NCBI GenBank assembly: GCA_015058655.1
Contig: SVBX01000007.1
Coordinates: 1-64,000, forward strand
DNA: 64,000 bases
Reading direction: 5' to 3'
DNA from: Pseudoselenomonas ruminantium
Lineage (GTDB): Bacteria; Bacillota; Negativicutes; Selenomonadales; Selenomonadaceae
Shown: positions 1 to 64,000 of the stretch, in pieces
Position numbering within the stretch: position 1 is the first letter of the stretch
How the letters are laid out: every line of letters begins with the position of its first letter
Notes under the pieces: generated by a model
Database searches by the model: none
What the model saw: only the letters and a program-made list of their open reading frames with translations
Told to the model about the DNA's origin: nothing
Made by a program: the position numbers and the translations under genes

Positions 1-133
1 TCATATTATTTTGGAAAAAGTAAGCGCGAAGCCTTGGCATATAAGGCTTCGCGCTGTTTTGGCGTGGCAAAGTCGGGGCACCCATCATGGCGTTTATGGC
101 GAAGGATATAGCAAATATTTTTCCTGCTGCCAC
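1..133 (-). CDS. Possible N-terminus of the tail tape-measure protein, cut by the window edge
   Basis: A GTG codon at 133 follows an AGGAGG site (149-144, 10 bases away) and opens a frame of 44 codons that runs off the window. The first residues (VAAGKIFAISFAINAMMGA) resemble the start of many phage tape-measure proteins, and the position just after the tail chaperone is where that gene belongs. After residue 20 the resemblance fades and the frame crosses a 13-bp perfect hairpin. A different frame over the same bases reads QREALYAKASRLLF before a stop at 6, so a frameshift or a decayed gene is possible. Assignment is weak. Confidence 0.3.
   Translation of the reverse strand, partial: MAAGKIFAISFAINAMMGAPTLPRQNSAKPYMPRLRAYFFQNNM
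23..55. repeat. 13-bp perfect inverted repeat (hairpin)
   Basis: AGCGCGAAGCCTT (23-35) and its exact complement (43-55) flank a 7-base loop. On the minus strand it is followed by a T-rich stretch (TTACTTTTTCC) and on the plus strand by GTTTT, so it could terminate transcription in either direction. A hairpin this strong is unexpected inside a tape-measure coding start. Confidence 0.6.
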
Positions 134-204
134 TCCAAAACCGCCTCCTTTCTGGTATAATTAAAGAAAGATAACTTTCAGCAACATAAAAGGGGGTTAA
201 GTAA

Positions 205-321
205 ATGATGACTATCACTTTTTTGTTAGTCCTGTTACTCGGTGCATTCATTCTTGGCTGTGTTGCCGGTTTCGTTTATTCACTTATCCGCCTATTGTTT
301 AGATGCTTAAAAAATGCTTGA
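205..321 (+). CDS. Small single-span membrane protein, antisense to the tail operon
   Basis: ATG at 205 (a second ATG follows at 208) is preceded by AGGGGG at 191-196. The 38-residue product is mostly hydrophobic (residues 5-31, FLLVLLLGAFILGCVAGFVY) and ends in a short basic tail, so it is probably a one-pass membrane peptide. A rho-independent terminator starts five bases after the stop. It points opposite to every tail gene around it, in the gap between the tail chaperone and the next tail gene. Own ribosome site and terminator suggest a gene expressed in the lysogen (a moron), but its function is unknown. I know no homologue. Confidence 0.6.
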   Translation: MMTITFLLVLLLGAFILGCVAGFVYSLIRLLFRCLKNA

Positions 322-325
322 GGTT

Positions 326-351
326 CCCCGCCCTTCCGGCGGGGCTTTTTT
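326..351 (+). terminator. Rho-independent terminator of the 38-residue gene
   Basis: CCCCGCC (326-332) pairs with GGCGGGG (338-344) around a 5-base loop and is followed by six T residues on the plus strand. The T run is only on the plus side, so it serves the rightward gene and not the leftward tail operon. Confidence 0.85.
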
Positions 352-356
352 ATTGC

Positions 357-572
357 CTATTTTTTCGCCGCTTTCAGCACTTCCATCCATTCCCCAAACT
401 CCCTCAGGGTTTGGCTTTGCCAGAATTCCATGCTGCCAGCCTCTCGCAGGGCGAAGATTATCTTCCTGAGCTTTTGGGGAGGAGGTTCCTCCCTTTCAAG
501 CCCAGCGATATTTTCAGGACATATTATCCTTCGCCATTCATCACCCTGGCGGCCGAAGACGATAATAAAAAA
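357..572 (-). CDS. -1 frame extension of the tail assembly chaperone (GT/E'-like)
   Basis: This frame has no suitable start of its own but is open, without a stop, from the slippery site at 572-566 to TAG at 359-357. It adds 69 residues to the first 88 of the upstream chaperone, giving a product of about 157 residues. The extension is charged and Trp-containing (for example MEFWQSQTLREFGEWMEV), as in the T domains of other tail chaperones. In P2 (E/E') and lambda (G/GT) the equivalent product is made by -1 slippage and guides the tape measure during tail assembly; that role is assumed here by analogy. Confidence 0.75.
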   Translation of the reverse strand, partial: FFIIVFGRQGDEWRRIICPENIAGLEREEPPPQKLRKIIFALREAGSMEFWQSQTLREFGEWMEVLKAAKK

Positions 573-829
573 TTCAGTACCCTGCCGGTGATTTCCGTAA
601 ACTCAGGAATGGGAAGGGCCTGAACTTCCTTGAAGTCCACGCCAAGGGCGCGGGCTGCCAATCTTGCCCGGAAGCCTGCGCTGTAGGTAATGTCCGGGGT
701 TGCATCTGCCTTCATCCGGCAGGCCCTCTCTGCATCCATGAAAGCCTGGGCATTAAGTTCTCCCAACTTTGCCTCCAAGTCAGAAAAATCCAGGGTTTTC
801 TTCTCTTCTTTTGCTTCTTCTGCTGCCAT
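524..829 (-). CDS. Tail assembly chaperone, short (0-frame) product
   Basis: A 101-residue acidic, helical protein encoded directly after the tail tube gene, the standard place for the G/E-type chaperone of phages with long tails. ATG is preceded by AGGAGG (839-834). Codon 86-88 contains the heptamer T TTT TTA, which allows part of the ribosomes to shift into the overlapping -1 frame and make a longer protein. The chaperone is expected to bind the tape-measure protein until the tube polymerises and is not part of the finished virion. Sequence alone is not diagnostic; gene order and the frameshift site carry the call. Confidence 0.75.
   Translation of the reverse strand: MAAEEAKEEKKTLDFSDLEAKLGELNAQAFMDAERACRMKADATPDITYSAGFRARLAARALGVDFKEVQALPIPEFTEITGRVLNFLLSSSAARVMNGEG
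566..572 (-). other. Slippery heptamer for programmed -1 frameshifting (T TTT TTA)
   Basis: In the chaperone reading frame the sequence is AAT TTT TTA, giving the X XXY YYZ heptamer T TTT TTA, the same heptamer as the HIV-1 gag-pol site. Both tRNAs can re-pair after a one-base slip, and the -1 frame is then open for 69 codons. A GC-rich stretch follows that could act as a stimulator, but I did not fold it. Confidence 0.8.
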
Positions 830-841
830 ATTTTCCTCCTA

Positions 842-1369
842 TCACAAGCCAAGGTCAGACTTAACGCTGGCAAGGTAATCCACGCCATCCACAAAACAGA
901 TGTAGTTGAGCTTGTCGATTTCCAACACCACTTTACCAGCGATAGTCTCCTTGATGTAGATGATCTCAAGGGTAGACTTCGTGTCGGTGTGGTCAGCAGG
1001 CTTGAAGCTGCCGGAATCGCCCTTTTTGGGAAGGGTGCGCACATTGATTTTGATAGCCTCGCTCTTGATTTCGCCGGTACCTGCATCATAAAGCTCACTG
1101 GAACCTCTGATTTCAAGGTCATGGGCCTTCATTGCCAGCAGCTTGGTGGTGTCCTCGTTGAGTGTGCGCCAGTTGATTTCCAGCTCCATGCTGGAAGTTT
1201 GCCCAGGGGTGGGCATTTCAATTTCACCGCCGACGCCCGCCCCGGAGAGGATAGCGGTCATATACTCGATGGTGGGCAGGGTGATGTCTGCCATGCCCAG
1301 CTTGCGGCCACCTGCGATAAATACCTCAAAGTTAATGAGTTTGTCGCGTACAGGGTTAATGTTTCCCAT
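842..1369 (-). CDS. Major tail tube protein (P2 FII-like)
   Basis: A 175-residue protein directly after the sheath gene, with the conserved opening of contractile-phage tube proteins (MGNINPVRDKLINFEVFI, then a stretch on tube beta-sheets ending in MELEINWRTL). It polymerises into the inner tube through which DNA leaves the capsid. ATG 1369 has AGGAG upstream (1380-1376). Sheath, tube and chaperone are in the usual order with gaps of about 13-16 bases, consistent with one late operon. Length matches the family (about 170). Confidence 0.9.
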   Translation of the reverse strand: MGNINPVRDKLINFEVFIAGGRKLGMADITLPTIEYMTAILSGAGVGGEIEMPTPGQTSSMELEINWRTLNEDTTKLLAMKAHDLEIRGSSELYDAGTGEIKSEAIKINVRTLPKKGDSGSFKPADHTDTKSTLEIIYIKETIAGKVVLEIDKLNYICFVDGVDYLASVKSDLGL

Positions 1370-1384
1370 TGCTTACTCCTTTCA

Positions 1385-2830
1385 TCAAGAGAACAGAGTG
1401 GAAATGTAATCCGGGTCATACTCCTGCACAAAGTTAATCTCACGGGCAGGAGAAGGCGGCGTGATGTATACGTGGAAGTAGATAATGCCATCCATCAGGC
1501 CGGTGGTGGTGTTTTCGTCCTCGCGGAATTCTACACGCCCGCCCAAGAGGGCGCCTTTGGCCGTGAGGCCATTCAGCCAGATGTTGGCGCTATCCACGAT
1601 GCTCTCAATGAGCCGCTTGTTCATGGGGTCATCAATCTTAGACCAGAAGGTCGTGATCAGTGTGTTGCCGATCCAGTTATTCATGCGGCGGATGGGAATG
1701 AAGTTGTCCTTCACATCCGTGTTGCTGGGGTAAGCCACGGTGCGATTGCCCCAGGTCTTCCAGCCGCCAATGAAATTCAAAGCTGTGACAATTCCCTGCC
1801 CATTCAAGTAGGCAGCCTGGGCATTGTTCAGGTAGATTTCCGTACCGTCTTTCAGGCAGGCACCATTAGCTTGCAGAGACTTGTTAGACGGGGAATAATA
1901 GGGGATATCATCATGCTGGCTGTCAGTGTAGTTCATGACAGAGGCCAGCTGGGTGGACAAGTGGAAAACTTCGTCCCCCTGCTTCAGCAATGGCCAACAA
2001 AGCACACAATCCTTATCGCTGCCAATGTTGGTATTCTTCCACTCGCTGGCTGCAGTGTAGCTCTTGACGGTATCCGTGGGCACATCGCAAATAGAAATTG
2101 CGTTGAAATGACCGCAGATGTTGTGCTCCTTGGCTTTCATTACTGCCGATACATTGACATTCTGAGACCATTTGGGGGCAATGATGATGCCTGGAACAAG
2201 GCCAAAGCGGGGATAGATTTCATCAATCAGCTCCAGGCCTTCTGCCTTGTTGTTCACATTGTCGATACCGCCGATAATGTCTGCTGCCGTTACGGTTTCC
2301 GGGGTCAGCTTGGTGTAAGACACATACACCTTGTCAGCGCTTGCGATAGAGCCATCTGCCAAAGCTGTGACCACCAGATTGCCTTCATCGTCATGGGCTA
2401 CCGTGTAGTCGGTATCCTCCACCAGTGCCTCACCATCGGTGGCAGCGTATACTTTGACGCCAGCCAGCAGGGCAGGCTGCTTGATTGTACCCACCTTGTC
2501 GGTCAGGCTGCACTCTTCCTGTTTCACATCAGTTTTGTGGCTTTCCTTGTCCAGCACATTCACAAAAACCACCGGGGCCATGTTGAAAAGCGCAAACTGA
2601 GACTTCATAACCTCACAGAGGGTGTACTTGTCCCACTCATCGGAATAGCCGAAGGCAGCTACTGCCTCAGCATAGCTATAGCAAAGTACCGGGGTGTTGA
2701 CTTCTGCCGGGTCACTTGCCAGATGTACCGGGGCTGTGCCAAAAGCAACAATCAAGCCGCTGTCAGTCTGGGTCATAGGCACCAGCGAAGTGGGTACCTC
2801 GCCGGTGTAAATGCCATGCTTATATGCCAT
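1385..2830 (-). CDS. Tail sheath protein (P2 FI-like)
   Basis: A 481-residue tail sheath subunit. The N-terminus (MAYKHGIYTGEVPTSLVP), the internal block GGWKTWGNRTVAYP and the C-terminal MDGIIYFHVYITPPSPAREINF are characteristic of this family. Sheath subunits surround the tail tube and contract on infection, so this gene makes the phage a myovirus. ATG 2830 follows AGGAG (2840-2836). It lies between a small unknown gene and the tube gene in the late operon. Confidence 0.95.
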   Translation of the reverse strand: MAYKHGIYTGEVPTSLVPMTQTDSGLIVAFGTAPVHLASDPAEVNTPVLCYSYAEAVAAFGYSDEWDKYTLCEVMKSQFALFNMAPVVFVNVLDKESHKTDVKQEECSLTDKVGTIKQPALLAGVKVYAATDGEALVEDTDYTVAHDDEGNLVVTALADGSIASADKVYVSYTKLTPETVTAADIIGGIDNVNNKAEGLELIDEIYPRFGLVPGIIIAPKWSQNVNVSAVMKAKEHNICGHFNAISICDVPTDTVKSYTAASEWKNTNIGSDKDCVLCWPLLKQGDEVFHLSTQLASVMNYTDSQHDDIPYYSPSNKSLQANGACLKDGTEIYLNNAQAAYLNGQGIVTALNFIGGWKTWGNRTVAYPSNTDVKDNFIPIRRMNNWIGNTLITTFWSKIDDPMNKRLIESIVDSANIWLNGLTAKGALLGGRVEFREDENTTTGLMDGIIYFHVYITPPSPAREINFVQEYDPDYISTLFS

Positions 2831-2846
2831 GTTGTTCTCCTTTCTC

Positions 2847-3122
2847 TTACCGCTTCATTTCGGTGTATGCCAGGTTGATAGGCGTACCCTTCTTTTGAAG
2901 GTCAGCCATTGCCCGGGTTACTTCTGTTACAGGAACAAAAAGGCGGCCAATGGTGCTGAATTCCCCCTGCAGAGTAGAAATCAGCTCAGCCGGCTTCTGT
3001 TTGTAAACCGTGTTGGTTTTCAGCCCCTTAGAGAGAACATTGGGGCCAAGGTACATGACAGGCACCGCCGGTGCCTGGGCCGTGGTCTTCACGGCTTCTT
3101 TGGTCTCCTGCTTTTTGCTCAT
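2847..3122 (-). CDS. Small phage structural-module protein of unknown function
   Basis: A 91-residue protein with an Ala/Lys-rich start and a compact rest (VMYLGPNVLSKGL, STIGRLFVPVTEV). Its start overlaps the end of the preceding gene by four bases, so it is translationally coupled in the head-tail part of the late operon, just before the sheath gene. Small genes in this place often act in head-tail joining or tail completion, but I recognise no family. Confidence 0.75.
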   Translation of the reverse strand: MSKKQETKEAVKTTAQAPAVPVMYLGPNVLSKGLKTNTVYKQKPAELISTLQGEFSTIGRLFVPVTEVTRAMADLQKKGTPINLAYTEMKR

Positions 3123-3637
3123 TTGATGTATTCCTCCGTTATCTTGTACCAGTCTGCATCCATGTGCTGATCCGGCTGGGCCACCTGGTACCTCAAGGTA
3201 GCATAACCAAACCAGAAGGGAACGGGCTGGGCCTCGATGGTTTCAAACTTCGTTGGCAAGATAAGCCGAAAGCGCTTGTCAAGCAGCCGAAAAATAAGGA
3301 GGCGCTGCCTCACTCGCTCCATAATAGAAAGCAAGTCTTGCCACGCCCCCGGCCCTCTGCCGTCTGCCCCTTCGCCATCCGCCCCCTGCCCGTCTTCGCC
3401 GTAGACACCAAAGGTTAAGCCTATGACAGCCTCTGAGCCGTCTTCCGAATCCTCGGTGCCTTGCCAGCTTACAATCACAAGCGGGTAATATGTATCGTCT
3501 TGAAAGTCTTCATCGGGGATGTGCTGAGTGTAGACAGATACCGCCTTATCCTCCTGCCCCTCAGCCTTCATCTTGTAGTCTTTGACGGCTTCTTTGATTT
3601 CTGCCGTCACGGCCTGCACTAATCTTGCCGGGGTCAT
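3119..3637 (-). CDS. Probable tail completion/terminator protein
   Basis: A 172-residue protein located between a minor-tail-Z-like gene and the sheath module, where myoviruses and siphoviruses encode the protein that caps the tail. It begins MTPARLVQAVTAEIKEAV and has a mixed alpha/beta pattern with a short Gly/Asp-rich insert near residues 88-102 (DGQGADGEGADGRG). Starts and stops overlap both neighbours (ATGA type). Function is inferred from size and order only. Confidence 0.6.
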   Translation of the reverse strand: MTPARLVQAVTAEIKEAVKDYKMKAEGQEDKAVSVYTQHIPDEDFQDDTYYPLVIVSWQGTEDSEDGSEAVIGLTFGVYGEDGQGADGEGADGRGPGAWQDLLSIMERVRQRLLIFRLLDKRFRLILPTKFETIEAQPVPFWFGYATLRYQVAQPDQHMDADWYKITEEYIK

Positions 3638-4197
3638 CTTCTATAGCCCATAAGGAAGGCTCTCACCTCTCTATCTAACTCCTTACTCAACCGCTCCTGT
3701 GCTTTGGTTTCTACAAACTCACGCACAGAAGGGCTTTCTAACATTTGCGGCGTAGACGGGCCGGACAGTTTGGCTATGGGAAGGCTGCTGTTTCCAGCCG
3801 TCCTTCTCATAACGCCTACATGGCCGGACTTCATCTTTGCCAGGAAAGCATGGGCTATGGTGCCGCCCTGCCCTTTCACTACCTGGCTGTAAAGATATTG
3901 CCCCTTAGGTGGTCTCCGTTTGGGCACCGCTGTGGGCTTATGCTTGAAATAGGCCAGGTCGTTCACCCGCCCCCGTGAAGTCAGCATAGCGCCGCCACCT
4001 GTGAAAGACACCTTCATGGTTCTGGTGATGTAGGTGGGCTTGATGGTATAGCGTTCCTTGGCCTTCTGGGTTGCGTCCTTTTTAGCTCCCCGGATACTTT
4101 TGCGGATTGCCGTATTGGCCGCCTTCTGAGCCGCCCCCGGCAGCCCCCGCAATAATTCTTGAGCCTTTGCGATTTCGCTGGCATCTATTTCAATCAT
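3634..4197 (-). CDS. Minor tail protein Z-like (head-tail module)
   Basis: A 187-residue, strongly basic protein. The opening (ASEIAKAQELLRGLPGAAQKA), the middle block RYTIKPTYITRTMKV and the GGTIAHAFLAKMKSGHVGV segment match the prophage minor tail protein Z family (GPZ), which takes part in tail completion and joining. It overlaps the next gene by four bases and is followed by the tail-terminator candidate. The family call rests on pattern recognition, not on a search. Confidence 0.75.
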   Translation of the reverse strand: MIEIDASEIAKAQELLRGLPGAAQKAANTAIRKSIRGAKKDATQKAKERYTIKPTYITRTMKVSFTGGGAMLTSRGRVNDLAYFKHKPTAVPKRRPPKGQYLYSQVVKGQGGTIAHAFLAKMKSGHVGVMRRTAGNSSLPIAKLSGPSTPQMLESPSVREFVETKAQERLSKELDREVRAFLMGYRR

Positions 4198-4544
4198 GCA
4201 AATGCGCCGCCTCTCATGCGATAAGCACCCAGTTCGATGGTCAGCATGCCCATGTCATTGGCGCATTTATCCACCACATAGCGCTTGCCATCCACACGGA
4301 ACGGCGTGCCCTCTGTGGGTATCTTGGCAAGGTCAGAAGCGGCCACACATACGGTGATGTAGTCACCATGCAGGCCTTCCGGGGTGCGTTTGCCCCCCTG
4401 CAAACCTGCTTTGCGGTCATCAGTTGCCCAGCCGGACACCACACAGACACATTCCCGCCCTTCGAGAGTGTGGGTTTCCCCAAACTCGTTTGGATTGAGG
4501 AAAACGGCAGAAATGTCTGCCGCCACCATGTCCTTGAAAGACAT
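4194..4544 (-). CDS. Head-tail joining / head completion protein candidate
   Basis: A 116-residue protein that begins MSFKDMVAADISAVFLNPNEFGE, typical of the small lambda FII-like or head-closure proteins often annotated as 'ATP-binding sugar transporter-like'. It sits between the capsid-decoration gene and the minor tail Z gene. The N-terminal helix followed by an OB-like beta barrel fits proteins that close the portal vertex before tail attachment. Start and stop overlap the neighbours by one and four bases. Confidence 0.65.
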   Translation of the reverse strand: MSFKDMVAADISAVFLNPNEFGETHTLEGRECVCVVSGWATDDRKAGLQGGKRTPEGLHGDYITVCVAASDLAKIPTEGTPFRVDGKRYVVDKCANDMGMLTIELGAYRMRGGAFA

Positions 4545-4870
4545 CAGCCCAGCCGTACAGTTACGGCAGTTCCTGCAGATGCCTTGGCGGTGATTGCATG
4601 GCCTGCAAAGGTGTTGTTAGTAGCCGTGCCGGTGATAACACTATTGGTGCCATCCCAGTAAACCTTCTGGCCCACCTTGATAGCCGCCCCCGTGGCGGCA
4701 GGGAGGATATAAGCGCCGGTGAGCGTCACGGTACCGGTGCCGCCGGCAGGAATATCTTCCAGCGCTATGCCCACCTTATCTTCCAGGGGAACAACATCCA
4801 TGTATTCCACTGCATCTGCAGCGGTGAAGTCGATGTTATCGCCCTTCTGCACAAAAACTGCTTTTGCCAT
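4544..4870 (-). CDS. DUF2190 capsid decoration protein
   Basis: A 108-residue beta-rich protein, Gly/Thr/Ala-rich (TGAYILPAATGAAIKVGQ, then VYWDGTN), the pattern of the DUF2190 family, which contains capsid-stabilising (cement) proteins. It directly follows the capsid gene, as lambda D precedes E in reversed order. ATG 4870 has AGGAGG upstream (4881-4876). Confidence 0.85.
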   Translation of the reverse strand: MAKAVFVQKGDNIDFTAADAVEYMDVVPLEDKVGIALEDIPAGGTGTVTLTGAYILPAATGAAIKVGQKVYWDGTNSVITGTATNNTFAGHAITAKASAGTAVTVRLG

Positions 4871-4883
4871 GTTCTAGCCTCCT

Positions 4884-6776
4884 TTAGCTAATGGTGCTCT
4901 TCTGAATGCCACGGAAATCAAGCAGGTTCACGCCTACATCGTAGTAAATGCGCCACTTAATGCCCAAGGTGTCGAACTGCACGGCGCTCTCCATGATGGG
5001 GGTCTCGTTGCCGTTCAAGCTGGTGACTTCGATAGTGGGTACCAGCCCCGGCGCAGCTGCCATGTAGAAAACATTGTCAGCGGAAAGCTCCGGGTCTGCA
5101 ATCACAGACAGCTTGTTGGCGAAGGGGTTCACGGTGGCATTGCTCTTGGACGGGTCAACCACAGAGTTGATGAGCTGGGCCGCCTCTACTTCCAAATCCA
5201 CAGGGACAATCAGATAAGCGGGCTGGATGTTGAGGAATGCCTTGCCAGCAATGTTCTTCTGCTTGGCCATAGCCGCCTTGATTTTGCCCAGCCCGGCCAC
5301 AGTGAGGCCCTGGGTCTGCAGGTTGCCGTGGCTTGCGTGGAAAAGCGCCGCCCCCTCAATGGTGGGGTTATCTGCCAGGATGGAGTAGACCATCTTGTTA
5401 ACCATACGGCGGCAGGCAGCACCATGGATGGACGGCAGGGCCTTGAGTGCGCCCATATCGTCGTTGATGATAGCCTTACGGGTAAGGGAGAAGGACTTGC
5501 CATAGGTAGCCACGCCGGCGGTCACAGAGGTTTCCTTGATTTCGTCATGCTTGAATTCGCCGCTCTCACCGATTTTCTCCAGCTCCCCGGCTTCGCTCAG
5601 GCGGTAGCGGGTGGCCTGCTTGAAGTCAGAGTTGCTGCCCTTGGCAGTCCAGAGCTGATAGGTCGTAGATGCTTCCTGATAAGCCTGGGCCATGGACTTG
5701 TTCGCCACGTTGGACAGGATACCAGGGAAAGCGCCAGTGCCGGTCAAGGCTTCACGGATGAGGGTTTCATCATCCATGTTGCGGGTGCTTGCGTTCTTCT
5801 CACGCTCGATGCACTCCGCTGCAAGGCGCATCATGCGCTTGCCACGGAATTCGTCAGCACCGGCGGCAGGCTTTTCAATGCCCAGGCCCGCCCTCATAGC
5901 CAGGCCATCAATGGCAGCGGCGCGGAACTTGTCCATTTCGTCTGCCTTCACATTCACCTGCTGAGGCTTGCGCTGCTGGGCCAGCTGCTCAAGCACAGCG
6001 GCGCGGGCAGCCTCAACGGTGGTGCCATCTTCGATGAATTTGGCAGAATCCACATCAAACTGACGGCAAAGGCTGTCAATTTCTTTGACACGCTGACGCT
6101 CTGCCTGTACGGCAGCAGCCTTCACTTCTGCCTCGTTCACCTGAGGTACAGCCTCGGTCTCCGGCTCTGCCTGGGCGGTGTTCTTGTTCTCGTCCATTTT
6201 CACATCTCCATTTCTTTCTTCATTGTCGGTGTTCTCTAAACTTCTTCCTACGCCTACGGTGGGGTCAGCAGGTATGGAAACGATCGAAAGCTCATAGGGT
6301 GTCCATGCAGTAGCAATGTAGCAAGGGCCTTCAAAACGCCCATTTTGGCTCTTTTTGCCTTCCAGCACTTCCTCCCACGAATCAACCCGATAGCCCACAG
6401 ACACGCCCTTGAGGGTGCCGTTCTTGACTTTCTGATAGATTTTTTCGCTTTCATCGTCTTCATCAAACTGAACCACCGCCCTCAGCTTGTGCTCTCCCTC
6501 ATCCAGCTCCACAGAAAGGATTTTCCCCATAACTTTGTCGCTGTCATGGTTGAAAAGCATCACGCCAATTTCCTGCAGGCGGGCCAGGTCAATGGCATCT
6601 GCTTCATGCAGCAGGATTTCCGTGCCAAACCAGCGCCTATAAGGTTCTTCACTGGACAAGGAGAGGTCAAAGGTGCGGCTCTCCTGTTCCTCCCCCGCCT
6701 CACGGCAGGAGATTTCCCCGTGAAAATCACGGGTCAGCGGCTCATTCTTGTTCCTCGTTCTCGTTTTCGGTTCCAT
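4884..6776 (-). CDS. Prohead protease fused to major capsid protein
   Basis: A 630-residue fusion. Residues 1-190 look like an HK97-type prohead serine protease: NHD with its histidine (GVMLFNHDSDKVMGK) and GVSVGY with the candidate serine. A charged linker (about 190-270, the expected scaffold/delta part) leads to the capsid domain. The frame stays open further upstream, but the ATG at 6776 has AGGAGG six bases before it, so the longer start was not used. It overlaps the portal gene by 35 bases. Encoding protease, scaffold and shell as one chain is known from a subset of phages; self-cleavage would release the capsid protein. Confidence 0.85.
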   Translation of the reverse strand: MEPKTRTRNKNEPLTRDFHGEISCREAGEEQESRTFDLSLSSEEPYRRWFGTEILLHEADAIDLARLQEIGVMLFNHDSDKVMGKILSVELDEGEHKLRAVVQFDEDDESEKIYQKVKNGTLKGVSVGYRVDSWEEVLEGKKSQNGRFEGPCYIATAWTPYELSIVSIPADPTVGVGRSLENTDNEERNGDVKMDENKNTAQAEPETEAVPQVNEAEVKAAAVQAERQRVKEIDSLCRQFDVDSAKFIEDGTTVEAARAAVLEQLAQQRKPQQVNVKADEMDKFRAAAIDGLAMRAGLGIEKPAAGADEFRGKRMMRLAAECIEREKNASTRNMDDETLIREALTGTGAFPGILSNVANKSMAQAYQEASTTYQLWTAKGSNSDFKQATRYRLSEAGELEKIGESGEFKHDEIKETSVTAGVATYGKSFSLTRKAIINDDMGALKALPSIHGAACRRMVNKMVYSILADNPTIEGAALFHASHGNLQTQGLTVAGLGKIKAAMAKQKNIAGKAFLNIQPAYLIVPVDLEVEAAQLINSVVDPSKSNATVNPFANKLSVIADPELSADNVFYMAAAPGLVPTIEVTSLNGNETPIMESAVQFDTLGIKWRIYYDVGVNLLDFRGIQKSTIS

Positions 6777-8292
6777 CTTCTTCCTCCTGTTCTTCTCCCT
6801 TGCCGTCTCCATCGCCGCCCCCGGCAGCATCCGCATGGTTCTGGGCTGCCGCCTGTACGGTAATGGGCGTATGAATAGACAAGGTGAGGCCCAAAGCCTC
6901 TGCCGTGTCCTTCTCAAGGGCCATTTGCTCTAATTGTTCGCGCCAATCATAGCCACGCTCAGCACACCACTGTGAAAGTGTTTTGCCGCCATTCTGCAGG
7001 GCCATGATATCTGCATTTACTTCTTTGCTGGGGTCAATCCACGCCCAGCCTGGGGATACCCACTCGCAGGCCTGATATTTTTCCTTGTTCTGGTAATAAT
7101 CAGGGATGTTCAGCAGGCCTGCCATGACACACAAATCCATCCATTCCCGATAGATGGGGGCGCAAAGGTGCTCTGCAAGGTAGTTCTGTATAGGCTCAAA
7201 GGTCTTTCGGTCTTCAAGCATGCCCTGCCTTGCGCTTGAGAAGCTGGCTTTGTCGAAGTCGCGGCTCATAAGCTCATAGCTCATGCCCAGGCCTGCCCCT
7301 GCCAGGCGCTCCTGTATGGCCACGTAATCCTTCGCGTTGGCTATGCCACGGGAAGGATTTGCGGTCTCTACCTTTTCCCCCGGTGCCAGGTACTTGATCA
7401 TACCAGGGCGCAAGGATTGCAGTTTCTTGCCCTCCGGGTCTTTCGTGTTGCCGATGCGGCCAATCTTTCCCGGTGCGCCATCCTGAGTGGTGATGAACAC
7501 AGAGAAGCAGGCGGCTATTCTGGCAGCCACAGTCTCAGCATCAAGATAATCCTGTGTATCCTTGAGCCGCTTGATGATGGGGGCCAGGTCGGAAACGCCG
7601 CGAATCTGATCCGGCTGCTTCCGTGTCCACAGATGGATTATCTGCCCTGCCGGTACCCTGTCCGGGTCATACTGGATATATCCATCAGGGCTTTTCCTGT
7701 CTATCCAGTAAGCCAGGGGCTTCAAATGGTCATCCAGCTCAATACCTGAACGGATTACATTGCCCGTCTTCGGGGCTGTAATCAGGTACTGACTGAGCAA
7801 ATCAGACTTGATAACCTGCAGCCGCAAGGGGAATTTTCCCCGGCGGTTCACGGTTTTCTTGACGAATATCTCCCCATCAACTACTTTCCGGCGCAGGAGC
7901 ATAGCCTGCAGCTCTGAAAAAGTCTGCTGGCCGGTGATATCGCAGTTTTCAGCGCGGCACCACTCAGCCCAAAGGGCCTCTATCTGCTTGTTGAGCTCAT
8001 CATCCCCGGTGCGAGCCTGGGGCTTGATGCCTGTACCTACAACATTGCGGACAATGCCACCGATAGCCGCCCCCGCAATATCGCTGTTATCTTCCAGGTA
8101 GCGGGCACGGGCCTTGATGAGGTCGCGCTGGGTTTTGTCGGTGTTTTCCGTGTCGGTATTCACCGGCATCCAGCCGTCATTGAAGCGGGATATCTCCCCG
8201 GCCTCATAGCTTCTGAGGCTTTCGGCATAAAATGCCCGCTGGCAGGCCCATTGCGGTGAAATAAAAGCTATAGCTTTCTCAAGAATGTTCAT
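6742..8292 (-). CDS. Portal protein, lambda family
   Basis: A 516-residue protein of the lambda B-type portal family. Recognised by RARYLEDNSDIAGAAIGGIV, the block QTFSELQAMLLRRKVVDGE and RLPRGIANAKDYVAIQERLA-like text before the C-terminal helix. Twelve copies form the DNA channel at one capsid vertex and dock the terminase. The C-terminus is a highly acidic Glu-rich tail. It overlaps the gpW-like gene by four bases and the protease-capsid gene by 35. Confidence 0.92.
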   Translation of the reverse strand: MNILEKAIAFISPQWACQRAFYAESLRSYEAGEISRFNDGWMPVNTDTENTDKTQRDLIKARARYLEDNSDIAGAAIGGIVRNVVGTGIKPQARTGDDELNKQIEALWAEWCRAENCDITGQQTFSELQAMLLRRKVVDGEIFVKKTVNRRGKFPLRLQVIKSDLLSQYLITAPKTGNVIRSGIELDDHLKPLAYWIDRKSPDGYIQYDPDRVPAGQIIHLWTRKQPDQIRGVSDLAPIIKRLKDTQDYLDAETVAARIAACFSVFITTQDGAPGKIGRIGNTKDPEGKKLQSLRPGMIKYLAPGEKVETANPSRGIANAKDYVAIQERLAGAGLGMSYELMSRDFDKASFSSARQGMLEDRKTFEPIQNYLAEHLCAPIYREWMDLCVMAGLLNIPDYYQNKEKYQACEWVSPGWAWIDPSKEVNADIMALQNGGKTLSQWCAERGYDWREQLEQMALEKDTAEALGLTLSIHTPITVQAAAQNHADAAGGGDGDGKGEEQEEEDGTENENEEQE

Positions 8293-8510
8293 AACCGACC
8301 CAGTTCAGCGAAATACACCCCGCCGTCTTCCAGGCGGGCAATGCTGGCCTTGATTTCAGTCTCTCTCTTGTAGAGCGTAGCCAGGTCAGCCTTCGCCAAT
8401 CTCCTGTTAGCTATCTGGTATTCTTGAGCGCCGCTTTCAATCGCCGCAATAGCCGCCCTCACATTGGACAGCTGGCCCCTCAAAATCTCCAATTCCTCCA
8501 AACTGTTCAC
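8289..8510 (-). CDS. gpW-like head-tail joining protein
   Basis: A 73-residue helical protein between terminase and portal, the place of lambda W. It has the helix-beta-helix pattern of the group (MNSLEELEILRGQLSNVRAA at the start, TLYKRETEIKASIARLE near the end). It is thought to stabilise packaged DNA and provide the head surface for tail joining. The family call relies on size, order and weak similarity. Confidence 0.7.
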   Translation of the reverse strand: MNSLEELEILRGQLSNVRAAIAAIESGAQEYQIANRRLAKADLATLYKRETEIKASIARLEDGGVYFAELGRL

Positions 8511-8553
8511 CCCCTTTCATGGGCAATAGAAAAAGCCGCCCTCTCAGGCGGCC

Positions 8554-10374
8554 TCATAGCCATTTTCCTTTCACTCCCAGCCAGTCCTGGGTTTCTTCTT
8601 CGTCCTGTTCTTCCTCTGCGTCTTCATCCGGCTCTATGAGATACCTCACGCCGATGATTTCTGCCGCCAGGGCATTGTTTGTCTCGCAGTCTAAGAGGTG
8701 GTTGGCCGCATGGCTGCTGATTTTCTCCCAGCCTATGGAGATACGGCCTTTCTTATCCTTGTGCTCCACCCTCTGCTCACTGCAGATCTGGTCGCAGTAT
8801 TCCCGGTCAATGTCCCGGTAAACATTCCAGCTGCCATGTGCGCCGGGGTCTATGCTCATACGGGATGCTATGAAATTCTTCAACTGGTCGGTGTCCATTG
8901 TATAGAGCCTTAGGCCGAAGCTGGACACGCTTTTGTCAAGAATCGTGACATTGTAGCGGGATTTCAGCGGGCTGCTGGCACCTTTAGTGGGTACCAGTAC
9001 ATCAGCATGATGGGCACAGAAAGCATAGACTTCATCCGTGTTGTAGCCTGAATCCATGCAGGCAAGGTTGATGTTATGGATTTCGCCATTTACATCAGGG
9101 TAATTCCTGTCCAGCATGACTTCCAAATCCGCCCAGGTTTCCAGTCTGCCATAGTCTACCAGCCAGCTAGTGAGGTGTGGCCCCCAGGCTCTGACAGAAT
9201 ACCAGAAGTGATCCAGCTGCACATCAATGCCAGCCGTGAGGATCTGAGCTTCAGCGGGCATGGTGCCACGCTCATAGGGCAGTTGCTTCTCCATGACTAC
9301 ATCAGACTGGAGACGGCTGGATTTGTCCACCCACGGCTCTGCCAGCCAGGAGTTTATGAAGTTCATGAGCAGGGCAGGTTCATCCTTGCTGGCAAGGAAC
9401 TTGGCCGCCACATCTCCGAAGGTCAGCCACGGGGAATAGATGCTGTTGAGATGGAAAGCTACCTTGGCAGCCCGCCCACTCTTTTTCTTCTCCCCCCGCC
9501 ATTCCCCGGCCCGCAGCATGGCGGGCTTGTGGCGGTCATCTATGCTTTCATGGCAACATTTGCACTCATAGTAGGCCATGGCCTTGGCTTCGTTTTCATC
9601 CGCCCCCTCCGGCCACTTGATCTGCCCGAATTCAAGCACCTGAGTTTCCCCGCAATGGGGGCAGGGCACGAAATACTTATACTGCACATCAGCATTGAGC
9701 CAGCCCTGCCAGATGTTGCCGGTTTTGAGCGTAGGGGTAGACACTCTCACAATCTTGAAATTGTAAAAGGTCTTGGTACGCTCTGCCGCCAGCTCCATGG
9801 GGCCTGCTTCCGCCCCCGCCCACTTCGGAAATTTGTCGATTTCGTCGAAGAAGATATAGCGCACAGGGCGGCTGGAAAGGTCTGATGGGCTGTTTGCCCC
9901 TGTAAGGGCAATATACATGCTGTCAAAAGCCAGCTCCAAATCCTTGCTTTCCCGCTCTTTGAAGTGCTGGGCCAGGTCTGGGCTGAGCTGGATGAGCGGC
10001 TGCAGGCGCTTTTCTGATGTGAATTTTGCCAGTTTCTCAGACGGATAGACAATCATCATTGGCCCAGGGTCTTGAGCAATGGCATAGCCTATCATGTTTT
10101 GTTCTGCTGAGGTCTTCCCCAGCTGCGAGCCAGCACAAAAGGTAATGTCGTGAATGAATCCATCGTTGAAAGCGTCCATCACCTGCTTGAGGTACGGGGT
10201 CTTGCTGGTACGCCAATGGCCGGGGGCGGCGCTATCCAGTTCTGAGAGTATGCGGTATTTATCAGCCCACTCTGAGACGGTCAGCTTTTCCGGCGGTTTC
10301 AGCACCGTGAGGGCGTTCATTATCCACTCAGGATATTCCAGCTCATTTCTTCGCTTTTTTCTTTGCCCTGCCAC
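8554..10374 (-). CDS. Terminase large subunit (GpA family)
   Basis: A 606-residue packaging motor and nuclease. Walker A (GSQLGKT) lies at about residues 82-88 and Walker B at FFDEID; a C-terminal part with GIDVQLDHFWYSVRAWG holds the expected acidic nuclease residue. A CPHCG...CKCC pair forms a zinc-binding insert (about residues 250-290), common in GpA relatives. Start is GTG 10374 with GGGAGG seven bases before it; the later ATG at 10320 has no good ribosome site. It overlaps the small terminase gene by 32 bases. Lambda-type terminase predicts cos-type packaging, but I did not locate a cos site. Confidence 0.95.
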   Translation of the reverse strand: MAGQRKKRRNELEYPEWIMNALTVLKPPEKLTVSEWADKYRILSELDSAAPGHWRTSKTPYLKQVMDAFNDGFIHDITFCAGSQLGKTSAEQNMIGYAIAQDPGPMMIVYPSEKLAKFTSEKRLQPLIQLSPDLAQHFKERESKDLELAFDSMYIALTGANSPSDLSSRPVRYIFFDEIDKFPKWAGAEAGPMELAAERTKTFYNFKIVRVSTPTLKTGNIWQGWLNADVQYKYFVPCPHCGETQVLEFGQIKWPEGADENEAKAMAYYECKCCHESIDDRHKPAMLRAGEWRGEKKKSGRAAKVAFHLNSIYSPWLTFGDVAAKFLASKDEPALLMNFINSWLAEPWVDKSSRLQSDVVMEKQLPYERGTMPAEAQILTAGIDVQLDHFWYSVRAWGPHLTSWLVDYGRLETWADLEVMLDRNYPDVNGEIHNINLACMDSGYNTDEVYAFCAHHADVLVPTKGASSPLKSRYNVTILDKSVSSFGLRLYTMDTDQLKNFIASRMSIDPGAHGSWNVYRDIDREYCDQICSEQRVEHKDKKGRISIGWEKISSHAANHLLDCETNNALAAEIIGVRYLIEPDEDAEEEQDEEETQDWLGVKGKWL

Positions 10375-10864
10375 GGTACAGCCTCCCCTCTGACAGCTCC
10401 TGCAGTGCATCTGCTATGCGTTTGTCAACACCTTTTTTAGCGATTGTCACCACATCAGCATCCAGCGCGGCCAAATCTGACGCGACATTGTGCCCGATTG
10501 CCAGCAGGGATTTTTTCAAATTTGCCAGCAGACGGGCAAGTTCGCCTTGAACCACGGCGGCGGGAATGTATTCCGTCTTTGTGACACCCAGCTTGATTTT
10601 TTCCTGGGCGGCCTTGGCCTCCTTCAAATCCGCTTCTGCCTTGAGTTTGCGGGTTTCCGGGCTCTCGGTATTCTTGCCCGTGTACCGCCATTCCATGATT
10701 GCTTTAATATCCCATTTGCCCCGGCCTGCTTTGGGAGCGCCCTTTTTCTGCCAGCTTGACAAAGTTTCCCTGGAAATCTGGAAGAACTGGCAGGTGTCAG
10801 CGGTGCTGAAAATGAATTTTCTTTCTTCTGTTTCGCGCGCGTGCGAATCCTTCTCATCTGTCAC
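10343..10864 (-). CDS. Terminase small subunit (Nu1-like)
   Basis: A 173-residue DNA-binding protein that begins with charged residues, then a winged-helix segment (FIFSTADTCQFFQISRETLS) and WQKKGAPKAGRGKWDI, the Nu1 signature. The C-terminal half is a Lys/Ala/Glu-rich helix that probably binds the large subunit. Nu1-type proteins recognise the packaging site near their own gene, so the 125 bases upstream (10865-10989) deserve attention. The stop overlaps the large subunit start region. Confidence 0.88.
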   Translation of the reverse strand: MTDEKDSHARETEERKFIFSTADTCQFFQISRETLSSWQKKGAPKAGRGKWDIKAIMEWRYTGKNTESPETRKLKAEADLKEAKAAQEKIKLGVTKTEYIPAAVVQGELARLLANLKKSLLAIGHNVASDLAALDADVVTIAKKGVDKRIADALQELSEGRLYRGRAKKKAKK

Positions 10865-10989
10865 CCTGCCGGCACCTCCCTCCTTTGTCAGTTTGTCAAC
10901 CTGTTTTTTTCGTTCCCACGCAGAAAAGGCCCGCGACTCGCAGACCCGTGTGGCCGATGGCCCCCAGGAGTACCTACTGGCACCGGGGG

Positions 10990-11193
10990 CTACTTGATTG
11001 GTTTTGAGTGGTCAGCTTTATATTTGCCGCCACGCTTTGAGCACCGCGCTTTGTACGACGGCCTCATGAGTTCAGCGGCCTTGTGTCTGTCACAGCAAGT
11101 GTCACAGCGCTTGCGCTGAATGTATATACTCTCACTCTTGCAAAGCCCACAGTCATGATAGATGCAGGCTTGATTGCTGCAATGTACTATCAT
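10990..11193 (-). CDS. Cysteine-rich small phage protein
   Basis: A 67-residue protein starting at ATG 11193 (MIVHCSNQACIYHDCGLCKS). It has eight cysteines and several histidines (CIYHDCGLC ... RCDTCCDRH), suggesting bound zinc, and a basic C-terminus. The frame is open further upstream through the terminator hairpin at 11218-11255, which argues against the longer version. It is the first gene after the likely late promoter and before the terminase genes. Function unknown. Confidence 0.65.
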   Translation of the reverse strand: MIVHCSNQACIYHDCGLCKSESIYIQRKRCDTCCDRHKAAELMRPSYKARCSKRGGKYKADHSKPIK

Positions 11194-11217
11194 GCCATCA
11201 CCTGCAGCTCTACTTTG

Positions 11218-11255
11218 CCAAAAGAAAAAGGCGCAGATTTCAAGGTCTGCGCCTT
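11218..11255 (-). terminator. Rho-independent terminator between activator gene and packaging genes
   Basis: AAGGCGCAGA (11228-11237) pairs with TCTGCGCCTT (11246-11255); on the minus strand it is followed by a T-rich tract (TTTTTCTTTT). It lies about 60 bases downstream of the likely late promoter and would end leftward transcripts unless they are anti-terminated. Confidence 0.8.
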
Positions 11256-11315
11256 TCTCAATATCCTTAGGGAGTGGATCAGTGCTTTCGAATGGTCGCA
11301 CTTTTTCCAGCTCCT

Positions 11316-11376
11316 AGTATATCACGTTATTTTGCACCGATAAATTGCATCTTTTTTTCACGGTTAAATTGCATCT
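11316..11376 (-). promoter_or_regulatory. Likely late promoter with two activator half-sites
   Basis: An 18-base element, AGATGCAATTTANCSGTG, occurs twice on the minus strand (11376-11359 and 11352-11335), exactly 24 bases apart. Thirteen bases further is TATACT (11321-11316), a good -10 box, and no -35 consensus is present. A -10 box with direct repeats at the -35 position is typical of an activator-dependent promoter. The neighbouring ArpU/RinA-type protein, whose gene ends inside the first repeat, is the obvious activator. Confidence 0.6.
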
Positions 11377-11885
11377 GCCCCATAGAGAACAAGGCTCATT
11401 TGCCATATCAGTCTTTTGCGGTTTCGCCAGACGGTGCTTTTCTCACAGTGAATTGCCTCTGCCACAGCCTCCTGCGTCTGATGCTCGAAGTATGTCATAG
11501 GTATCACCTGAAAGTATGGGTCAGTTTTGATGTAATCCAAGGCTACGTCCATTTCCTTGACATCGGCAGCATCCCTATGGAGTTTTTCTGTCAGGGCAAA
11601 TATCTTTTCCCGCCGCAGTTCTTCCAGGTCGCGCTCCGGTGACATTCCGCTATTGGTCTGGTACATGATGATATCGGCACTCCTGCCCATATCCTCACGG
11701 CGGATGTCTTCGATATCCTTCTGGTAGCGGGCTATGTTCCCTTTGAGGGTAGTATAGGCTCTCAGCCTTCGTTCAGTCTCCTGGTAGGGCTTTCTGTTTT
11801 CCTTGCGTCCGGCAGACATAACCTTCCTGCCCACCTGTTCGACGGTCTTTGCAATCTGCTGTAAATCCTTTTCCGATAATGCCAT
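11364..11885 (-). CDS. Late transcription activator, ArpU/RinA type
   Basis: A 173-residue protein. The C-terminus has a sigma-70 region 4-like helix-turn-helix (TQEAVAEAIHCEKSTVWRNR) and ends in a hydrophobic helix (LIWQMSLVLYG), the pattern of ArpU/RinA/YqaQ-type regulators encoded at the end of the early region of Firmicute phages. The N-terminal half is helical and charged. It should switch on the late (packaging and structural) genes to its left. The gene is separated from them by a repeat-bearing promoter and a terminator. Confidence 0.8.
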   Translation of the reverse strand: MALSEKDLQQIAKTVEQVGRKVMSAGRKENRKPYQETERRLRAYTTLKGNIARYQKDIEDIRREDMGRSADIIMYQTNSGMSPERDLEELRREKIFALTEKLHRDAADVKEMDVALDYIKTDPYFQVIPMTYFEHQTQEAVAEAIHCEKSTVWRNRKRLIWQMSLVLYGADAI

Positions 11886-11943
11886 TTCAATTCCTCCGAT
11901 ACACTCCCTAGATGGCAGGCTATTCCCCCAGTAGTGCCGTCGG

Positions 11944-12033
11944 TCAAATCCGCACCCGGTTGCGGTTTCTGTATTCGGCTGCGCGTTTGCGCCGCCCCCT
12001 GGCCAGAATGTGCCGCAAGGGCTGGATCCGCAT
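11944..12033 (-). CDS. Possible 29-residue basic peptide
   Basis: ATG 12033 opens a frame of 29 codons, very rich in arginine (MRIQPLRHILARGRRKRAAE...). AGAG lies seven bases upstream. It fills the otherwise empty 220 bases between the activator and the next gene. The composition is unlike random sequence, but the ribosome site is only moderate and the peptide is short, so this may be non-coding. Confidence 0.35.
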   Translation of the reverse strand: MRIQPLRHILARGRRKRAAEYRNRNRVRI

Positions 12034-12107
12034 TGAAAGTCTCTTTGGTAATAATTCTACTATTATATGTAGCATTTGTCGAACTGTCTGCCTCGCTTTC
12101 TGCTTAT

Positions 12108-12671
12108 TTATTCATCGGGATAGGTGACGGTGGTATTGGATTCATGGCAGTATTTGCACCTCACGTATGTCCACCGCTCATGGATATCGGCTTCATAATC
12201 TGCCCCGCAATTGTGGCAGGTTACTTCGCCCCGCTTCCAGCCGTCTGAGCGCTCCCTTCTTTTATATGGAGGAATTGGCCGCCTGGTTTCTTCGTTCTCT
12301 TCCTCCTCCGGGGCCTCAAGGTCATCGCTGGAAATAGCCGCCACCTTCTGCAAATCCACTTCCCATAGCCCGCCCCCAGGCAGGTTACAAGCAAAAACAG
12401 GCGGGCTACTGTGCCGGAACTTTGCTGCCAGTTGTTTGGCCACATATTTATCGAGCCTGGGGCTCTGCATCGGCAGGCCCGGTATGGAGATATTCACCGT
12501 GATGGTGTCTGCCTCTGTCTCCTGGGCCTCCGGCGTGGCGGTTTCCTCTGTCATGGGCCGCAGGAGTGAGATCGCCTTGATGCAGGATTCTTTATGCTGT
12601 TTATTGAGATTATTCCTCTCAGACAATGCCCGCAGGTCGTGTATTATCGCATTGATTTCTTCAATCGTCAT
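12108..12671 (-). CDS. Unknown phage protein with C-terminal zinc ribbon
   Basis: A 187-residue protein of three parts: an N-terminal helical region (1-40), a middle acidic, Pro/Glu-rich linker (about 115-135, EAPEEEENEETRR), and a C-terminal zinc ribbon with CHNCGADY and RCKYCHES. It overlaps the next gene upstream by 11 bases. No family recognised. Confidence 0.75.
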   Translation of the reverse strand: MTIEEINAIIHDLRALSERNNLNKQHKESCIKAISLLRPMTEETATPEAQETEADTITVNISIPGLPMQSPRLDKYVAKQLAAKFRHSSPPVFACNLPGGGLWEVDLQKVAAISSDDLEAPEEEENEETRRPIPPYKRRERSDGWKRGEVTCHNCGADYEADIHERWTYVRCKYCHESNTTVTYPDE

Positions 12672-12912
12672 TCTGCATTCTCCTTATAAACTTTTTTATC
12701 CCCGCGGCCTCAGTCTTTCCTACTGGGGTCGAGATTCCATCTTTATGGACAAAGATTTTATAGCCCTTTTCTATGACTTTGGGGCTGATGAATTGCGTCT
12801 GATTGGTTCTAATGTAGGCTTTGCGCATATTGATGGCCTCGTTGACTTCCCAAAATCTCACCAGGCCGTCTAAGGGCATGCCATTTACATAAATGTGAAT
12901 TTCTCCCTTCAT
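12661..12912 (-). CDS. Small phage protein of unknown function
   Basis: An 83-residue mixed-charge protein (MKGEIHIYVNGMPLDGLVRF...). ATG 12912 has a good AGGAG site upstream (12924-12920, GGTAGGAGT) and the end overlaps the zinc-ribbon gene. It has no cysteines or membrane segment. Nothing more can be said from sequence. Confidence 0.65.
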   Translation of the reverse strand: MKGEIHIYVNGMPLDGLVRFWEVNEAINMRKAYIRTNQTQFISPKVIEKGYKIFVHKDGISTPVGKTEAAGIKKFIRRMQNDD

Positions 12913-12930
12913 ACTCCTACCTCCATACTG

Positions 12931-13221
12931 CTATTCTCCGCTTTCATTCTTACTGGTGGCGTAGGCCATCATCAGCCGCATGCTGGCATTTATCAGGTGA
13001 GGTTCGCTCCTGTCTCCCATCCGATAGAGATTGATGTGCCGCATGGCGCGGGCCAAGTGTTCATCCGTGGGGATAGTCTTCCAGGTTTCTCCGGGATGCT
13101 TCACCGCCCCCGCCGTCAGGCCTGTGGCAATTTCATCCAGCCAGGGAGCCGAAAGGTACCTGTATTCATTGCTTTCGCTGTCCTGTGGGAATGTTTTCCC
13201 CATTTCCATTTCTAAAACCAT
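12931..13221 (-). CDS. DUF5664-type dATP/dGTP diphosphohydrolase N-terminal domain protein
   Basis: A 96-residue protein with the block WLDEIATGLTAGAVKHPGE, TIPTDEHLARAMRHINLYR and HLINASMRLMMAY, which I recognise as the DUF5664 family often labelled dATP/dGTP diphosphohydrolase. It carries the His/Glu/Asp residues expected of an all-alpha nucleotide pyrophosphohydrolase. In phages such enzymes shape the dNTP pool or support base modification; no modification genes are visible here. Its end touches the next gene. Confidence 0.75.
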   Translation of the reverse strand: MVLEMEMGKTFPQDSESNEYRYLSAPWLDEIATGLTAGAVKHPGETWKTIPTDEHLARAMRHINLYRMGDRSEPHLINASMRLMMAYATSKNESGE

Positions 13222-13517
13222 TACTCATCATCCTCCATTGTTGCATCTAATATTATGCACATTATCTTGTAAAAATCTTCTTGAGTTATCCCTTCTTTCA
13301 ATGCCTGCAGTTCCCACCATACTACTAAAAGTTGGAACAGATGCACCACGTACTTTTTATCTCCTTCAAAATCCAAATATCCCTCATTGTTTTCGTCTGC
13401 ACAAAGAATTAGGCTTGCTGGAAATGTTTCTTTTAATTTTGCATTTGCTCTTTGTATTTTTCCCAGATTAGATTCAAATTCTTTATCCGAAGTCATAAAT
13501 GCCTCTTTGCTATTCAT
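13221..13517 (-). CDS. Small phage protein of unknown function
   Basis: A 98-residue protein starting at ATG 13517, which has GGAGG eight bases upstream; the frame extends further but without a ribosome site. AT-richer than its neighbours, which may mean separate acquisition. The C-terminus is acidic (ITQEDFYKIMCIILDATMEDDE). Unknown function. Confidence 0.65.
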   Translation of the reverse strand: MNSKEAFMTSDKEFESNLGKIQRANAKLKETFPASLILCADENNEGYLDFEGDKKYVVHLFQLLVVWWELQALKEGITQEDFYKIMCIILDATMEDDE

Positions 13518-13809
13518 TTTTGTCTTCCTCCAATATATCCAGCTTCCCAGACAGTACCAGGAGCACCGCTTCACAGATGATAGTGAACTTCACACGCTCC
13601 AGATTGTCCCAGGATAAATCCTTCTCGTTATACTTGCCTTTCCCGTTGGGCCTTTTCTGCCCAGCGGTTTTCTGCATGGTCATTTGACATAAGTCATGGA
13701 CGGCTTCTTTCAGCAGAGTTATATCCGCCTTTTGCCCATGCCCCGGCTGCAGGAATGACATTATGGCTAATTCCGTAAATCCCTTCATGCCCTGGGTCTG
13801 CTCCATCAT
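13510..13809 (-). CDS. Small phage protein of unknown function
   Basis: A 99-residue protein. ATG 13809 overlaps the upstream stop (ATGA) and has GGGAGG seven bases before it; a start 15 bases earlier is possible but less likely. It has a helical N-terminus (MKGFTELAIMSFLQPGHG) and a charged middle. It is translationally coupled to both neighbours. Confidence 0.65.
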   Translation of the reverse strand: MMEQTQGMKGFTELAIMSFLQPGHGQKADITLLKEAVHDLCQMTMQKTAGQKRPNGKGKYNEKDLSWDNLERVKFTIICEAVLLVLSGKLDILEEDKNE

Positions 13810-14141
13810 GGTGTATCCTCCCATGGCTTATCACATACAGGGCACCTGCTGCCGCTCATGTCTCTTTCGTGCCCACAAACTGGGCAATCACCATCATGAC
13901 TACCACCGTTATACCCCATAATCTCCACAGTTAAGCATTCTTCTGCAGATACCCATTCATCAGCAGTGAAATTGATACAGGTCACACCGAAAAAATCGTC
14001 AATCTTATCTTGCAGACGATTGTCGATTATGAAGTTATGAATTTCTGCCAAAGTAGGCTGACGCTGGCTGCCTGTGAAGTAATAGTGTGCCCGATTCTTC
14101 TGGTCATATTCCATAGACCAGCTGATTTTATTTTTCGCCAT
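13806..14141 (-). CDS. Unknown phage protein with C-terminal zinc ribbon
   Basis: A 111-residue protein beginning MAKNKISWSMEY at ATG 14141, with GGGAGAG upstream. The C-terminal 25 residues hold two CPVC pairs (CPVCGHERD ... CPVCDKPW), a classic zinc ribbon. The frame is open for another 37 codons upstream, but that part is the repeat-rich region at 14155-14230, so the later start is preferred. Confidence 0.7.
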   Translation of the reverse strand: MAKNKISWSMEYDQKNRAHYYFTGSQRQPTLAEIHNFIIDNRLQDKIDDFFGVTCINFTADEWVSAEECLTVEIMGYNGGSHDGDCPVCGHERDMSGSRCPVCDKPWEDTP

Positions 14142-14154
14142 AATCAACTCTCCC

Positions 14155-14230
14155 GTTCGCACGATTTCTGTTGTGTTCGCACGATTTTCCCGCATGAACA
14201 CTAGGCCCACGCGGGTTTTCGTACGATTTT
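14155..14230. repeat. Three-copy TTCGYACGATTT repeat
   Basis: TTCGCACGATTT occurs at 14156-14167 and 14176-14187, and TTCGTACGATTT at 14218-14229. Steps are 20 and 42 bases, about two and four helical turns, so the copies face the same side of the DNA. The third copy contains the palindrome TCGTACGA. It lies between two small leftward genes, where a regulator or an internal promoter could act. Confidence 0.6.
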
Positions 14231-14238
14231 CGAAGGAT

Positions 14239-14379
14239 TTAAAGCCAGCCATTCTGCCTGCCGATGAATGTCAGCAGCTCTATGATATCTTCTCCCAGGG
14301 TATCATCTACCATGAGCATTTCCCATTCGTCTTTAGTCATCTTCTGAACCAAGTCCAGTAGTTCTTCTTTTGCCGTCAT
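14239..14379 (-). CDS. 46-residue acidic phage protein
   Basis: ATG 14379 overlaps the stop of the gene before it (ATGA), with GGGGGCGG upstream. The product (MTAKEELLDLVQKMTKDEWE ...) is acidic and likely all-helical. Coupled start, ribosome site and clean composition support it as real. Unknown function. Confidence 0.65.
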   Translation of the reverse strand: MTAKEELLDLVQKMTKDEWEMLMVDDTLGEDIIELLTFIGRQNGWL

Positions 14380-14516
14380 GCTTCCCGCCCCCTGGCTGCC
14401 ACTTTTATATCGTTGATGATTTCTGTGGTGTGGTCTGCATACCAGATTTTTATGATGGATCCCTTGCTGTTCATCCAGCCCATCATGCGGATGATTCTTT
14501 TACTTTTGTATGTCAT
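14376..14516 (-). CDS. 46-residue basic phage protein
   Basis: ATG 14516 follows AGGAG at seven bases. The product (MTYKSKRIIRMMGWMNSKGS ...) is basic and small, with a region that could form a beta-hairpin (IIKIWYADHTTEIIN). It overlaps the following 46-residue gene by four bases, so both are probably translated together. Unknown function. Confidence 0.65.
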   Translation of the reverse strand: MTYKSKRIIRMMGWMNSKGSIIKIWYADHTTEIINDIKVAARGREA

Positions 14517-14533
14517 GGCTATTCTCCTTTCGC

Positions 14534-14734
14534 TCAATGTTCCCGCTTCGTCATTGCCAACCGCTCCGGCGTGGCGTTCCAGTTTTCAATCTTCATCCTG
14601 TTTTCCCGCTTTTCTTCCAAGCGTGACCACCAGCCAGACACCATGCAGGCCCCCAGCAGCATACAGGCCACAATCACCGCACCGGCAGCAGCCACGCCAA
14701 GGAAAAACCACTGTATTGCACCAAGTTCAAACAT
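14534..14734 (-). CDS. Small membrane protein
   Basis: A 66-residue protein starting at ATG 14734 (AAGGAG about ten bases upstream). Residues 7-34 are a transmembrane helix (IQWFFLGVAAAGAVIVACML), followed by a Lys/Arg/Glu-rich tail. The frame continues upstream but without a ribosome site. Sits next to another small membrane protein (14775-14882), which may be a partner. It is outside the usual lysis region, so calling it a holin would be unsupported. Confidence 0.6.
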   Translation of the reverse strand: MFELGAIQWFFLGVAAAGAVIVACMLLGACMVSGWWSRLEEKRENRMKIENWNATPERLAMTKREH

Positions 14735-14774
14735 CTTCTTCACACTCCTTAGGCTTAGAATGGTATTACCAGAT

Positions 14775-14882
14775 TCATTTCTTTTTATTGCCTCCCCTGA
14801 GAATTTTTCCAATCAACATCACGATAGAAAAGCCAATGATTGAGGTCAGAAGTCCTGCCAACATTGGCAAAACACAATCCAT
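14775..14882 (-). CDS. 35-residue membrane peptide
   Basis: ATG 14882 follows AGGAGGGGGCGGCT, a strong ribosome site. The product is one hydrophobic helix (residues 4-27) and a basic end (LRGGNKKK), so it should insert with its C-terminus in the cytoplasm. Lies directly after a zinc-ribbon gene and before the 66-residue membrane protein. Unknown function. Confidence 0.6.
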   Translation of the reverse strand: MDCVLPMLAGLLTSIIGFSIVMLIGKILRGGNKKK

Positions 14883-14895
14883 AGCCGCCCCCTCC

Positions 14896-15168
14896 TTATC
14901 CAGCCTGCTGGGCTTTGAGCATGGCCACATACTGCCCATAGCTGAGGCCATGCGCCCTGGCTTCCCTTGCCAACTTGTCTAAACGAGCCATTGACCTGTC
15001 ACGCCGGGCCGCTTCCTCTATCATTACCGCCTTGTTGTACGCCTCTCTGTCGCTGTCGATTATTCTCCGGCAGTCAGGGCACCGTTTGGCGCGGCTGTAC
15101 TTGCTGGTGACAATGAACTTCGCCCCGCATAGCGTGCAAGTCACTTCTCTTTCATGAGGCTGTTCCAT
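14896..15168 (-). CDS. Small zinc-ribbon phage protein
   Basis: A 90-residue protein with an N-terminal ribbon (CTLCGAKF ... RCPDCRR, residues 11-34) followed by a long Arg/Ala/Glu-rich helix and LSYGQYVAMLKAQ. The C-terminal motif resembles small phage regulatory proteins that bind nucleic acid, but no family is certain. ATG 15168 has AGGGAT upstream, a moderate ribosome site. Confidence 0.7.
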   Translation of the reverse strand: MEQPHEREVTCTLCGAKFIVTSKYSRAKRCPDCRRIIDSDREAYNKAVMIEEAARRDRSMARLDKLAREARAHGLSYGQYVAMLKAQQAG

Positions 15169-15180
15169 GCTATCCCTCCA

Positions 15181-15780
15181 TCAATCGGCAGCTTCTTCCG
15201 GGGTTTCGTGGACTTCTCCATCTGATTCCCACATATTTTCCTTGTCGTACTCCACATTGTTCATCAAAGCCCACTGCCTTGCCCATTCTTCCAGGTCAAT
15301 ACCCGCTTCCAGATAGCTATAAGGACAATTGGTGGCTTTGGTGTTGACAACTTCCACGCCATACTTTCTGAACACCTCGCGGATGAGGCACTTCTTCCAG
15401 GCTTTCTTGTGGCACTTGGCGCAGGTTTTGGGGATAAAGCCGGCATACAGCTTCTCGAAATCATCAGCCGTGAGGCAGATGCTCCCTGCCATATCCTGCA
15501 CTATCTTGTAATACTTCTGGGCCTTGTCGTTTGGCACAAAGATGATATCCATATGGTGGATGTGTCGGGTGAAGTCCTTGGCCGCGTCCAAATCCAGGAA
15601 ATCATAGCGGCGCTTGAGGGCTTTCATGCCCCAGGTTCTGCAGGTGCGAAGGTATTTCAAAAACTCTGCATCCACGCCTTTGGCTTTCTGGTAATCTGCT
15701 ATCACCTGATCCAGCACATCCACAAGCAGCATGATTCTTGTGAGGCTGACTTTCTCCGGCTTTGAAAGGTATCTGTTCAT
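15181..15780 (-). CDS. Phage protein of unknown function (possibly DUF5651-like)
   Basis: A 199-residue protein starting at ATG 15780 with AAGGAG eight bases before it. It is helical at the start (LTRIMLLVDVLDQVIADYQKA) and carries CAKCHKKAWKKCLIREVF, a possible metal-binding or redox cluster, and an acidic C-terminus. I recall proteins of this layout near recU in Firmicute phages, but cannot confirm the family name. It overlaps no gene but lies 19 bases from recU. Confidence 0.65.
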   Translation of the reverse strand: MNRYLSKPEKVSLTRIMLLVDVLDQVIADYQKAKGVDAEFLKYLRTCRTWGMKALKRRYDFLDLDAAKDFTRHIHHMDIIFVPNDKAQKYYKIVQDMAGSICLTADDFEKLYAGFIPKTCAKCHKKAWKKCLIREVFRKYGVEVVNTKATNCPYSYLEAGIDLEEWARQWALMNNVEYDKENMWESDGEVHETPEEAAD

Positions 15781-15799
15781 GGCTATTTCTCCTTTTTGG

Positions 15800-16363
15800 T
15801 TATAGCGGGTCTTCGATTGGCGAAGATTTCCCGCCCAGGCATTTATAATCCAGGAAGTGAATGACCATGTCGGCCTCCACTTCATAGGTATCCAATTCTT
15901 TGGCGGTGGCGTATTTATGCCCGAAGATTTCCTTCATCAGGCTCCACACCATCCATGGCAACATGAAATACTTGAGGTCAAACCCGGTGCCAAGTCCGCA
16001 GCAGACAAAGGCAGCCGCCCCCGCCCGTGAGTATTTTTCCAGCATGGCGGCCTGCTTATCGGTCACAGCATCCTGCTTTATCATGTCCGACTGGGTGTAT
16101 TTCGCTTCTATGGCGATAAGACGGCCTCCCTTCAGGTAGCCAATGAAGTCAGGCTGGGCCTTGGCGGTGAATTGCACCTCTGCCCGCCCCCTGGCGCGGT
16201 TCATGTTCTTTACCACACGGAAGGGCTCACTCTCTTTATGGAGTACCAGGCGGCCCTCTCGCTCATACTTCATGGCGGCTCCCATGATCATGTCTTCCAT
16301 GAGGTGCCCCTGAGTGTTGTTCACCCGGCTGATATAGCTCCTGTCAGTTATTCTTGGTGCCAT
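15800..16363 (-). CDS. recU: Holliday junction resolvase RecU
   Basis: A 187-residue RecU-type nuclease. The N-terminal GHLMEDMIMGAA, PDFIGYLKGGRLIAIEAKYT with the catalytic Asp/Glu/Lys of the PD-(D/E)XK fold, and SRAGAAAFVCCG are characteristic. Phages use it to resolve branched DNA before packaging or during recombination. It overlaps the 58-residue gene upstream by 20 bases. Confidence 0.9.
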   Translation of the reverse strand: MAPRITDRSYISRVNNTQGHLMEDMIMGAAMKYEREGRLVLHKESEPFRVVKNMNRARGRAEVQFTAKAQPDFIGYLKGGRLIAIEAKYTQSDMIKQDAVTDKQAAMLEKYSRAGAAAFVCCGLGTGFDLKYFMLPWMVWSLMKEIFGHKYATAKELDTYEVEADMVIHFLDYKCLGGKSSPIEDPL

Positions 16364-16520
16364 GCAAATCCTCCATCAATCTCCGGCGGAATTCTTCTCG
16401 GCTCATGGTGCGGCGCGGTTTCGTTCTCTGCCACGGGTAGGGTATCCGTTCACTTCTGTGGTAATACCTGGTAGGGCTTTGACTGACATTGAACCGCGCT
16501 ATCACTCTCTGAATCCTCAT
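16344..16520 (-). CDS. 58-residue basic phage protein
   Basis: ATG 16520 is preceded by AAGGGGGAGA. The product (MRIQRVIARFNVSQSPTRYY ...) is Arg-rich (15 Arg in 58) and probably binds nucleic acid. The stop (16346-16344) lies inside the start of recU, so the two genes are coupled. Unknown function. Confidence 0.65.
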   Translation of the reverse strand: MRIQRVIARFNVSQSPTRYYHRSERIPYPWQRTKPRRTMSREEFRRRLMEDLHGTKNN

Positions 16521-16532
16521 ACCGTCTCCCCC

Positions 16533-16814
16533 TTATATGCCTTTCAAAAGTTCCCTGTGTTTGGCAATGAGCTTCTTTCTCAGATGCTTGCGGATGGGGA
16601 AAGCTCCTCCTGTCAGCTCCATGCGCTCAAGGTTGTTGTAGTATCGCAGGTAATGGTCTGAGATTCTGATGGACTTGCCGCATGTCCAAGGGTTGCACCC
16701 TTTCCACTCCCCCATGCTGTCACACCACGACATATTGAGGCAGTTCCAGCAGCACAGTTTCCTTGCTTTGTGGTTTGTTCTGCAGATGTTTGCCCGGCAA
16801 TAGTATTTAGTCAC
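16533..16814 (-). CDS. Cysteine-rich phage protein next to the origin
   Basis: A 93-residue protein starting at GTG 16814 with AGGAGG seven bases upstream. The longer frame to 16874 would run through the DnaA-box cluster and is not favoured. It has seven cysteines (YYCRANICR ... LCCWNCLNMSWCD ... GCNPWTCG) and a basic C-terminus, so it is likely a zinc-binding DNA- or RNA-binding protein. Unknown function. Confidence 0.65.
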   Translation of the reverse strand: MTKYYCRANICRTNHKARKLCCWNCLNMSWCDSMGEWKGCNPWTCGKSIRISDHYLRYYNNLERMELTGGAFPIRKHLRKKLIAKHRELLKGI

Positions 16815-16828
16815 AGCTATTCCTCCTT

Positions 16829-16902
16829 TGTGGATAACTCTGTGGATAACACAGCTTTTCTTGTGGATAATCATGTGGATAACTTTCTTTTTCTGTGGAT
16901 AA
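16829..16902. promoter_or_regulatory. Putative phage replication origin: five perfect DnaA boxes
   Basis: TGTGGATAA, the complement of the consensus DnaA box TTATCCACA, occurs at 16829-16837, 16841-16849, 16862-16870, 16874-16882 and 16894-16902. All five are in the same orientation and are identical, spaced 12, 21, 12 and 20 bases apart. They fill the space between the 3' end of the Rep gene and the next gene's ribosome site. A same-strand, phased cluster like this marks a DnaA-dependent replication origin. Confidence 0.8.
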
Positions 16903-16904
16903 CT

Positions 16905-17729
16905 CTACCCATCACGCTCAAAGACAGCGTGCTGGTAGGGGTAGCCGTCTATGGTGTAGCCATTGAAGGATAGAGCTTTTACCACATGATAGCCTTTCGG
17001 GGCCTTGATTTCGTCCCGGTAGGTTTCCGCCTTGGTTATCTGTTTCTTGACTGTCCTGGTGCGGATGAGGTTCTTGCTGGGGCATATGCGGGAACGCTTT
17101 GACTTGAGTTCTTTTATTTCTGCATCCAGCTTCTTGACATCCAGCCCGGCCTTCATAGCCTTTGCCTTCTCGTTCAGCTTGGTGGTCAGGGTGTCTTCTT
17201 TGGTCATGTAGGCGGCCAGCCTGGTTGCATCCATAGCCGCTCCTTCGTAGGGTTTGAAATGGCAATCCCCCAGCCCCCAGGCCTTTTCCAGCTCCTGCTT
17301 CATCCGGGGGAATGGTACTCCCGGCAGGAAAGGGATTATTATGTGGCCATGGAGACGGCCCCGGCCCACTAGGTTCTCATGTACTGCTATGTACTTGAAT
17401 TCTTGCCCATGCTTTCTGTAAAAATCCCTCAGAGTGCGGGTCATCTTCCCATATTGCCGTTTGAATTCCTCCACCCCCACCTTCTCCTCAAGTGTGAATG
17501 TCACCCACCAGTCACCGGGCTTGAAGTTGTCCATTACAAGGCGGCTCAGATGCTCCGTCCTGTGTCTCAGATTTATCTTCTCCTGGATTTCAGAGGTGCT
17601 ACCCCCTACTCTGGGCCGTCTCTTCTCCTTGACGAATGGATTCTTAGGCATCACCTTCAAAGAGTGGTACTTGTCCACTATGAGGATACTCTTATCATGG
17701 GATTGCCATGTTTTCTTCATGTAGGCCAT
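16905..17729 (-). CDS. HUH-type replication initiation protein (Rep)
   Basis: A 274-residue protein with the three motifs of HUH rolling-circle initiators: WWVTFTL (about 74-80), RLHGHIIIPF with the two metal-binding histidines (127 and 129), and DATRLAAYMTKE with candidate catalytic Tyr 174 and Lys 177. Such proteins nick one strand at an origin and stay covalently attached. The C-terminus is a Lys/Arg-rich coiled region. Its gene ends three bases from a cluster of DnaA boxes. HUH Reps are more usual in small plasmids and filamentous phages. ATG 17729 has GGAG upstream. Confidence 0.8.
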   Translation of the reverse strand: MAYMKKTWQSHDKSILIVDKYHSLKVMPKNPFVKEKRRPRVGGSTSEIQEKINLRHRTEHLSRLVMDNFKPGDWWVTFTLEEKVGVEEFKRQYGKMTRTLRDFYRKHGQEFKYIAVHENLVGRGRLHGHIIIPFLPGVPFPRMKQELEKAWGLGDCHFKPYEGAAMDATRLAAYMTKEDTLTTKLNEKAKAMKAGLDVKKLDAEIKELKSKRSRICPSKNLIRTRTVKKQITKAETYRDEIKAPKGYHVVKALSFNGYTIDGYPYQHAVFERDG

Positions 17730-17822
17730 AGCTGTTTCTCCATCTCTTTTTGCCCTGAGGATCCCTTGATTTCTGCATACTCATACAGGATTTATGTCGA
17801 AATACTAATCCTTTAAGCAAGC

Positions 17823-17853
17823 CCGTGAAACGGTGTTTCCCACCGTCTCACGG
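17823..17853. repeat. 13-bp inverted repeat between the DUF3102 and rep genes
   Basis: CCGTGAAACGGTG (17823-17835) pairs with CACCGTCTCACGG (17841-17853), with one G-T wobble pair in RNA and a 5-base loop. There is no T run on the minus side, so a terminator is unlikely; an mRNA-stabilising or processing hairpin, or a protein-binding site, is more plausible. Confidence 0.6.
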
Positions 17854-17863
17854 ATATGCTGTT

Positions 17864-18961
17864 TTATGCTTCTTTCACCAGGGCGGTCATGACTTCCATC
17901 AGCTGCTTCATGGCCGCCTTGTATTTCGTCTTTAGGTCTTCGGGCATTTCGTCCACGGTGTCGATCATGGAGTTGAATTCAGCCTTGGCATTTTCAAAAT
18001 GGCGAGCAAAGGCTTTCTCCTCCGGGGTTTTCTCCGGCGGTGCCGGGGGTGCGGCCTGCTGGGCGTTCTTGAGGTCTTCCAGTTCCTTCTCTAGGGCTTT
18101 GATGCGTCCGGCGCGGGCAGCAGTCTCTACCTGCAGGCGCTTCAGTTCCTCGTTCTCTGTGCCCTCCTGGGCTTCTTTGAGCGCCTTTATCTGCTCCTCG
18201 TATTTGTCGCGCTCCTCACAAAGTTTACGCTGGGCCTCTACTGCATCATCTTGGGAATCTTTGGAATTGCGCTTTTCGATTTCAAGCGAAGTCTGCAAGG
18301 TTTCGTTTTCATGCTTGAGCTTTTCCAATTCGTCGTTACCTGCTGCCATGTCTGCTTTCAGCTTGGACAGTTTTTCCTTGAGCTTTTCTGCCCGCTGAAC
18401 GGCTTTATTGGCGGTGTCTTTGAGGTCGTCACATTCAGCACGCCATTCCATTATGTCGCTCCTTGCCTGATCACGCTCCTTGATGGCCTGCTCCAGCTCC
18501 CGCTTTGACATGGAGGGCAGCTCTTCTTTGTGCTCATTCATGAATTCGATGCAGTCATCTTCATCTTTAATGCTCATGAGTGCGAACATCTGGGAGCGAC
18601 TGAGCTGGGCCACCAGTTCGGGATCTATCTGGGGGCCGAAAAGTTTCTGCTCTGTGCCGCCGAATCGCTCATAGGCCGCCATGAGCATCTGGGCGGTGCG
18701 CTCAGAGTAATCCACGGCAGTCTTGAGCCACTGGCCCCACATACCGTGAGCTACAGTAGCCTTTGCTTGGGTCAGGCGCTTGCCAATTTCCAGGACGGCG
18801 TTCTGGACTACCACCTTGGTCTGCACTTGGATTGTTCTGATTTCCGTGGCCAGACGGGCCAGTTTCTGCTCATCCGTTTCGGCCACTTCGGGGATATTTT
18901 CGGCCACTTTTGTTATCATAGTGGCATTTTCCGTATTCATTTCGGCCATTTCTGTACTCAT
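17864..18961 (-). CDS. DUF3102 protein with long coiled coil
   Basis: A 365-residue protein. Residues 25-140 match the DUF3102 pattern (IGKRLTQAKATVAHGMWGQW, YSERTAQMLMAAYERF), found in phages and integrative elements. Residues 150-310 are an almost continuous coiled coil, followed by a Pro/Ala linker and a short C-terminal helical domain. DUF3102 proteins occur near replication or partition genes, but their role is not known. The start at 18961 overlaps the PcfJ stop. Confidence 0.8.
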   Translation of the reverse strand: MSTEMAEMNTENATMITKVAENIPEVAETDEQKLARLATEIRTIQVQTKVVVQNAVLEIGKRLTQAKATVAHGMWGQWLKTAVDYSERTAQMLMAAYERFGGTEQKLFGPQIDPELVAQLSRSQMFALMSIKDEDDCIEFMNEHKEELPSMSKRELEQAIKERDQARSDIMEWRAECDDLKDTANKAVQRAEKLKEKLSKLKADMAAGNDELEKLKHENETLQTSLEIEKRNSKDSQDDAVEAQRKLCEERDKYEEQIKALKEAQEGTENEELKRLQVETAARAGRIKALEKELEDLKNAQQAAPPAPPEKTPEEKAFARHFENAKAEFNSMIDTVDEMPEDLKTKYKAAMKQLMEVMTALVKEA

Positions 18962-20634
18962 TAGGCTGTCCTCCTATGTCTTTCTATCTTGGCTTCTTTG
19001 AATTTCTGCACAAATTCTGCCGCCGCTGGGGGCAGGTCTTTGTTGAACTTTGCCCTGGCCTGCACGATGCTCAGGCCGTCCCGGCTGATTTCCATGGTGC
19101 CGATGCGCTCCTTGAGGTTTTCTGCTGAACGGATAAATACCACGATGGTCATGCCCTTGGCCACCCTGTCTACATAGGTGCCTACGCATGAGTGCATAGC
19201 TATGCCTTCGTCCACCAACTCTTCCAGCTTCTTAGGCACATAAATGGTCATGCCATCAGCTTCAAATGAATACCGCTGCAGAATTCTCTTGCGAAGTTTC
19301 TTGTATTCGTGGTTCTTGCTCTTGGCATCCCGCTTTTCTTTCAGGCTCTGCTTGCGGCGTTCTTCTTCCCTTTGCAGCTCCTGGAGTTGATGAAATTCAC
19401 GAATCAAGTTGTCGTGAGCCTCCATCAAATCACGGGGCAAGAGGGCAGCCTTTTCCCTCATATCCATGTTCAACCTCTTGCAGTAGCTTAGGTAATCTGT
19501 ATAGAGGTCTATGGTGATAGTACAGTCTGGATGTTTCTGCCGTTGGCGCTCAATGTATTTTATTAGGCGGTCAGGGCTTATAAGGCCCTGTATCTGCTGT
19601 ATGCTGTAGGAGGTAATCCTCACCTCGTCGATTATAGGCAAGGTTATCTGGGTGTTGCCCATAGCCCTCAGCTTCTGCCACACGGCAAAAAGACTGTACG
19701 GGCCAACTCTCGCCCCTGTAGACTGTCTGAGCCAAGCCTTCTCGCCCTTGGTGAGATTGTAGCGGAATAGCTTCTTGATGGTCTTGCCGCGCCAATTTAG
19801 CAGGCCGCCCCCTGTCTTGCCCAGCTCTGTAATTGAATAGAGCCAGTCCTGTGTGATTACTCCCAGCTTTGCCAGCGTTTCCGTAGCAAAAGGATATTTA
19901 GCTAAGTAGGCAAACAATCTTACATAAGCCCCTATATTCCCCGCATTGAGGAAGACATCCCTTATTTCATCCCAGACATAACGAAAAGGTGTCTCTGCCA
20001 CAGCATCGTCTATGCTGTCGTTGCTCAATGCTAAAGTCATGCGGTTACAGCCATATGTACCGATATATACACCGAAGCGATTATTGACGCCGCGGCTCAC
20101 AGTCCATTGGTCAATACCACCGCAGGGATATAGGGCGTTCATCTTCCAATTGTTAACGGGCCTCACTTGCACCGCCCCCTGGCCGTGGACGAATACATAG
20201 TAGCTGTCTACTACCAAATAAGGCTCGATATTCCACGGCAGCTGCATCTCCCCAAAGCGGTCTTCCTCTCCCCACCTGTACTCCATGTAGATGGCCCTGG
20301 CCGTGATGGTGTCTTCCGGGGATTTGACGGATTTGGTATAGACATACATGAGCACCTTGTCTACCAGATTTTTATACCCCCGCCAGGTGTGAATAATATC
20401 CCCTTCTTCCCCACAGTAGGGGCAGGTTATCCTCTTTCTGTGGTGGGATTTGTCCAGTGTCACGAATTCCTTGCAATGGCTGCACCAGGCATAGTATCGG
20501 GCATCCGGGTCATCTACAAAGAAATGCGTGGGCACTTCGTCCCGCACCAGCTCCACCGTCTCCAAATCTTGTTCCAAAGGCAGGAAGTGTTCCAGCACTT
20601 CTGGAACATCCTGAGGAACATTACGCCCGTTCAT
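18961..20634 (-). CDS. PcfJ-like protein
   Basis: A 557-residue protein with an N-terminal zinc ribbon (CSHCKEF ... CPYCGEEG, about 51-82) and the PcfJ C-terminus (MHSCVGTYVDRVAKGMTIVV, TMEISRDGLSIVQARAKFN). PcfJ was named from a conjugative plasmid of Enterococcus and occurs in many phages and integrative elements; its activity is not established. It overlaps the PcfK-like gene by four bases, the same pairing as in plasmids. The middle contains a Lys/Arg-rich helix (about 410-450). Confidence 0.85.
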   Translation of the reverse strand: MNGRNVPQDVPEVLEHFLPLEQDLETVELVRDEVPTHFFVDDPDARYYAWCSHCKEFVTLDKSHHRKRITCPYCGEEGDIIHTWRGYKNLVDKVLMYVYTKSVKSPEDTITARAIYMEYRWGEEDRFGEMQLPWNIEPYLVVDSYYVFVHGQGAVQVRPVNNWKMNALYPCGGIDQWTVSRGVNNRFGVYIGTYGCNRMTLALSNDSIDDAVAETPFRYVWDEIRDVFLNAGNIGAYVRLFAYLAKYPFATETLAKLGVITQDWLYSITELGKTGGGLLNWRGKTIKKLFRYNLTKGEKAWLRQSTGARVGPYSLFAVWQKLRAMGNTQITLPIIDEVRITSYSIQQIQGLISPDRLIKYIERQRQKHPDCTITIDLYTDYLSYCKRLNMDMREKAALLPRDLMEAHDNLIREFHQLQELQREEERRKQSLKEKRDAKSKNHEYKKLRKRILQRYSFEADGMTIYVPKKLEELVDEGIAMHSCVGTYVDRVAKGMTIVVFIRSAENLKERIGTMEISRDGLSIVQARAKFNKDLPPAAAEFVQKFKEAKIERHRRTA

Positions 20635-21089
20635 AAGCCCAGGTCCTCAAGGTTGAGGGTGACGGCCTTTTTCGGTTTGGCTGCCGGTGCGGATGCAGGG
20701 GCAGGCGGTGCAACCGGCGGCAAATCCGCAGCCGGTTGCGTATTCGCAGGGCGAAACTTCGCCGCTTCCTGCTGCATGCAGAAATAGGCGAAGCCGCCCT
20801 CTACCACGCCGATGGGGTCTTCATGGGCATAGTATTTCAGTATCTGCTCCATGGCTTGCAGGGGGCCAATCAAGATAGAATTTTTCGCACCTCTGTTTTT
20901 ATTGGCGTATTCCCTCATGGCTTCCAGCGCTCCCCCAAGCGTCTTGCCCTCAGCCATGAGAAGCGGGGCTGCTGTCTCCGGGGCGTATTCCAGCCAGGCC
21001 AGGCAGATGGCTCCCACCTGGCCCACAGGGCTGTCTATGTTCTCAATCTGCTTTTCGATGTGCTCTCTCGCACTCTCTATGTTGGCCAT
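20631..21089 (-). CDS. PcfK-like / AcrIIA9-family protein (candidate Cas9 inhibitor)
   Basis: A 152-residue protein starting at ATG 21089 with AAAGGAG upstream. Residues 48-94 (MAEGKTLGGALEAMREYANK followed by an acidic ILKYYAHEDPIG) resemble PcfK-like proteins, and AcrIIA9, an experimentally found Cas9 inhibitor, belongs to that family. A C-terminal Pro/Ala linker and VTLNLEDLGL follow. The partner gene next door encodes PcfJ, as in plasmids. Whether this member blocks Cas9 is untested; most PcfK proteins have no assigned activity. Confidence 0.65.
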   Translation of the reverse strand: MANIESAREHIEKQIENIDSPVGQVGAICLAWLEYAPETAAPLLMAEGKTLGGALEAMREYANKNRGAKNSILIGPLQAMEQILKYYAHEDPIGVVEGGFAYFCMQQEAAKFRPANTQPAADLPPVAPPAPASAPAAKPKKAVTLNLEDLGL

Positions 21090-21124
21090 TGTAAAATCTC
21101 CTTTACCCAAAAGTATCAAAAGGT

Positions 21125-21517
21125 TTATACCACCTTGAGCCGCCGCCCCCGCTGGATTTTCTCCGGGATGGCGTATTCTTCGCGGGGTTTCCCCGGTGCT
21201 CTGTTTCTCTCATTTTCCAGCCAGTCTATGAAGTCAGCTTTCATGCAGCGGATGGACTTGCCATTGACACCGCCCCCGAAGCTCTTGATTTTCCCCGCCC
21301 TGAACATTTCATAGACGGTGGTGGGCCTCATCCTGAGAAAAGTGGCTATTTCCTTGGCGGTCAGAATGTCTGGCAGGTCTGCCAGCATGCCCCACTTGCG
21401 CCGGTTCGCTTCGCGCTCTGCTTCCCTGGCTCTCAGGGCCTCGTTTTCTTCGCCCTGTTTCCTCACCAGTTCCGCCGCCTTTTCAAGCAATGTGGCCAAA
21501 TCGGTATAGGTTTCCAT
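21125..21517 (-). CDS. Excisionase-like helix-turn-helix protein
   Basis: A 130-residue protein: a charged N-terminal coiled coil (1-45) and then a MerR/excisionase-type helix-turn-helix, LTAKEIATFLRMRPTTVYEM, followed by FRAGKIKSFGG, the usual wing. It ends with a basic tail. Such proteins act as recombination directionality factors or as early regulators. It is far from the integrase, so a regulatory role is as likely as excision. Confidence 0.75.
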   Translation of the reverse strand: METYTDLATLLEKAAELVRKQGEENEALRAREAEREANRRKWGMLADLPDILTAKEIATFLRMRPTTVYEMFRAGKIKSFGGGVNGKSIRCMKADFIDWLENERNRAPGKPREEYAIPEKIQRGRRLKVV

Positions 21518-21540
21518 TCTGTTCCCCTCCTTATGGTCGC

Positions 21541-21717
21541 TTACGCCGTGGCGCTTTTGTAATCCATGGGCGTAGCGGTGAGGATGGCACCTGCCAGCCT
21601 CAGAATGGTGGCCTCGCCGCCCATCTTGCGGATTGCCTCGACAATCCGCATGGTCTCAAGGCGGGCCTGTTCGTTCTTCAGCGCCTGCTTCAGCGCATCT
21701 TCCGTGGATACATACAT
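21541..21717 (-). CDS. 58-residue phage protein
   Basis: ATG 21717 overlaps the upstream stop (TGATG type) and follows AGGAGG nine bases away. The product (MYVSTEDALKQALKNEQARL ...) is helical, with a hydrophobic C-terminal half (ILRLAGAILTATPM). Coupled translation and a strong ribosome site make it a good gene. Unknown function. Confidence 0.65.
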   Translation of the reverse strand: MYVSTEDALKQALKNEQARLETMRIVEAIRKMGGEATILRLAGAILTATPMDYKSATA

Positions 21718-22217
21718 CAGTTTTCGCCTCCTTCTTCATCTGGCTCTGCTTCCTGCTCAAGGTCAAGCGACTGCTGAGCACGCTTGCCCTCTGCATACAT
21801 GATGATTTCGTCGCTAAGAAGTTTGGCCAGGGCGCTGTACTTCTCAGCCCAGTTGTTTGCCGTTTCCAAGGTGTAGTCATCCATCCGTATTGACATCTCA
21901 GGTGATTCGAATGAGAAGTCAAGGCCATTGCCAAGTGTCAAGCTGACACCTAAGGCAAAATGTGGCAGGCCGCCATCTTTCGGATATTTGAAAGTTGCCC
22001 CGGCTATGGTCATGTACTGTATCCCATCACGCGGGATGAGGCACAAGTGAGGAATAAACTCTCCAAAATCTGCCAGCGTGTCCTCTAACTCAGGGCGGGG
22101 AAGATCCCTGCTCTTGCATTGCCTTTCCTCTCCACTGAATTCTTCCCATCTGACTGTGTAAACCCGTGTGCCGTCCGATTTTTCCCGTATCGACACACCT
22201 AAAGCCTTTTTTGCCAT
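21717..22217 (-). CDS. Early phage protein of unknown function
   Basis: A 166-residue protein with beta-rich first two thirds (GTRVYTVRWEEFSG, FALGVSLTLGNGLDFSFE) and an acidic C-terminus (EQEAEPDEEGGEN). ATG 22217 has AAGGAGG upstream in a leader that is repeated before two other leftward genes. Unknown function. Confidence 0.65.
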   Translation of the reverse strand: MAKKALGVSIREKSDGTRVYTVRWEEFSGEERQCKSRDLPRPELEDTLADFGEFIPHLCLIPRDGIQYMTIAGATFKYPKDGGLPHFALGVSLTLGNGLDFSFESPEMSIRMDDYTLETANNWAEKYSALAKLLSDEIIMYAEGKRAQQSLDLEQEAEPDEEGGEN

Positions 22218-22220
22218 AGG

Positions 22221-22270
22221 CCCCCTCCTTTCTTCCGGCAGGAACGCCCTGCCCTGTGTCGAATACCTCC
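22221..22270. repeat. Duplicated leader element, copy A
   Basis: It starts with CCCCCTCCTTTCTTCCGGC, identical in copies at 22743 and 23275, and continues with a 30-base stretch ending TGTCGAATACCTCC, nearly identical to copy B. Read leftward it is the ribosome site of the 21717-22217 gene; read rightward it is the region just before the 22287 gene. Confidence 0.75.
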
Positions 22271-22286
22271 AGTGGAGGTGCTAATA

Positions 22287-22652
22287 TTGATTACAAAATA
22301 TGACTATGAGCTGCTATGCTTCATAGATTCCCATGAGTATCCTGCTAAAGAGGATATTGCCCAGGCTTTTGGCCGTGGTTATCAGGCCAGGCTGGGCAAA
22401 CTTGAGAAAATGAAGGCTGTCAAGGAGCCATTCATTCCAGATGGCAAAGGTGATTTTGTCCTTGCCCCTGGCTATGCCATCACCGATGAGGGCTACATGC
22501 TCATGCAGGACTACAGCTACAATGTGGCATTCTCACTGGCAAGGCTATGGGAGGAACGCTATTGGAAGCTGGCTCCCATAATTATCTCAATCGTTGCCCT
22601 CATCAAATCCTTCTGGCCCGAAATCTCTACCCTTTGGCAAACGCTGCGATAA
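22287..22652 (+). CDS. Winged-helix-like protein with C-terminal membrane helix
   Basis: A 121-residue protein starting at TTG 22287 with GGAGGTG six bases upstream; an in-frame GTG at 22272 would overlap that site. Residues 1-75 look like a small winged helix (YELLCFIDSHEYPAKEDIAQ, then a linker and LAPGYAITDEGYMLM), and residues 98-115 are hydrophobic (APIIISIVALIKSFW). A DNA-binding domain on a membrane anchor, or a membrane-linked sensor. It runs against the flow of the early operon. Confidence 0.6.
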   Translation: MITKYDYELLCFIDSHEYPAKEDIAQAFGRGYQARLGKLEKMKAVKEPFIPDGKGDFVLAPGYAITDEGYMLMQDYSYNVAFSLARLWEERYWKLAPIIISIVALIKSFWPEISTLWQTLR

Positions 22653-22737
22653 GTGCCAGACAGGATAGCACAAGTGCCACAAAATCCAGCGGGTTCTTGC
22701 TATAGTACCTATAGCCACTTTTGAAAAACTCTATCAA
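22627..22737 (-). CDS. 36-residue membrane peptide, convergent overlap
   Basis: TTG 22737 follows GGAGGGGGCGGAG, the same leader as two other leftward genes. The product (MIEFFKSGYRYYSKNPLDFV ...) has a hydrophobic helix at residues 18-35. Its last 26 bases overlap the 3' end of the rightward 22287 gene. The repeated leader supports it; the short length keeps confidence moderate. Confidence 0.5.
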   Translation of the reverse strand: MIEFFKSGYRYYSKNPLDFVALVLSCLALIAAFAKG

Positions 22738-22742
22738 CTCCG

Positions 22743-22805
22743 CCCCCTCCTTTCTTCCGGCGCACTATTCCGACAGGAACGTCCTACCCTTTGTCGAATA
22801 CCTCC
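22743..22805. repeat. Duplicated leader element, copy B
   Basis: Shares 19 bases with copy A at its start, 28 bases with copy C (CCCCCTCCTTTCTTCCGGC plus GCACTATTC), and again a 30-base stretch with copy A (27 of 30 alike) that ends CGAATACCTCC. Relative to copy B, copy A lacks GCACTATTCCGA. It lies between the leftward 36-residue gene and the rightward 22830 gene. Confidence 0.75.
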
Positions 22806-22829
22806 TTGTTTGGAAAGGAGGTGATTTTC

Positions 22830-23024
22830 ATGGCTGAAATGTGTTCTGGGGATATTGTTTACTGTCTGAAAACCGATAATCCCAACCGCCCTCTTGTGCT
22901 TACCCATTATGAAGATGGTACTGTTGGCGTGGATTGCCTTTTTCTGAAATGCCCCTTCTTAGAGAAGTGTCAGCTCTCTAAGAATCCTGTGGTTCGTGAC
23001 TATCTTTCCCGTTTGAATCTCTAG
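22830..23024 (+). CDS. Small cysteine-containing protein
   Basis: A 64-residue protein starting at ATG 22830 with AAAGGAGGTGATTTT before it, an almost full complement to the 16S anti-SD. It has five cysteines (MCSGDIVYC ... DCLFLKCPFLEKC), suggesting a small metal-binding domain. The last 47 bases overlap the leftward gene at 22978. Opposite to the early operon, so it may be a lysogenic gene. Unknown function. Confidence 0.6.
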   Translation: MAEMCSGDIVYCLKTDNPNRPLVLTHYEDGTVGVDCLFLKCPFLEKCQLSKNPVVRDYLSRLNL

Positions 23025-23271
23025 GGTCACAGAAGTTTTCATATTTGGGCTTGTAATACCAGCACCACGGTTCTGGCAGTTCCGGCACGATTCCCGTTTC
23101 AAGGTCTAGGTTGCATTGTACCCGCAATGTAACCTGGGCCACTCTTTTTTCCATGGAATTCATTTCCACCTTGAATGCCGTCACCCGTGGGACACGCCTG
23201 CCGTCTATGTAGACTTCTGCAATAGGCCCCTCTGTCTTAATCCTGAGGTTTGCCAGGGGTTCTTCCTTCAT
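22978..23271 (-). CDS. First leftward early gene, unknown function
   Basis: A 97-residue protein, first gene after the leftward promoter at 23387-23415. Beta-rich N-terminal part (IAEVYIDGRRVPRVTAFKVE, RVAQVTLRVQCNLDLE), then a Trp/Tyr/Cys-rich end. Resembles short phage proteins with one beta-sandwich-like domain, but I do not recognise the family. ATG 23271 follows AAGGAGGGGGCGG in copy C of the repeated leader. Confidence 0.65.
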   Translation of the reverse strand: MKEEPLANLRIKTEGPIAEVYIDGRRVPRVTAFKVEMNSMEKRVAQVTLRVQCNLDLETGIVPELPEPWCWYYKPKYENFCDPRDSNGKDSHEPQDS

Positions 23272-23274
23272 CCG

Positions 23275-23302
23275 CCCCCTCCTTTCTTCCGGCGCACTAT
23301 TC
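23275..23302. repeat. Duplicated leader element, copy C
   Basis: Matches copy B over 28 bases (CCCCCTCCTTTCTTCCGGC and GCACTATTC). Here it is the leader of the first leftward gene and ends in an 8-bp hairpin arm. Confidence 0.75.
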
Positions 23303-23336
23303 TTAGAATAGTGGTATAATGCCCCGTTAGGGGCAT
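23295..23336 (-). promoter_or_regulatory. Two hairpins in the leftward early leader
   Basis: CACTATTC/GAATAGTG (23295-23302 and 23306-23313) and ATGCCCC/GGGGCAT (23319-23325 and 23330-23336) would form in the 5' untranslated RNA of the leftward transcript. No T run follows either. They may govern message stability or translation of the first early gene. Confidence 0.5.
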
Positions 23337-23340
23337 TGCG

Positions 23341-23375
23341 TTACGCTTAACGGCGTTTTAATCCATTTAGCGTAA
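23341..23375. promoter_or_regulatory. Immunity operators O4 and O3
   Basis: O4 (23341-23355, minus orientation) reads CGCCGTTAAGCGTAA and O3 (23361-23375, plus) reads ATCCATTTAGCGTAA. With O1 and O2 they fit one consensus, NNCCRTTWAGYGKAA. They lie downstream of the leftward promoter start, where bound repressor would block elongation. Confidence 0.65.
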
Positions 23376-23386
23376 TTTTTATATAT

Positions 23387-23415
23387 AATATATTACACTA
23401 AACGGAATATGTCAA
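23387..23415 (-). promoter_or_regulatory. Leftward early promoter with operator O2 in its spacer
   Basis: TTGACA (23415-23410), a 17-base spacer and TATATT (23392-23387). The spacer contains operator O2, TTCCGTTTAGTGTAA (23407-23393). This near-consensus promoter faces the lytic genes; occupation of O2 should shut it off directly. Confidence 0.8.
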
Positions 23416-23425
23416 CATTTTCTTC

Positions 23426-23454
23426 TTGCACTTTTCCGTTAAGTGGAATAATAT
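23426..23454 (+). promoter_or_regulatory. Rightward repressor promoter with operator O1 in its spacer
   Basis: TTGCAC (23426-23431), a 17-base spacer and TAATAT (23449-23454), 23 bases before the repressor start codon at 23478. The spacer contains O1, TTCCGTTAAGTGGAA (23434-23448). The mirror of the leftward promoter; O1 would give autoregulation. Confidence 0.75.
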
Positions 23455-23477
23455 TGTATGTAAGGAGGTGAAAAATT

Positions 23478-23975
23478 TTGGAAAAAAATTTTATAAACAC
23501 CCAAATAAAGGCTCTTCGCAAGGCCAAAAAGCTAAATCAGGCCGAATTTGGTGAATGCATTGGATTGAAAACAAGCGCCGTCAGTAAAATGGAGCAGGAA
23601 GGAAGCACCGTCACTGAACAAAACATCCAGATGATCTGTCAGCGCTTCAATGTTCGCCGCGCATGGCTGGTGGATGGCGAAGGGGAAATGTTCGATTCCC
23701 CGGAAAATTCCCTGTTTGCCAGCTTCGCCAAGGAGTACAAGCTCACCCCGGCAGAGCAGAACGCGGCCCGCTTCCTGCTCACGCTCTCATCAGAGGAACG
23801 GCAGCAGATGCTCAAGTATGTCACCATGCTGGCCGATGCCATCAATGTCGGTGCCCAGGATGCAGCCAAGATTGATGCAGAGGTGGAGGCATACCGGCAG
23901 GAACTGGAAGCAGAACAGGCAGCCCCTAAAGGGAAGTTACATCGCTCAGAGGATACAGACGGAATCATTGCATAA
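23478..23975 (+). CDS. Phage repressor (XRE/CI-like)
   Basis: A 165-residue protein with an N-terminal XRE helix-turn-helix (RKAKKLNQAEFGECIGLKTS, then AVSKMEQ). The remainder is a helical region, not the LexA/CI peptidase fold, so there is no sign of RecA-driven self-cleavage; induction may follow another path. TTG 23478 follows AAGGAGGTG. It faces four 15-bp operators and a divergent lytic promoter, which makes it the likely immunity repressor. Two terminators follow. Confidence 0.85.
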   Translation: MEKNFINTQIKALRKAKKLNQAEFGECIGLKTSAVSKMEQEGSTVTEQNIQMICQRFNVRRAWLVDGEGEMFDSPENSLFASFAKEYKLTPAEQNAARFLLTLSSEERQQMLKYVTMLADAINVGAQDAAKIDAEVEAYRQELEAEQAAPKGKLHRSEDTDGIIA

Positions 23976-23979
23976 GAAA

Positions 23980-24011
23980 AAGGCCCCCGCTACCCAAAGC
24001 AGGGGCCTTTG
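23980..24011 (+). terminator. Terminator after the repressor gene
   Basis: AAAGGCCCC...GC pairs with GC...GGGGCCTTT; an A run precedes and TTTG follows the stem. The first of two tandem hairpins that isolate the repressor from the integrase. Confidence 0.75.
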
Positions 24012-24040
24012 CTACAGTATGCGATTTTCCTGGCACCAAA

Positions 24041-24074
24041 AAAGGCCGCCCACAACCATAGGCGGCCCTTTTGA
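24041..24074 (+). terminator. Second terminator before the integrase
   Basis: AAAAGGCCGCC (24041-24051) and GGCGGCCCTTTT (24062-24073) form a stem with flanking A and T runs, so it may work in both directions. Confidence 0.7.
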
Positions 24075-24253
24075 AAGAAGAGTTGATCCTTTTCGGCAGT
24101 AATCCTATTGCAAGGCCCCGGCGGGAAGGGATATCCACCGGGGCGCTTGCTAAACCCTCTAACCTCTGGGTATGGAGAAATAGCCTATTGATATTATAGC
24201 CCTTTCTCCCTGCCCTGTCCCGATTTCAAGAAAAAATTTCAGAGGTGATTATC

Positions 24254-25426
24254 ATGGCTCATTTCCGCAAGCGTGGCAATAGCTGGTATTTCATCGCACA
24301 GGGCGGGATAAATCCCAAAACTGGAAAGTACATCCAAATCCAGCGTGGCGGGTTCAAGACAAAGAAGGAGGCCCAGGCGGCGGCAGCAGAGGCCCAGCTG
24401 TCTGTGGACAGCAATTCCTTTGTGGCCAATAGCGCCGTCACCTTCAAGGACTTTGCCGCCGAATGGCTAAAGAGCTACGCCTTGAATGTGAAGAAAAGCT
24501 CCGTGCGGATCCGGCAGCATCAGGTTTCCCTCATGTGCGAGGTGCTGGGGCAGATTCCCCTGCAAGCCATCAATCCCAGGGTATACCAAAAGGCCCTGGA
24601 CACTCTCATCAGAAGCGGCTTTTCTGCCAATACCATTTCCGGGGCGCATACTGCCGCCCGCATGGTATTCAAGCGGGCCTGTGAATTCTATGTCCTAAAA
24701 GACGATCCTTCCCGCTTTGCCCGCCCTCCCCGCCGGCAGTCAAGAAGCATCCAGCAGATTGATAGCGTCCCCCATTATCTGGAAAAAGGCCAGCTCCAAG
24801 GTTTCCTCAAGGCCGCCCAGGATAACGGCCTTGCCGGTGACTATGCTCTCTTCATGCTCCTGTCGTATACAGGCATGAGGGTAGGTGAGCTCCTGGCCCT
24901 CACCTGGCAGGACATAGACATGAAGGCGGGCACCATCAGCATTTCCAAAACTCTCTACATGCCCGACAATAACGCCGGGCATTATGAGCTGGTGCCGCCC
25001 AAGACGGTTTCCGGCTATCGGGTGATAGATGTGCCCCCGGAAGTGATAGCCGCCCTCCGTGATTGGCGCAAGGATTACGCCTTGGAGAAAATGCGCTGGG
25101 GCAATGATTGGCATAGTGACTATGACTTTGTTTTCCCTGCCACCAATCGCCACGGCTACCCACGCACCCAGAAGCTCATCCAGCTGCGCATAAACCGCCT
25201 GCTGAAGTTCTGCCCCCTGCCCGTGAAGGTCACGCCGCATGTCTTCCGGCACACTCATATTTCCCTGCTGGCAGCCGCCGGGGTGCCCCTCCATGAGATA
25301 ATGGACAGGGTGGGCCAGACAGACGATGAAACCACCAAGCGGGTTTATCTCCATGTCACCCAACACAGGAAGAAAGAGGCCAGCCGCCTCTTCAGCAACT
25401 TCATGCAGTCAGCCGAAAATGAATAA
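24254..25426 (+). CDS. int: Tyrosine-family phage integrase
   Basis: A 390-residue site-specific recombinase. An AP2-like arm-binding start (RKRGNSWYFIAQGGINPKTG), a SAM-like core-binding domain (about 62-160) and a catalytic domain with Arg 209 (TGMRVGELLAL), HVFRH at 329-333 and Tyr 365 (TKRVYLHVT) are all present, so it looks active. ATG 24254 follows AGAGGTGATTATC. It is the last phage gene before groEL, so attR should lie just to the right. Confidence 0.95.
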   Translation: MAHFRKRGNSWYFIAQGGINPKTGKYIQIQRGGFKTKKEAQAAAAEAQLSVDSNSFVANSAVTFKDFAAEWLKSYALNVKKSSVRIRQHQVSLMCEVLGQIPLQAINPRVYQKALDTLIRSGFSANTISGAHTAARMVFKRACEFYVLKDDPSRFARPPRRQSRSIQQIDSVPHYLEKGQLQGFLKAAQDNGLAGDYALFMLLSYTGMRVGELLALTWQDIDMKAGTISISKTLYMPDNNAGHYELVPPKTVSGYRVIDVPPEVIAALRDWRKDYALEKMRWGNDWHSDYDFVFPATNRHGYPRTQKLIQLRINRLLKFCPLPVKVTPHVFRHTHISLLAAAGVPLHEIMDRVGQTDDETTKRVYLHVTQHRKKEASRLFSNFMQSAENE

Positions 25427-25438
25427 ACATGCAGAAAA

Positions 25439-25463
25439 AAGGCACCGCGCGAAACGGTGCCTT
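25439..25463 (+). terminator. Terminator after the integrase
   Basis: AAGGCACCG (25439-25447) pairs with CGGTGCCTT (25455-25463); A-rich before, TAAATTTT after. It lies 12 bases after the integrase stop. Confidence 0.8.
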
Positions 25464-25553
25464 AAATTTTCTTGAAAAAATTCTTGCCAAAATCTTGCCA
25501 AATGGCTTTCTAATCTTCGTCAGCCCTTATGTGGCAAGGCTTTCCAGCCTTTA
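25464..25553. other. Probable right attachment region with integrase-arm-like repeats
   Basis: Between the integrase terminator and the groEL stop there are 90 bases with no gene. CTTGCCAAA occurs twice, 11 bases apart (25483-25491 and 25494-25502), and a reverse TTGCC lies at about 25533-25537 within GTGGCAAGG. Phased short repeats next to an integrase often bind its arm domain. The core cannot be fixed because the left phage end is outside the window. Confidence 0.5.
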
Positions 25554-27179
<1,626 letters not shown>

Positions 27180-27209
27180 TCATATTACCTCCATTTTAGG
27201 TTCGATTTC

Positions 27210-27491
27210 TCAAAGTACAGCTAATATATCGCTCTCGCGGATGACCAGATAATCCTTGTCATCAACCTTGACCTCGGTACCGGAATATTTAGAGAAGAGG
27301 ATGTCGTCGCCAACCTTGACTTCCATCTCAGCGCGCTGGCCATTGTCCAGAAGCTTGCCTGCGCCTACAGCCACTACCTTGCCCTTCTGGGGCTTCTCCT
27401 TGGCCGTATCCGGCAACACAATGCCGCTGGCAGTCTTGACATCGCCCTCGGAAACTTCAATGACAACTCTTTCGCCCAATGGCTTAATCAT
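27210..27491 (-). CDS. groS: 10-kDa chaperonin GroES
   Basis: A 93-residue co-chaperonin with the normal start ([17 protein letters not shown]), mobile loop ([17 protein letters not shown]) and end ([15 protein letters not shown]). Forms the heptameric lid of GroEL. First gene of the operon; AGGAAG at 27504-27499 is the likely ribosome site. Confidence 0.98.
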
Positions 27492-27533
27492 ATTTATCTT
27501 CCTCCCATATAGAAATATACAAGATTCAATCTG

Positions 27534-27560
27534 TTAGCACTCACTGGAGTCGAGTGCTAA
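27534..27560. promoter_or_regulatory. CIRCE operator (HrcA binding site)
   Basis: TTAGCACTC, nine bases, GAGTGCTAA: a perfect match to the CIRCE inverted repeat. HrcA binds it and represses groESL until heat stress. It overlaps the expected transcription start about 10 bases after the -10 box. Confidence 0.97.
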
Positions 27561-27571
27561 TCACAGGTATT

Positions 27572-27600
27572 ATGATAACGCTTGAACATCAAAAAGTCAA
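27572..27600 (-). promoter_or_regulatory. groESL promoter
   Basis: TTGACT (27600-27595), 17 bases, TATCAT (27577-27572), a sigma-70-type promoter directly before CIRCE. Confidence 0.75.
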
Positions 27601-27627
27601 TAAGTAAAATAAAAAAGTCAAAAAAAC

Positions 27628-27669
27628 AAAGGCATCCAATCCTGCACCAGGTCAGAATTAGATGCCTTT
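27628..27669 (-). terminator. Terminator of the ANTAR gene
   Basis: AAAGGCATC (27628-27636) pairs with GATGCCTTT (27661-27669), with more pairing inside (AAT/ATT, CTG/CAG). On the minus strand it is followed by a T-rich stretch (GTTTTTTTGACTTTTTTA), separating the ANTAR gene from groESL. Confidence 0.75.
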
Positions 27670-27691
27670 GCCAAATCTCGTCTGTTAATTC

Positions 27692-27783
27692 GCAAGTGGC
27701 GCAGGCATAGCAACGCTTCACTTGAGATTTTTCCTGCGGAAAAATTTCACACGTTACGCTTATGCTATGCCTGCGCCACTTGC
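27692..27783. repeat. 92-bp palindromic element with 21-bp perfect arms
   Basis: GCAAGTGGCGCAGGCATAGC plus A (27692-27712) is repeated exactly as its complement at 27763-27783. The 50-base centre contains a second hairpin, ATTTTTCC/GGAAAAAT (27727-27745). It lies between the ANTAR gene and its terminator, with no open frame. A related segment (GGCATGGCAGCGCTTCACTTG) is seen at 38073-38098. Could be a repeat element or a structured RNA. Confidence 0.7.
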
Positions 27784-27849
27784 TTACTGAGCTTCAACTA
27801 GAGCGCGGTGGAAAACTCCACTAGAACGCCCTATATCAAATATATAAAC

Positions 27850-28413
27850 TTACACCTTGCCGCCTGTGGCCTTGATGATAGCCTCTGCCACAGACTTCAC
27901 CGTCAAACGCTTGTACATGGCATAGCGCTGGATGCGGCGGTGGGCTTCCTGCTCGCTCATATGATGCTTCTTCATGAGGATGCCCTTGGCTTGGTCAAGG
28001 ATTTTCCTGAGGGCCAGCAGATCGCGCAGTTCCTCTGCTTCCTGACGGAGGCCTTCGGCCTCTTGCCACCTGGCGGTTGCTATGGCAAGGGCCGTGAGGA
28101 TTTCCTCATCCTCCGCCCCCTCGGACAGGCAGCCGTAAATGCCCAGCGCAGCCAGTCCGGGCGTTGCCTTCCCCAGTACCAGGACTGGGAACAGCTTCGC
28201 CAGCTTGGCGATATTGGCTGTATCTGCCAATTCCGCCCCCAGATGCACCAGCACCACCCCCGGCCTGCTTTCCTTTGCCAAGGTCTCAGCTACATCAAGA
28301 TTCCCCGACTCTCCGGCCAACTCGAAACCAGCCTTCTTGAAAAGGCTCTTATATCGGAGCCTCAGACGGTACTCCGATTCAATCAGCAAAACCTTGGGCA
28401 TTTCCTGGGGCAT
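27850..28413 (-). CDS. ANTAR-domain regulator (RNA-binding antiterminator)
   Basis: A 187-residue protein: an N-terminal receiver-like domain (VLLIESEYRLRLRYKSLFKK, with an acidic pocket only partly conserved), a helical linker, and a C-terminal ANTAR domain with LDQAKGILMKKHHMSEQEAH and RIQRYAMYKRLTV. ANTAR proteins bind paired RNA hairpins and prevent termination, in known cases in nitrogen and ethanolamine use. No such target operon is visible nearby and no sensor kinase neighbours it. The typical phosphorylated Asp is uncertain here (VVLVHLGAE replaces the usual VVLLDI). Confidence 0.9.
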   Translation of the reverse strand: MPQEMPKVLLIESEYRLRLRYKSLFKKAGFELAGESGNLDVAETLAKESRPGVVLVHLGAELADTANIAKLAKLFPVLVLGKATPGLAALGIYGCLSEGAEDEEILTALAIATARWQEAEGLRQEAEELRDLLALRKILDQAKGILMKKHHMSEQEAHRRIQRYAMYKRLTVKSVAEAIIKATGGKV

Positions 28414-28469
28414 GTGCTCATCCCTGTCCTTTACTGTAGAAACTGCTGCATATCATCTCTTATCTCAAT

Positions 28470-29507
28470 TTATTTATCGGTAAGCGTAAGCCCTGGTACG
28501 GCGTTCAGATAATGGTCGCTGAAAAGCCCCGCCTGTGCCTGATAGTAGCCACGGCAGGCGATCATGGCGGCGTTGTCAGTGCAGAGGATCTTGCTGGGAT
28601 AGGAGAACTTCACGCCCCTCCTGCCTGCTTCTTCTCTGAGCCTTGCCTCCAGGCCGCTGTTGGCAGCCACGCCGCCTGCCAGCACCAGGGTGTTTCTGCC
28701 TGCTTCCGCCACGGCTTCGAAGGCCTTGTGGGTCAGCACCTCGATGACAGAATGCTGGAAAGAAGCAGCAATGTCTGCCTTGTTCAGCTCATGGCCCTTC
28801 ATCTTCTCGCTGTTGATGTAGTTCAGCACCGCTGACTTCAGGCCGCTGAAGCTGAACTCATAGTTGCCCTTTTCCTCCAAAGCCCGAGGGAAGTCAATAG
28901 CCAGAGGATTTCCCTCCTTGGCCAGGGCATCAATGCGGGGGCCGCCTGGATAGGGCAGGCCCATGACCCGGGCAATCTTGTCGAAGGCCTCTCCTGCCGC
29001 ATCGTCGCGGGTCTGGCCCATCATGCGGAACTCATTGTAGCCCCGCACATCCACCAGGGCCGTATGTCCCCCGGATACCACCAGAGCCATGAAAGGCGGC
29101 TCTAATTCCCTATCCGACAGGAAGTTGGCAAAGATATGCCCTTCCAGATGATTCACGCCGACGAGAGGCACCTCCAGAGCATAGGCCAGGGATTTGCCTG
29201 CCGACACTCCCACCAGTAGAGCCCCCACCAGTCCGGGGCCGTAGGTGACTGCCACCTGGTCGATATCCCCCAGGTCTACGCCTGCTTCCCGTATGGCCTC
29301 GTCAATGACGGGCATGATATTCACGATATGCTTGCGGGAGGCAATCTCCGGCACCACTCCGCCGAATTTCTGATGAATGGGTATCTGGGTGGAAATGATA
29401 TTGGAAAGGATCTCCCGCCCCCCTCTGAGCACCGCTGCCGAAGTCTCATCGCAGCTAGACTCAATCCCCAGGGTCAGGATTTCCTTCTGGTCTTTCTTTT
29501 CAGTCAA
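28470..29507 (-). CDS. tsaD: tRNA t6A threonylcarbamoyltransferase TsaD
   Basis: A 345-residue protein. TTG 29507 is preceded by AGGAG eight bases away and matches the family start (ILTLGIESSCDETSAAV); longer starts enter the rimI gene. Metal-binding HLEGHIF and the SGGHTALV loop are present. It transfers the threonylcarbamoyl group to A37 of ANN-decoding tRNAs, together with TsaB and TsaE, encoded in the same operon. Confidence 0.96.
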   Translation of the reverse strand: MTEKKDQKEILTLGIESSCDETSAAVLRGGREILSNIISTQIPIHQKFGGVVPEIASRKHIVNIMPVIDEAIREAGVDLGDIDQVAVTYGPGLVGALLVGVSAGKSLAYALEVPLVGVNHLEGHIFANFLSDRELEPPFMALVVSGGHTALVDVRGYNEFRMMGQTRDDAAGEAFDKIARVMGLPYPGGPRIDALAKEGNPLAIDFPRALEEKGNYEFSFSGLKSAVLNYINSEKMKGHELNKADIAASFQHSVIEVLTHKAFEAVAEAGRNTLVLAGGVAANSGLEARLREEAGRRGVKFSYPSKILCTDNAAMIACRGYYQAQAGLFSDHYLNAVPGLTLTDK

Positions 29508-29529
29508 GTCTAAAGCTCCTATCAGTACA

Positions 29530-29988
29530 TCAAATCTTCGTGTTCCACATGATGATGGCATCTTCCCCGTTGTCCTGATAATAACGGGGACGGCGCCCAG
29601 CTTCCTTGAAGCCGTAATTCCTATACAGGGCCAGCGCGGGTTCATTAGAGGGACGCACCTCCAATGTAAGGGCAGTGACTCCCTTCTCCTTCACTCGTCT
29701 TATGAGCTCTGCCATCATCTCGGTGCCCACATGGCGGCCACGATAAGCCGGTGCTACCGCCACATTGGTAATCTGGGCCTCTTCAAAGGAAATCCAGCAA
29801 CCAACATAGCCTATGACCTGCTTCTCTTCAGGAGCCTCTTCATCTATAGCCAGGAGATACAGGGTATGTTCATTGGCAGCTTCCCGCCAAAATGATTCCC
29901 TGGACCAGGGCATGGCAAAACAGGCCTTCTCCACGGTTTCCACTGCAGCTGCATCCTCTGGCACCATTTCGCGAAAGTTTACATTCAT
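29530..29988 (-). CDS. rimI: Ribosomal protein S18 alanine N-acetyltransferase RimI
   Basis: A 152-residue GNAT acetyltransferase with acetyl-CoA loop VAPAYRGRHVGTEMM and the C-terminal ALYRNYGFKEAGRRPRYY. It overlaps tsaB by four bases and precedes tsaD by 22; the tsaE-tsaB-rimI-tsaD order is common in Firmicutes. N-terminal part (VPEDAAAVETVEKACF) fits RimI. The substrate is assumed from family. Confidence 0.93.
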   Translation of the reverse strand: MNVNFREMVPEDAAAVETVEKACFAMPWSRESFWREAANEHTLYLLAIDEEAPEEKQVIGYVGCWISFEEAQITNVAVAPAYRGRHVGTEMMAELIRRVKEKGVTALTLEVRPSNEPALALYRNYGFKEAGRRPRYYQDNGEDAIIMWNTKI

Positions 29989-30716
29989 GCTTCTGCAGCC
30001 TTCCCCTCTGCCGCCTCAGGGTGACGCTTCTCCCAAAGCACCTCCGCCTCGCTGCGGCGGATATAGACAGGCTCCATATCCATCACATTGCCAACTTCGC
30101 CTGCAGCCAGCTTCCTGAGCCCCACCTGCGCCACGCAGGCTGCTCGGGGCATGACTAAATGCGGCGGTGCCAGGGCAACATTTTCCGGCAATTCCAGCTT
30201 GCCAGCAATTTTCTTTGGCACCACATCGCCCAGCAGCACCACAGGTCCATTCATTTCACTGCAGGAAGCTGCCACTTCCCGCAGTCCAGCCACGGTTATC
30301 TCATCCATGGCCTCCATATGTCCTTCCTGGAAGCAAAAGCTCTGGCGATAAGCGTTGCCCTTCTGCGCATCGAGCAGAGTCATGACACGCACTCCCGGCA
30401 CCGGATAATGCCAGGCCAGCGCCTCAAGCGTAGGCACTCCGATGAGGGGCAGCTTCAAGGCATAGCAAATGGCCTTGGCTGCAGCCAAACCGATACGAAG
30501 TCCCGTAAAGGAGCCAGGTCCAAGGCTTACAGCCAGACCATCCAAATCTTCTTTTTCCACATTTGCCATCTTAAGCACCTGCTCAATATGGGGGAGCAGT
30601 GTTTCAGAATGGGTCAGGCGGGCCTGCATGGTAAGTTCTGCAAAGAGCCGCGTCTCAGAGGCCACAGCCACGCTTGAAACCTGGGTGGCTGTATCAATGG
30701 CCAGAACTACTGACAA
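29985..30716 (-). CDS. tsaB: tRNA t6A modification protein TsaB
   Basis: A 243-residue ASKHA-fold protein beginning MSVVLAIDTATQVSSVAV, with SLGPGSFTGLRIGLAAAKAI. TsaB is the regulatory partner of TsaD, lacking the metal-binding histidines. It overlaps tsaE (23 bases) and rimI (4 bases), so the genes are translated together. Confidence 0.95.
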   Translation of the reverse strand: MSVVLAIDTATQVSSVAVASETRLFAELTMQARLTHSETLLPHIEQVLKMANVEKEDLDGLAVSLGPGSFTGLRIGLAAAKAICYALKLPLIGVPTLEALAWHYPVPGVRVMTLLDAQKGNAYRQSFCFQEGHMEAMDEITVAGLREVAASCSEMNGPVVLLGDVVPKKIAGKLELPENVALAPPHLVMPRAACVAQVGLRKLAAGEVGNVMDMEPVYIRRSEAEVLWEKRHPEAAEGKAAEA

Positions 30717-31173
30717 AGGTCTCCAACTCCTTCAAAAAATCCTTGTTTTCTTCGCCGATAGAAGAAAAGGTGAGCCTGCGGCCCGTCTCACTGAGCCGTT
30801 CTATGGACACTTCCACATAATCGTCGGGCATTGACTCCGGGAACTTGTCAGGCCACTCAATGACTACAATGCCCTCAGGCTCCTCCAAATATTCGTAAAA
30901 GCCGATTTCCTCAAGCTCCTCTTCCGATTCCAGACGGTAGAGGTCGAAATGGTAAATAGGGCAGATGCCCTCATATATGTTCATCAAATTGAAGGTGGGG
31001 CTGGTGACTTCTCCCTCTACCCCCAAAGTCCTTGCCAGACTCTGGACAAAAAGGGTCTTGCCTGCGCCTAAATCACCCTCCAAGCACAGCACGGTTCCCT
31101 CGCGAATCTTCTGGCCCAGCTTATCAGCTAGGTCAGCAGTTTCCTCAGGGGAATTGGTTGTACATGTAAACAT
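30694..31173 (-). CDS. tsaE: tRNA t6A modification ATPase TsaE
   Basis: A 159-residue P-loop protein with Walker A GDLGAGKTLFVQSLA, SPTFNLMNIYEG (switch) and FHFDLYRLE-like text (IYHFDLYRLESEEEL). Drives cycles of the TsaD-TsaB complex by ATP hydrolysis. ATG 31173 follows AGGAGAG. First gene of the tsa operon. Confidence 0.95.
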   Translation of the reverse strand: MFTCTTNSPEETADLADKLGQKIREGTVLCLEGDLGAGKTLFVQSLARTLGVEGEVTSPTFNLMNIYEGICPIYHFDLYRLESEEELEEIGFYEYLEEPEGIVVIEWPDKFPESMPDDYVEVSIERLSETGRRLTFSSIGEENKDFLKELETFVSSSGH

Positions 31174-31230
31174 AACTTTTTATCTCTCCTATTTTGATAG
31201 ACAGTGAAATCAGTCTCCATTCAACTTTAC

Positions 31231-31259
31231 ATTATAACGCAAACAAGCGTACTTCGCCA
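31231..31259 (-). promoter_or_regulatory. Possible promoter of the tsaE operon
   Basis: TATAAT at 31236-31231 is a perfect -10 box, 58 bases before tsaE; 17 bases upstream is only a weak -35 (TGGCGA). Confidence 0.4.
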
Positions 31260-31306
31260 TAGGAGAAATACACCTATTTGCATTCAGGCAGCGCAAAGGC
31301 AAAAAT

Positions 31307-32194
31307 TCAAGGCTGATTCCCGTAAAGTCCCTGCTCTATTTTTCTGGCGGTGGCAGTTGCAGCCAGCCCGCCCTGGCTGGTTTCCCGCAGAGATTTTGGC
31401 ATCGCTCTGCCAATTTCATCCATAGCTTCTATGACCTCATCCACGGGAATAACTGACTTCACACCTGAAAGGGCCATATCTGCCGCCAACATGGCCTCCA
31501 CCACCGCAAAACCATTTCTCTTGACACATGGCACTTCCACCAGGCCGGCCACGGGGTCACAGACAAGTCCCAAAAGATTCTTGAGGGACAAAGCGACAGC
31601 CTCTCCTACTTCCTCAGGTGTGCCACCGGCAACCTCCACCAGGGCGCCGGCAGCCATAGCCGCCGCTGTGCCGCACTCTGCCTGACAGCCGCCAGAAGCT
31701 CCTGCAATAGAAGCATTCTGGTCAACAATCATGCCAATGCCAGCCGCAGTAAACAGAGACAGAACCAATTTTTCTTCAGACACACCTCTTTCTCTGGCAG
31801 CATAAAGGGCTGCAGGGACAATCCCGCAGGAACCGGCAGTGGGACAGGCCACAATGCGGCCCATGACCGCATTCACCTCGTTCACGCCAACAGCAGCAGC
31901 AACAGCCCGCAAGGCCGATTGTCCCAAGTATGGGGCACAGCTCTTTTCCCCGCTGTAGAGAAAAATTTTCCTTGCATCTCCACCAGTGAGGCCGCTGAGT
32001 GATTTCTCCTTATTGTTCATTCCTCTTGCAATAGACTCCTGCATGACTTGCCAGCTTGCAGCCATTTCCTTCACAAGGTCCTCCCGTCTGCGCAAGCTGG
32101 TGTGCATTTCCCTGGCAATGACTATTTCATGTATGGGCAGGTCCTTTTCCTTTGCCAAGGAAACAAGCTCTGCCATATTATTAAAATTTACCAT
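31307..32194 (-). CDS. sdaAA: L-serine dehydratase, iron-sulfur alpha subunit
   Basis: A 295-residue subunit of the two-part oxygen-sensitive enzyme that turns serine into pyruvate and ammonia. The cluster-binding region contains VACPTAGSCGIVPA and QAECGTAAAMAA, plus VCDPVAGLVEVPCV. ATG 32194 has GGAG six bases before it; an upstream extension overlaps sdaAB and was rejected. Thirteen bases after sdaAB in one operon. Confidence 0.95.
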   Translation of the reverse strand: MVNFNNMAELVSLAKEKDLPIHEIVIAREMHTSLRRREDLVKEMAASWQVMQESIARGMNNKEKSLSGLTGGDARKIFLYSGEKSCAPYLGQSALRAVAAAVGVNEVNAVMGRIVACPTAGSCGIVPAALYAARERGVSEEKLVLSLFTAAGIGMIVDQNASIAGASGGCQAECGTAAAMAAGALVEVAGGTPEEVGEAVALSLKNLLGLVCDPVAGLVEVPCVKRNGFAVVEAMLAADMALSGVKSVIPVDEVIEAMDEIGRAMPKSLRETSQGGLAATATARKIEQGLYGNQP

Positions 32195-32207
32195 AAATCT
32201 CTCCTGC

Positions 32208-32870
32208 TCACACAGCTGGCACAGACCGAGCCATTGATACATCCGGTACCTGCCCGCATTCTTCCACGACCTCCGCTGTTGGTTCATCATCCAGTTCCAT
32301 GATCATCATGGCGGTTTCCCCCCGGCTCTGTCGGGACACTCTCATGAAGGCAATATTCACCTCATAACGGGAGAGGATCCTGGTCACCTGCGTGATGACC
32401 CCGGGCCTGTCACGGTGGATAGTCAAAAGGACCGGATACTGGCCGCTCAGCTCCACTTCATAGCCATCAATGTTGGATATGAGGATATTGCCGCCCCCTA
32501 CAGAGGCCCCTCTTACCCTTGCTACCCTGCCGGTTTCCCCCACCAGGTAGATGACAGCAGTATTAGGATGCGCCTCTCTCAGCTCCACCTGCTTGAAAAC
32601 ATAGGACAAGCCGCCTTCCTCTGCCATTTCCAGCGCCTCCCGAAGTCGCATGTCATCCGGCTCCATGCCCATGATCCCGGCCAGGAGCGCCTTGTCTGTG
32701 CCATGCCCCTTGTATGTTTTGGCAAAGGAGCCGTGCAGATTGATCTCTGCCCTCACAGGCCTTTCTCCTAAGATTTTCCGCGCCATGAGCCCCAGCCTTG
32801 CCGCTCCTGCCGTATGGGAGCTGGAGGGACCTATCATCACCGGTCCCACAATATCAAAGACACCATGCAT
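32208..32870 (-). CDS. sdaAB: L-serine dehydratase, iron-sulfur beta subunit (with ACT domain)
   Basis: A 220-residue beta subunit. N-terminal block VFDIVGPVMIGPSSSHTAGA is the signature; residues 145-215 form an ACT domain (LLTIHRDRPGVITQVTRILS), usually an amino-acid sensing site. It precedes sdaAA, the usual Firmicute order. ATG 32870 has GAGGTGA upstream. Confidence 0.95.
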   Translation of the reverse strand: MHGVFDIVGPVMIGPSSSHTAGAARLGLMARKILGERPVRAEINLHGSFAKTYKGHGTDKALLAGIMGMEPDDMRLREALEMAEEGGLSYVFKQVELREAHPNTAVIYLVGETGRVARVRGASVGGGNILISNIDGYEVELSGQYPVLLTIHRDRPGVITQVTRILSRYEVNIAFMRVSRQSRGETAMMIMELDDEPTAEVVEECGQVPDVSMARSVPAV

Positions 32871-32883
32871 AAAATCACCTCAC

Positions 32884-32914
32884 GAAAAAAAGAGGACTGA
32901 CAATCAGCCCCCTC
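32884..32914 (-). terminator. Terminator between dapA and sdaAB
   Basis: Minus strand: GAG plus G-rich bulge, CTGA, TTG, TCAG, CCTC, then a run of seven T residues (32890-32884). It would end the dapA transcript before sdaAB. Confidence 0.65.
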
Positions 32915-32935
32915 CTATTCTCTTATGCAGAACAA

Positions 32936-33823
32936 TCACTTGATCAGCCCATGATTCCTCAATGCCTTTTCCAGCTGAGCCTCATGAGCAGGCTCCATCT
33001 CGCAGAGAGGCATCCTGAGCGGACCGGCATTCCAGCCCATCTTGCGCATAGCCACCTTGACGGGAATGGGATTCACCTCGCAGAAAAGAGCATCGATGAG
33101 ATCCGCATACTCGATCTGGAGCTTGGCAGACTCCTCCACCTTGCCGTCAAAATAAAGCTGGCACATATCGTGAGCAACCTGCGGTGCCACATTGGAGAGC
33201 ACAGAGATGACCCCCTGTCCCCCAAGGGAAAGAATGGGCACAATCTGATCATCGTTGCCGGAGTAGACCACCAGATCATCCCCGCAGGCAGCCCTGAGGC
33301 GGAGGATCTTGGAGAGGTCGCCGTTTGCCTCTTTCACCGCCACGATATTGGGGTGCTTGGCAAGTTCTGCATAGGTAGCAGTCTGGATGGACACCCCCGT
33401 ACGAGAAGGCACATCGTAAAGCACGATGGGGATATTCACGCTATCCGCAATCATGGTATAGTGGCGGATCAGTCCCTGCTGAGTGCACTTGTTATAATAA
33501 GGCGTCACTACCAGCAGGGCGTCTGCCCCTACTTCCTCTGCGTATTTAGAAAACTCGATAGCCACCCTTGTCTCATTCGAGCCCGTGCCGGCTATGACAG
33601 GCACACGCCCCCTGGTATGCTCCACAGCGAATTTGATAGCCTCTTTGTGCTCTTCATTGGACATGGTAGCCGATTCGCCAGTGGTGCCGGTGATAACGAT
33701 GGCATCCGTATGATTCTCAATCTGGTCATCGATGATGCGGCCCAGTTCTTCGAAATTAATGCCATCCTCAGTATAAGGAGTGATAATCGCTACGCCTGCG
33801 CCTCTAAAAATCGGTTTCTTCAT
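32936..33823 (-). CDS. dapA: 4-hydroxy-tetrahydrodipicolinate synthase
   Basis: A 295-residue class I aldolase-fold enzyme of lysine and diaminopimelate synthesis. TGTTGESATMS holds the conserved Thr pair, VVTPYYNKCTQQGLI the catalytic Tyr region, and VAVKEANGDLSK the Schiff-base Lys. Own promoter upstream and terminator downstream, so it is a single-gene unit. Length is normal for the family. Confidence 0.97.
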   Translation of the reverse strand: MKKPIFRGAGVAIITPYTEDGINFEELGRIIDDQIENHTDAIVITGTTGESATMSNEEHKEAIKFAVEHTRGRVPVIAGTGSNETRVAIEFSKYAEEVGADALLVVTPYYNKCTQQGLIRHYTMIADSVNIPIVLYDVPSRTGVSIQTATYAELAKHPNIVAVKEANGDLSKILRLRAACGDDLVVYSGNDDQIVPILSLGGQGVISVLSNVAPQVAHDMCQLYFDGKVEESAKLQIEYADLIDALFCEVNPIPVKVAMRKMGWNAGPLRMPLCEMEPAHEAQLEKALRNHGLIK

Positions 33824-33875
33824 AAGGGGAAGCCTCCTCGCAAATCCACATCTGACCTAATATCCATTAAGTGTA

Positions 33876-33904
33876 ATTATGTCATGCAGCACCAGCAAAG
33901 TCAA
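33876..33904 (-). promoter_or_regulatory. dapA promoter
   Basis: TTGACT (33904-33899), 17 bases, CATAAT (33881-33876), ending 52 bases before the dapA start codon. Confidence 0.7.
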
Positions 33905-33949
33905 CGCAAGAAACTGCACAGTTTTTGGAAAATCCTGCTCTAAGGCACA

Positions 33950-36865
33950 TCAGAGAGCAGGCACTACTGCACCAAAAAGCTTTCTGTTATCCTTGATTTT
34001 CTGCTCACCGCCGAAGACACAGAGCACATTCTCCTTCATGCAAGCGCGCACAAGCGGCGCCAAGGCCTTGATATCCTCCTGGCGCGTAGTCAGGATTTCC
34101 GTACGCATCTGCTGCCTGTCAATGTAGGAAATGCCCCGCAGATAACAGTTATCCGCCATCTCGCCCTTCATCTGAGGGGTAAGAGGAGTATCCACGCCGC
34201 TGATAGTGCCGATAATGGCCTTGGTCATCTCCCTGTCAGAGACAGCGAAGCCAGCCAGATAATCCGCCGTGCCGTCAAAGACCTCCAGTGTCTCCTTGAG
34301 GTTCGGATCGCGGTAGGAACCGAAACTCATCATGCCATTGCGGTTAAAGCTGGTGAGAGCCCCGTAAGCACCGCCCTGCACGCGGATCTTCGTCCAGAAA
34401 TAATCGTAGCGCAACAGTGTTTCCAGCACCCGCATGGCTCCCGTATACTTGTAGCCAAGCTTTATGAAATTAGCGCCCTTGGCAACATACTGCACCCGGC
34501 TGGAAGAAGTCATCCCCTCATTGCGATTTGAAAGCTTCCAACGATAGCGCTGCTTGGTGAAGTTCAGGCGGGAAAGAGACTGACGCAGAGGTGCGAAGGC
34601 GGCCTCAAAATTCCTGTATTCCTCCTGAGGTACGGTGATGCTCACCAGCAAGTCCTTCTGGTTGAATACCTGGCGCAACACTTCCCCGAAAATTTCCGGC
34701 AGCTTGGCAAACTTATCATCAAAATCCGCCAGGAATTCCTTCACGAAATGATAGAACGGCAGTCCGCCCTGATCAGCGTATGCTCCCGCAGGCGTGAGAT
34801 ATGCGGCGATGCGTCCTGCCACCACCTGATGGGCAGAGCGCTGGAGGCTCATTTCTATTTCCGTCTGAATCTGCAGCAAAAGTTCCTTGATGCGCTTGGC
34901 ATCCGTGAAAACGCTGCGGGTGAGGATCTCCTGCAAAAGCTGGCAAAGATGCGGCAGTTTCTTAACCAGAGCCTTGGCCTTGACACGGAACTTAGGCAGG
35001 CAGGAATCCGGCTCCCCTTTGCGGGTATAAGACACCACATCATAGCTGATGCCCCCCGTGTGGAGGTTTTTGAGATTGGCCAGCTCTGCATAAGAATGTT
35101 CCGCCGTATCCACTTCGCCGATGAGCTCCGCCAAAAGGTAAAGATACGGCAGATGCTCCTGGGATACGCAGCTGGCATCGAAATACAGATTCAGATAGCC
35201 AATGCCGTGTGTCTCCACCTTGCTGTGAAGCACCTTCGTACCCATGAGTTCCTTTTCCACCACTGGCAGCTCATAAGCCTCCTTGCGGATATCCTCCACA
35301 TCCAGCACAGGAATGGAAGCCAAGGCTTCAGGGCTGTCCTCTGACTGCTGGCGCTCCTTGAGCGCCTTGCAGGCCTCGATCAGATTTTCTATTTCCTGCT
35401 CGGAAAGAGCAGCCTTCTTCTCTGCCAAGAGCTTTTCCTGCGCAGCTTCTCTTTCGGCAGCCAAGGTCTTGCTGGGAGAAAGGATCACCATGGTCTTATG
35501 GGTATTGTTCAGGAAGCACTTCTTGATAAGGTCTTCGAAATAATTTCCTTTCAGCCCTTCTTTCATGCGGGCCAATAAGTTTTCATAATAAAGGGCATCC
35601 TCCGGCTTCCCCTCATAGAGCCAGGTCTTCATGGCAGCGATGCCATAAATAAGGCCCTTGGGAGCCGAGCCAAAATCAGCTTCGCGCAGACGGAATTCCA
35701 AAAGGTTGATGGAAGCTTCCAGGAGTGTCTTGTCAAGGCCCTCCTCCGAAAGTTTCTTCAAGGTATCCATAGTCAGCTGGTAGAACTTGTCTGCCCTGTC
35801 AGCCTCGGAATTGGCTACTACGATGCTGAGATATGGCTGCATCACGCTCTCTTCGTAGCTGGAATCTACATCGCTGCCCAGCTCAGCATCTATCAAGGCT
35901 TTGCGCAAGGGAGCCGCAGGAGTCTTGAGCAGCGCGTGGTTAAGGATCTCCAAGCCCATGACAGTCTCTGTGTCAAGAGCATCCCCCATAAGCCAGTTCA
36001 GCGAAAGGAAAGTCTTTTCCTCCGTGCCTTCCTCCGTCCCCACAGGATAAAATTCCGTGCAGCGCTTCATTTCCGTGAAGGGAACTTGTCTATCGATACG
36101 AGACGGCACCGGGATGCGGTCAAAATGGGAAAGGTATTCCCTGTCGAGATAGGCCAGTTTCTCCTCGATATCCATATCACCGTAAAGGTAAATATAGCTA
36201 TTGGAAGGATGATAATACTTGCCATGGAATTCCTTGAACATCTCCTGAGTAAGCTCCGGAATATGCTCCGGGTCGCCGCCTGACTCCCAACCATAGGTGG
36301 TATCAGGGTACAGCGAGCTCATTATGCGGCTTTCCAGCAAATCATCCGGCGAAGACAAGGCGCCTTTCATTTCATTGTAAACCACGCCGCTGTAGCGCAA
36401 GGGTTCCTCGGGGGCTTCGATCTCATAGTGCCAGCCCTCCTGCATGAGCACCTGGGGATTTTCCCTCATCTGAGGATAGAAAACCGCATCCAAGTAGACA
36501 TCCATAAGGTTCTGGAAATCCTTGTCATTGCGGCTGGCCACAGGATAAATAGTCTTATCCGGATAGGTCATGGCATTCAAAAAGGTATTGAGAGAGCCCT
36601 TCACCAACTCCACAAAAGGTTCCTTCAGAGGATACTTCCTGGAGCCGCAAAGCACCGAATGCTCCACTATATGCGCAACGCCTGTGTCATCCGTAGGCGG
36701 AGTGCGAAAAGCAATGGAAAACACCTCGTTATCATCGTCATTCTGCAAGAAAAACAGCCGTGCACCGCTCTTCTCATGCTCAAAGACCAAGGCCTCGGAG
36801 CTAACTTCTTCTATAGAAGATTTTCTCAGCAGCCTGAAACCGCTTACCACATCATTTATATTCAA
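33950..36865 (-). CDS. M16C zinc metallopeptidase (presequence-protease-like)
   Basis: A 971-residue peptidase of the insulinase/pitrilysin superfamily. The inverted zinc motif HIVEH (residues 65-69, followed by SVLCGSRKYP) and a downstream ELTQEMF / YHPSNSYIYLYGD region match the PreP/M16C group, which fold as two homologous halves and clear short peptides. No signal peptide is visible, so it should be cytoplasmic. Length fits the family. It follows the rpsI terminator as an independent unit. Confidence 0.93.
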   Translation of the reverse strand: MNINDVVSGFRLLRKSSIEEVSSEALVFEHEKSGARLFFLQNDDDNEVFSIAFRTPPTDDTGVAHIVEHSVLCGSRKYPLKEPFVELVKGSLNTFLNAMTYPDKTIYPVASRNDKDFQNLMDVYLDAVFYPQMRENPQVLMQEGWHYEIEAPEEPLRYSGVVYNEMKGALSSPDDLLESRIMSSLYPDTTYGWESGGDPEHIPELTQEMFKEFHGKYYHPSNSYIYLYGDMDIEEKLAYLDREYLSHFDRIPVPSRIDRQVPFTEMKRCTEFYPVGTEEGTEEKTFLSLNWLMGDALDTETVMGLEILNHALLKTPAAPLRKALIDAELGSDVDSSYEESVMQPYLSIVVANSEADRADKFYQLTMDTLKKLSEEGLDKTLLEASINLLEFRLREADFGSAPKGLIYGIAAMKTWLYEGKPEDALYYENLLARMKEGLKGNYFEDLIKKCFLNNTHKTMVILSPSKTLAAEREAAQEKLLAEKKAALSEQEIENLIEACKALKERQQSEDSPEALASIPVLDVEDIRKEAYELPVVEKELMGTKVLHSKVETHGIGYLNLYFDASCVSQEHLPYLYLLAELIGEVDTAEHSYAELANLKNLHTGGISYDVVSYTRKGEPDSCLPKFRVKAKALVKKLPHLCQLLQEILTRSVFTDAKRIKELLLQIQTEIEMSLQRSAHQVVAGRIAAYLTPAGAYADQGGLPFYHFVKEFLADFDDKFAKLPEIFGEVLRQVFNQKDLLVSITVPQEEYRNFEAAFAPLRQSLSRLNFTKQRYRWKLSNRNEGMTSSSRVQYVAKGANFIKLGYKYTGAMRVLETLLRYDYFWTKIRVQGGAYGALTSFNRNGMMSFGSYRDPNLKETLEVFDGTADYLAGFAVSDREMTKAIIGTISGVDTPLTPQMKGEMADNCYLRGISYIDRQQMRTEILTTRQEDIKALAPLVRACMKENVLCVFGGEQKIKDNRKLFGAVVPAL

Positions 36866-36962
36866 AGAAATGACCTCCCTGCATTTATTTCAGTCGTCCT
36901 CTGTCATTATAACATATCCCGTGAAAACTCGAAACCTTCCCGCAAAATCGCAGGGCAATGAA

Positions 36963-36993
36963 AAAACCCGCCAGACCAAGTCTGACGGGTTTT
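36963..36993. terminator. Terminator after rpsI
   Basis: AAAACCCG-C-CAGA and TCTG-A-CGGGTTTT pair around CCAAG; A and T runs on both flanks make it potentially two-way. It closes the rplM-rpsI operon. Confidence 0.85.
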
Positions 36994-37017
36994 CGTAAAT
37001 CTCTCTGCAACGAATAA

Positions 37018-37410
37018 TCAGCGCTTCGAGAACTGAGAGGCCTTGCGCGCCTTCTTGAGGCCGTACTTGCGACGCTCTTTCTCGCGGGGATCGCGAGTGA
37101 CGAAGCCAGCCTTCTTCAGAGCCGGACGGAGCTCGGCGTCCATCTCCATGAGCGCACGGGTGATGCCGTGACGGATGGCGCCTGCCTGGCCGGACACGCC
37201 ACCGCCAGCAACATTGGCGATGACATCGTACTTGTCAACAGTCTCAGTGAGGTTCAGGGGCTGACGAACGATGAGTTCGAGAGTCTTGAGACCGAAATAT
37301 TCTTCCATGCTACGACCGTTGATCGTAACCTTGCCCTCGCCTGGAACCAGACGAACACGGGCAACAGAGGATTTCCTGCGGCCGGTGCCGTAGTAGCTTA
37401 CTTGTGCCAT
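37018..37410 (-). CDS. rpsI: 30S ribosomal protein S9
   Basis: A 130-residue uS9 with the family start ([20 protein letters not shown]) and the basic end [12 protein letters not shown] that reaches the ribosomal P site. Second gene of the conserved rplM-rpsI pair, 24 bases apart. Confidence 0.98.
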
Positions 37411-37434
37411 GTAATATGTTCCTCCCTATCCAGA

Positions 37435-37875
37435 TTAGCGAATGTTCAGCTCGAGCTTCTCGGGCTTCTGAGCTGCATGCGGATGCTCGCTGCCAGCGTA
37501 AACGCTGAGCTTGCGGTACATCTGAGCGCCGAGACGGTTATGAGGCAGCATGCCCTTGATAGCATGCTCCAGAACGCGCTCCGGGAAACGCTCCAGCATG
37601 TGGCCAGCCTGGGTGAAGGTAGTGCCACCCTGGTAGCCGGAATGACGGAAATAAGTCTTGTTGATGAGCTTCTTTCCAGTGAACTTTACTTTCTCTGCAT
37701 TGATGACGATGACATAATCACCAGTATCAACATGCGGAGTAAAAGTCGGTTTATTTTTACCGCGAAGAACTTTTGCGACTTCGGCTGCGAGGCGACCGAC
37801 AGTCTGGCCTTCAGCGTCTACAACATACCATTTACGCTCGATATTGGATGCGTTTGCCATAAACGTTGTCTTCAT
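37435..37875 (-). CDS. rplM: 50S ribosomal protein L13
   Basis: A 146-residue uL13 with [20 protein letters not shown] and [20 protein letters not shown]. First gene of the rplM-rpsI operon. In Firmicutes an L13 leader RNA is often present; the 100 bases upstream could hold one, but I did not fold them. Confidence 0.98.
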
Positions 37876-37979
37876 GCGATTTCCCCCCTATTGGTTTTCA
37901 AATATCATTTCGATTGCGCTGCCTGAGCAACTGGCCTCCGGGGCTAATGGAAACCCTTGCCTTGACATCACATAGAACT

Positions 37980-38008
37980 ATTCTATAGAAAAAGCCCTGG
38001 CCCGTCAA
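37980..38008 (-). promoter_or_regulatory. rplM-rpsI promoter
   Basis: TTGACG (38008-38003), 17 bases, TAGAAT (37985-37980). It lies 104 bases before rplM, leaving room for a leader. Confidence 0.65.
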
Positions 38009-38099
38009 GAGTTTTTTTATTTTCCCGGCAACTTTTTTATTCCAGGCAGGAAGATGTCCTAAGGCACTCAGGACAGTGGCATGGCAGCGCTTCACTTGC

Positions 38100-38975
38100 T
38101 TAATCCTTTTGGGATGCAGATGATATGGCCTGCAGCTCATCTTTATCGAACTTATATTTCTCTCCGCAAAAGTGGCACACCACCTCAGCCTGACCATCTT
38201 CTATCAAGCTGTCAAGGTCCTTCTTATCAAGGCCTGCCAGCACACCGCCGATACGCTCCTTGGAGCAGTGGCAGCGAAAAGCCAAATCCGTGGTAGAAAG
38301 GTAGCTGATTTCAAAGCCCTCCAGCAGTTCTTCGATGATGCCCCTGGCATCAAGGCCACGCTCCACCATCTTGGAAACGGATCTCACCTTCTTCAGGTTC
38401 TCCTCCAGACGGTCAATGACCTCATCGCTGGCACCGGGCAGGGGCTGGATGATGAAGCCTCCGGCCCCTATGCACTTGAAATCCTTGTCCACCAGCACTC
38501 CCAAGCCCACAGAGGAAGGAGTCTGTTCAGATACATAGAGATATTTCATCAGGTCATCGGCAATCTCGCCATCTGTAATCTCGCAGCTGCCGGACACCGG
38601 CTCCTTCAGCCCCGTGAAGCGGGTGACAGTGACCAGGCCGCTATTGCCTACGCCGCCCCCCACATCGATCTTGCCCAAGCTGTTCAAAGGCAGGTTCACA
38701 TGGGGCTCTCCCACATAGCCCCGCACATAGCCCTCAGGAGTGGCATCTGCCGTCACGGTGCCCAAAGGGCCGCCGCCGCTGAACTTGATGGTGAGGGCTT
38801 CTTCATTCTTCAGATTCGCCGCCATAAGCAGTGCTCCTGTCATGGTGCGGCCCAGAGCCGCTGCCGCCACCGGATAGCAGTCATGGCGCCTGATGGCTTC
38901 ATTCACCAGATCCGTAGTCACTGCCGCATAGATCCGCACATCCTCTGCGGTGGCTTTCACCAAATGGTCTTTCAT
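38100..38975 (-). CDS. hslO: Redox-regulated chaperone Hsp33
   Basis: A 291-residue chaperone. The four zinc/redox cysteines are present near the C-terminus as CHCS and CHFC, and the N-terminal substrate domain shows the usual TGALLMAANLKNEEALTI. Oxidation of the cysteines turns on holdase activity. ATG 38975 has GGAGG five bases upstream; an in-frame ATG 12 bases earlier lacks one. Confidence 0.96.
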   Translation of the reverse strand: MKDHLVKATAEDVRIYAAVTTDLVNEAIRRHDCYPVAAAALGRTMTGALLMAANLKNEEALTIKFSGGGPLGTVTADATPEGYVRGYVGEPHVNLPLNSLGKIDVGGGVGNSGLVTVTRFTGLKEPVSGSCEITDGEIADDLMKYLYVSEQTPSSVGLGVLVDKDFKCIGAGGFIIQPLPGASDEVIDRLEENLKKVRSVSKMVERGLDARGIIEELLEGFEISYLSTTDLAFRCHCSKERIGGVLAGLDKKDLDSLIEDGQAEVVCHFCGEKYKFDKDELQAISSASQKD

Positions 38976-39047
38976 ACTTTCCTCCATAAATTAAAGGGAC
39001 ACATGACGAATTTCACCGCCATGCGCCCAGATATTGCCTTCAATAAA

Positions 39048-39605
39048 TCAGAATTCCAATTCCTGCAGGACTTCGTCCGTATCCAGATCATAGATGCGGA
39101 TGCCTGCCTCGTCCATCACCGCTGCCGTCTGGCGACCGTCCTCCCGCTTGGAGAGAGCCGCCGAGCCGGGATTGAGGAAGATGGTCTGGCCCCGCTTTTC
39201 CAGCACCGTGATATGCACATGGCCGCTGATGAACACATCAGCTTTCAGATGAGCCGCCATCTTGTCCTTTTCCTCATCAGACATGACACTGTCGCCATGG
39301 GTGACGATGATGCGCCTGCCCTCCTGCACCACATAAGCATAGGGAGCCTGCACCGGCAGTTCAAGGCAGCTGGCATCCACAGAGGAATCGCAGTTGCCCT
39401 TGGCGATGATTACGGGCACGGGACATGCGTTTATACGCTGCACCAGCCCTGCAGGGTTATAATCCTCCTTCATGGGATTGCGGGGGCCGTGGTAGAGCAC
39501 ATCCCCGGCATGGAGGATCAGATCCGCATCATGGAAATGCTTGTCAAAGGCCTTGGCCCAGGCCCCTTCATGGCCGTGGGTATCGCTGATAATGCCTATC
39601 TTCAT
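39048..39605 (-). CDS. yfcE: Phosphodiesterase, YfcE/MJ0936 family
   Basis: A 185-residue metallo-phosphoesterase. Metal-binding motifs in order: ISDTHG, HAGDVLYHG, KGNCDSSVD, VTHGD and SGHVH. ATG 39605 follows AGGAGG. Natural substrate unknown. It comes 36 bases after ribH and may be the last gene of the rib transcript. Confidence 0.93.
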   Translation of the reverse strand: MKIGIISDTHGHEGAWAKAFDKHFHDADLILHAGDVLYHGPRNPMKEDYNPAGLVQRINACPVPVIIAKGNCDSSVDASCLELPVQAPYAYVVQEGRRIIVTHGDSVMSDEEKDKMAAHLKADVFISGHVHITVLEKRGQTIFLNPGSAALSKREDGRQTAAVMDEAGIRIYDLDTDEVLQELEF

Positions 39606-39641
39606 GGAATTGCCTCCTAAACACACAGTCCACAGGACATT

Positions 39642-40109
39642 TTAGCCAATCTTCTTCAAGAGGTTGGCCATCTCCATGGCAGCCATGGCGCTGTCGGAAC
39701 CCTTGTTGCCAGCCTTGGTGCCGGCCCGCTCGATAGCCTGCTCGATATTCTCAGTGGTGACCACGCCGAAGATAGTGGGAACGCCTGTATTCATGCCCAC
39801 CTGGGCCACGCCCTTGGAAACCTCGTTGCACACATAGTCGTAGTGGGTCGTGGAACCGCGAATGACAGCCCCCAGGCAGATGACAGCATCGTACTTGCCG
39901 CTCTCAGCCATCTTCTTGGCTACCACAGGGATTTCAAAAGCCCCCGGCACCCAGGCCACATCCACATCTTCATCAGCAGTCTCATGGCGGTGCAGGGTAT
40001 CCAGCGCCCCGCCCAGGAGCTTGGAAGTGATGAACTCGTTGAAGCGGGCCACCACGATGCCGAATTTCAAGCCTTTGCCAGTGATATAGCCTTCCAGTAC
40101 ATTTGCCAT
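39642..40109 (-). CDS. ribH: 6,7-dimethyl-8-ribityllumazine synthase
   Basis: A 155-residue lumazine synthase. [28 protein letters not shown] and [20 protein letters not shown] hold the substrate-binding residues including the catalytic His. Last enzyme-coding gene of the riboflavin operon. Builds a 60-mer or pentamer shell in relatives. Confidence 0.98.
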
Positions 40110-40122
40110 TTGCTTTTCCTCC

Positions 40123-41364
40123 TTATTTATCTTCCAAAGTTTCCTCAGACAGCTTATGCCCCATTTTGACCTTCTTAACTGTCAGGTAGCGCTTGTCGAA
40201 CTTGTTGGCCTTGACCTGCAGGGGCACACGCTCCACAATCTCCAGCCCGTAGCCCTCCAGTCCTGCCCGCTTGGCGGGGTTATTGGTCATGAGGCGGATG
40301 CTGGTGAGGCCCAGGTCAGAGAGAATCTGGGCGCCGATGCCGTAGTCACGGAGATCCGGGGCAAAGCCCAGCTCCACATTGGCCTCCACCGTATCAGCGC
40401 CCTTGTCCTGCAGGGCATAGGCCCGCATCTTGTTTGCCAGACCAATGCCGCGGCCCTCCTGGCGCATGTAGAGCACAACACCCTCGCCTTCGGCCTCGAT
40501 TTTCTTCAAGGCCAGTTCCAGCTGCTCGCCGCAGTCGCAACGCATGGAGCCCAGGGCATCACCCGTCAGGCACTCGGAATGGACGCGCACCAGCACATCT
40601 TTCTTGCCTGCCACCTCACCTTTCACAATGGCCAGATGGCACTTGCCGTCCAGCTTGCTCTCATAGGACTTGATGCGGAAATGACCGAACTTGCTGGGGA
40701 AGTCCACATCAGCCACCCGCTGGATAAAGGTCTCCGTGCGCTTACGGTACTCAATCAGGGCCTTGACGGTGATGATGTTCAGCCCGTGCTCTGCCGCAAA
40801 CTCAATCAGGCGCGGCGTACGCATCATGTGCCCATCATCGTCCATAATCTCCACGCAGAGACCGGCAGGATAGAAACCTGCCAGCCGCGCCAAATCCACC
40901 GTGGCCTCTGTATGGCCAGCCCGGCGCAGCACGCCCCCCTCCACGGCCCGCAGAGGGAACACATGGCCCGGGCGGCGGAAGCTGGAAGCCTTCGCCTTGG
41001 GATCCAGCAGCTTCTTGATAGTCTGGCAGCGCTCAAAAGCGGAAATGCCCGTATCCGTATCGAAAGCATCAATGGAAACCGTAAAGGCGGTCTCGTGGTT
41101 ATCAGTATTGTTCACCACCATCTGGCCGATATTCAGCTCATCAAGGCGTTGACCATCGATAGGTGTGCAGATAAGGCCTTTGGCGAATTTCGCCATGAAG
41201 TTGATGTCCTCGGGGGTCACGGTAGCGGCAGCCACAATGAGGTCGCCCTCGTTCTCCCTGTCCTCGTCATCCACCACCACTACCATCTTGCCATGCTTGA
41301 TATCCTCGATGGCCTGTTCCACTGTAGCAAACTTATCCTTGTAATCAGCAGCCTGTTCAGACAT
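40123..41364 (-). CDS. ribBA: Bifunctional DHBP synthase / GTP cyclohydrolase II
   Basis: A 413-residue fusion. Residues 1-205 are the RibB part ([34 protein letters not shown]); residues 206-413 the RibA part with zinc cysteines in [15 protein letters not shown] and [13 protein letters not shown]. Supplies both precursors of lumazine. Third in the operon ribD-ribE-ribBA-ribH. Confidence 0.98.
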
Positions 41365-41394
41365 GTTTTTAGGCTCCTTTCCTATCCATAAATA

Positions 41395-42030
41395 TCAAAA
41401 TCCGTTCTGCAATAGAAACTCACGGGTAAGGCCGCCTGGCTTTTCACTTGCTTCCCTGCCCCGCATGAGCTTTTCCACATACTTGCCCAGCACATCCGTC
41501 TCTATGTTGATGGGGCTGCCCTTCTGCTTGGCACGCAAATTGGTCACCTCACGGGTATGGGGAATCAGGCTCACGGTGAAATCCTTCTCCGTCACCGCCG
41601 CCACCGTCAGGCTGATGCCATCCAAGGCCACAGACCCCTTCTCCACGATATAATGAAGGATTTCTGGTGCCGCCTGCACCTTCAGCAGGACAGCATTGCC
41701 CTCATTTGCAAAGGACTCCACTTCCCCTGTGCCATCTATATGGCCGCTGACGATATGCCCCCCCAGACGGCTGGAGAGGGTCAGGGCCCGCTCCAGATTC
41801 ACAGGGCTGCCCTTTTTCAGTTCCCGCAGGGCCGTGCGCCTGATAGTCTCAGGCATCACATCAGCAGTGAAGTGCTTCCTGTCAAAGCTGGTGACTGTCA
41901 GGCAGATGCCATTGACGGCAATGCTGTCCCCCAGCTGCGCATCCTCCAGCACTTTGGAGGCCAAGATGGAAATGCGGCCTGAGCCGATGCTGTCTACCCT
42001 GCCCAATTCTTCGATAATGCCAGTAAACAA
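41395..42030 (-). CDS. ribE: Riboflavin synthase, alpha chain
   Basis: A 211-residue enzyme with two similar halves (FTGIIEELGRVDSIG and HIVSGHIDGTGEVESF). TTG 42030 gives the standard start (LFTGIIEEL) and has GAGGTG six bases before it; the ATG at 42054 lies inside ribD. It dismutates lumazine to riboflavin. Confidence 0.96.
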   Translation of the reverse strand: MFTGIIEELGRVDSIGSGRISILASKVLEDAQLGDSIAVNGICLTVTSFDRKHFTADVMPETIRRTALRELKKGSPVNLERALTLSSRLGGHIVSGHIDGTGEVESFANEGNAVLLKVQAAPEILHYIVEKGSVALDGISLTVAAVTEKDFTVSLIPHTREVTNLRAKQKGSPINIETDVLGKYVEKLMRGREASEKPGGLTREFLLQNGF

Positions 42031-42040
42031 CCTTCCCACC

Positions 42041-43171
42041 TCAGCTTTCTTCATCCAACTTCAGCCACAGGGGCATATTTTCCTTCTTCACATAACCTGT
42101 CAGCAGTACATCCGGGCCGAGAGTCTCTGCCGAAAGCCTGGTGAGCTCCACGGCCTCGTCCAGCGTTGCAAATCCCTCTCCCTCCACGGGAGTCTTGGCC
42201 GCCCTGCCACCAATCAGCTTGGGCGCCACGAAGGCGTAAACCTTGTCCGCCAAACCTGCCTGCAACAGGGAAAAGTTCACCGTGCCGCCCCCCTCTACGA
42301 AAACAGAGGTGATTTCCCGCTCTCCTAGCTTTTTCAGCAAAAGCTGCATATCCACCCGGGGGCCCGCACCAGCTGTGACAATCTCTGCACCGGCAGATTT
42401 CAGGGCTTCCACCCGTTCCTTCGGCGCTGCTTCCGTCACCGCTATGATAGTTGGGGCTGCCCCATCCGTCACTACCCTGGCCGTCACGGGCGTGCGGGCC
42501 ATGCTGTCTGCAATGATGCGCGCAGGATTCCTGCCCGTGCCCTCCGGCAGCCTGGCCGTCAGGCTGGGGTCATCAGCCAGCACCGTGCCTATGCCTGCCA
42601 ATATGCTGTCATACACATCCCGGTACTCATGCACCCGCAGCCTGGCCGCCTCCCCTGTAATCCACTGGGATGCCCCAGTATAGGTAGCGATCTTGCCATC
42701 AAGGCTCATGGCAGTCTTCATGGCGACAAACGGCATTCTTGTCTGTATCCACTGCAAAAAAGCTTCATTGAGCCGAGCCGCCTCCCGAGAAAGCACGCCA
42801 CATTCCACTTCGATGCCCGCGTCCTGCAGTATGGCAATGCCCTTCCCCGCCACCAGCGGGTTGGGGTCCTGCATGGCAATCACCGCTCTGGCAATGCCAG
42901 CCTCTGCCACAGCTTTGGCGCAAGGACCGGTGCGACCGTAGTGGGCACAGGGCTCCAGTGTCACATAGAGAGTTGCTCCCTTGGCCAAGTCCCCTGCCAT
43001 GCGCAGGGCATGGATTTCTGCATGGGGGGTACCGGCCTCACGATGCCAGCCGGAAGCCACAATGCGCCCCTGCCGGACTATCACCGCACCCACCAAGGGG
43101 TTTGGCGAAGTGCGGCCCCGGGCGTTTGCGGCCACCCGCAAGGCTTCCCGCATATAGTATTCATCCGTCAC
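42041..43171 (-). CDS. ribD: Riboflavin deaminase/reductase
   Basis: A 376-residue two-domain enzyme: deaminase (residues 1-145) with zinc ligands in HAEIHAL and PCAHYGRTGPC, and reductase (146-376) with FVEGGGTVNFSLL. GTG 43171 follows GAGGTGA, while the upstream alternative has no ribosome site. First gene behind the FMN riboswitch. Confidence 0.97.
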   Translation of the reverse strand: MTDEYYMREALRVAANARGRTSPNPLVGAVIVRQGRIVASGWHREAGTPHAEIHALRMAGDLAKGATLYVTLEPCAHYGRTGPCAKAVAEAGIARAVIAMQDPNPLVAGKGIAILQDAGIEVECGVLSREAARLNEAFLQWIQTRMPFVAMKTAMSLDGKIATYTGASQWITGEAARLRVHEYRDVYDSILAGIGTVLADDPSLTARLPEGTGRNPARIIADSMARTPVTARVVTDGAAPTIIAVTEAAPKERVEALKSAGAEIVTAGAGPRVDMQLLLKKLGEREITSVFVEGGGTVNFSLLQAGLADKVYAFVAPKLIGGRAAKTPVEGEGFATLDEAVELTRLSAETLGPDVLLTGYVKKENMPLWLKLDEES

Positions 43172-43216
43172 ATAACTCACCTCGCAAAAAGACATTTAAT
43201 GAGGCAAAGTCTTCCT

Positions 43217-43255
43217 ATAAAAACAAGCCCGCAGAAAGAAACTCTCTTGCGGGCT
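43217..43255 (-). terminator. Terminator of the FMN riboswitch
   Basis: AGCCCGCA (43226-43233) pairs with TGCGGGCT (43248-43255); TTGTTTTTA follows on the minus strand. It stands between the aptamer and ribD, so FMN binding probably causes premature termination. Confidence 0.85.
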
Positions 43256-43283
43256 GATTGCATGCGAATAAAACCTAACATGC

Positions 43284-43432
43284 CTTTTCTCATCCAGACT
43301 ATTCCTCAGCAAATGCCAAGGAGAAGCAATGCTTCACTGTCGGCCACGGAATCTCACCGTGTCGTGCTCCTGAACCAAGAAGCTTGCGGGCTATACCGCC
43401 GGTGGGGAAATTCTCCCCGCCTCAAAGAGCGA
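43284..43432 (-). ncRNA. FMN riboswitch (RFN element)
   Basis: Read on the minus strand: GAGGCGGGG, TTCCCCACCGGCGGT, AGCCCGC, GGTTCAGGAGCACGACAC, GGTGAGATTCCG, GGCCGACAG and AGTCTGGATGAGA, the conserved pieces of the RFN aptamer in order. It controls ribD-ribE-ribBA-ribH through the following terminator. Confidence 0.96.
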
Positions 43433-43489
43433 TGTCTCATTAAAGAATAGTATAACTCATTTTTTCCTTTTTGACCATAGGAAAACAAA

Positions 43490-43521
43490 AAGGCCTGAAA
43501 GGCAAAGACCTCTCAGACCTT
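43490..43521 (-). terminator. Terminator after tRNA-Thr
   Basis: AAGGCCTGA...GG pairs with CCT...TCAGACCTT (one G-T pair); on the minus strand TTTTTGTTTTCC follows. Confidence 0.75.
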
Positions 43522-43549
43522 ACATCCCTTGCGGGAGTCATTGCAAATA

Positions 43550-43625
43550 TGGAGCTGATGACCAGGATTGAACTGGTGACCTTATCCTTACCAAGGATAC
43601 GCTCTGCCGACTGAGCTACATCAGC
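43550..43625 (-). tRNA. tRNA-Thr (anticodon GGT)
   Basis: 76 bases including an encoded CCA. Acceptor arms GCTGATG and CATCAGC, D-loop AGCTCAGTCGGCAGAGC, anticodon loop TTGGTAA with GGT at its centre, and T-arm ACCAGTTCAATCCTGGT. Reads ACC/ACU codons. Confidence 0.96.
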
Positions 43626-43715
43626 ATTACCGCTTCTCTCGCAACGACTTACATAGTATAGCACCCGACATTTTTGATGTCAACATATTTTCTAAAAATA
43701 TTTTTACCGAAAAAA

Positions 43716-43740
43716 TGTGCCGGGATCTCCTCCCGGCACA
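43716..43740 (-). terminator. Terminator after the 151-residue unknown gene
   Basis: TGTGCCGGGA (43716-43725) pairs with TCCCGGCACA (43731-43740); on the minus strand a TTTTTTC run follows the stem. Confidence 0.85.
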
Positions 43741-43756
43741 TTCTTTGGTCAGCATC

Positions 43757-44212
43757 TCAGGCCATGGCCGCCATCTGATAGCGGCTCCGCACCCGTTCCA
43801 TCATAGCTTCATAACAATTGAAAAGGCTTTCCAGGACAGATTTATGCTCATCCAAATCCTTCCTTACGAAGTACTGGCGTATTTCCTGCTGTGCCGCCTT
43901 ATCATCCTCATCATATATATCCATCAAGAGTTTCATGGTAAACCGATGATGTTTGCTATGCTCTTCAGACAGAGGCTTTATAAGCACTTCGTACAGCTTT
44001 ACGATCCGTTCCGAAAAATCAATCACACTTTCTGCAGGATACTTCTTGAAGTGTATGGAGAGTATCTGACCCACCAGCATCTTCATGTCATTCCACTTAT
44101 CGTCGTTCAGGACATAACAATCCCGAAGCCGCAAATCCGTTTCGATGTAAGCATAAGCCTTCAAACGCTCCGACCATTCACTAGACAGCAGCCATCGGTA
44201 GAATTTCTCCAA
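43757..44212 (-). CDS. Unknown helical protein
   Basis: A 151-residue, nearly all-helical, charged protein without signal peptide, membrane segment or clear motif (starts MEKFYRWLLSSEWSERLKAY). Single-gene unit: tRNA-Thr on one side and trpG at 126 bases on the other, with its own terminator. ATG 44212 has GGAG upstream. Not recognised. Confidence 0.75.
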   Translation of the reverse strand: MEKFYRWLLSSEWSERLKAYAYIETDLRLRDCYVLNDDKWNDMKMLVGQILSIHFKKYPAESVIDFSERIVKLYEVLIKPLSEEHSKHHRFTMKLLMDIYDEDDKAAQQEIRQYFVRKDLDEHKSVLESLFNCYEAMMERVRSRYQMAAMA

Positions 44213-44338
44213 GCCTATCTCCTCGCTTTCATCAATGAATCGTCCCCGTTACCCCGATTCTCTATGATTATATTATTCCGCGAGAATCTGAAAAAATCCT
44301 GCAATAAAATTCAGAAAGAAAAAAATTATGTTACAAAG

Positions 44339-44911
44339 TTACATTTTGATAGCCCTGAGAAAATTTGCCAGCATCCTGTTTCCTTCTGGCGTGAGGATTG
44401 ATTCCGGGTGAAATTGGATTCCCTCCACCGGGTATTCCCTATGCCTTAGGCCCATGATAGTGCCATCAGACAGCTCACTGGTTATCTCCAGGCAATCAGG
44501 CAAGCTCTCCCGCTCCACAATCAGGGAATGATAGCGGGCCACGGGAATTTCCTGGGCCAAGCCTTCATAGATGCCCTTACCGGAGTGATGCAGCGGCGAC
44601 GGCTTGCCATGGACTATCTCTCCTGCCCGTACCACCCTGCCGCCGTAGACCTCGCCGATAGCCTGATGTCCCAGGCAGATGCCCAGGATTGGCATATGCG
44701 GCCCTAATTTTCGGATGGCTTCCTCGGTGATGCCTGCATCCTTTGGTTCACCAGGGCCCGGAGATATGACCAGAGCCTCATAGCCGCCCCTGTCAATTTC
44801 TTCCACGGTAATCTTATCGTGTCGGATGACCTCTACCTCCGCCCCCAATTCTGAAAGCAGCTGATATACATTATAAGTGAAGGAGTCGTAGTTATCTAAA
44901 AGCAATATCAC
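44339..44911 (-). CDS. trpG: Anthranilate/aminodeoxychorismate synthase, glutamine amidotransferase
   Basis: A 190-residue class I amidotransferase with catalytic Cys in ILGICLGHQAIGEVYGG and His/Glu in EGIQFHPESILTPEG. The start is GTG 44911 with GGAGGAGGTG upstream, overlapping trpE by 20 bases. It supplies ammonia to TrpE and may also serve folate synthesis (PabA). Last gene of the trp operon. Confidence 0.94.
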   Translation of the reverse strand: MILLLDNYDSFTYNVYQLLSELGAEVEVIRHDKITVEEIDRGGYEALVISPGPGEPKDAGITEEAIRKLGPHMPILGICLGHQAIGEVYGGRVVRAGEIVHGKPSPLHHSGKGIYEGLAQEIPVARYHSLIVERESLPDCLEITSELSDGTIMGLRHREYPVEGIQFHPESILTPEGNRMLANFLRAIKM

Positions 44912-46388
44912 CGTTTTCCACCTCCTCCACCACTTCAAAGAGAGCCCTGGATTTCTGCAGGATCTCCTGGTATTCCTTCTCTGCCACGGAGTCTGCCACG
45001 ATGCCGGCGCCGGACTGGATGACTGCCTCCCTGCCGTTTTCTATGCGCATGGTGCGAAGCGTGATGCACATATCCATATTACCGGCAAAATCCATGTAGC
45101 CCACAGTGCCGGAATAAGAGCCGCGCCGCACCGGCTCAAGCTCATTGATGATTTCCATGGCCCGGAGCTTAGGTGCACCGCTGACGGTGCCGGCAGGAAA
45201 AGCCGCCCTCAGCACATCCATAGGCGCATGCTCCGGCCTGAGCCGTCCCTGCACCTCGGACACCATGTGCATGACATGGCTGAAATATTCCACTTCTTTC
45301 AGCTTCGTCACCTGCACCGTGCCCGCCTGACTGATGCGGCCCAGATCATTGCGGGCCAGATCTACCAGCATGGAATGCTCTGCGCATTCCTTCTCATCGG
45401 CCTTGAGTTCAGCGGCAAGTTCTGCATCTTCCCGCAGGCTGCCTCCCCGCCGCCTGGTACCGGCAATGGGGTAGGTATAGACGGCTTCGCCTGCCACCTT
45501 CACCAGCATCTCTGGCGAGGCTCCCACCAGCTTCACTGCGCCAAAGTCCAGATAGAACATGTAAGGAGAAGGATTCACCTGGCGCAGCCTGCGGTAAAAA
45601 TGGAAGCACGGCTTCGTGATAGGCATGCGGAATTGCCGGGAAGGCACCACCTGAAAAATATCACCGGCAAAGATGTGTTCCTTAGCCTTGCCGATAGCCG
45701 CCAGAAAATCCTGCGGTGCCTTGCCATAAAGCCTCTGAAAATCCAGCTTCTCCTGGTTTTCTCTTGCCCCTGCCTCAGGTTTCGGCACAGGCCCAGCCAG
45801 GCAGCGCACCGCTTCTTCCATGCGGGAAACGGCCTCATCGTACACTGCCCCCGGCTTCCTGTCTCCCGTTTCTGCCAGATATACCAGTCTGGCAGAATTC
45901 TTCAAGGCATCGAAAACCACCAGCAGGCGGCAGACCATGAACTGACCCAGAAGCTCATTTTCACCTACCTCCAGACCCCGCACACGGTCAAAGACAGCCG
46001 CTATCTCATAATTGAAATAACCCACCAGCCCGCCATTGGCCAGGGGCAGCTCATCTGATAGCCAGGGCTTGAATTCACCCATGAATTCCTTCAGGACAGC
46101 CACAGGCTCACCATCAAGGCAGCGCATCACATCATCCTGCTGCACCATCAGGCGGTTCTTGAAAACCTGCAGCCGCACAAAGGGCTCTGCCCCTATGAAG
46201 GAATACCTGCCAAACTGCTGATGAGTGGTATCCACAGACTCCAGTATGTAGCCCCTTTTCCCCTCCACCAGCTTGGCATAGACGGACACCGGCGTATCCA
46301 GATCCATATTTATTTCCGTGGAAAGGGCGATGAGATTCGCCCCTTCCGCTATGCTTGCAAATTCTTCCCTTGAAGGCTTGATCACCAT
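44892..46388 (-). CDS. trpE: Anthranilate synthase component I
   Basis: A 498-residue chorismate-binding enzyme. C-terminal catalytic blocks GASPEMLVKVAG, YPIAGTRRRGGSLREDAELA, LVDLARNDLGRI and SGAPKLRAMEIINELEP are complete. The N-terminal MDLDTPVSVYAKL is the region for tryptophan feedback. ATG 46388 has GGGG eight bases upstream; a TTG six bases earlier is possible. Overlaps trpG, five bases or so after orf100. Confidence 0.96.
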   Translation of the reverse strand: MVIKPSREEFASIAEGANLIALSTEINMDLDTPVSVYAKLVEGKRGYILESVDTTHQQFGRYSFIGAEPFVRLQVFKNRLMVQQDDVMRCLDGEPVAVLKEFMGEFKPWLSDELPLANGGLVGYFNYEIAAVFDRVRGLEVGENELLGQFMVCRLLVVFDALKNSARLVYLAETGDRKPGAVYDEAVSRMEEAVRCLAGPVPKPEAGARENQEKLDFQRLYGKAPQDFLAAIGKAKEHIFAGDIFQVVPSRQFRMPITKPCFHFYRRLRQVNPSPYMFYLDFGAVKLVGASPEMLVKVAGEAVYTYPIAGTRRRGGSLREDAELAAELKADEKECAEHSMLVDLARNDLGRISQAGTVQVTKLKEVEYFSHVMHMVSEVQGRLRPEHAPMDVLRAAFPAGTVSGAPKLRAMEIINELEPVRRGSYSGTVGYMDFAGNMDMCITLRTMRIENGREAVIQSGAGIVADSVAEKEYQEILQKSRALFEVVEEVENGDIAFR

Positions 46389-46399
46389 AGACAACGCCC

Positions 46400-46702
46400 C
46401 TAAACTTTAGCAGTATTGATCTCCTTGATAATCTCCGGCTCAGGCTTGCCCAGCACCCACCCCAGCGCCTTGATCTCAGCATACAGCATCACTCGCTGCT
46501 CCCGATTGTCATCATGGCTGCGCATGTACTCCTGATACTGGACGATTGACTGATGGTAGCGCGCAAGGATTTCCTGGGTGTGGCGGCCGCTGCGGCGAGT
46601 GATGAGATTGCCATCCCTCACCCTCACCTTCTTCAGAAGTTCCACCGGGTCATCCTGCATATTGATTTTCTTCTTATTCTCAAACTCATCGAAGATGCTC
46701 AT
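46400..46702 (-). CDS. Unknown 100-residue protein inside the trp operon
   Basis: A charged, helical protein (MSIFDEFENKKKINMQDDPV ... HTQEILARYHQSIVQYQEYM). It has GGAGG at 46713-46709 and sits 11 bases before the trpE ATG, so it is likely co-transcribed with the trp genes. No membrane segment or catalytic motif. It has the size of a regulatory or partner protein, but no known family in trp operons is recognised. Confidence 0.75.
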   Translation of the reverse strand: MSIFDEFENKKKINMQDDPVELLKKVRVRDGNLITRRSGRHTQEILARYHQSIVQYQEYMRSHDDNREQRVMLYAEIKALGWVLGKPEPEIIKEINTAKV

Positions 46703-46777
46703 GTTGTTGCCTCCTGTCTTTCAAAAACCACCTGCAGGAGTATTCGTCAACGAGGCATGAAAATCCTGTCAGGAACT

Positions 46778-47569
46778 TTAGCCGAAAGACTCATCAAGCG
46801 CCTTGCGCATATCCGCAATGAGGCCCATGGCTTCGTCCTTCTTGCCGTCCAGCAGACGCTGCACCACGGCACTGCCCACGATAACCCCGTCTGCATGGGC
46901 GCCTGCAGCAGCAGCCGCTTCCGGGGTACCGATGCCGAAGCCTATGGCCAGAGGGATCTCCGTATGCTTCCGCGCTTCAGCGCAGACCTTGCCAATGATG
47001 CTGTAATCTATCTCCTTCACCCCGGTGACGCCGTAATTGGACACGCAGTAAATGAAGCCCGAAGCCTCAGCGCAAGTGTCCTCCATGCGCTCTCCCGTGG
47101 TGCCCGGCGTGATGAACTCCATGAGATGGAAGCCGTGGGCAGCGGAAATCTTCCGCATCTCCCCTGCCTCCTCATGAGGCACATCCGGGGCGATAAGCCC
47201 ATCCATGCCGGCTGCCAGGGCATCTTCCACGAATTTCTCAAAGCCGTAGTGATGCACCTGATTGATATAGCCCATGGCCACCAAGGGAATCTGGGAAGTC
47301 TTGCGGATCTCCCGCACGATATCCAGCACCTTGGGCAGGGTCATGCCATGCTGCAAAGCCACCACAGAAGCGGTCTGAATCACAGGGCCGTCTGCCATGG
47401 GGTCGGAGAAGGGCAGACCCAGCTCGATGATATCTGCCCCGGCTTCCTCTGCCCGCCTGATGGCTTCAATGGTGCCTGCAGCATCAGGCATGCCGGCGGT
47501 GATATAGATAATCAGGGCCTTGCGCCCTGCCTTCTTCAATTCTGCAAATCTATTTTCCAGTCTGGTCAT
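46778..47569 (-). CDS. trpA: Tryptophan synthase alpha subunit
   Basis: A 263-residue TIM barrel with catalytic Glu in ADIIELGLPFSDPMADGPVI and Asp in DGLIAPDVPHEEAGE; phosphate loop GFGIGTPEAAAA. Cleaves indoleglycerol phosphate and passes indole to TrpB. The start overlaps the trpB stop. Confidence 0.98.
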   Translation of the reverse strand: MTRLENRFAELKKAGRKALIIYITAGMPDAAGTIEAIRRAEEAGADIIELGLPFSDPMADGPVIQTASVVALQHGMTLPKVLDIVREIRKTSQIPLVAMGYINQVHHYGFEKFVEDALAAGMDGLIAPDVPHEEAGEMRKISAAHGFHLMEFITPGTTGERMEDTCAEASGFIYCVSNYGVTGVKEIDYSIIGKVCAEARKHTEIPLAIGFGIGTPEAAAAAGAHADGVIVGSAVVQRLLDGKKDEAMGLIADMRKALDESFG

Positions 47570-48756
47570 TACGCTTCCTCCCCCAACGCCTTTGCCACCA
47601 TCTGCACATCCTTATCCCCGCGGCCGGACAGGGTCACCACCACTGTTTCCTCAGGCTTCGTATGGGGCATCAGCTTCTCCAGGTATGCCAGCGCGTGGGA
47701 ACTCTCCATGGCAGGGATGATGCCTTCAATGCGGGAAACACGCTGGAAGGCGTCCAGTGCCTCCTGGTCATTGATAGACACATATTCTGCTACCCCTGCA
47801 TCTTTATAAAAGGAGTGCTCCGGGCCCACACCAGGATAGTCAAGGCCGGCAGAAATGCTGTACGCCTCCACCACCTGCCCATCATCGTTCTGCAGCAGGT
47901 AGCTGAAGGCCCCGTGAAGGATACCCGGCTCCCCGGTACCGGAAAGGGTCTTGGCATTGTCCCCGGCAGCATCGCCACGGCCGCCTGCTTCCACGCCGAA
48001 TTTCTTCACAGACTTCTCATCCCGGAAGTCGTAAAAAGTGCCGATGGCGTTACTGCCGCCGCCTATGCAGGCTATGAGGTAGTCGGGCAGCCCTCCCAGC
48101 TTTTCCAGAGACTGGCGGCGAATCTCCTCACCTATGACCTTCTGGAAGTCACGCACCATGGTCGGATAAGGGTGAGGCCCTACCGCAGAACCAATGATGT
48201 AATGGGTGTCCTCGATATTGGTAGCCCAGTAGCGGATAGCCTCGCTGGTGGCATCCTTCAGGGTGCCTGTGCCGGAGGAGACGGGAATCACCTTGGCTCC
48301 CAGCAGTCTCATGCGGAACACATTGAGCTTCTGGCGCTCCACATCCACAGCTCCCATGAACACATGGCACTCCATGCCGAAAAGGGCTGCCACCGTGGCC
48401 GTAGCCACGCCATGCTGGCCCGCGCCAGTCTCTGCCACCACCCGCTTCTTGCCCATGCGCTTGGCCAGCAGCGCCTGTCCCAAGGCATTGTTGATCTTGT
48501 GGGCACCGGTGTGCAGGAGGTCTTCCCGCTTGAGGAAAATCCTTGCCCTGCCGTAGTGCTTCGTCAGGCGCTCTGCGTAGTAGAGATTAGTGGGACGACC
48601 TGCGTACTCCCTGAGATAGCTCCTGAACTCCTCCTGGAATTCCGGGTCTTCCTTGTATTTGATGTATGCTTCCTCCAATTCATTCAGTGCCGGCATCACG
48701 ATTTCCGGCACATACTGTCCGCCAAACTTGCCAAATCTGCCCTTGGTATTCATCAA
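47569..48756 (-). CDS. trpB: Tryptophan synthase beta subunit
   Basis: A 395-residue PLP enzyme; the PLP lysine is in [18 protein letters not shown] and the phosphate-binding loop is [15 protein letters not shown]. Full length (TrpB1 type). Its stop overlaps the trpA start. Confidence 0.98.
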
Positions 48757-48778
48757 ACATTCCCCATTTCTTCACTCG

Positions 48779-49588
48779 TTATGCCGAAACATCGGCCTTT
48801 TCCCCAACGCTTGCCATCATGCGGGTCTGAGCAGCCATGTCAGCAGCCCTCACCAATCCCTCTCCTACCAGGATGCCAGAGCAGCCTGCCTGTTGCAGGA
48901 TTTCCGCATCCTCCCGGGTGAATACCCCGCTCTCGCTTATAAGGCAATGATCTCCCGTCACATAGGGCAGAAGCTCCAGGGTATTTTGAATATCCGTCTC
49001 AAAGGTCTTGAGATTGCGGTTATTGATGCCAATGAACTCAGCCGGCGTAGCCAGAGCCCTTTCCATATCCCGCTCGTCATGCACCTCCACCAGAGCATCC
49101 ATGCCAAGGCTCCAGGCAGTGTAAAGATACTCCCTGAGCTGCGCCGGGGAAAGGATGCGGGCAATCAGCAGCACTGCATCTGCCCCCAGCAGCCTTGATT
49201 CATAAAGCTGGTACTCGTCGATGATGAAATCCTTGCGGAGCAGAGGCAACTTAACCGTCCGCCGTACCTCTTTGAAAGACTCGTTGCTGCCCAGGAAATG
49301 CGGATCGGTATGCACCGAAAGCATAGCCGCCCCGTTGGCTTCATATATATGCGCCATCTCCGCCACGGAATGAGTCTTGTTCAGCCGTCCCTTAGCAGGG
49401 GATTGAAGCTTGCACTCCGCAATCAGGTTCCATGGCCTGCGCCGGAAGCTGCGGGACATGCGGAAATGCCCGAAGCTCCCCCGCCCCTCGTTCAATCTCG
49501 CCTTTATCTCCGCCAGAGGCATCTCATGGCGGGCAGCCTTTACGATTTCCTTTTTCTTTGCCACAATCTCGGCCAATATATTCTTCAT
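48779..49588 (-). CDS. trpC: Indole-3-glycerol-phosphate synthase
   Basis: A 269-residue TIM barrel. LIAECKLQSPAKGRL, LLRKDFIIDEYQLYE and ISESGVFTREDAEIL hold the catalytic Lys/Glu and phosphate-binding residues. It stands after trpF here, the reverse of the usual C-F order. Confidence 0.97.
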   Translation of the reverse strand: MKNILAEIVAKKKEIVKAARHEMPLAEIKARLNEGRGSFGHFRMSRSFRRRPWNLIAECKLQSPAKGRLNKTHSVAEMAHIYEANGAAMLSVHTDPHFLGSNESFKEVRRTVKLPLLRKDFIIDEYQLYESRLLGADAVLLIARILSPAQLREYLYTAWSLGMDALVEVHDERDMERALATPAEFIGINNRNLKTFETDIQNTLELLPYVTGDHCLISESGVFTREDAEILQQAGCSGILVGEGLVRAADMAAQTRMMASVGEKADVSA

Positions 49589-49631
49589 GGTCTTGCACCC
49601 CTCTATCCATCAACAACAACACTTGCGAGCT

Positions 49632-50246
49632 TCAGCTGCGCCATCGCTCAGCCTCTTTGAAAAAGGCTTCGATAAGGCTCACAGATTTCTCCCCCTGCTC
49701 CTCCAGACTGCCTGACACATCCACTCCATAGGGATGGAAGGCCTCTACTACCTGCGAAAGATTGTGCTCTGAAATCCCCCCTGCCACCAGCAAGGGCTTG
49801 CTGAGACTGGCTGTTTCGCGACTTGCTTCCTGCCAGGCAAAAGTCTTGCCGGTACCGCCGGCTGCCCCCTGCACGAAGCTGTCCAACAAGATCATTTCCG
49901 CCGGATAATGCTCTGCCTCTTCTGCCAGGAAATTATCGCCATAGCGATAAGCCTTGATGACCGGCCTTGCCACCTGCCTGGCATAAGCTGCGTCTTCATG
50001 TCCATGCAGCTGCACATAGTCAAGGCTGCAAAACTCAGCAATCTCATTCACCTCAGCAAGGGGCGCATCCACGAATACCCCCACCCGCTTGCTCCTCCTG
50101 ACCTGAGTCGAAATCTGCTTCACTGTCTCCGGCGCCACATAGCGGTGGCTGCCCTGGTAGAAGATGAAGCCCAAAAGGTCAGCCCCGGCAGCTTCTGCAG
50201 CCCGCGCAGCCTCCTCTGTCCTCATCCCGCATATCTTCACTATCAT
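49632..50246 (-). CDS. trpF: Phosphoribosylanthranilate isomerase
   Basis: A 204-residue TIM barrel starting MIVKICGMRTEEAARAAEAA, with LLDSFVQGAAGGTGKTFAW and VAGGISEHNL. First gene of the operon after the T-box leader. The C-terminal GVDVSGSLEEQGEKSVSLIE phosphate site is intact. Confidence 0.97.
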   Translation of the reverse strand: MIVKICGMRTEEAARAAEAAGADLLGFIFYQGSHRYVAPETVKQISTQVRRSKRVGVFVDAPLAEVNEIAEFCSLDYVQLHGHEDAAYARQVARPVIKAYRYGDNFLAEEAEHYPAEMILLDSFVQGAAGGTGKTFAWQEASRETASLSKPLLVAGGISEHNLSQVVEAFHPYGVDVSGSLEEQGEKSVSLIEAFFKEAERWRS

Positions 50247-50267
50247 CTCACAGCCCCCCAGCTAACA

Positions 50268-50306
50268 ACAAAGCCCCGGCAGGAAATCTCTCTTCCTGCC
50301 GGGGCG
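50268..50306 (-). terminator. T-box terminator
   Basis: GCCCCGGCAGGAA and TTCCTGCCGGGGC pair around GAGAGATT; TTTGTTGTT follows on the minus strand, just before trpF. It competes with an antiterminator formed with the T-box sequence. Confidence 0.9.
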
Positions 50307-50562
50307 AAATATCTTCGCGGTGCCACCCGATTCAAACCTATAGCAAGGTTCCTCGCTTCGGGCACGGAGCAAGCCTCGATGCCCTAGCCCTGTAACGGGG
50401 GCAACCGTCCCAGCCTACCGGCATATCAATGCTTTCGGTGAGCTCTCACAGAACCATTCATCAAGCCTCATCCATCGGGCCTCCCACCTCCGGAAAACCG
50501 GCCCCCGACTCGCTGCAGGACTAACCGCCTGACTACTCTTTCTGCTCTACGATTTCGACCAT
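50307..50562 (-). ncRNA. Tryptophan T-box leader
   Basis: Contains the T-box core GGGTGGCACCGCG (50333-50321, minus strand) and, further upstream, the AGTA-type segment and a long stem I (TCGGGGGCC ... GGCCCGA). TGG followed by A at 50474-50472 is the likely Trp specifier. Uncharged tRNA-Trp should stabilise the antiterminator and turn on trpF-C-B-A-orf100-E-G. Confidence 0.92.
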
Positions 50563-50591
50563 GTAAAGTTGTAACTCAACTGATGGTCTTT

Positions 50592-50620
50592 ATCATACTT
50601 GCCCAAGTACCTTTTGTCAA
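50592..50620 (-). promoter_or_regulatory. trp operon promoter
   Basis: TTGACA (50620-50615), 17 bases, TATGAT (50597-50592). Close to consensus, about 30 bases before the T-box stem I. Confidence 0.85.
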
Positions 50621-50679
50621 GAGCAAATTCTTGTAAATGTTGTAATTCAGAGAAAAACAATCGCACATAATGTTAGCAA

Positions 50680-52215
50680 TCAGCAAGCCGACCAAAAAAC
50701 AGTCTCTTTGGCAATCCCCATGGCCATAAGTTCCCCGCGTATTTCATCGGCCTTTTCCCTGCTCTTGACAGCAATCACCAACTGCTCAAATCCTCCCCGC
50801 TGCAATCCCTCCACAGTTTCTACAGGCAGCTCCTGCCCTTGCAGGGCCTCAGCCTGCTTATCGACCCAGCAGACTACCTTCTTGCCACGATTCTGCAACA
50901 ACGCATAAAGGTCTCGCCCCATACGGCCTGCCCCGTACAGGGCAACCCTGTCTGCCAGCACTCCCACAGGATACCTATTAGCAAGGCCAAATGGTACTTC
51001 CTGCTCATCAGGCAACCCAGGCAACGCATCCAGGGACACATCCTCTCCCTGCAAACGGCGCAGGCGCAACTTCCCCACTGCCAGCTGCAAGGCGGCATCT
51101 TCTTCACGCTTGGACATAAGTTCACTTTCCCTGCGGGTGAGGGCCGCTCCGTTGTAATAGACAGTCTTGATTCCCAGCTCCTTAGCCTTGCCTATATCTG
51201 AGCCTTTGTTGTCTCCCGTATGCACCCAATAGAAGATATCCAGCCTTTCCCTCTCTTTGACCAGCCTATAACCATTGCCGCTCCACTTGCCCTTCTGCAT
51301 ATCTGCTGAGGAATAAATAGTAATGTCGCGGAATACTTCATCCACCGTCACCAGCAGGGAACGGATTTCCTTTTCTCCCAGATACATGTCAGAGATCAGG
51401 ATTACCCTGTGGCCGCTTGCCAGCAGTTTCTTCAGTTGCCCTGTATTCTCTTCAATGCCCACGAGATTGCGTTCTTCAAGCTCCAGCTCCAGCCTCATCA
51501 AACCCTGCAGCAGTTCCTCGCTCAGCCCCTCTGCCTCTCCCAGGCATTTATAGATTTCACCAAAAGTTATATCCTCCCGGTTGTCCTTCTGCCAGTGTTC
51601 CCGCGCCACCCGCTCATAATACCAGCGCATGTCGCAGAAGCCCTTTCGTACCCGGCGGGGCAGCCCCGGCAATAGGTTCTCATCTGCCAAAGCTTCCTGC
51701 ATAAGGGCAAAGATGCCCCGAGGGGTGGCGACTTTCCGCGTGACCAGGGTATCGAACACATCAAAGGACATCACATCATCCTCATGGTAAAGTATCCTCT
51801 TTTTCAGCTCCTCCCTGAGGCGGGTGGAGCTGGTACTCTCCGTATAGGGAAAGAACTCCACCTCCGAGCCACGCTCATGAAGAGCGGCTATCAAAGGCCC
51901 CCAGTTCCCATGGTCATCCCCGCAGAAATGGCAGTCAAAGGGATGCTGCTCCCAGATTTTCACCTTGTCATCATGTCCAACATCAACCCGGATGACTTCA
52001 TCTACATATTTGCAGGCTCCCACCAGAGCCGCCCGCTCCTCATAGGGCACATAGGGCTTTGCCCCCTTGTAGACTTCGTTCAGCTCATCAGACACCACCC
52101 CAGCTATGAGATAATCGCAGCGCTCCTTTGCCCGCTTAAAGAGGTTCAGATGCCCCACATGGAAAAGGTCAAAAGTTCCTTGCACATAGCCGCGTCCGTA
52201 CTTCTTCAAAAGCAC
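50680..52215 (-). CDS. Cytidylyltransferase-HAD fusion with C-terminal GAG module
   Basis: A 511-residue fusion. Residues 1-135: a TagD-like nucleotidyltransferase (GTFDLFHVGHLNLF with HxGH; STSSTRLR). Residues 145-370: a HAD-like domain (SFDVFDTLVTRK, DxD-type; VILISDMYLGEKEI; HTGDNKGSDIGKAKELG). From about 424: a Rossmann-like module (VALYGAGRMGRDLYALL). The first domain probably makes a CDP-activated alcohol such as CDP-glycerol or a relative; the substrate is unknown. GTG 52215 follows the LicD gene by one base; its ribosome site (AGGAGAGG) is in that gene. Confidence 0.8.
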   Translation of the reverse strand: MLLKKYGRGYVQGTFDLFHVGHLNLFKRAKERCDYLIAGVVSDELNEVYKGAKPYVPYEERAALVGACKYVDEVIRVDVGHDDKVKIWEQHPFDCHFCGDDHGNWGPLIAALHERGSEVEFFPYTESTSSTRLREELKKRILYHEDDVMSFDVFDTLVTRKVATPRGIFALMQEALADENLLPGLPRRVRKGFCDMRWYYERVAREHWQKDNREDITFGEIYKCLGEAEGLSEELLQGLMRLELELEERNLVGIEENTGQLKKLLASGHRVILISDMYLGEKEIRSLLVTVDEVFRDITIYSSADMQKGKWSGNGYRLVKERERLDIFYWVHTGDNKGSDIGKAKELGIKTVYYNGAALTRRESELMSKREEDAALQLAVGKLRLRRLQGEDVSLDALPGLPDEQEVPFGLANRYPVGVLADRVALYGAGRMGRDLYALLQNRGKKVVCWVDKQAEALQGQELPVETVEGLQRGGFEQLVIAVKSREKADEIRGELMAMGIAKETVFWSAC

Positions 52216-55020
52216 TCACCTCTCCTGTTCGTCCTCCAGAATCCATTCCTTCTCCTGCACATATATTTTATAGTCATGAAGCCCCATGCCCTCCAATTGT
52301 TTGCTAATAGCCTTGTAATGTATGCTGCAGATAATGAGATATAACTGACTCTGCGGCATGTCCAAAAGCTTTTCCGGCTCGATGATCTCCACGCCATGCC
52401 TGGTAGTGCCCCATTTCTTCTCATCGTTATCTACGATAAAAGCAGGTGGATAAGCCCTGCCATATTTTTTCATATAGTCCTCGAACATGAAGCCGCCACC
52501 AAAAAGCACCACGACCTTGCCCTCTGCCCCCTCGAAGAGCTTCCATAGCATATCCCGGTAGCGGGTGTATGGCACATCGGGATTGAAGATGCCCAGATGA
52601 TGCGGCTTGCGCTTGGACATGGGAGGGAACTTCATATAGTCCCTGCCTGCCGTCAGCTGCAAGCATTTTTTGTATTCTTTGGGAGCTTTCACCCGCAGAG
52701 GGCCGAAGGTGAGGTCTACACCCTCCTCGAAAAAACCACGCTCATAAATCCCCGGCATGCCTCCGCTGGTGAAAATGGCCAGATACCTGGAGTCCGCGTC
52801 TAGATCCTTCTGAAAAGCTGCCTGCAGTCTCCCCGTGAAGAAACTATGGGGCAAAAGCCAGGCCAGCCCACTGTGCAGTTGGCGTAGCCCCCACGGAATG
52901 TATCTGCGGGGTTCACCGTAAATCTTGGCATAAAGCAAGTTCTGCCAGAAATGTATCTCCCCTGCCTTTTTCTTGACCTGCCGCTTGTCCGAGGAACAGT
53001 AGTCCAGAGGCATAATATCCATCCATATGCCCAGATGGCAGTCATGGCCAAAGTCCTCCCGGCCTATGCCGGTGGTAGCATCATTGCGTAATCGGGAAAA
53101 GCCACCGAAAAAGGTATCCGGGTCATTGTCCATTGTTTGTAGGAAATATGGAGCATGGAACTTCTCCCCTAGAGCCAGCAGACGATCATAGTCTGCCCTG
53201 GGCATGACCACATCCGTATCATCGTCCCAGGGGATAAAACCACGATGACGCACGGCTCCCAGGAGGGTGCCGAAAAACACATAGTAGCGCAGCTTATGCT
53301 CCCGGCAGAACTCGGTAAAGGCTCCCAAAAGCCCATACTGCACCTGCCAGATTTTCCGCATCTTCTCCGACACCACATACTCGGGACTGTATTCCTCGTC
53401 CAGCCCCAAAAGCAGGCCGTTGCGCCTCATCTGGGCCTCATCCACCTGCATCCAACGGTAAAAATGCTTATAGAGCTTATGCTGCCGCACCTCCGGCAGG
53501 AAACGGCCATCTTCCTCCTTCACAAAGGCCTGCCACATCTTTTCCGTGATGCCATACCGCCCCATCAGCTCATGGCGGGGCACATATTTCTCAGTTTCCG
53601 GCGTGAAAACATAGGTATAGTGGATTGCTCGAAAAATCACATACTTGGCAGGATATTTTTCCCGCACATATTCTTGGTCGAAAAACAGGATGCCATCATC
53701 CTTGTAAAAGGCATTTAAGGGTATAAGTTCCAGGCTGGCCCTTTCAAGAATCGGTTCCCAAGGTTCCTCCAGCAGTTCCCTGCAAGGAGCAAAGGCACAG
53801 TCCTTTTTGGCAACTGTCTCCGAAGACTGCAGAATATACTGCCACAAATCATCGAAAATCTTGAGGAAAATCTCCTGATTATTTCTGGCTGCTTCCTTAA
53901 GAAACGAGGACAACATAGGGGCGTTTATGCGCTGCATCTCAATCTGGCCGTTTTGCCATCTGCCAGGCAGCACAGGCAAGCCTCGCTTCTGCAAATATGA
54001 GGACTTTTCCACCAGCCCTTGGGCATAAGGTTCACCCTGCGAAAATAGGGGACGCTTCGCAGCCTGGCCATTGGAGTAAAGCACCGTGGCAAGTGCCCTG
54101 TCCCTGCCTCTGTCCGTAGAGAGGGCTGCATAGACAGCCTTGGACAGGGATTCTGGCTCATTGACCAGCTCCAGCAGAAAAGAATTAGCAAAGAAAGGAA
54201 AAACGCCTCCCCTGACAACGTCGCTATACAATTTCCGTTCGTCTGCCACCAGGGTCTTGTTGTCCGGGTGGTAAACCAACAGCCGTTCATCCAGATTATC
54301 CTCCGGCAGGCATTCGTCCGTATAGATAAGTTGGGGCAACCGCCAGTCCGGCAGGGGATAATAGCACTTTACCCCGGAGGCCCCGGCCTCCTGTGCCAGA
54401 GCAAACAGTTCCTGCCTGGAAAAAGAACGGCCCTTGCCTTCCTGCCAAAGCTTGCCAATCCCAGCAAAGGGACGGCCTGTATTTCTCTCCTTTTCGCCGC
54501 AAAAAAATTTAAGTCCCAGCCTGTTGTCCACAGCAACGAACAGCCGACCTCTGGGGCTTAAGTGCCTCAAAAGCAACTTCAACATGGCAGCAGGGCCAGA
54601 TAGACTTTCCCCGGGCAGGGAAAGATCCTGCCCCACCTGCTCCAGCCCCCCGGCCAGCACAATATAATCAAAGCTGACATCAAGGGACTGCACATACTCC
54701 TGCCAGTCAGCATTGACAACGGTAAGCCCCGATAACCCCTCACAGCGACGACTTATGCCCTCACACCTGACAGAATCTACCTCCACCGCTGTTACTTCCC
54801 GGCATTTACGGCAAAATAGCTCCGTCAGGGAACCAAACTCGGCCCCCAGTTCCAATAGGCGGGATTCAGGATGGAAATCATACCACCCAAAAAGCCCTTG
54901 CCGATAATCAGCCAGATGCTCAAAGACCTCAAAGCGGGAATCATTTTCCAAGACAGAGGCATAATCAGTCCCATCTTCTACTTTTATGTATTTCAATATA
55001 TCGTTATCAACGTAACTCAT
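52216..55020 (-). CDS. Methyltransferase-LicD fusion with C-terminal GAG-like module
   Basis: A 934-residue multidomain protein. Residues 40-200: SAM methyltransferase fold (RLLELGAEFGSLTELFC, FDYIVLAGGLEQVG). About 560-790: LicD domain with YYVFFGTLLGAVRHRGFIPW and DDDTDVVMPRADYDRLL, the catalytic Asp-rich loop that transfers phospho-alcohols to glycans. About 835-934: VVVLFGGGFMFEDYMKKYG with FIVDNDEKKWG, related to the GAG module next door. ATG 55020 has GAGGACAGAGAC before it. Adjacent to a cytidylyltransferase, so it may use its product. Confidence 0.8.
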   Translation of the reverse strand: MSYVDNDILKYIKVEDGTDYASVLENDSRFEVFEHLADYRQGLFGWYDFHPESRLLELGAEFGSLTELFCRKCREVTAVEVDSVRCEGISRRCEGLSGLTVVNADWQEYVQSLDVSFDYIVLAGGLEQVGQDLSLPGESLSGPAAMLKLLLRHLSPRGRLFVAVDNRLGLKFFCGEKERNTGRPFAGIGKLWQEGKGRSFSRQELFALAQEAGASGVKCYYPLPDWRLPQLIYTDECLPEDNLDERLLVYHPDNKTLVADERKLYSDVVRGGVFPFFANSFLLELVNEPESLSKAVYAALSTDRGRDRALATVLYSNGQAAKRPLFSQGEPYAQGLVEKSSYLQKRGLPVLPGRWQNGQIEMQRINAPMLSSFLKEAARNNQEIFLKIFDDLWQYILQSSETVAKKDCAFAPCRELLEEPWEPILERASLELIPLNAFYKDDGILFFDQEYVREKYPAKYVIFRAIHYTYVFTPETEKYVPRHELMGRYGITEKMWQAFVKEEDGRFLPEVRQHKLYKHFYRWMQVDEAQMRRNGLLLGLDEEYSPEYVVSEKMRKIWQVQYGLLGAFTEFCREHKLRYYVFFGTLLGAVRHRGFIPWDDDTDVVMPRADYDRLLALGEKFHAPYFLQTMDNDPDTFFGGFSRLRNDATTGIGREDFGHDCHLGIWMDIMPLDYCSSDKRQVKKKAGEIHFWQNLLYAKIYGEPRRYIPWGLRQLHSGLAWLLPHSFFTGRLQAAFQKDLDADSRYLAIFTSGGMPGIYERGFFEEGVDLTFGPLRVKAPKEYKKCLQLTAGRDYMKFPPMSKRKPHHLGIFNPDVPYTRYRDMLWKLFEGAEGKVVVLFGGGFMFEDYMKKYGRAYPPAFIVDNDEKKWGTTRHGVEIIEPEKLLDMPQSQLYLIICSIHYKAISKQLEGMGLHDYKIYVQEKEWILEDEQER

Positions 55021-55110
55021 GTCTCTGTCCTCAAACCTTCCAGTATCCAACTATTCTTCAAAAAGAAATGACACCATCAATACGGCCATATTATCTTCAC
55101 TATACTAATC

Positions 55111-56172
55111 TCATAGGGCATATAACACCGTTTCTGCCCCACTTAAAGCATACTGCCGTAAAAAGAAGCAATAATCATCATGGTAGGATAACAGCAACTG
55201 CGGAATCTCAAAAATATCTTCGGGCTTATGATAGACACATATAGCCAGTTTGGGATGCTGTTCCAAAATAATCTTCTGCGCCCCTTTCAAGGCAGCAAGC
55301 TCTGCCCCCTCAACATCCATCTTTATAAACGAAACCTTCTGCCCACAGAGTTCCTCATCCAAGGAAGTCACCTCCACACTGGCATCACCAGTGTCAACCA
55401 GACTCGAGCCTTGGTTTCCCTGACTGTCAAAATGCAACGTGGCGCTCTTGCTCCATAAGCCTTTAGGTACAAGTTCGGCCTTGCCAGACGGAAAAGACGC
55501 CAGCCGCTGACGGCAAAGCTCCTGATTAGCCCCATCAGGCTCAAAACAAATTATACGACCAAAGTCATCTCCAGCCCATTTCGCAAAGCTAAGTGCCGTC
55601 AATCCATCATAAGCCCCGCCGTCAACAAATGATTCTCCCGATTTAGGTGTCAGTTCCTTCAGCCCGAAATACTGTTCCCCCATGCTGTCCAGGAATTCGT
55701 CTACACGCACGATACGATCTTCCTCAACACCAAGTTCTCGCAGTTGCTTCATGACTTCCTCTCGTGGCGCAGGATTCCCCGGCGTATGAATAGCCAAAAA
55801 AATCTGCGCGTCAGGCCATCTTCTGACCTCATCTGGAGCAAAAACAGGCAAGCCAGCTACACTTTTGCCCCAAAGGGACTTATTATTGTCCAGTATTCCT
55901 TGCCAGCACCCTGGCGTAGCAGCCAACATGCGCCTGCCACAAATCCCGGCACCGAACAGAAAGTTCTTCGCACCAGAATGCAGTTTCCCAATAATTTCAT
56001 GCCACTGTGGATAATATTCAAAAATCTTGTGAAGGAAACTACTCTCACCAGTAAGCGCATACATGGCTCGGCATTCATAAATGTGCCTGGATTCTTCATC
56101 CTGCAAATGTGCGTATACCTGACGTGCATTCCCTATATCCTTTGTCCAATCATAAATCTCTATCTTTTCCAT
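55111..56172 (-). CDS. FkbM-family methyltransferase with N-terminal GAG module
   Basis: A 353-residue protein. ATG 56172 follows GGAAGAGG; a longer frame is not supported. Residues 68-165: Rossmann-like module (FLFGAGICGRRML, then ILDNNKSLWG). Residues 190-353: FkbM methyltransferase (SFVDGGAYDGLTALSFA, IICFEPDGANQELC, VSFIKMDVEGAELAALKGA). FkbM enzymes usually methylate sugar hydroxyls. In this locus it likely caps or decorates the surface glycan. Confidence 0.85.
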   Translation of the reverse strand: MEKIEIYDWTKDIGNARQVYAHLQDEESRHIYECRAMYALTGESSFLHKIFEYYPQWHEIIGKLHSGAKNFLFGAGICGRRMLAATPGCWQGILDNNKSLWGKSVAGLPVFAPDEVRRWPDAQIFLAIHTPGNPAPREEVMKQLRELGVEEDRIVRVDEFLDSMGEQYFGLKELTPKSGESFVDGGAYDGLTALSFAKWAGDDFGRIICFEPDGANQELCRQRLASFPSGKAELVPKGLWSKSATLHFDSQGNQGSSLVDTGDASVEVTSLDEELCGQKVSFIKMDVEGAELAALKGAQKIILEQHPKLAICVYHKPEDIFEIPQLLLSYHDDYCFFLRQYALSGAETVLYAL

Positions 56173-56289
56173 GAAAACCTCTTCCTGCTTACAAACATTC
56201 CACCACTCATCATGCACCACGTAAATATCAACTGCAAATATGACAACTATCAAATACCAATTTTCAAGCAAGCAACCATCACGTTTTCA

Positions 56290-58296
56290 TTAAACGTTAA
56301 GATATGTTATCCACTCAGATATCCACTCGGATATCCTAGCCGGATAATAGATTTTATCAATGTCAACACCACGGTGCTGCATCTCTTCCATCACAGATTC
56401 CATTAGTTTTTCATCGGCAAAGTCTATCATAACCCAATCAAATGAATTCTGCCCCAAACTATTCATATCCCCTGTGACGGGAAGTTTATCCTTCAAAAAC
56501 AAATAATCCTTATCCAGCCACTGAACAACCTCGATGGCCCTATCGGCAGACAGTTCATTGTACCACCGCTGTCCCCGTTTGCCTGCTCCGTATAGAACAA
56601 CTTTTCTGCCCAAAAGGCTGTAAGGACACTGCCACCACCCCTGCAAGGACCTTGTTTCGCCTATTGGCTGAAACATTTTCAACCACCGTTCCCTAATCAT
56701 GCCACCCTCTTTTTTATATTTGTCAACCTTACGCTGAACATACAGCTCGCTTCGTTTGACAGACATATCAAAATCGGTACCGGGATAGTATGACCAAGCA
56801 GTAGTCCCTACATGACGAATATAAATGTCCCTAACCATTGTCTTGGTAAGCGGCGGAGCAAAAGATGGCGTATTATTTTCACGTCCAGTGACACGATTGG
56901 GAAGCCCCGCAAAGAAATCATTAACCTCATTGTTTTCCTGGTGACTTATATAGTCTATGCAAGCCAGCGATGTCTTGAGGCTGGGATTCGGCTCAAACCT
57001 TACTACAGATTCAGCATAAAATTTGGTAAAAATATCTATGCCACGAATATATTCTTCATATCCTTTTTCCCTGTAAATCTCTGCCTCTTCCTCTTTTTTT
57101 ACAGGAACCACTTTTCTTCCCTCACGACAATAACCTTCCGTTTGGCCCTCGGGTGCTCGGCAAATCATTTCCACTATCAAATCATTCTTCATCTTGCTAG
57201 GAAAAAAATCATAAAAAATGCATTCATCGTTAGGCATGCACACCCTGTCCATCTTATAAAAAAAAGTCCGTATGGGTCCTTTATAGAAAATTTCCATAAG
57301 CCTTGCCAAACATGTTTGAGTCAATCCTCCGCCACCAAGTTCCACAAAAGCAAATTTTTCGTCAGAAACATCCACTTCCTGTTGTAAGTAATCTACCACT
57401 AACTGCCGTTTCGCAGACAATTTTTGTTGCAACAAAACACGGAATTTATCCGATTTATCCAATTGCATGATAACGGCGGACAGTTCCTCAAAAGCCAGCC
57501 TATGGCCTTTTTCCACATACTCTGGCATCAAATGTGGGCGCAGGTCTTCCACCGAGATTTGCAAAACATCAGCCAAATCCTCTGCCGAGCAAATATGCTG
57601 TCCATGGGACCACCCCACCAATTCCTTCAATTCACCTATCTTTCCTTGATATGAAGGCATACGCCAAGCGCGTCTGGAACCATGTATGTAAAAAGTCTTT
57701 ATATTCAATCCTTTTCTCTCTATCAACACATCAGCCATGCGCTTCAAGATATATCCATCCCTGGCTATAAAAAAAAGCCGCTTAAATCCCAAGGATAGGG
57801 AACGCCCCAAAAGCCACTCAACATAAGGCATAAGGATTGGCCCACCCAAAGTTGCTCCCAGCTTCCCTACTCCTTGGAGATTTCCCTCCAAAACCGTCCT
57901 ACTTGCGGCTCCTGCCAACAACTGTGCCGAGAAATCCTCTTCTAGCCCAGCAGATAGCCAGGCTATATTGCTTTCGCCTTCCTCATGGTTTTCCAGTCCT
58001 GAGCAAAAAATCTTAAAAGTATGCCTGGCCTCCCTTTCCAAAGTTGCCAGTTGCCCTGCTTCTTCCTCTGTTAATTCTCCAGTCATAGACAAGGCATCAT
58101 AAATCTGTGCCAAATCCACTTGCGCTCCATCCGTACAGCTAAAGCGAAACCTGGCCAGTTCCTCAGCATGTTTCCGCAGTAGAACAAAATTCTGGCGAAT
58201 AAATGGCGATATTTTTTTATACCTCTTCTCTACTTCAAGGCATTTCTTCATATATGAAAAAATGCCAGCCTCGGTTGCAACTGCCAAGTAGTTCAT
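56290..58296 (-). CDS. Large RDGY-motif protein with C-terminal GAG module
   Basis: A 668-residue protein of a type met in capsule and LPS clusters. Residues ~140-230 include LGGPILMPYVEWLLGRSLSLG and FFIARDGYILKRMADVL, an HAD-like or nucleotide-sugar-linked domain of unknown activity; FVELGGGGLTQTCLARLMEI lies near 315. From ~564 RKVVLYGAGKRGQRWYNEL begins the GAG module. ATG 58296 has GGGAG ten bases upstream; a TTG at 58332 is also possible. Function unknown. Confidence 0.75.
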   Translation of the reverse strand: MNYLAVATEAGIFSYMKKCLEVEKRYKKISPFIRQNFVLLRKHAEELARFRFSCTDGAQVDLAQIYDALSMTGELTEEEAGQLATLEREARHTFKIFCSGLENHEEGESNIAWLSAGLEEDFSAQLLAGAASRTVLEGNLQGVGKLGATLGGPILMPYVEWLLGRSLSLGFKRLFFIARDGYILKRMADVLIERKGLNIKTFYIHGSRRAWRMPSYQGKIGELKELVGWSHGQHICSAEDLADVLQISVEDLRPHLMPEYVEKGHRLAFEELSAVIMQLDKSDKFRVLLQQKLSAKRQLVVDYLQQEVDVSDEKFAFVELGGGGLTQTCLARLMEIFYKGPIRTFFYKMDRVCMPNDECIFYDFFPSKMKNDLIVEMICRAPEGQTEGYCREGRKVVPVKKEEEAEIYREKGYEEYIRGIDIFTKFYAESVVRFEPNPSLKTSLACIDYISHQENNEVNDFFAGLPNRVTGRENNTPSFAPPLTKTMVRDIYIRHVGTTAWSYYPGTDFDMSVKRSELYVQRKVDKYKKEGGMIRERWLKMFQPIGETRSLQGWWQCPYSLLGRKVVLYGAGKRGQRWYNELSADRAIEVVQWLDKDYLFLKDKLPVTGDMNSLGQNSFDWVMIDFADEKLMESVMEEMQHRGVDIDKIYYPARISEWISEWITYLNV

Positions 58297-58385
58297 CTCA
58301 TGGCAACTCCCATCATCTATACTTACTCGCAATGCTATTCATCATTCAAAATTTTCCACCACAGATTTTTTTATCACTGAACAAC

Positions 58386-59720
58386 TTACGGCAAGGCATT
58401 CCATACATCTTTCTTTACGAGAAAGTCATTTGCATACACAATGTTCTCAAAACCATATCGACACAAATTTTCTTTCATTTCAATAAAATTTTGTGAATCC
58501 TTTTTCGCACACAGTATTACAGTAGATGAAAGTCTATAGGCGAGCAGCTCATCTATCTTGCAAATCTTAATCTTATCGCCTATGTACTCTTTATTCCCCA
58601 CTTGCGTAACGCCGCACAGAATCTTTTTATCCCATAAATCAAACTCCTCCAGTGCCTCAAGAACTATCTCCGCATATCTGCCAGCACCGTATAAAATGAT
58701 ATATGGTTCCTTGCTTACCATGCCATACCTTTTATCTCTATCATCATTTTCTTCTTGCATCTTACTGGCAAACAATTCAGGGCTTGCCATACATGTCAGC
58801 AGTTTTTTAGAATACAAGTTATCCATGGGCTCTATACGAAATAACTCAGACTTAAAACATTCTCTTATTTCTTGAGAAAGGATATATGCCAGAACACGCA
58901 TCAAGGAAATATGCACACAGGTAAAATACCAAAAATGAAGGCCGAAATCATATAAAGCGGCCTGAGTGAAATACCATTTTTTATTTTCCGGGTATGTTTT
59001 TACCCTTTCCCTAATAAATGCATACTCTTCCGCCAAGGAGTATATTTTAGTGCCATCATGTATAGAAGATGTAGGATTATCCAATCGGTACATATAGCCG
59101 CCTCGATTAAGAAAACACATCCTGCGGCAATACATGGTGGAAATGAACCAAAAACCATTATCCTGAAAAGAAGCACCCGGAGTTTCATTATGACGAATGT
59201 TAAACTCATCAAGAAAAACTTTGGCATACATACACATCCAAGTGTATCTTTCCGATTGGAACATTTCTTCATATCGGCTCTTATCCAGAACACATTCATA
59301 GTTTTCATTCCAGGAGGCAGGCACATATTTCTTGTATATCTCATCTCCCCTTGAAAAAAATCTGTAATACCCTGCTTTGGCAATGTCCAGCTTGTTTTTT
59401 TGACACGCTTCATACATGTCTTGACAGATATTCGGCAACAGGAAATCATCGCTTTCCAAAAAGAATATGTATTCTCCCTGTGCCTTGTCTATACCGAGAT
59501 TCATGGTATGCCCATACCCGGCATTCTCTTTGTGTATCACCCTGATTCTCGAATCAATATTGCTATATTCATCCAGCAAACTTGGCGAGGAATCCGTGGA
59601 GCCGTCATCAATGCATAGTATTTCTATGTCCCTCATGGTTTGCCTTATGGCGCTTTCTATGCACTGGGACAAGTATTTCTCCACATTATAAACCGGTATG
59701 ATGATAGTGACCTTAGGCAT
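58386..59720 (-). CDS. GT2 glycosyltransferase with C-terminal GAG module
   Basis: A 444-residue protein. Residues 1-230: GT-A fold (VTIIIPVYNVEKYLSQCIES, CIDDGSTDSSPSLL, FLESDDFLLPNICQDM with the metal-binding ESDD). Residues ~340-444: Rossmann-like module (YIILYGAGRYAEIVLEAL, LCAKKDSQNF). AT-richer than the housekeeping region. It should transfer a sugar to the growing glycan; donor and acceptor unknown. Confidence 0.88.
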   Translation of the reverse strand: MPKVTIIIPVYNVEKYLSQCIESAIRQTMRDIEILCIDDGSTDSSPSLLDEYSNIDSRIRVIHKENAGYGHTMNLGIDKAQGEYIFFLESDDFLLPNICQDMYEACQKNKLDIAKAGYYRFFSRGDEIYKKYVPASWNENYECVLDKSRYEEMFQSERYTWMCMYAKVFLDEFNIRHNETPGASFQDNGFWFISTMYCRRMCFLNRGGYMYRLDNPTSSIHDGTKIYSLAEEYAFIRERVKTYPENKKWYFTQAALYDFGLHFWYFTCVHISLMRVLAYILSQEIRECFKSELFRIEPMDNLYSKKLLTCMASPELFASKMQEENDDRDKRYGMVSKEPYIILYGAGRYAEIVLEALEEFDLWDKKILCGVTQVGNKEYIGDKIKICKIDELLAYRLSSTVILCAKKDSQNFIEMKENLCRYGFENIVYANDFLVKKDVWNALP

Positions 59721-59724
59721 CCAA

Positions 59725-60639
59725 TCACCTCAATTCCTCTATAATCCTGCTTATACCTTCTCTAAAGTTAATACAAGGCTCCCATTCCAGATCTTTTTTC
59801 AATTCGCTTATATCTGCCTCCAAATGCATTGCCTGATCCTTGTAATATAGAATTTTACCAAAGCCTAGTTCTGCAGAAGTGTCAATTAGACTCTTTATTT
59901 CTTCTACATAATCCCTCATGCTTCTTGCCTCACCGCTACCGAGCACATACACCTTTCCACCTTGCCCATATAACGCCATACGAAAGATGGCCTCCGCAGC
60001 ATCCGCAGCAAAAAGGTAGTCCCATATCTGCCTCCCATCTGTCAAAGCGGGATTATCCCCCTTCAGTAAGCACGATATGACGTACATAATCAAGGAGGAC
60101 TGAGGCATATTAATCCCATATACACTCAAGATACGCGCCCAAATATGCCTTATCCCCAAATCCTTGCACATAAATCTTGTCATTTGACCTGCACACAGTT
60201 TTGCCATACCATAGCCGCTTATCGGTTGCACAGGGGTGTCTGGCTTCATGATGTCAGACACAGGGCCATATTCTGCCTGACTGCCTGCTCCCACGTACAC
60301 ACTACAACCCAGAGCATGCGCCGCCTTCACGCTGTCTAGAGCATATCTGACGTTGTTATTCTGAATATACATATCCATGCGACTTTGTCCCGTTGTGCCA
60401 GTCCAAGCCAAATGAAAGAATGCATCCGCCTTGGCATCTATCAGCCCAGGGAGTTTTTGCAGGTTGCCTATATCGCATTCTACTCGAGTAACCAATTCAT
60501 TACTTGGTATGTTGACATTACGGGAAGATTCATGGCGACATACGGCATATACTTTAATTCCTTCTTTTACTAGCCTCTTTATAAGTGCCGTACCTATGAC
60601 CCCGGATCCCCCCGTCACTACTGCACTGCTTATTTTCAT
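59725..60639 (-). CDS. NAD-dependent sugar epimerase/dehydratase
   Basis: A 304-residue extended SDR enzyme with VVTGGSGVIGTALIKRL (NAD(P) loop) and the catalytic YGMAKLCAGQM (Tyr-x-x-x-Lys). Spacing to its neighbours is 4 and 16 bases, so it is part of the operon. It modifies a nucleotide sugar; the exact reaction cannot be read from sequence. Confidence 0.9.
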   Translation of the reverse strand: MKISSAVVTGGSGVIGTALIKRLVKEGIKVYAVCRHESSRNVNIPSNELVTRVECDIGNLQKLPGLIDAKADAFFHLAWTGTTGQSRMDMYIQNNNVRYALDSVKAAHALGCSVYVGAGSQAEYGPVSDIMKPDTPVQPISGYGMAKLCAGQMTRFMCKDLGIRHIWARILSVYGINMPQSSLIMYVISCLLKGDNPALTDGRQIWDYLFAADAAEAIFRMALYGQGGKVYVLGSGEARSMRDYVEEIKSLIDTSAELGFGKILYYKDQAMHLEADISELKKDLEWEPCINFREGISRIIEELR

Positions 60640-60655
60640 GCCATCATTCTTTCCA

Positions 60656-62233
60656 TCATTTATTTCTGGTTAAATCATACAGGGTGTCCGTAAGGAAATT
60701 TATCTTCATTTTTTTCGTAATTTCCTTCAGTTCACTTTCTATATGCCTGTTTCTGCTGAGCCTGTCGGCAAACTGGAAATCAAGTTCTTTATTATAATAG
60801 CTTCCCTCCTTGTCATATCCATCCATGCCCGCAACTGTAACATGCCCCACTCCTGCTTTCCTCAAGAGTTTTAAGGCCATTAGGCCAGAGTTGTCCACGA
60901 TGTCCGGATAATCGGAAATAAAGCTTGCGTAATTCACCATATAGTCATGATGCTTTGCTTCCTTGATGTTTGATGTAATAATCTTCTTGACATCTGACTT
61001 CTTATCCAGCCACCTGTACCTGCGCATGTTACTGCTAAATAGCGCCGCCACAGGAAACTCCTTGGAAACGAAATTCAGGGATATCACCAGTGCGTCGTGT
61101 TCCTTAATGTATTCATTTATCTTTTCCTTTTCCCTGTTCAGGCTATGTCCGGGAGCCAGGAGCAAGACTTCCCTGCCCTGAAGCCAACTTTTCAGTTCAG
61201 CTATTGTTTCATGGTCGTCTATGTAATTCTTTTGGTATTCCAGATAATATTTTTCCGCCTTGTCCTGAGAATAAGAAGCCTTGTCCTCCTTAGGTATTCC
61301 CCGTAAAAGTTCATTAAAGGACTTTGCCGTCAGTGTATTTTTTTTGCCCAAATACACGGCATAGTTTGGATGGCACAAATTACTTGCAGATAGATAATAA
61401 GGCAGAAAATATCCCCAGGGATTTTTCTTGTAAATATCATTAAGGTACTCATCTGCAATTTCCAGCATAGGCTCTATCTGATAATGGGTGCCAAAATTCT
61501 CATTCATGTACTCTGCAAAAAGTTCAAGGTTTAAGTTGCCCGCACCCCGTCCCATGCCGAAAACGCAAGCATCTATATACAAATCCCGGCGAAGATTGCT
61601 CTCAACCATGGCCTCCGCGTTGCCAAAGGCCTGCTGAAGATTATTGTGTGAATGATATCCCAAGGCAATTTCTGGCTTTAAATTATTATCCGCCAAATAC
61701 AGCAAACGTAAAAAATGCTTTCTCTTGATAACACCGAAGCTGTCCACTATATATACAGCATCGGGATTTATCTCGTTAAATTTATGGATAACATCCACAA
61801 ATTCGCTGTCAGAATAATTGTCAGTTCCAACAAGCTGCACAAACACTTTATAGCCTTGAGCTATAACATGCTTGCAATACTCATAGCCCTGTTCTATTTT
61901 GTTCTTCTTGAAAATCACCCGTAATGCATCAACGGACTTGCCATCATATGGGCAAATACACTCCTTATCAACGGGCGCACTCATGTCCAGCATACCAATG
62001 TAAGTAACATTAGGATTCTTAGGAGCAATTAGGTCAGCAATGCAAGCCACATTTGGAAACATAGTCCTGTCCTTTGAAAAGTCATTTCCTTTGACAAAAC
62101 CAACTTCCACAGCCTCTATGCCCGTCTGTCCCAGTTTCCAGCAGATATCCCTGATGGCCTTTTCCCCGAACCGCCAGTCATTGATATAGCCTCCGTCCCG
62201 CAACGTGCTGTCCACCAAATTGATTTTATACAT
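60656..62233 (-). CDS. DRE-TIM aldolase with C-terminal extension
   Basis: A 525-residue protein. Residues 1-280 are an HMG-CoA-lyase/oxovalerate-aldolase-like TIM barrel (NLVDSTLRDGGYINDWRF, GYHSHNNLQQAFGNAEAMV with the HxHN metal site, ACVFGMGRGAGNLNLELFAE). Residues 340-525 form a second domain (REVLLLAPGHSLNREKEKIN, VTVAGMDGYDKEGSYYNKEL) resembling a DUF115/Maf-type or sugar-handling fold, without a sure family. It joins or splits a keto-acid; together with the TPP enzyme and epimerase it suggests an unusual acyl or sugar building block. Confidence 0.82.
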   Translation of the reverse strand: MYKINLVDSTLRDGGYINDWRFGEKAIRDICWKLGQTGIEAVEVGFVKGNDFSKDRTMFPNVACIADLIAPKNPNVTYIGMLDMSAPVDKECICPYDGKSVDALRVIFKKNKIEQGYEYCKHVIAQGYKVFVQLVGTDNYSDSEFVDVIHKFNEINPDAVYIVDSFGVIKRKHFLRLLYLADNNLKPEIALGYHSHNNLQQAFGNAEAMVESNLRRDLYIDACVFGMGRGAGNLNLELFAEYMNENFGTHYQIEPMLEIADEYLNDIYKKNPWGYFLPYYLSASNLCHPNYAVYLGKKNTLTAKSFNELLRGIPKEDKASYSQDKAEKYYLEYQKNYIDDHETIAELKSWLQGREVLLLAPGHSLNREKEKINEYIKEHDALVISLNFVSKEFPVAALFSSNMRRYRWLDKKSDVKKIITSNIKEAKHHDYMVNYASFISDYPDIVDNSGLMALKLLRKAGVGHVTVAGMDGYDKEGSYYNKELDFQFADRLSRNRHIESELKEITKKMKINFLTDTLYDLTRNK

Positions 62234-62238
62234 TTATA

Positions 62239-64000
62239 TCACTCCCGTCCTATAGCTAATGCCATTTCCCTGATTTCTGCATTTTCCTCATCCGACAAAA
62301 AAGGAGCCATATTATCAAGCGTTGCCGACACCATGCTCCCGTCGGCTAGCTTCCTGGCCGCCACCTTCGGCTCGAATTTTTGCTCCTTGTCTACGAAGAC
62401 CTCACAGATAAAGGGACCTGATTTTGAAAGTATTTCATTTACCTGCTCCTGCAATCCCTCATTTTCCTCGATGGAAAAGTAGTCCAGCCCATATGCGGTG
62501 GCAATACTGGAAAGCCTTGGAAAGCCCAAATCCCCGCTGTCTTCTCCTACCCCGACCAAGGGCGGAGCAAAGTAATTCGACTGAGTCTGGCGGATAGAAT
62601 GATATCCGCCATTATTGATTACAAATATTTTCACCGGCAGCTTGTTAAATGAAATAGTCGCCAGTTCCTGAATATTCATCTGTAAGCTACCATCCCCCGT
62701 CAAGTTAACTACATCTTTCCTGCCAATGGCAACGCATGCACCTATGGCGGCAGGAAGATCGTAGCCCATGGAGGCAATGGCAGAATTGATGATGAATCTC
62801 TGCCTGGGCTTGATCACATAGGCATGGCTACCGACAACGCAAGCGGATCCATTTCCCACCACGGTCACCTGCCCCTCACTCAAGGAGCTGCTGAGGGCAT
62901 GAACAAAGGCATAGACATTTACCCTGCCTTGCTGCTTATAATGCTTTTCCTGCACAACAGGATACCGCTCTTTCCATGTACTGCAGCACTCTAACCAGCC
63001 ATTGTCATGGAACAATACATCATCCGGAAGATAATCTAGCAACTTTTCCATAAACGCCTTAGCATCAGCCCATACTGGAATATCTACGTGCAGGGTTGGC
63101 TTTCGCAACTCGTCCTTGTCAATGTCATTGGCTATGACAAAGGCATCTTTTGCCCAGGCTGTCCAGTTGTATCCCACTTGACGTATGCTCAGGCGGCTGC
63201 CGATAGAAAGCACCAAGTCACTGTTTTGAATGGCAAAATTTCCCGCCCTGTCGCCCATAATGCCACTACGGCCCACATAGAGGGAATGATCATCACTCAT
63301 GAGATCTATGCTGTTCCATCCTGTAACAACCGGGATATTCAGCTTTTCGACCAGTTTTTGGAACACATCATATCCCCCGGACAAACGGATGGCACTGCCC
63401 GCATTCAGCACCGGCCTTTTTGCGTGACGTATCTTCTCTACAATTGTTTCCAAAAGTTCCTCAGAAGGGGGCGGCGGCAGAGTAGTGTCAAAAGCCGCAC
63501 TGTCATACCCCAAAAGTTCTTCTGTCTCGATATACGCTCCTTGGACATTCAAGGGTATATCCAGCCAACAGGGTCCTGGTCTGCCAGTTGTGGCTTCATG
63601 ATAGGCTCGCTCCAGTGCTTTTCTAATCTGCCCTGGATCCGTCACCATCTCACAGTACTTGGTCATGGAACTGACGGCCTGGCATATATCAAACTCCTGA
63701 TCTCCCATGGCCCGCAAATTCAAGCCCGTACTGCGAGCCGTAGTATCATAGCGAACCTGTCCTGATATAATCAGCATAGGGATAGAGTCCAGCCATCCTC
63801 CCACGACACCGGTTATAGCATTGGTGCCTCCCGGACCCGTGGTAACGCAGACAGCCGCCATCTTGTTATTTATGCGGGCATAGCTCTCAGCCGCAATAGC
63901 ACAGGCCTGCTCGTGGTGATTGTACAAGCAATGCACCCCCTGCTGGTGCCCCAGTGCATCATTCAGATGCATGGCACCTCCACCGGTAATCATAAAACAT
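62239..64000 (-). CDS. Acetolactate-synthase-like TPP enzyme (5' end outside the window)
   Basis: At least 586 residues, N-terminus missing; the frame remains open to the window edge (CFMITGGGAMHLNDALG). N-terminal Pyr domain with the catalytic Glu in NHHEQACAIAAESYARI, and C-terminal PP domain with TGDGSLQMNIQELATI and VINNGGYHSIRQTQ. Similar to acetolactate synthase, but placed in a glycan locus and not beside ilv genes, so it more likely adds an acyl group to a sugar or keto-acid. Confidence 0.88.
   Translation of the reverse strand, partial: CFMITGGGAMHLNDALGHQQGVHCLYNHHEQACAIAAESYARINNKMAAVCVTTGPGGTNAITGVVGGWLDSIPMLIISGQVRYDTTARSTGLNLRAMGDQEFDICQAVSSMTKYCEMVTDPGQIRKALERAYHEATTGRPGPCWLDIPLNVQGAYIETEELLGYDSAAFDTTLPPPPSEELLETIVEKIRHAKRPVLNAGSAIRLSGGYDVFQKLVEKLNIPVVTGWNSIDLMSDDHSLYVGRSGIMGDRAGNFAIQNSDLVLSIGSRLSIRQVGYNWTAWAKDAFVIANDIDKDELRKPTLHVDIPVWADAKAFMEKLLDYLPDDVLFHDNGWLECCSTWKERYPVVQEKHYKQQGRVNVYAFVHALSSSLSEGQVTVVGNGSACVVGSHAYVIKPRQRFIINSAIASMGYDLPAAIGACVAIGRKDVVNLTGDGSLQMNIQELATISFNKLPVKIFVINNGGYHSIRQTQSNYFAPPLVGVGEDSGDLGFPRLSSIATAYGLDYFSIEENEGLQEQVNEILSKSGPFICEVFVDKEQKFEPKVAARKLADGSMVSATLDNMAPFLSDEENAEIREMALAIGRE

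Follow-up and report, generated by a model that had tools for sequence, protein, structure and literature searches.

The five consecutive proteins encoded at 50,680-59,720 (minus strand) of the window, a stretch of 64,000 nucleotides from Pseudoselenomonas ruminantium, all carry a homologous Rossmann module of ~95-105 residues. Presence of the module is all-or-none by locus, and we tentatively read it as a common tag, carried per polypeptide, that would serve co-assembly or co-regulation of enzymes acting on a growing cytoplasmic surface glycan while still binding a nucleotide. We give this reading slightly less than an even chance. Open reading frames and modules are listed below; module E values refer to a profile of ~194 modules that included none from the five window proteins, and beta2-Asp denotes the acidic residue ending strand beta2.

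50,680-52,215, minus strand: CTHAD (cytidylyltransferase-HAD) reading frame
50683..50961, minus strand: CTHAD module, residues 419-511, C-terminal, beta2-Asp kept, E 5e-20
52,216-55,050, minus strand: methyltransferase-MID-LicD reading frame
52228..52533, minus strand: methyltransferase-MID-LicD module, residues 840-941, C-terminal, beta2-Asp kept, E 1.8e-27
55,111-56,271, minus strand: FkbM reading frame
55669..55986, minus strand: FkbM protein module, residues 96-201, N-terminal to the catalytic domain, E 6e-17
56,290-58,332, minus strand: RDGY reading frame
56308..56622, minus strand: RDGY/CriT module, residues 571-675, C-terminal, E 7e-10
58,386-59,720, minus strand: GT2 reading frame
58401..58721, minus strand: GT2 protein module, residues ~333-441, C-terminal, beta2-Asp replaced ('type B'), E 1.2e-9

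The initial annotation had proposed that one module is shared by five consecutive, otherwise unrelated proteins, C-terminally in four and N-terminally in the FkbM protein. Both statements hold, since all five copies were found with the window-free profile (E 1.2e-9 to 1.8e-27) and the mapped residues agree with the placement. The best of 1000 shuffled controls reached E 0.15 with the same profile, all five window modules lying at E <=1.2e-9, and the likeness among the modules on which the annotation depended is hence significant for each of them. Pairwise BLAST gave significant matches for some pairs only, e.g., CTHAD-RDGY (1e-9) and methyltransferase/LicD-FkbM (7e-9). When a jackknife profile built from four modules was run against the fifth, four were clearly recovered and the GT2 module was not separable from shuffles. 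The position of the RDGY module is matched in 16 homologs of this protein. We regard the homology of the modules as directly supported.

Judged by sequence, the module is of the nucleotide-binding Rossmann type found in Rex, the CapD N-terminal domain, the WbaP DUF and PglD_N. Searched against PDB chains, its profile matched 3NKL (8e-10), annotated as a UDP-quinovosamine 4-dehydrogenase of CapD N-terminal type, as well as Rex (2.6e-7) and WbaP (~9e-4). The fold class is directly supported by an AlphaFold2 model of the methyltransferase/LicD module, which showed a Rossmann fold (pLDDT 82.7) with Rex and 3NKL as top Foldseek matches. The module regions of the five window proteins had no match above curated cut-off in Pfam or NCBIfam. 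When 22 modules of the genome were searched in isolation, they matched PglD_N, CoA_binding, DapB_N and C2185-like_N weakly; for PglD_N (PF17836), six of the 22 gave such sub-threshold matches, at best 3e-4 with an isolated module. C2185-like_N (PF22674) recognized one of 32 genome modules above its cut-off (27.8 vs 27 bits) and a few in relatives, and none of the five window modules exceeded 27 bits. PF13727 (CoA_binding_3) did not appear in the listed module matches, which cover 25 of 35 families.

Although module sequences are highly divergent (~20-30% identity), the ligand signature is kept. The beta2 carboxylate is a ribose-binding feature common to Rossmann enzymes, according to the available part of the source (PMC4777477). 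Among 296 distinct modules, the first and second glycine of GxGxxG are conserved in 96% and 89%, and beta2-Asp is present in 81%. Modules on GT2 enzymes lack it more often (22 of 60 vs 31 of 236, p 1e-4), that of the window included. Tandem modules combine a beta2-Asp and a non-Asp copy in five of eight cases, which is suggestive, albeit not significant given their kinship.

Such conservation would also suit a nucleotide sensor that does no docking, in which every enzyme's own copy senses UMP/UDP (or NADH) and the acceptor-acting part of the pathway is jointly throttled. Rex dimers bind NAD(H), and NADH is what Rex senses. WbaP has the homologous domain at its dimer interface; UMP, UDP and UTP stabilize this domain, and UMP inhibits WbaP with an IC50 of 4.1 uM (PMC10942596). 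However, the ribose-binding Asp is missing in about a fifth of modules, and the donors of tagged enzymes are diverse (SAM, PRPP, CDP-X, NDP-sugars, phosphate monoesters), so that a product-feedback logic would misfit the individual enzymes. We hence consider a sensor without docking unlikely.

Outside the modules, the domains of the five proteins, with enzyme identities directly supported by sequence, are:

51802..52194, minus strand: cytidylyltransferase domain, glycerol-3-phosphate / phosphoethanolamine type
51151..51774, minus strand: HAD domain of CTHAD, homologous to CrpP of Bcs3 (E 1.5e-15; residues 148-355 to Bcs3 385-596)
53341..54303, minus strand: MID region between methyltransferase and LicD, conserved with 43-76% identity in relatives
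52657..53307, minus strand: LicD domain, phosphotransferase type (PF04991, E 2.7e-34)
55183..55629, minus strand: FkbM methyltransferase domain (PF05050, 1.4e-14)
57913..58332, minus strand: N-terminal CrpP remnant of the RDGY protein, degenerate, motif I lost and ~88 residues deleted
57094..57843, minus strand: CriT-like catalytic domain of the RDGY protein, residues 164-413 (E 9.6e-30 to Bcs3)
59310..59708, minus strand: GT2 glycosyltransferase domain (PF00535, 4.7e-35)

The RDGY protein is predicted to be a PRPP-dependent ribofuranosyl-5-phosphate transferase, corresponding to CriT of Hib Bcs3. The PRPP-binding residues of Bcs3 CriT, R679, D680, S707, R708, R712, E818 and T825 (PMC10299916), are all kept in the window motifs ARDGY, GSRRAWR and FVELGGGGLT, with S678 replaced by Ala; the R679-D680 pair falls inside the RDGY motif. 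In most CriT homologs, CrpP is fused ahead of CriT. In the window protein this part, as defined by alignment with the homologs L088, L089, L091 and L096, has decayed, so that the CTHAD phosphatase may have replaced the CrpP function. The HAD domain of CTHAD has the motif I nucleophile (SFDVFDT). As CriT is joined here by LicD and cytidylyltransferase families, the product would be a glycan with ribofuranose and a CDP-derived phospho-group. The MID region matched nothing in PDB or Pfam and might have a kinase-like pattern.

The module extends well beyond the five genes on which the initial annotation had focused: the extended window locus encodes ten module proteins, and 19 more are found elsewhere in the genome, in the other three loci. 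In total, the genome carries 32 module copies in 29 proteins, nearly all within ~70 kb. The four glycan loci are:

C19, 50.7-76 kb: extended window locus
C30, 66-77 kb: module-bearing glycan locus
C44, 67-84 kb: module-bearing glycan locus
C46, 120-137 kb: module-bearing glycan locus

Fusion partners in the genome include GT2, GT4/1, GT9, FkbM, TylF, radical SAM/SPASM, TupA ATP-grasp, MptE-like, RgpF, DUF4422, Caps_synth and HAD proteins. Elsewhere in the phylum, fusions of the module involve more than 20 enzyme families, further partners being CDP-glycerol glycerophosphotransferase, LicD, cytidylyltransferase, xylose-isomerase-like and FrhB proteins. At least one profile match occurred in 156 of 399 genomes of the phylum, although some of these matches probably are Rex itself: the search also draws open frames of 210-240 residues at 1e-8, whose length would fit Rex. 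One Lachnospiraceae genome contains 47 modules. Copies at the other loci of the genome and in the phylum rule out that the module is specific to the window locus.

Distribution and co-occurrence within loci were directly observed with CriT as anchor. A single-sequence CriT search of the phylum returned one other homolog only, and a weak one; a pattern scan of genome contigs returned 80 loci from many phyla, which we analyzed with 10-kb flanks. The module is found at the C terminus of 16 of the 80 CriTs and is absent from 64. Further modules occur in the flanks of 15 of the 16 loci with a module-bearing CriT, in up to 10 additional genes, vs one of the 64 without (Fisher p 3.8e-14, a value that overstates independence because module-bearing CriTs are related). 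In the module-type loci, tags are present on HAD (16/16), LicD (9/9), GT2 (9/10), FkbM (4/4) and cytidylyltransferase (9/11) proteins. The corresponding counts at module-free CriT loci are 0/62 for HAD, 0/3 for LicD and 0/19 for GT2. LicD-anchored loci point the same way: 12 of 15 matches lie in stretches of ~20 kb or shorter without any module, two are untagged beside a module cluster in the same stretch, and one is the window's own. That presence is set by the genome rather than by the locus is ruled out by one genome (G436) whose CriT locus (L098) is module-free, yet which carries 27 modules elsewhere.

Within module-type CriT loci, the unit of tagging appears to be the polypeptide. Exactly one module copy was present in 110 of 112 tagged reading frames; of all modules in these loci, 71 are placed C-terminally, 31 N-terminally and 12 internally. 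Uninterrupted runs of tagged genes comprise 8 (L088), 8 (L093), 10 (L090), 10 (L121) and 11 (L123) members. In Propionispira raffinosivorans (L088), methyltransferase-MID and LicD are two reading frames, each with its own module; the window protein is a single chain with a single module. Furthermore, the module of the cytidylyltransferase changes ends, being C-terminal in L089, L090, L094 and L123, N-terminal in L092 and L093, and located behind HAD in the window and in L088.

Alternatively, the module could be an evolutionary passenger, i.e., a promiscuous stabilizing domain transferred in blocks with a few locus types and devoid of a joint task. The strong divergence of the modules would fit such a history, as would the CriT tree, on which tagged CriTs partly form one related group and well-supported branches require only two of the seven label changes; an independent-pairs test on this tree had no power, since only two supported pairs were available. 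Swaps between protein ends, the second copy on split enzymes and the tags on nearly all of 8-11 unrelated genes in a row, however, are hard to obtain without selection for one module per polypeptide, and the motif is still conserved at deep divergence. We thus regard a passenger as improbable. The initial annotation had concluded from the repeated fusion that the modules share a task, and the all-or-none presence by locus, the predominance of single copies, the end swap and the split enzyme tagged twice strongly support this.

What this task is not can be read in part from the genes that lack the tag. Untagged genes amid tagged ones mostly serve precursor synthesis, encoding, e.g., nucleotidyltransferases, GDP-mannose dehydratase, epimerase or phosphomannose isomerase; a few glycosyltransferases are also untagged. 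Two exceptions weigh against a tag for acceptor-acting enzymes: the cytidylyltransferase is a precursor enzyme and usually tagged, and some transferases of these loci are untagged. In the extended window locus, the tagged series is broken at 59.7-67.3 kb by untagged SDR, aldolase, TPP enzyme and CDP-hexose-type genes, the last assigned by reading their sequence; tagged GT2 genes then resume. Three of the untagged genes are:

59725..63993, minus strand: SDR, HMGL-type aldolase fusion and acetolactate-synthase-like TPP enzyme, precursor-sugar genes

The suggestion that the module binds the nucleotide-sugar of its own enzyme is weakened and, in our view, disfavored by these data. Several tagged enzymes (FkbM methyltransferase, PRPP transferase, HAD phosphatase, radical SAM proteins) use no nucleotide-sugar, and soluble makers of NDP-sugars are mostly untagged.

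The same distribution might indicate an acceptor-binding module that recognizes a feature of all intermediates, e.g., the undecaprenyl-diphosphate head or a nucleoside-like group of the primer, and thereby holds the enzymes on the lipid-linked glycan. The tag sits mainly on acceptor-acting enzymes and is mostly absent from soluble precursor enzymes, and Bcs3 has an essential SH3b domain for polymer binding. Yet the conserved residues are of the nucleotide-binding Rossmann type, unlike those of known lipid or carbohydrate binders, and the cytidylyltransferase never touches the acceptor although it is tagged in nine of 11 loci. Acceptor binding therefore seems distinctly unlikely to us.

We hence return to a co-assembly tag, for which we infer both pairing and ligand from the relatives of the module. 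With the precedents of WbaP and Rex, the most economical reading is that a pairing domain of nucleotide-binding type has been recruited as a tag. Within a locus, tags would most likely pair in the manner of the homologous Rex and WbaP domains, and pairing could bring transferases, phosphatase, methyltransferase and cytidylyltransferase together in a single assembly. A bound nucleotide, most likely a uridine nucleotide and next NAD(H), might stabilize or switch this assembly. An AlphaFold2 model of a natural tandem pair showed two well-folded modules; at a pTM of 0.49, no fixed interface is predicted and pairing is unsupported by this model. The absence of beta2-Asp from about a fifth of modules likewise weighs against the reading. 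For the window locus, we infer an order of reactions and a product as follows. CriT would add a PRPP-derived ribofuranose, the CrpP-like HAD would strip its 5-phosphate, cytidylyltransferase plus LicD would add a CDP-linked phospho-group, and the chain would be methylated and extended. Throughout a whole class of bacterial surface-glycan pathways, every acceptor-acting enzyme might carry one nucleotide-gated tag, with tags of the same locus recognizing each other, as a third route to an assembly line in place of the mega-enzyme Bcs3 and the coiled-coil scaffold; this more general idea we consider less likely than not.

Known systems share single traits with the module. The PF13727/WbaP DUF and the CapD/PglF N-terminal domain (3NKL) are of the same Rossmann type, occur in a glycan context and are accessory to a catalytic domain. 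However, the WbaP DUF belongs to one membrane enzyme, where it follows a four-helix bundle, whereas the module occurs as a free-standing tag on soluble enzymes of the same locus, with more than 20 families involved. The beta-hairpin dimer exchange and uridine-nucleotide binding of the WbaP domain are known for WbaP only (PMC10942596). With Rex (CoA_binding, PF02629), the module shares GxGxxG, beta2-Asp and the D-x-x-K-x-G...G-x-P-V...L layout. Unlike Rex, it has no winged-helix DNA-binding part, for which Pfam gave no match in the five window proteins, and its partners are glycan enzymes. The PglD_N domain of the acetyltransferases PglD, NeuD and VioB resembles the module through weak matches and a glycan context of UDP/TDP-sugar proteins, but the window proteins contain no left-handed beta-helix acetyltransferase, with neither PglD_N nor Hexapep matches. 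C2185-like_N overlaps marginally with the module family, and we found no functional description of it.

Regarding the enzymes, the closest analogy is to Bcs3, the H. influenzae type b capsule polymerase (CroT-CrpP-CriT-SH3b), whose CriT and CrpP are homologous to the RDGY protein and the HAD part of CTHAD, respectively. In Bcs3, CriT, CrpP and CroT form one covalent multi-enzyme machine (PMC10299916), a single chain with SH3b; here, the chains are separate and each bears a Rossmann module. ABC-dependent O-antigens O4 and O7 of K. pneumoniae are similarly assembled by multiprotein complexes in which the distribution of catalytic modules varies, with GT modules either separate or fused and a PRPP-dependent ribofuranosyltransferase among them (PMC11231755). 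Their scaffold is a coiled-coil terminator protein, and a shared Rossmann tag is not described in the available part of that report (PMC11231755).

Our literature search, with subscription journals mostly beyond reach, found no paper on a common module across the enzymes of a glycan locus. As far as checked, the system is thus undescribed, as initially annotated, with no curated family except, marginally, PF22674. Both the fold and relatives that bind nucleotides are already known, and the tag could genuinely represent a new organizing principle. How separate cytoplasmic glycan enzymes are kept together and in register has few worked answers, i.e., covalent fusion and coiled-coil rulers. This question becomes testable with one tag that is shared by as many as 11 unrelated enzymes in a row and whose presence depends on the locus. 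In gut and rumen Bacillota, the module can also serve as a marker for spotting such loci and assigning the many proteins in them that lack annotation. Through its CriT/CrpP assignment, the formerly unknown 'RDGY' protein becomes a predicted ribofuranose transferase.

Genome G436 provides a natural within-genome control, since its polymerase locus L098 (CrpP-CriT, phosphatase and ribofuranosyltransferase parts, 1073 aa) is free of GAG modules and 27 modules are found at its other loci. In tandem modules (L203, L204, L205, L206 and L104), one module frequently carries the aspartate at the end of beta2 and the other lacks it, in five of eight pairs overall, a suggestive proportion that is not significant given kinship.

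Two regions of the tagged proteins were compared, the first across loci and the second with relatives:

window 53341-54303, minus strand: MID, between methyltransferase and LicD
window 57913-58332, minus strand: decayed N-terminal CrpP phosphatase of the CriT protein

MID is 43-76% conserved between loci with numerous invariant residues, and it matched neither Pfam families nor PDB chains. The CrpP part lacks motif I and about 88 residues present in relatives; a second HAD domain lies on the adjoining cytidylyltransferase-HAD protein.

Genes without the module lie in the window and further along its extended locus (contig C19, stretch L022):

window 59725-63993, minus strand: SDR, HMGL-type aldolase fusion, acetolactate-synthase-like TPP enzyme
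window 60656-62233, minus strand: the aldolase, a PDB 3DXI relative
C19:64061-67280: DdhC-, DdhB- and DdhA-looking genes
C19:70610-72161: NeuA- and NeuB-looking (nonulosonic acid) genes, TylF-type methyltransferase-looking gene

The Ddh-like genes adjoin the SDR, aldolase and TPP enzyme genes, and together they look like a CDP-branched-chain (yersiniose-type) sugar pathway plus an additional aldolase. By its sequence, the C-terminal region of this aldolase looks MptE/DUF115-like rather than like a GAG module. The NeuA-, NeuB- and TylF-like genes are untagged and belong to the same extended locus as the window enzymes.
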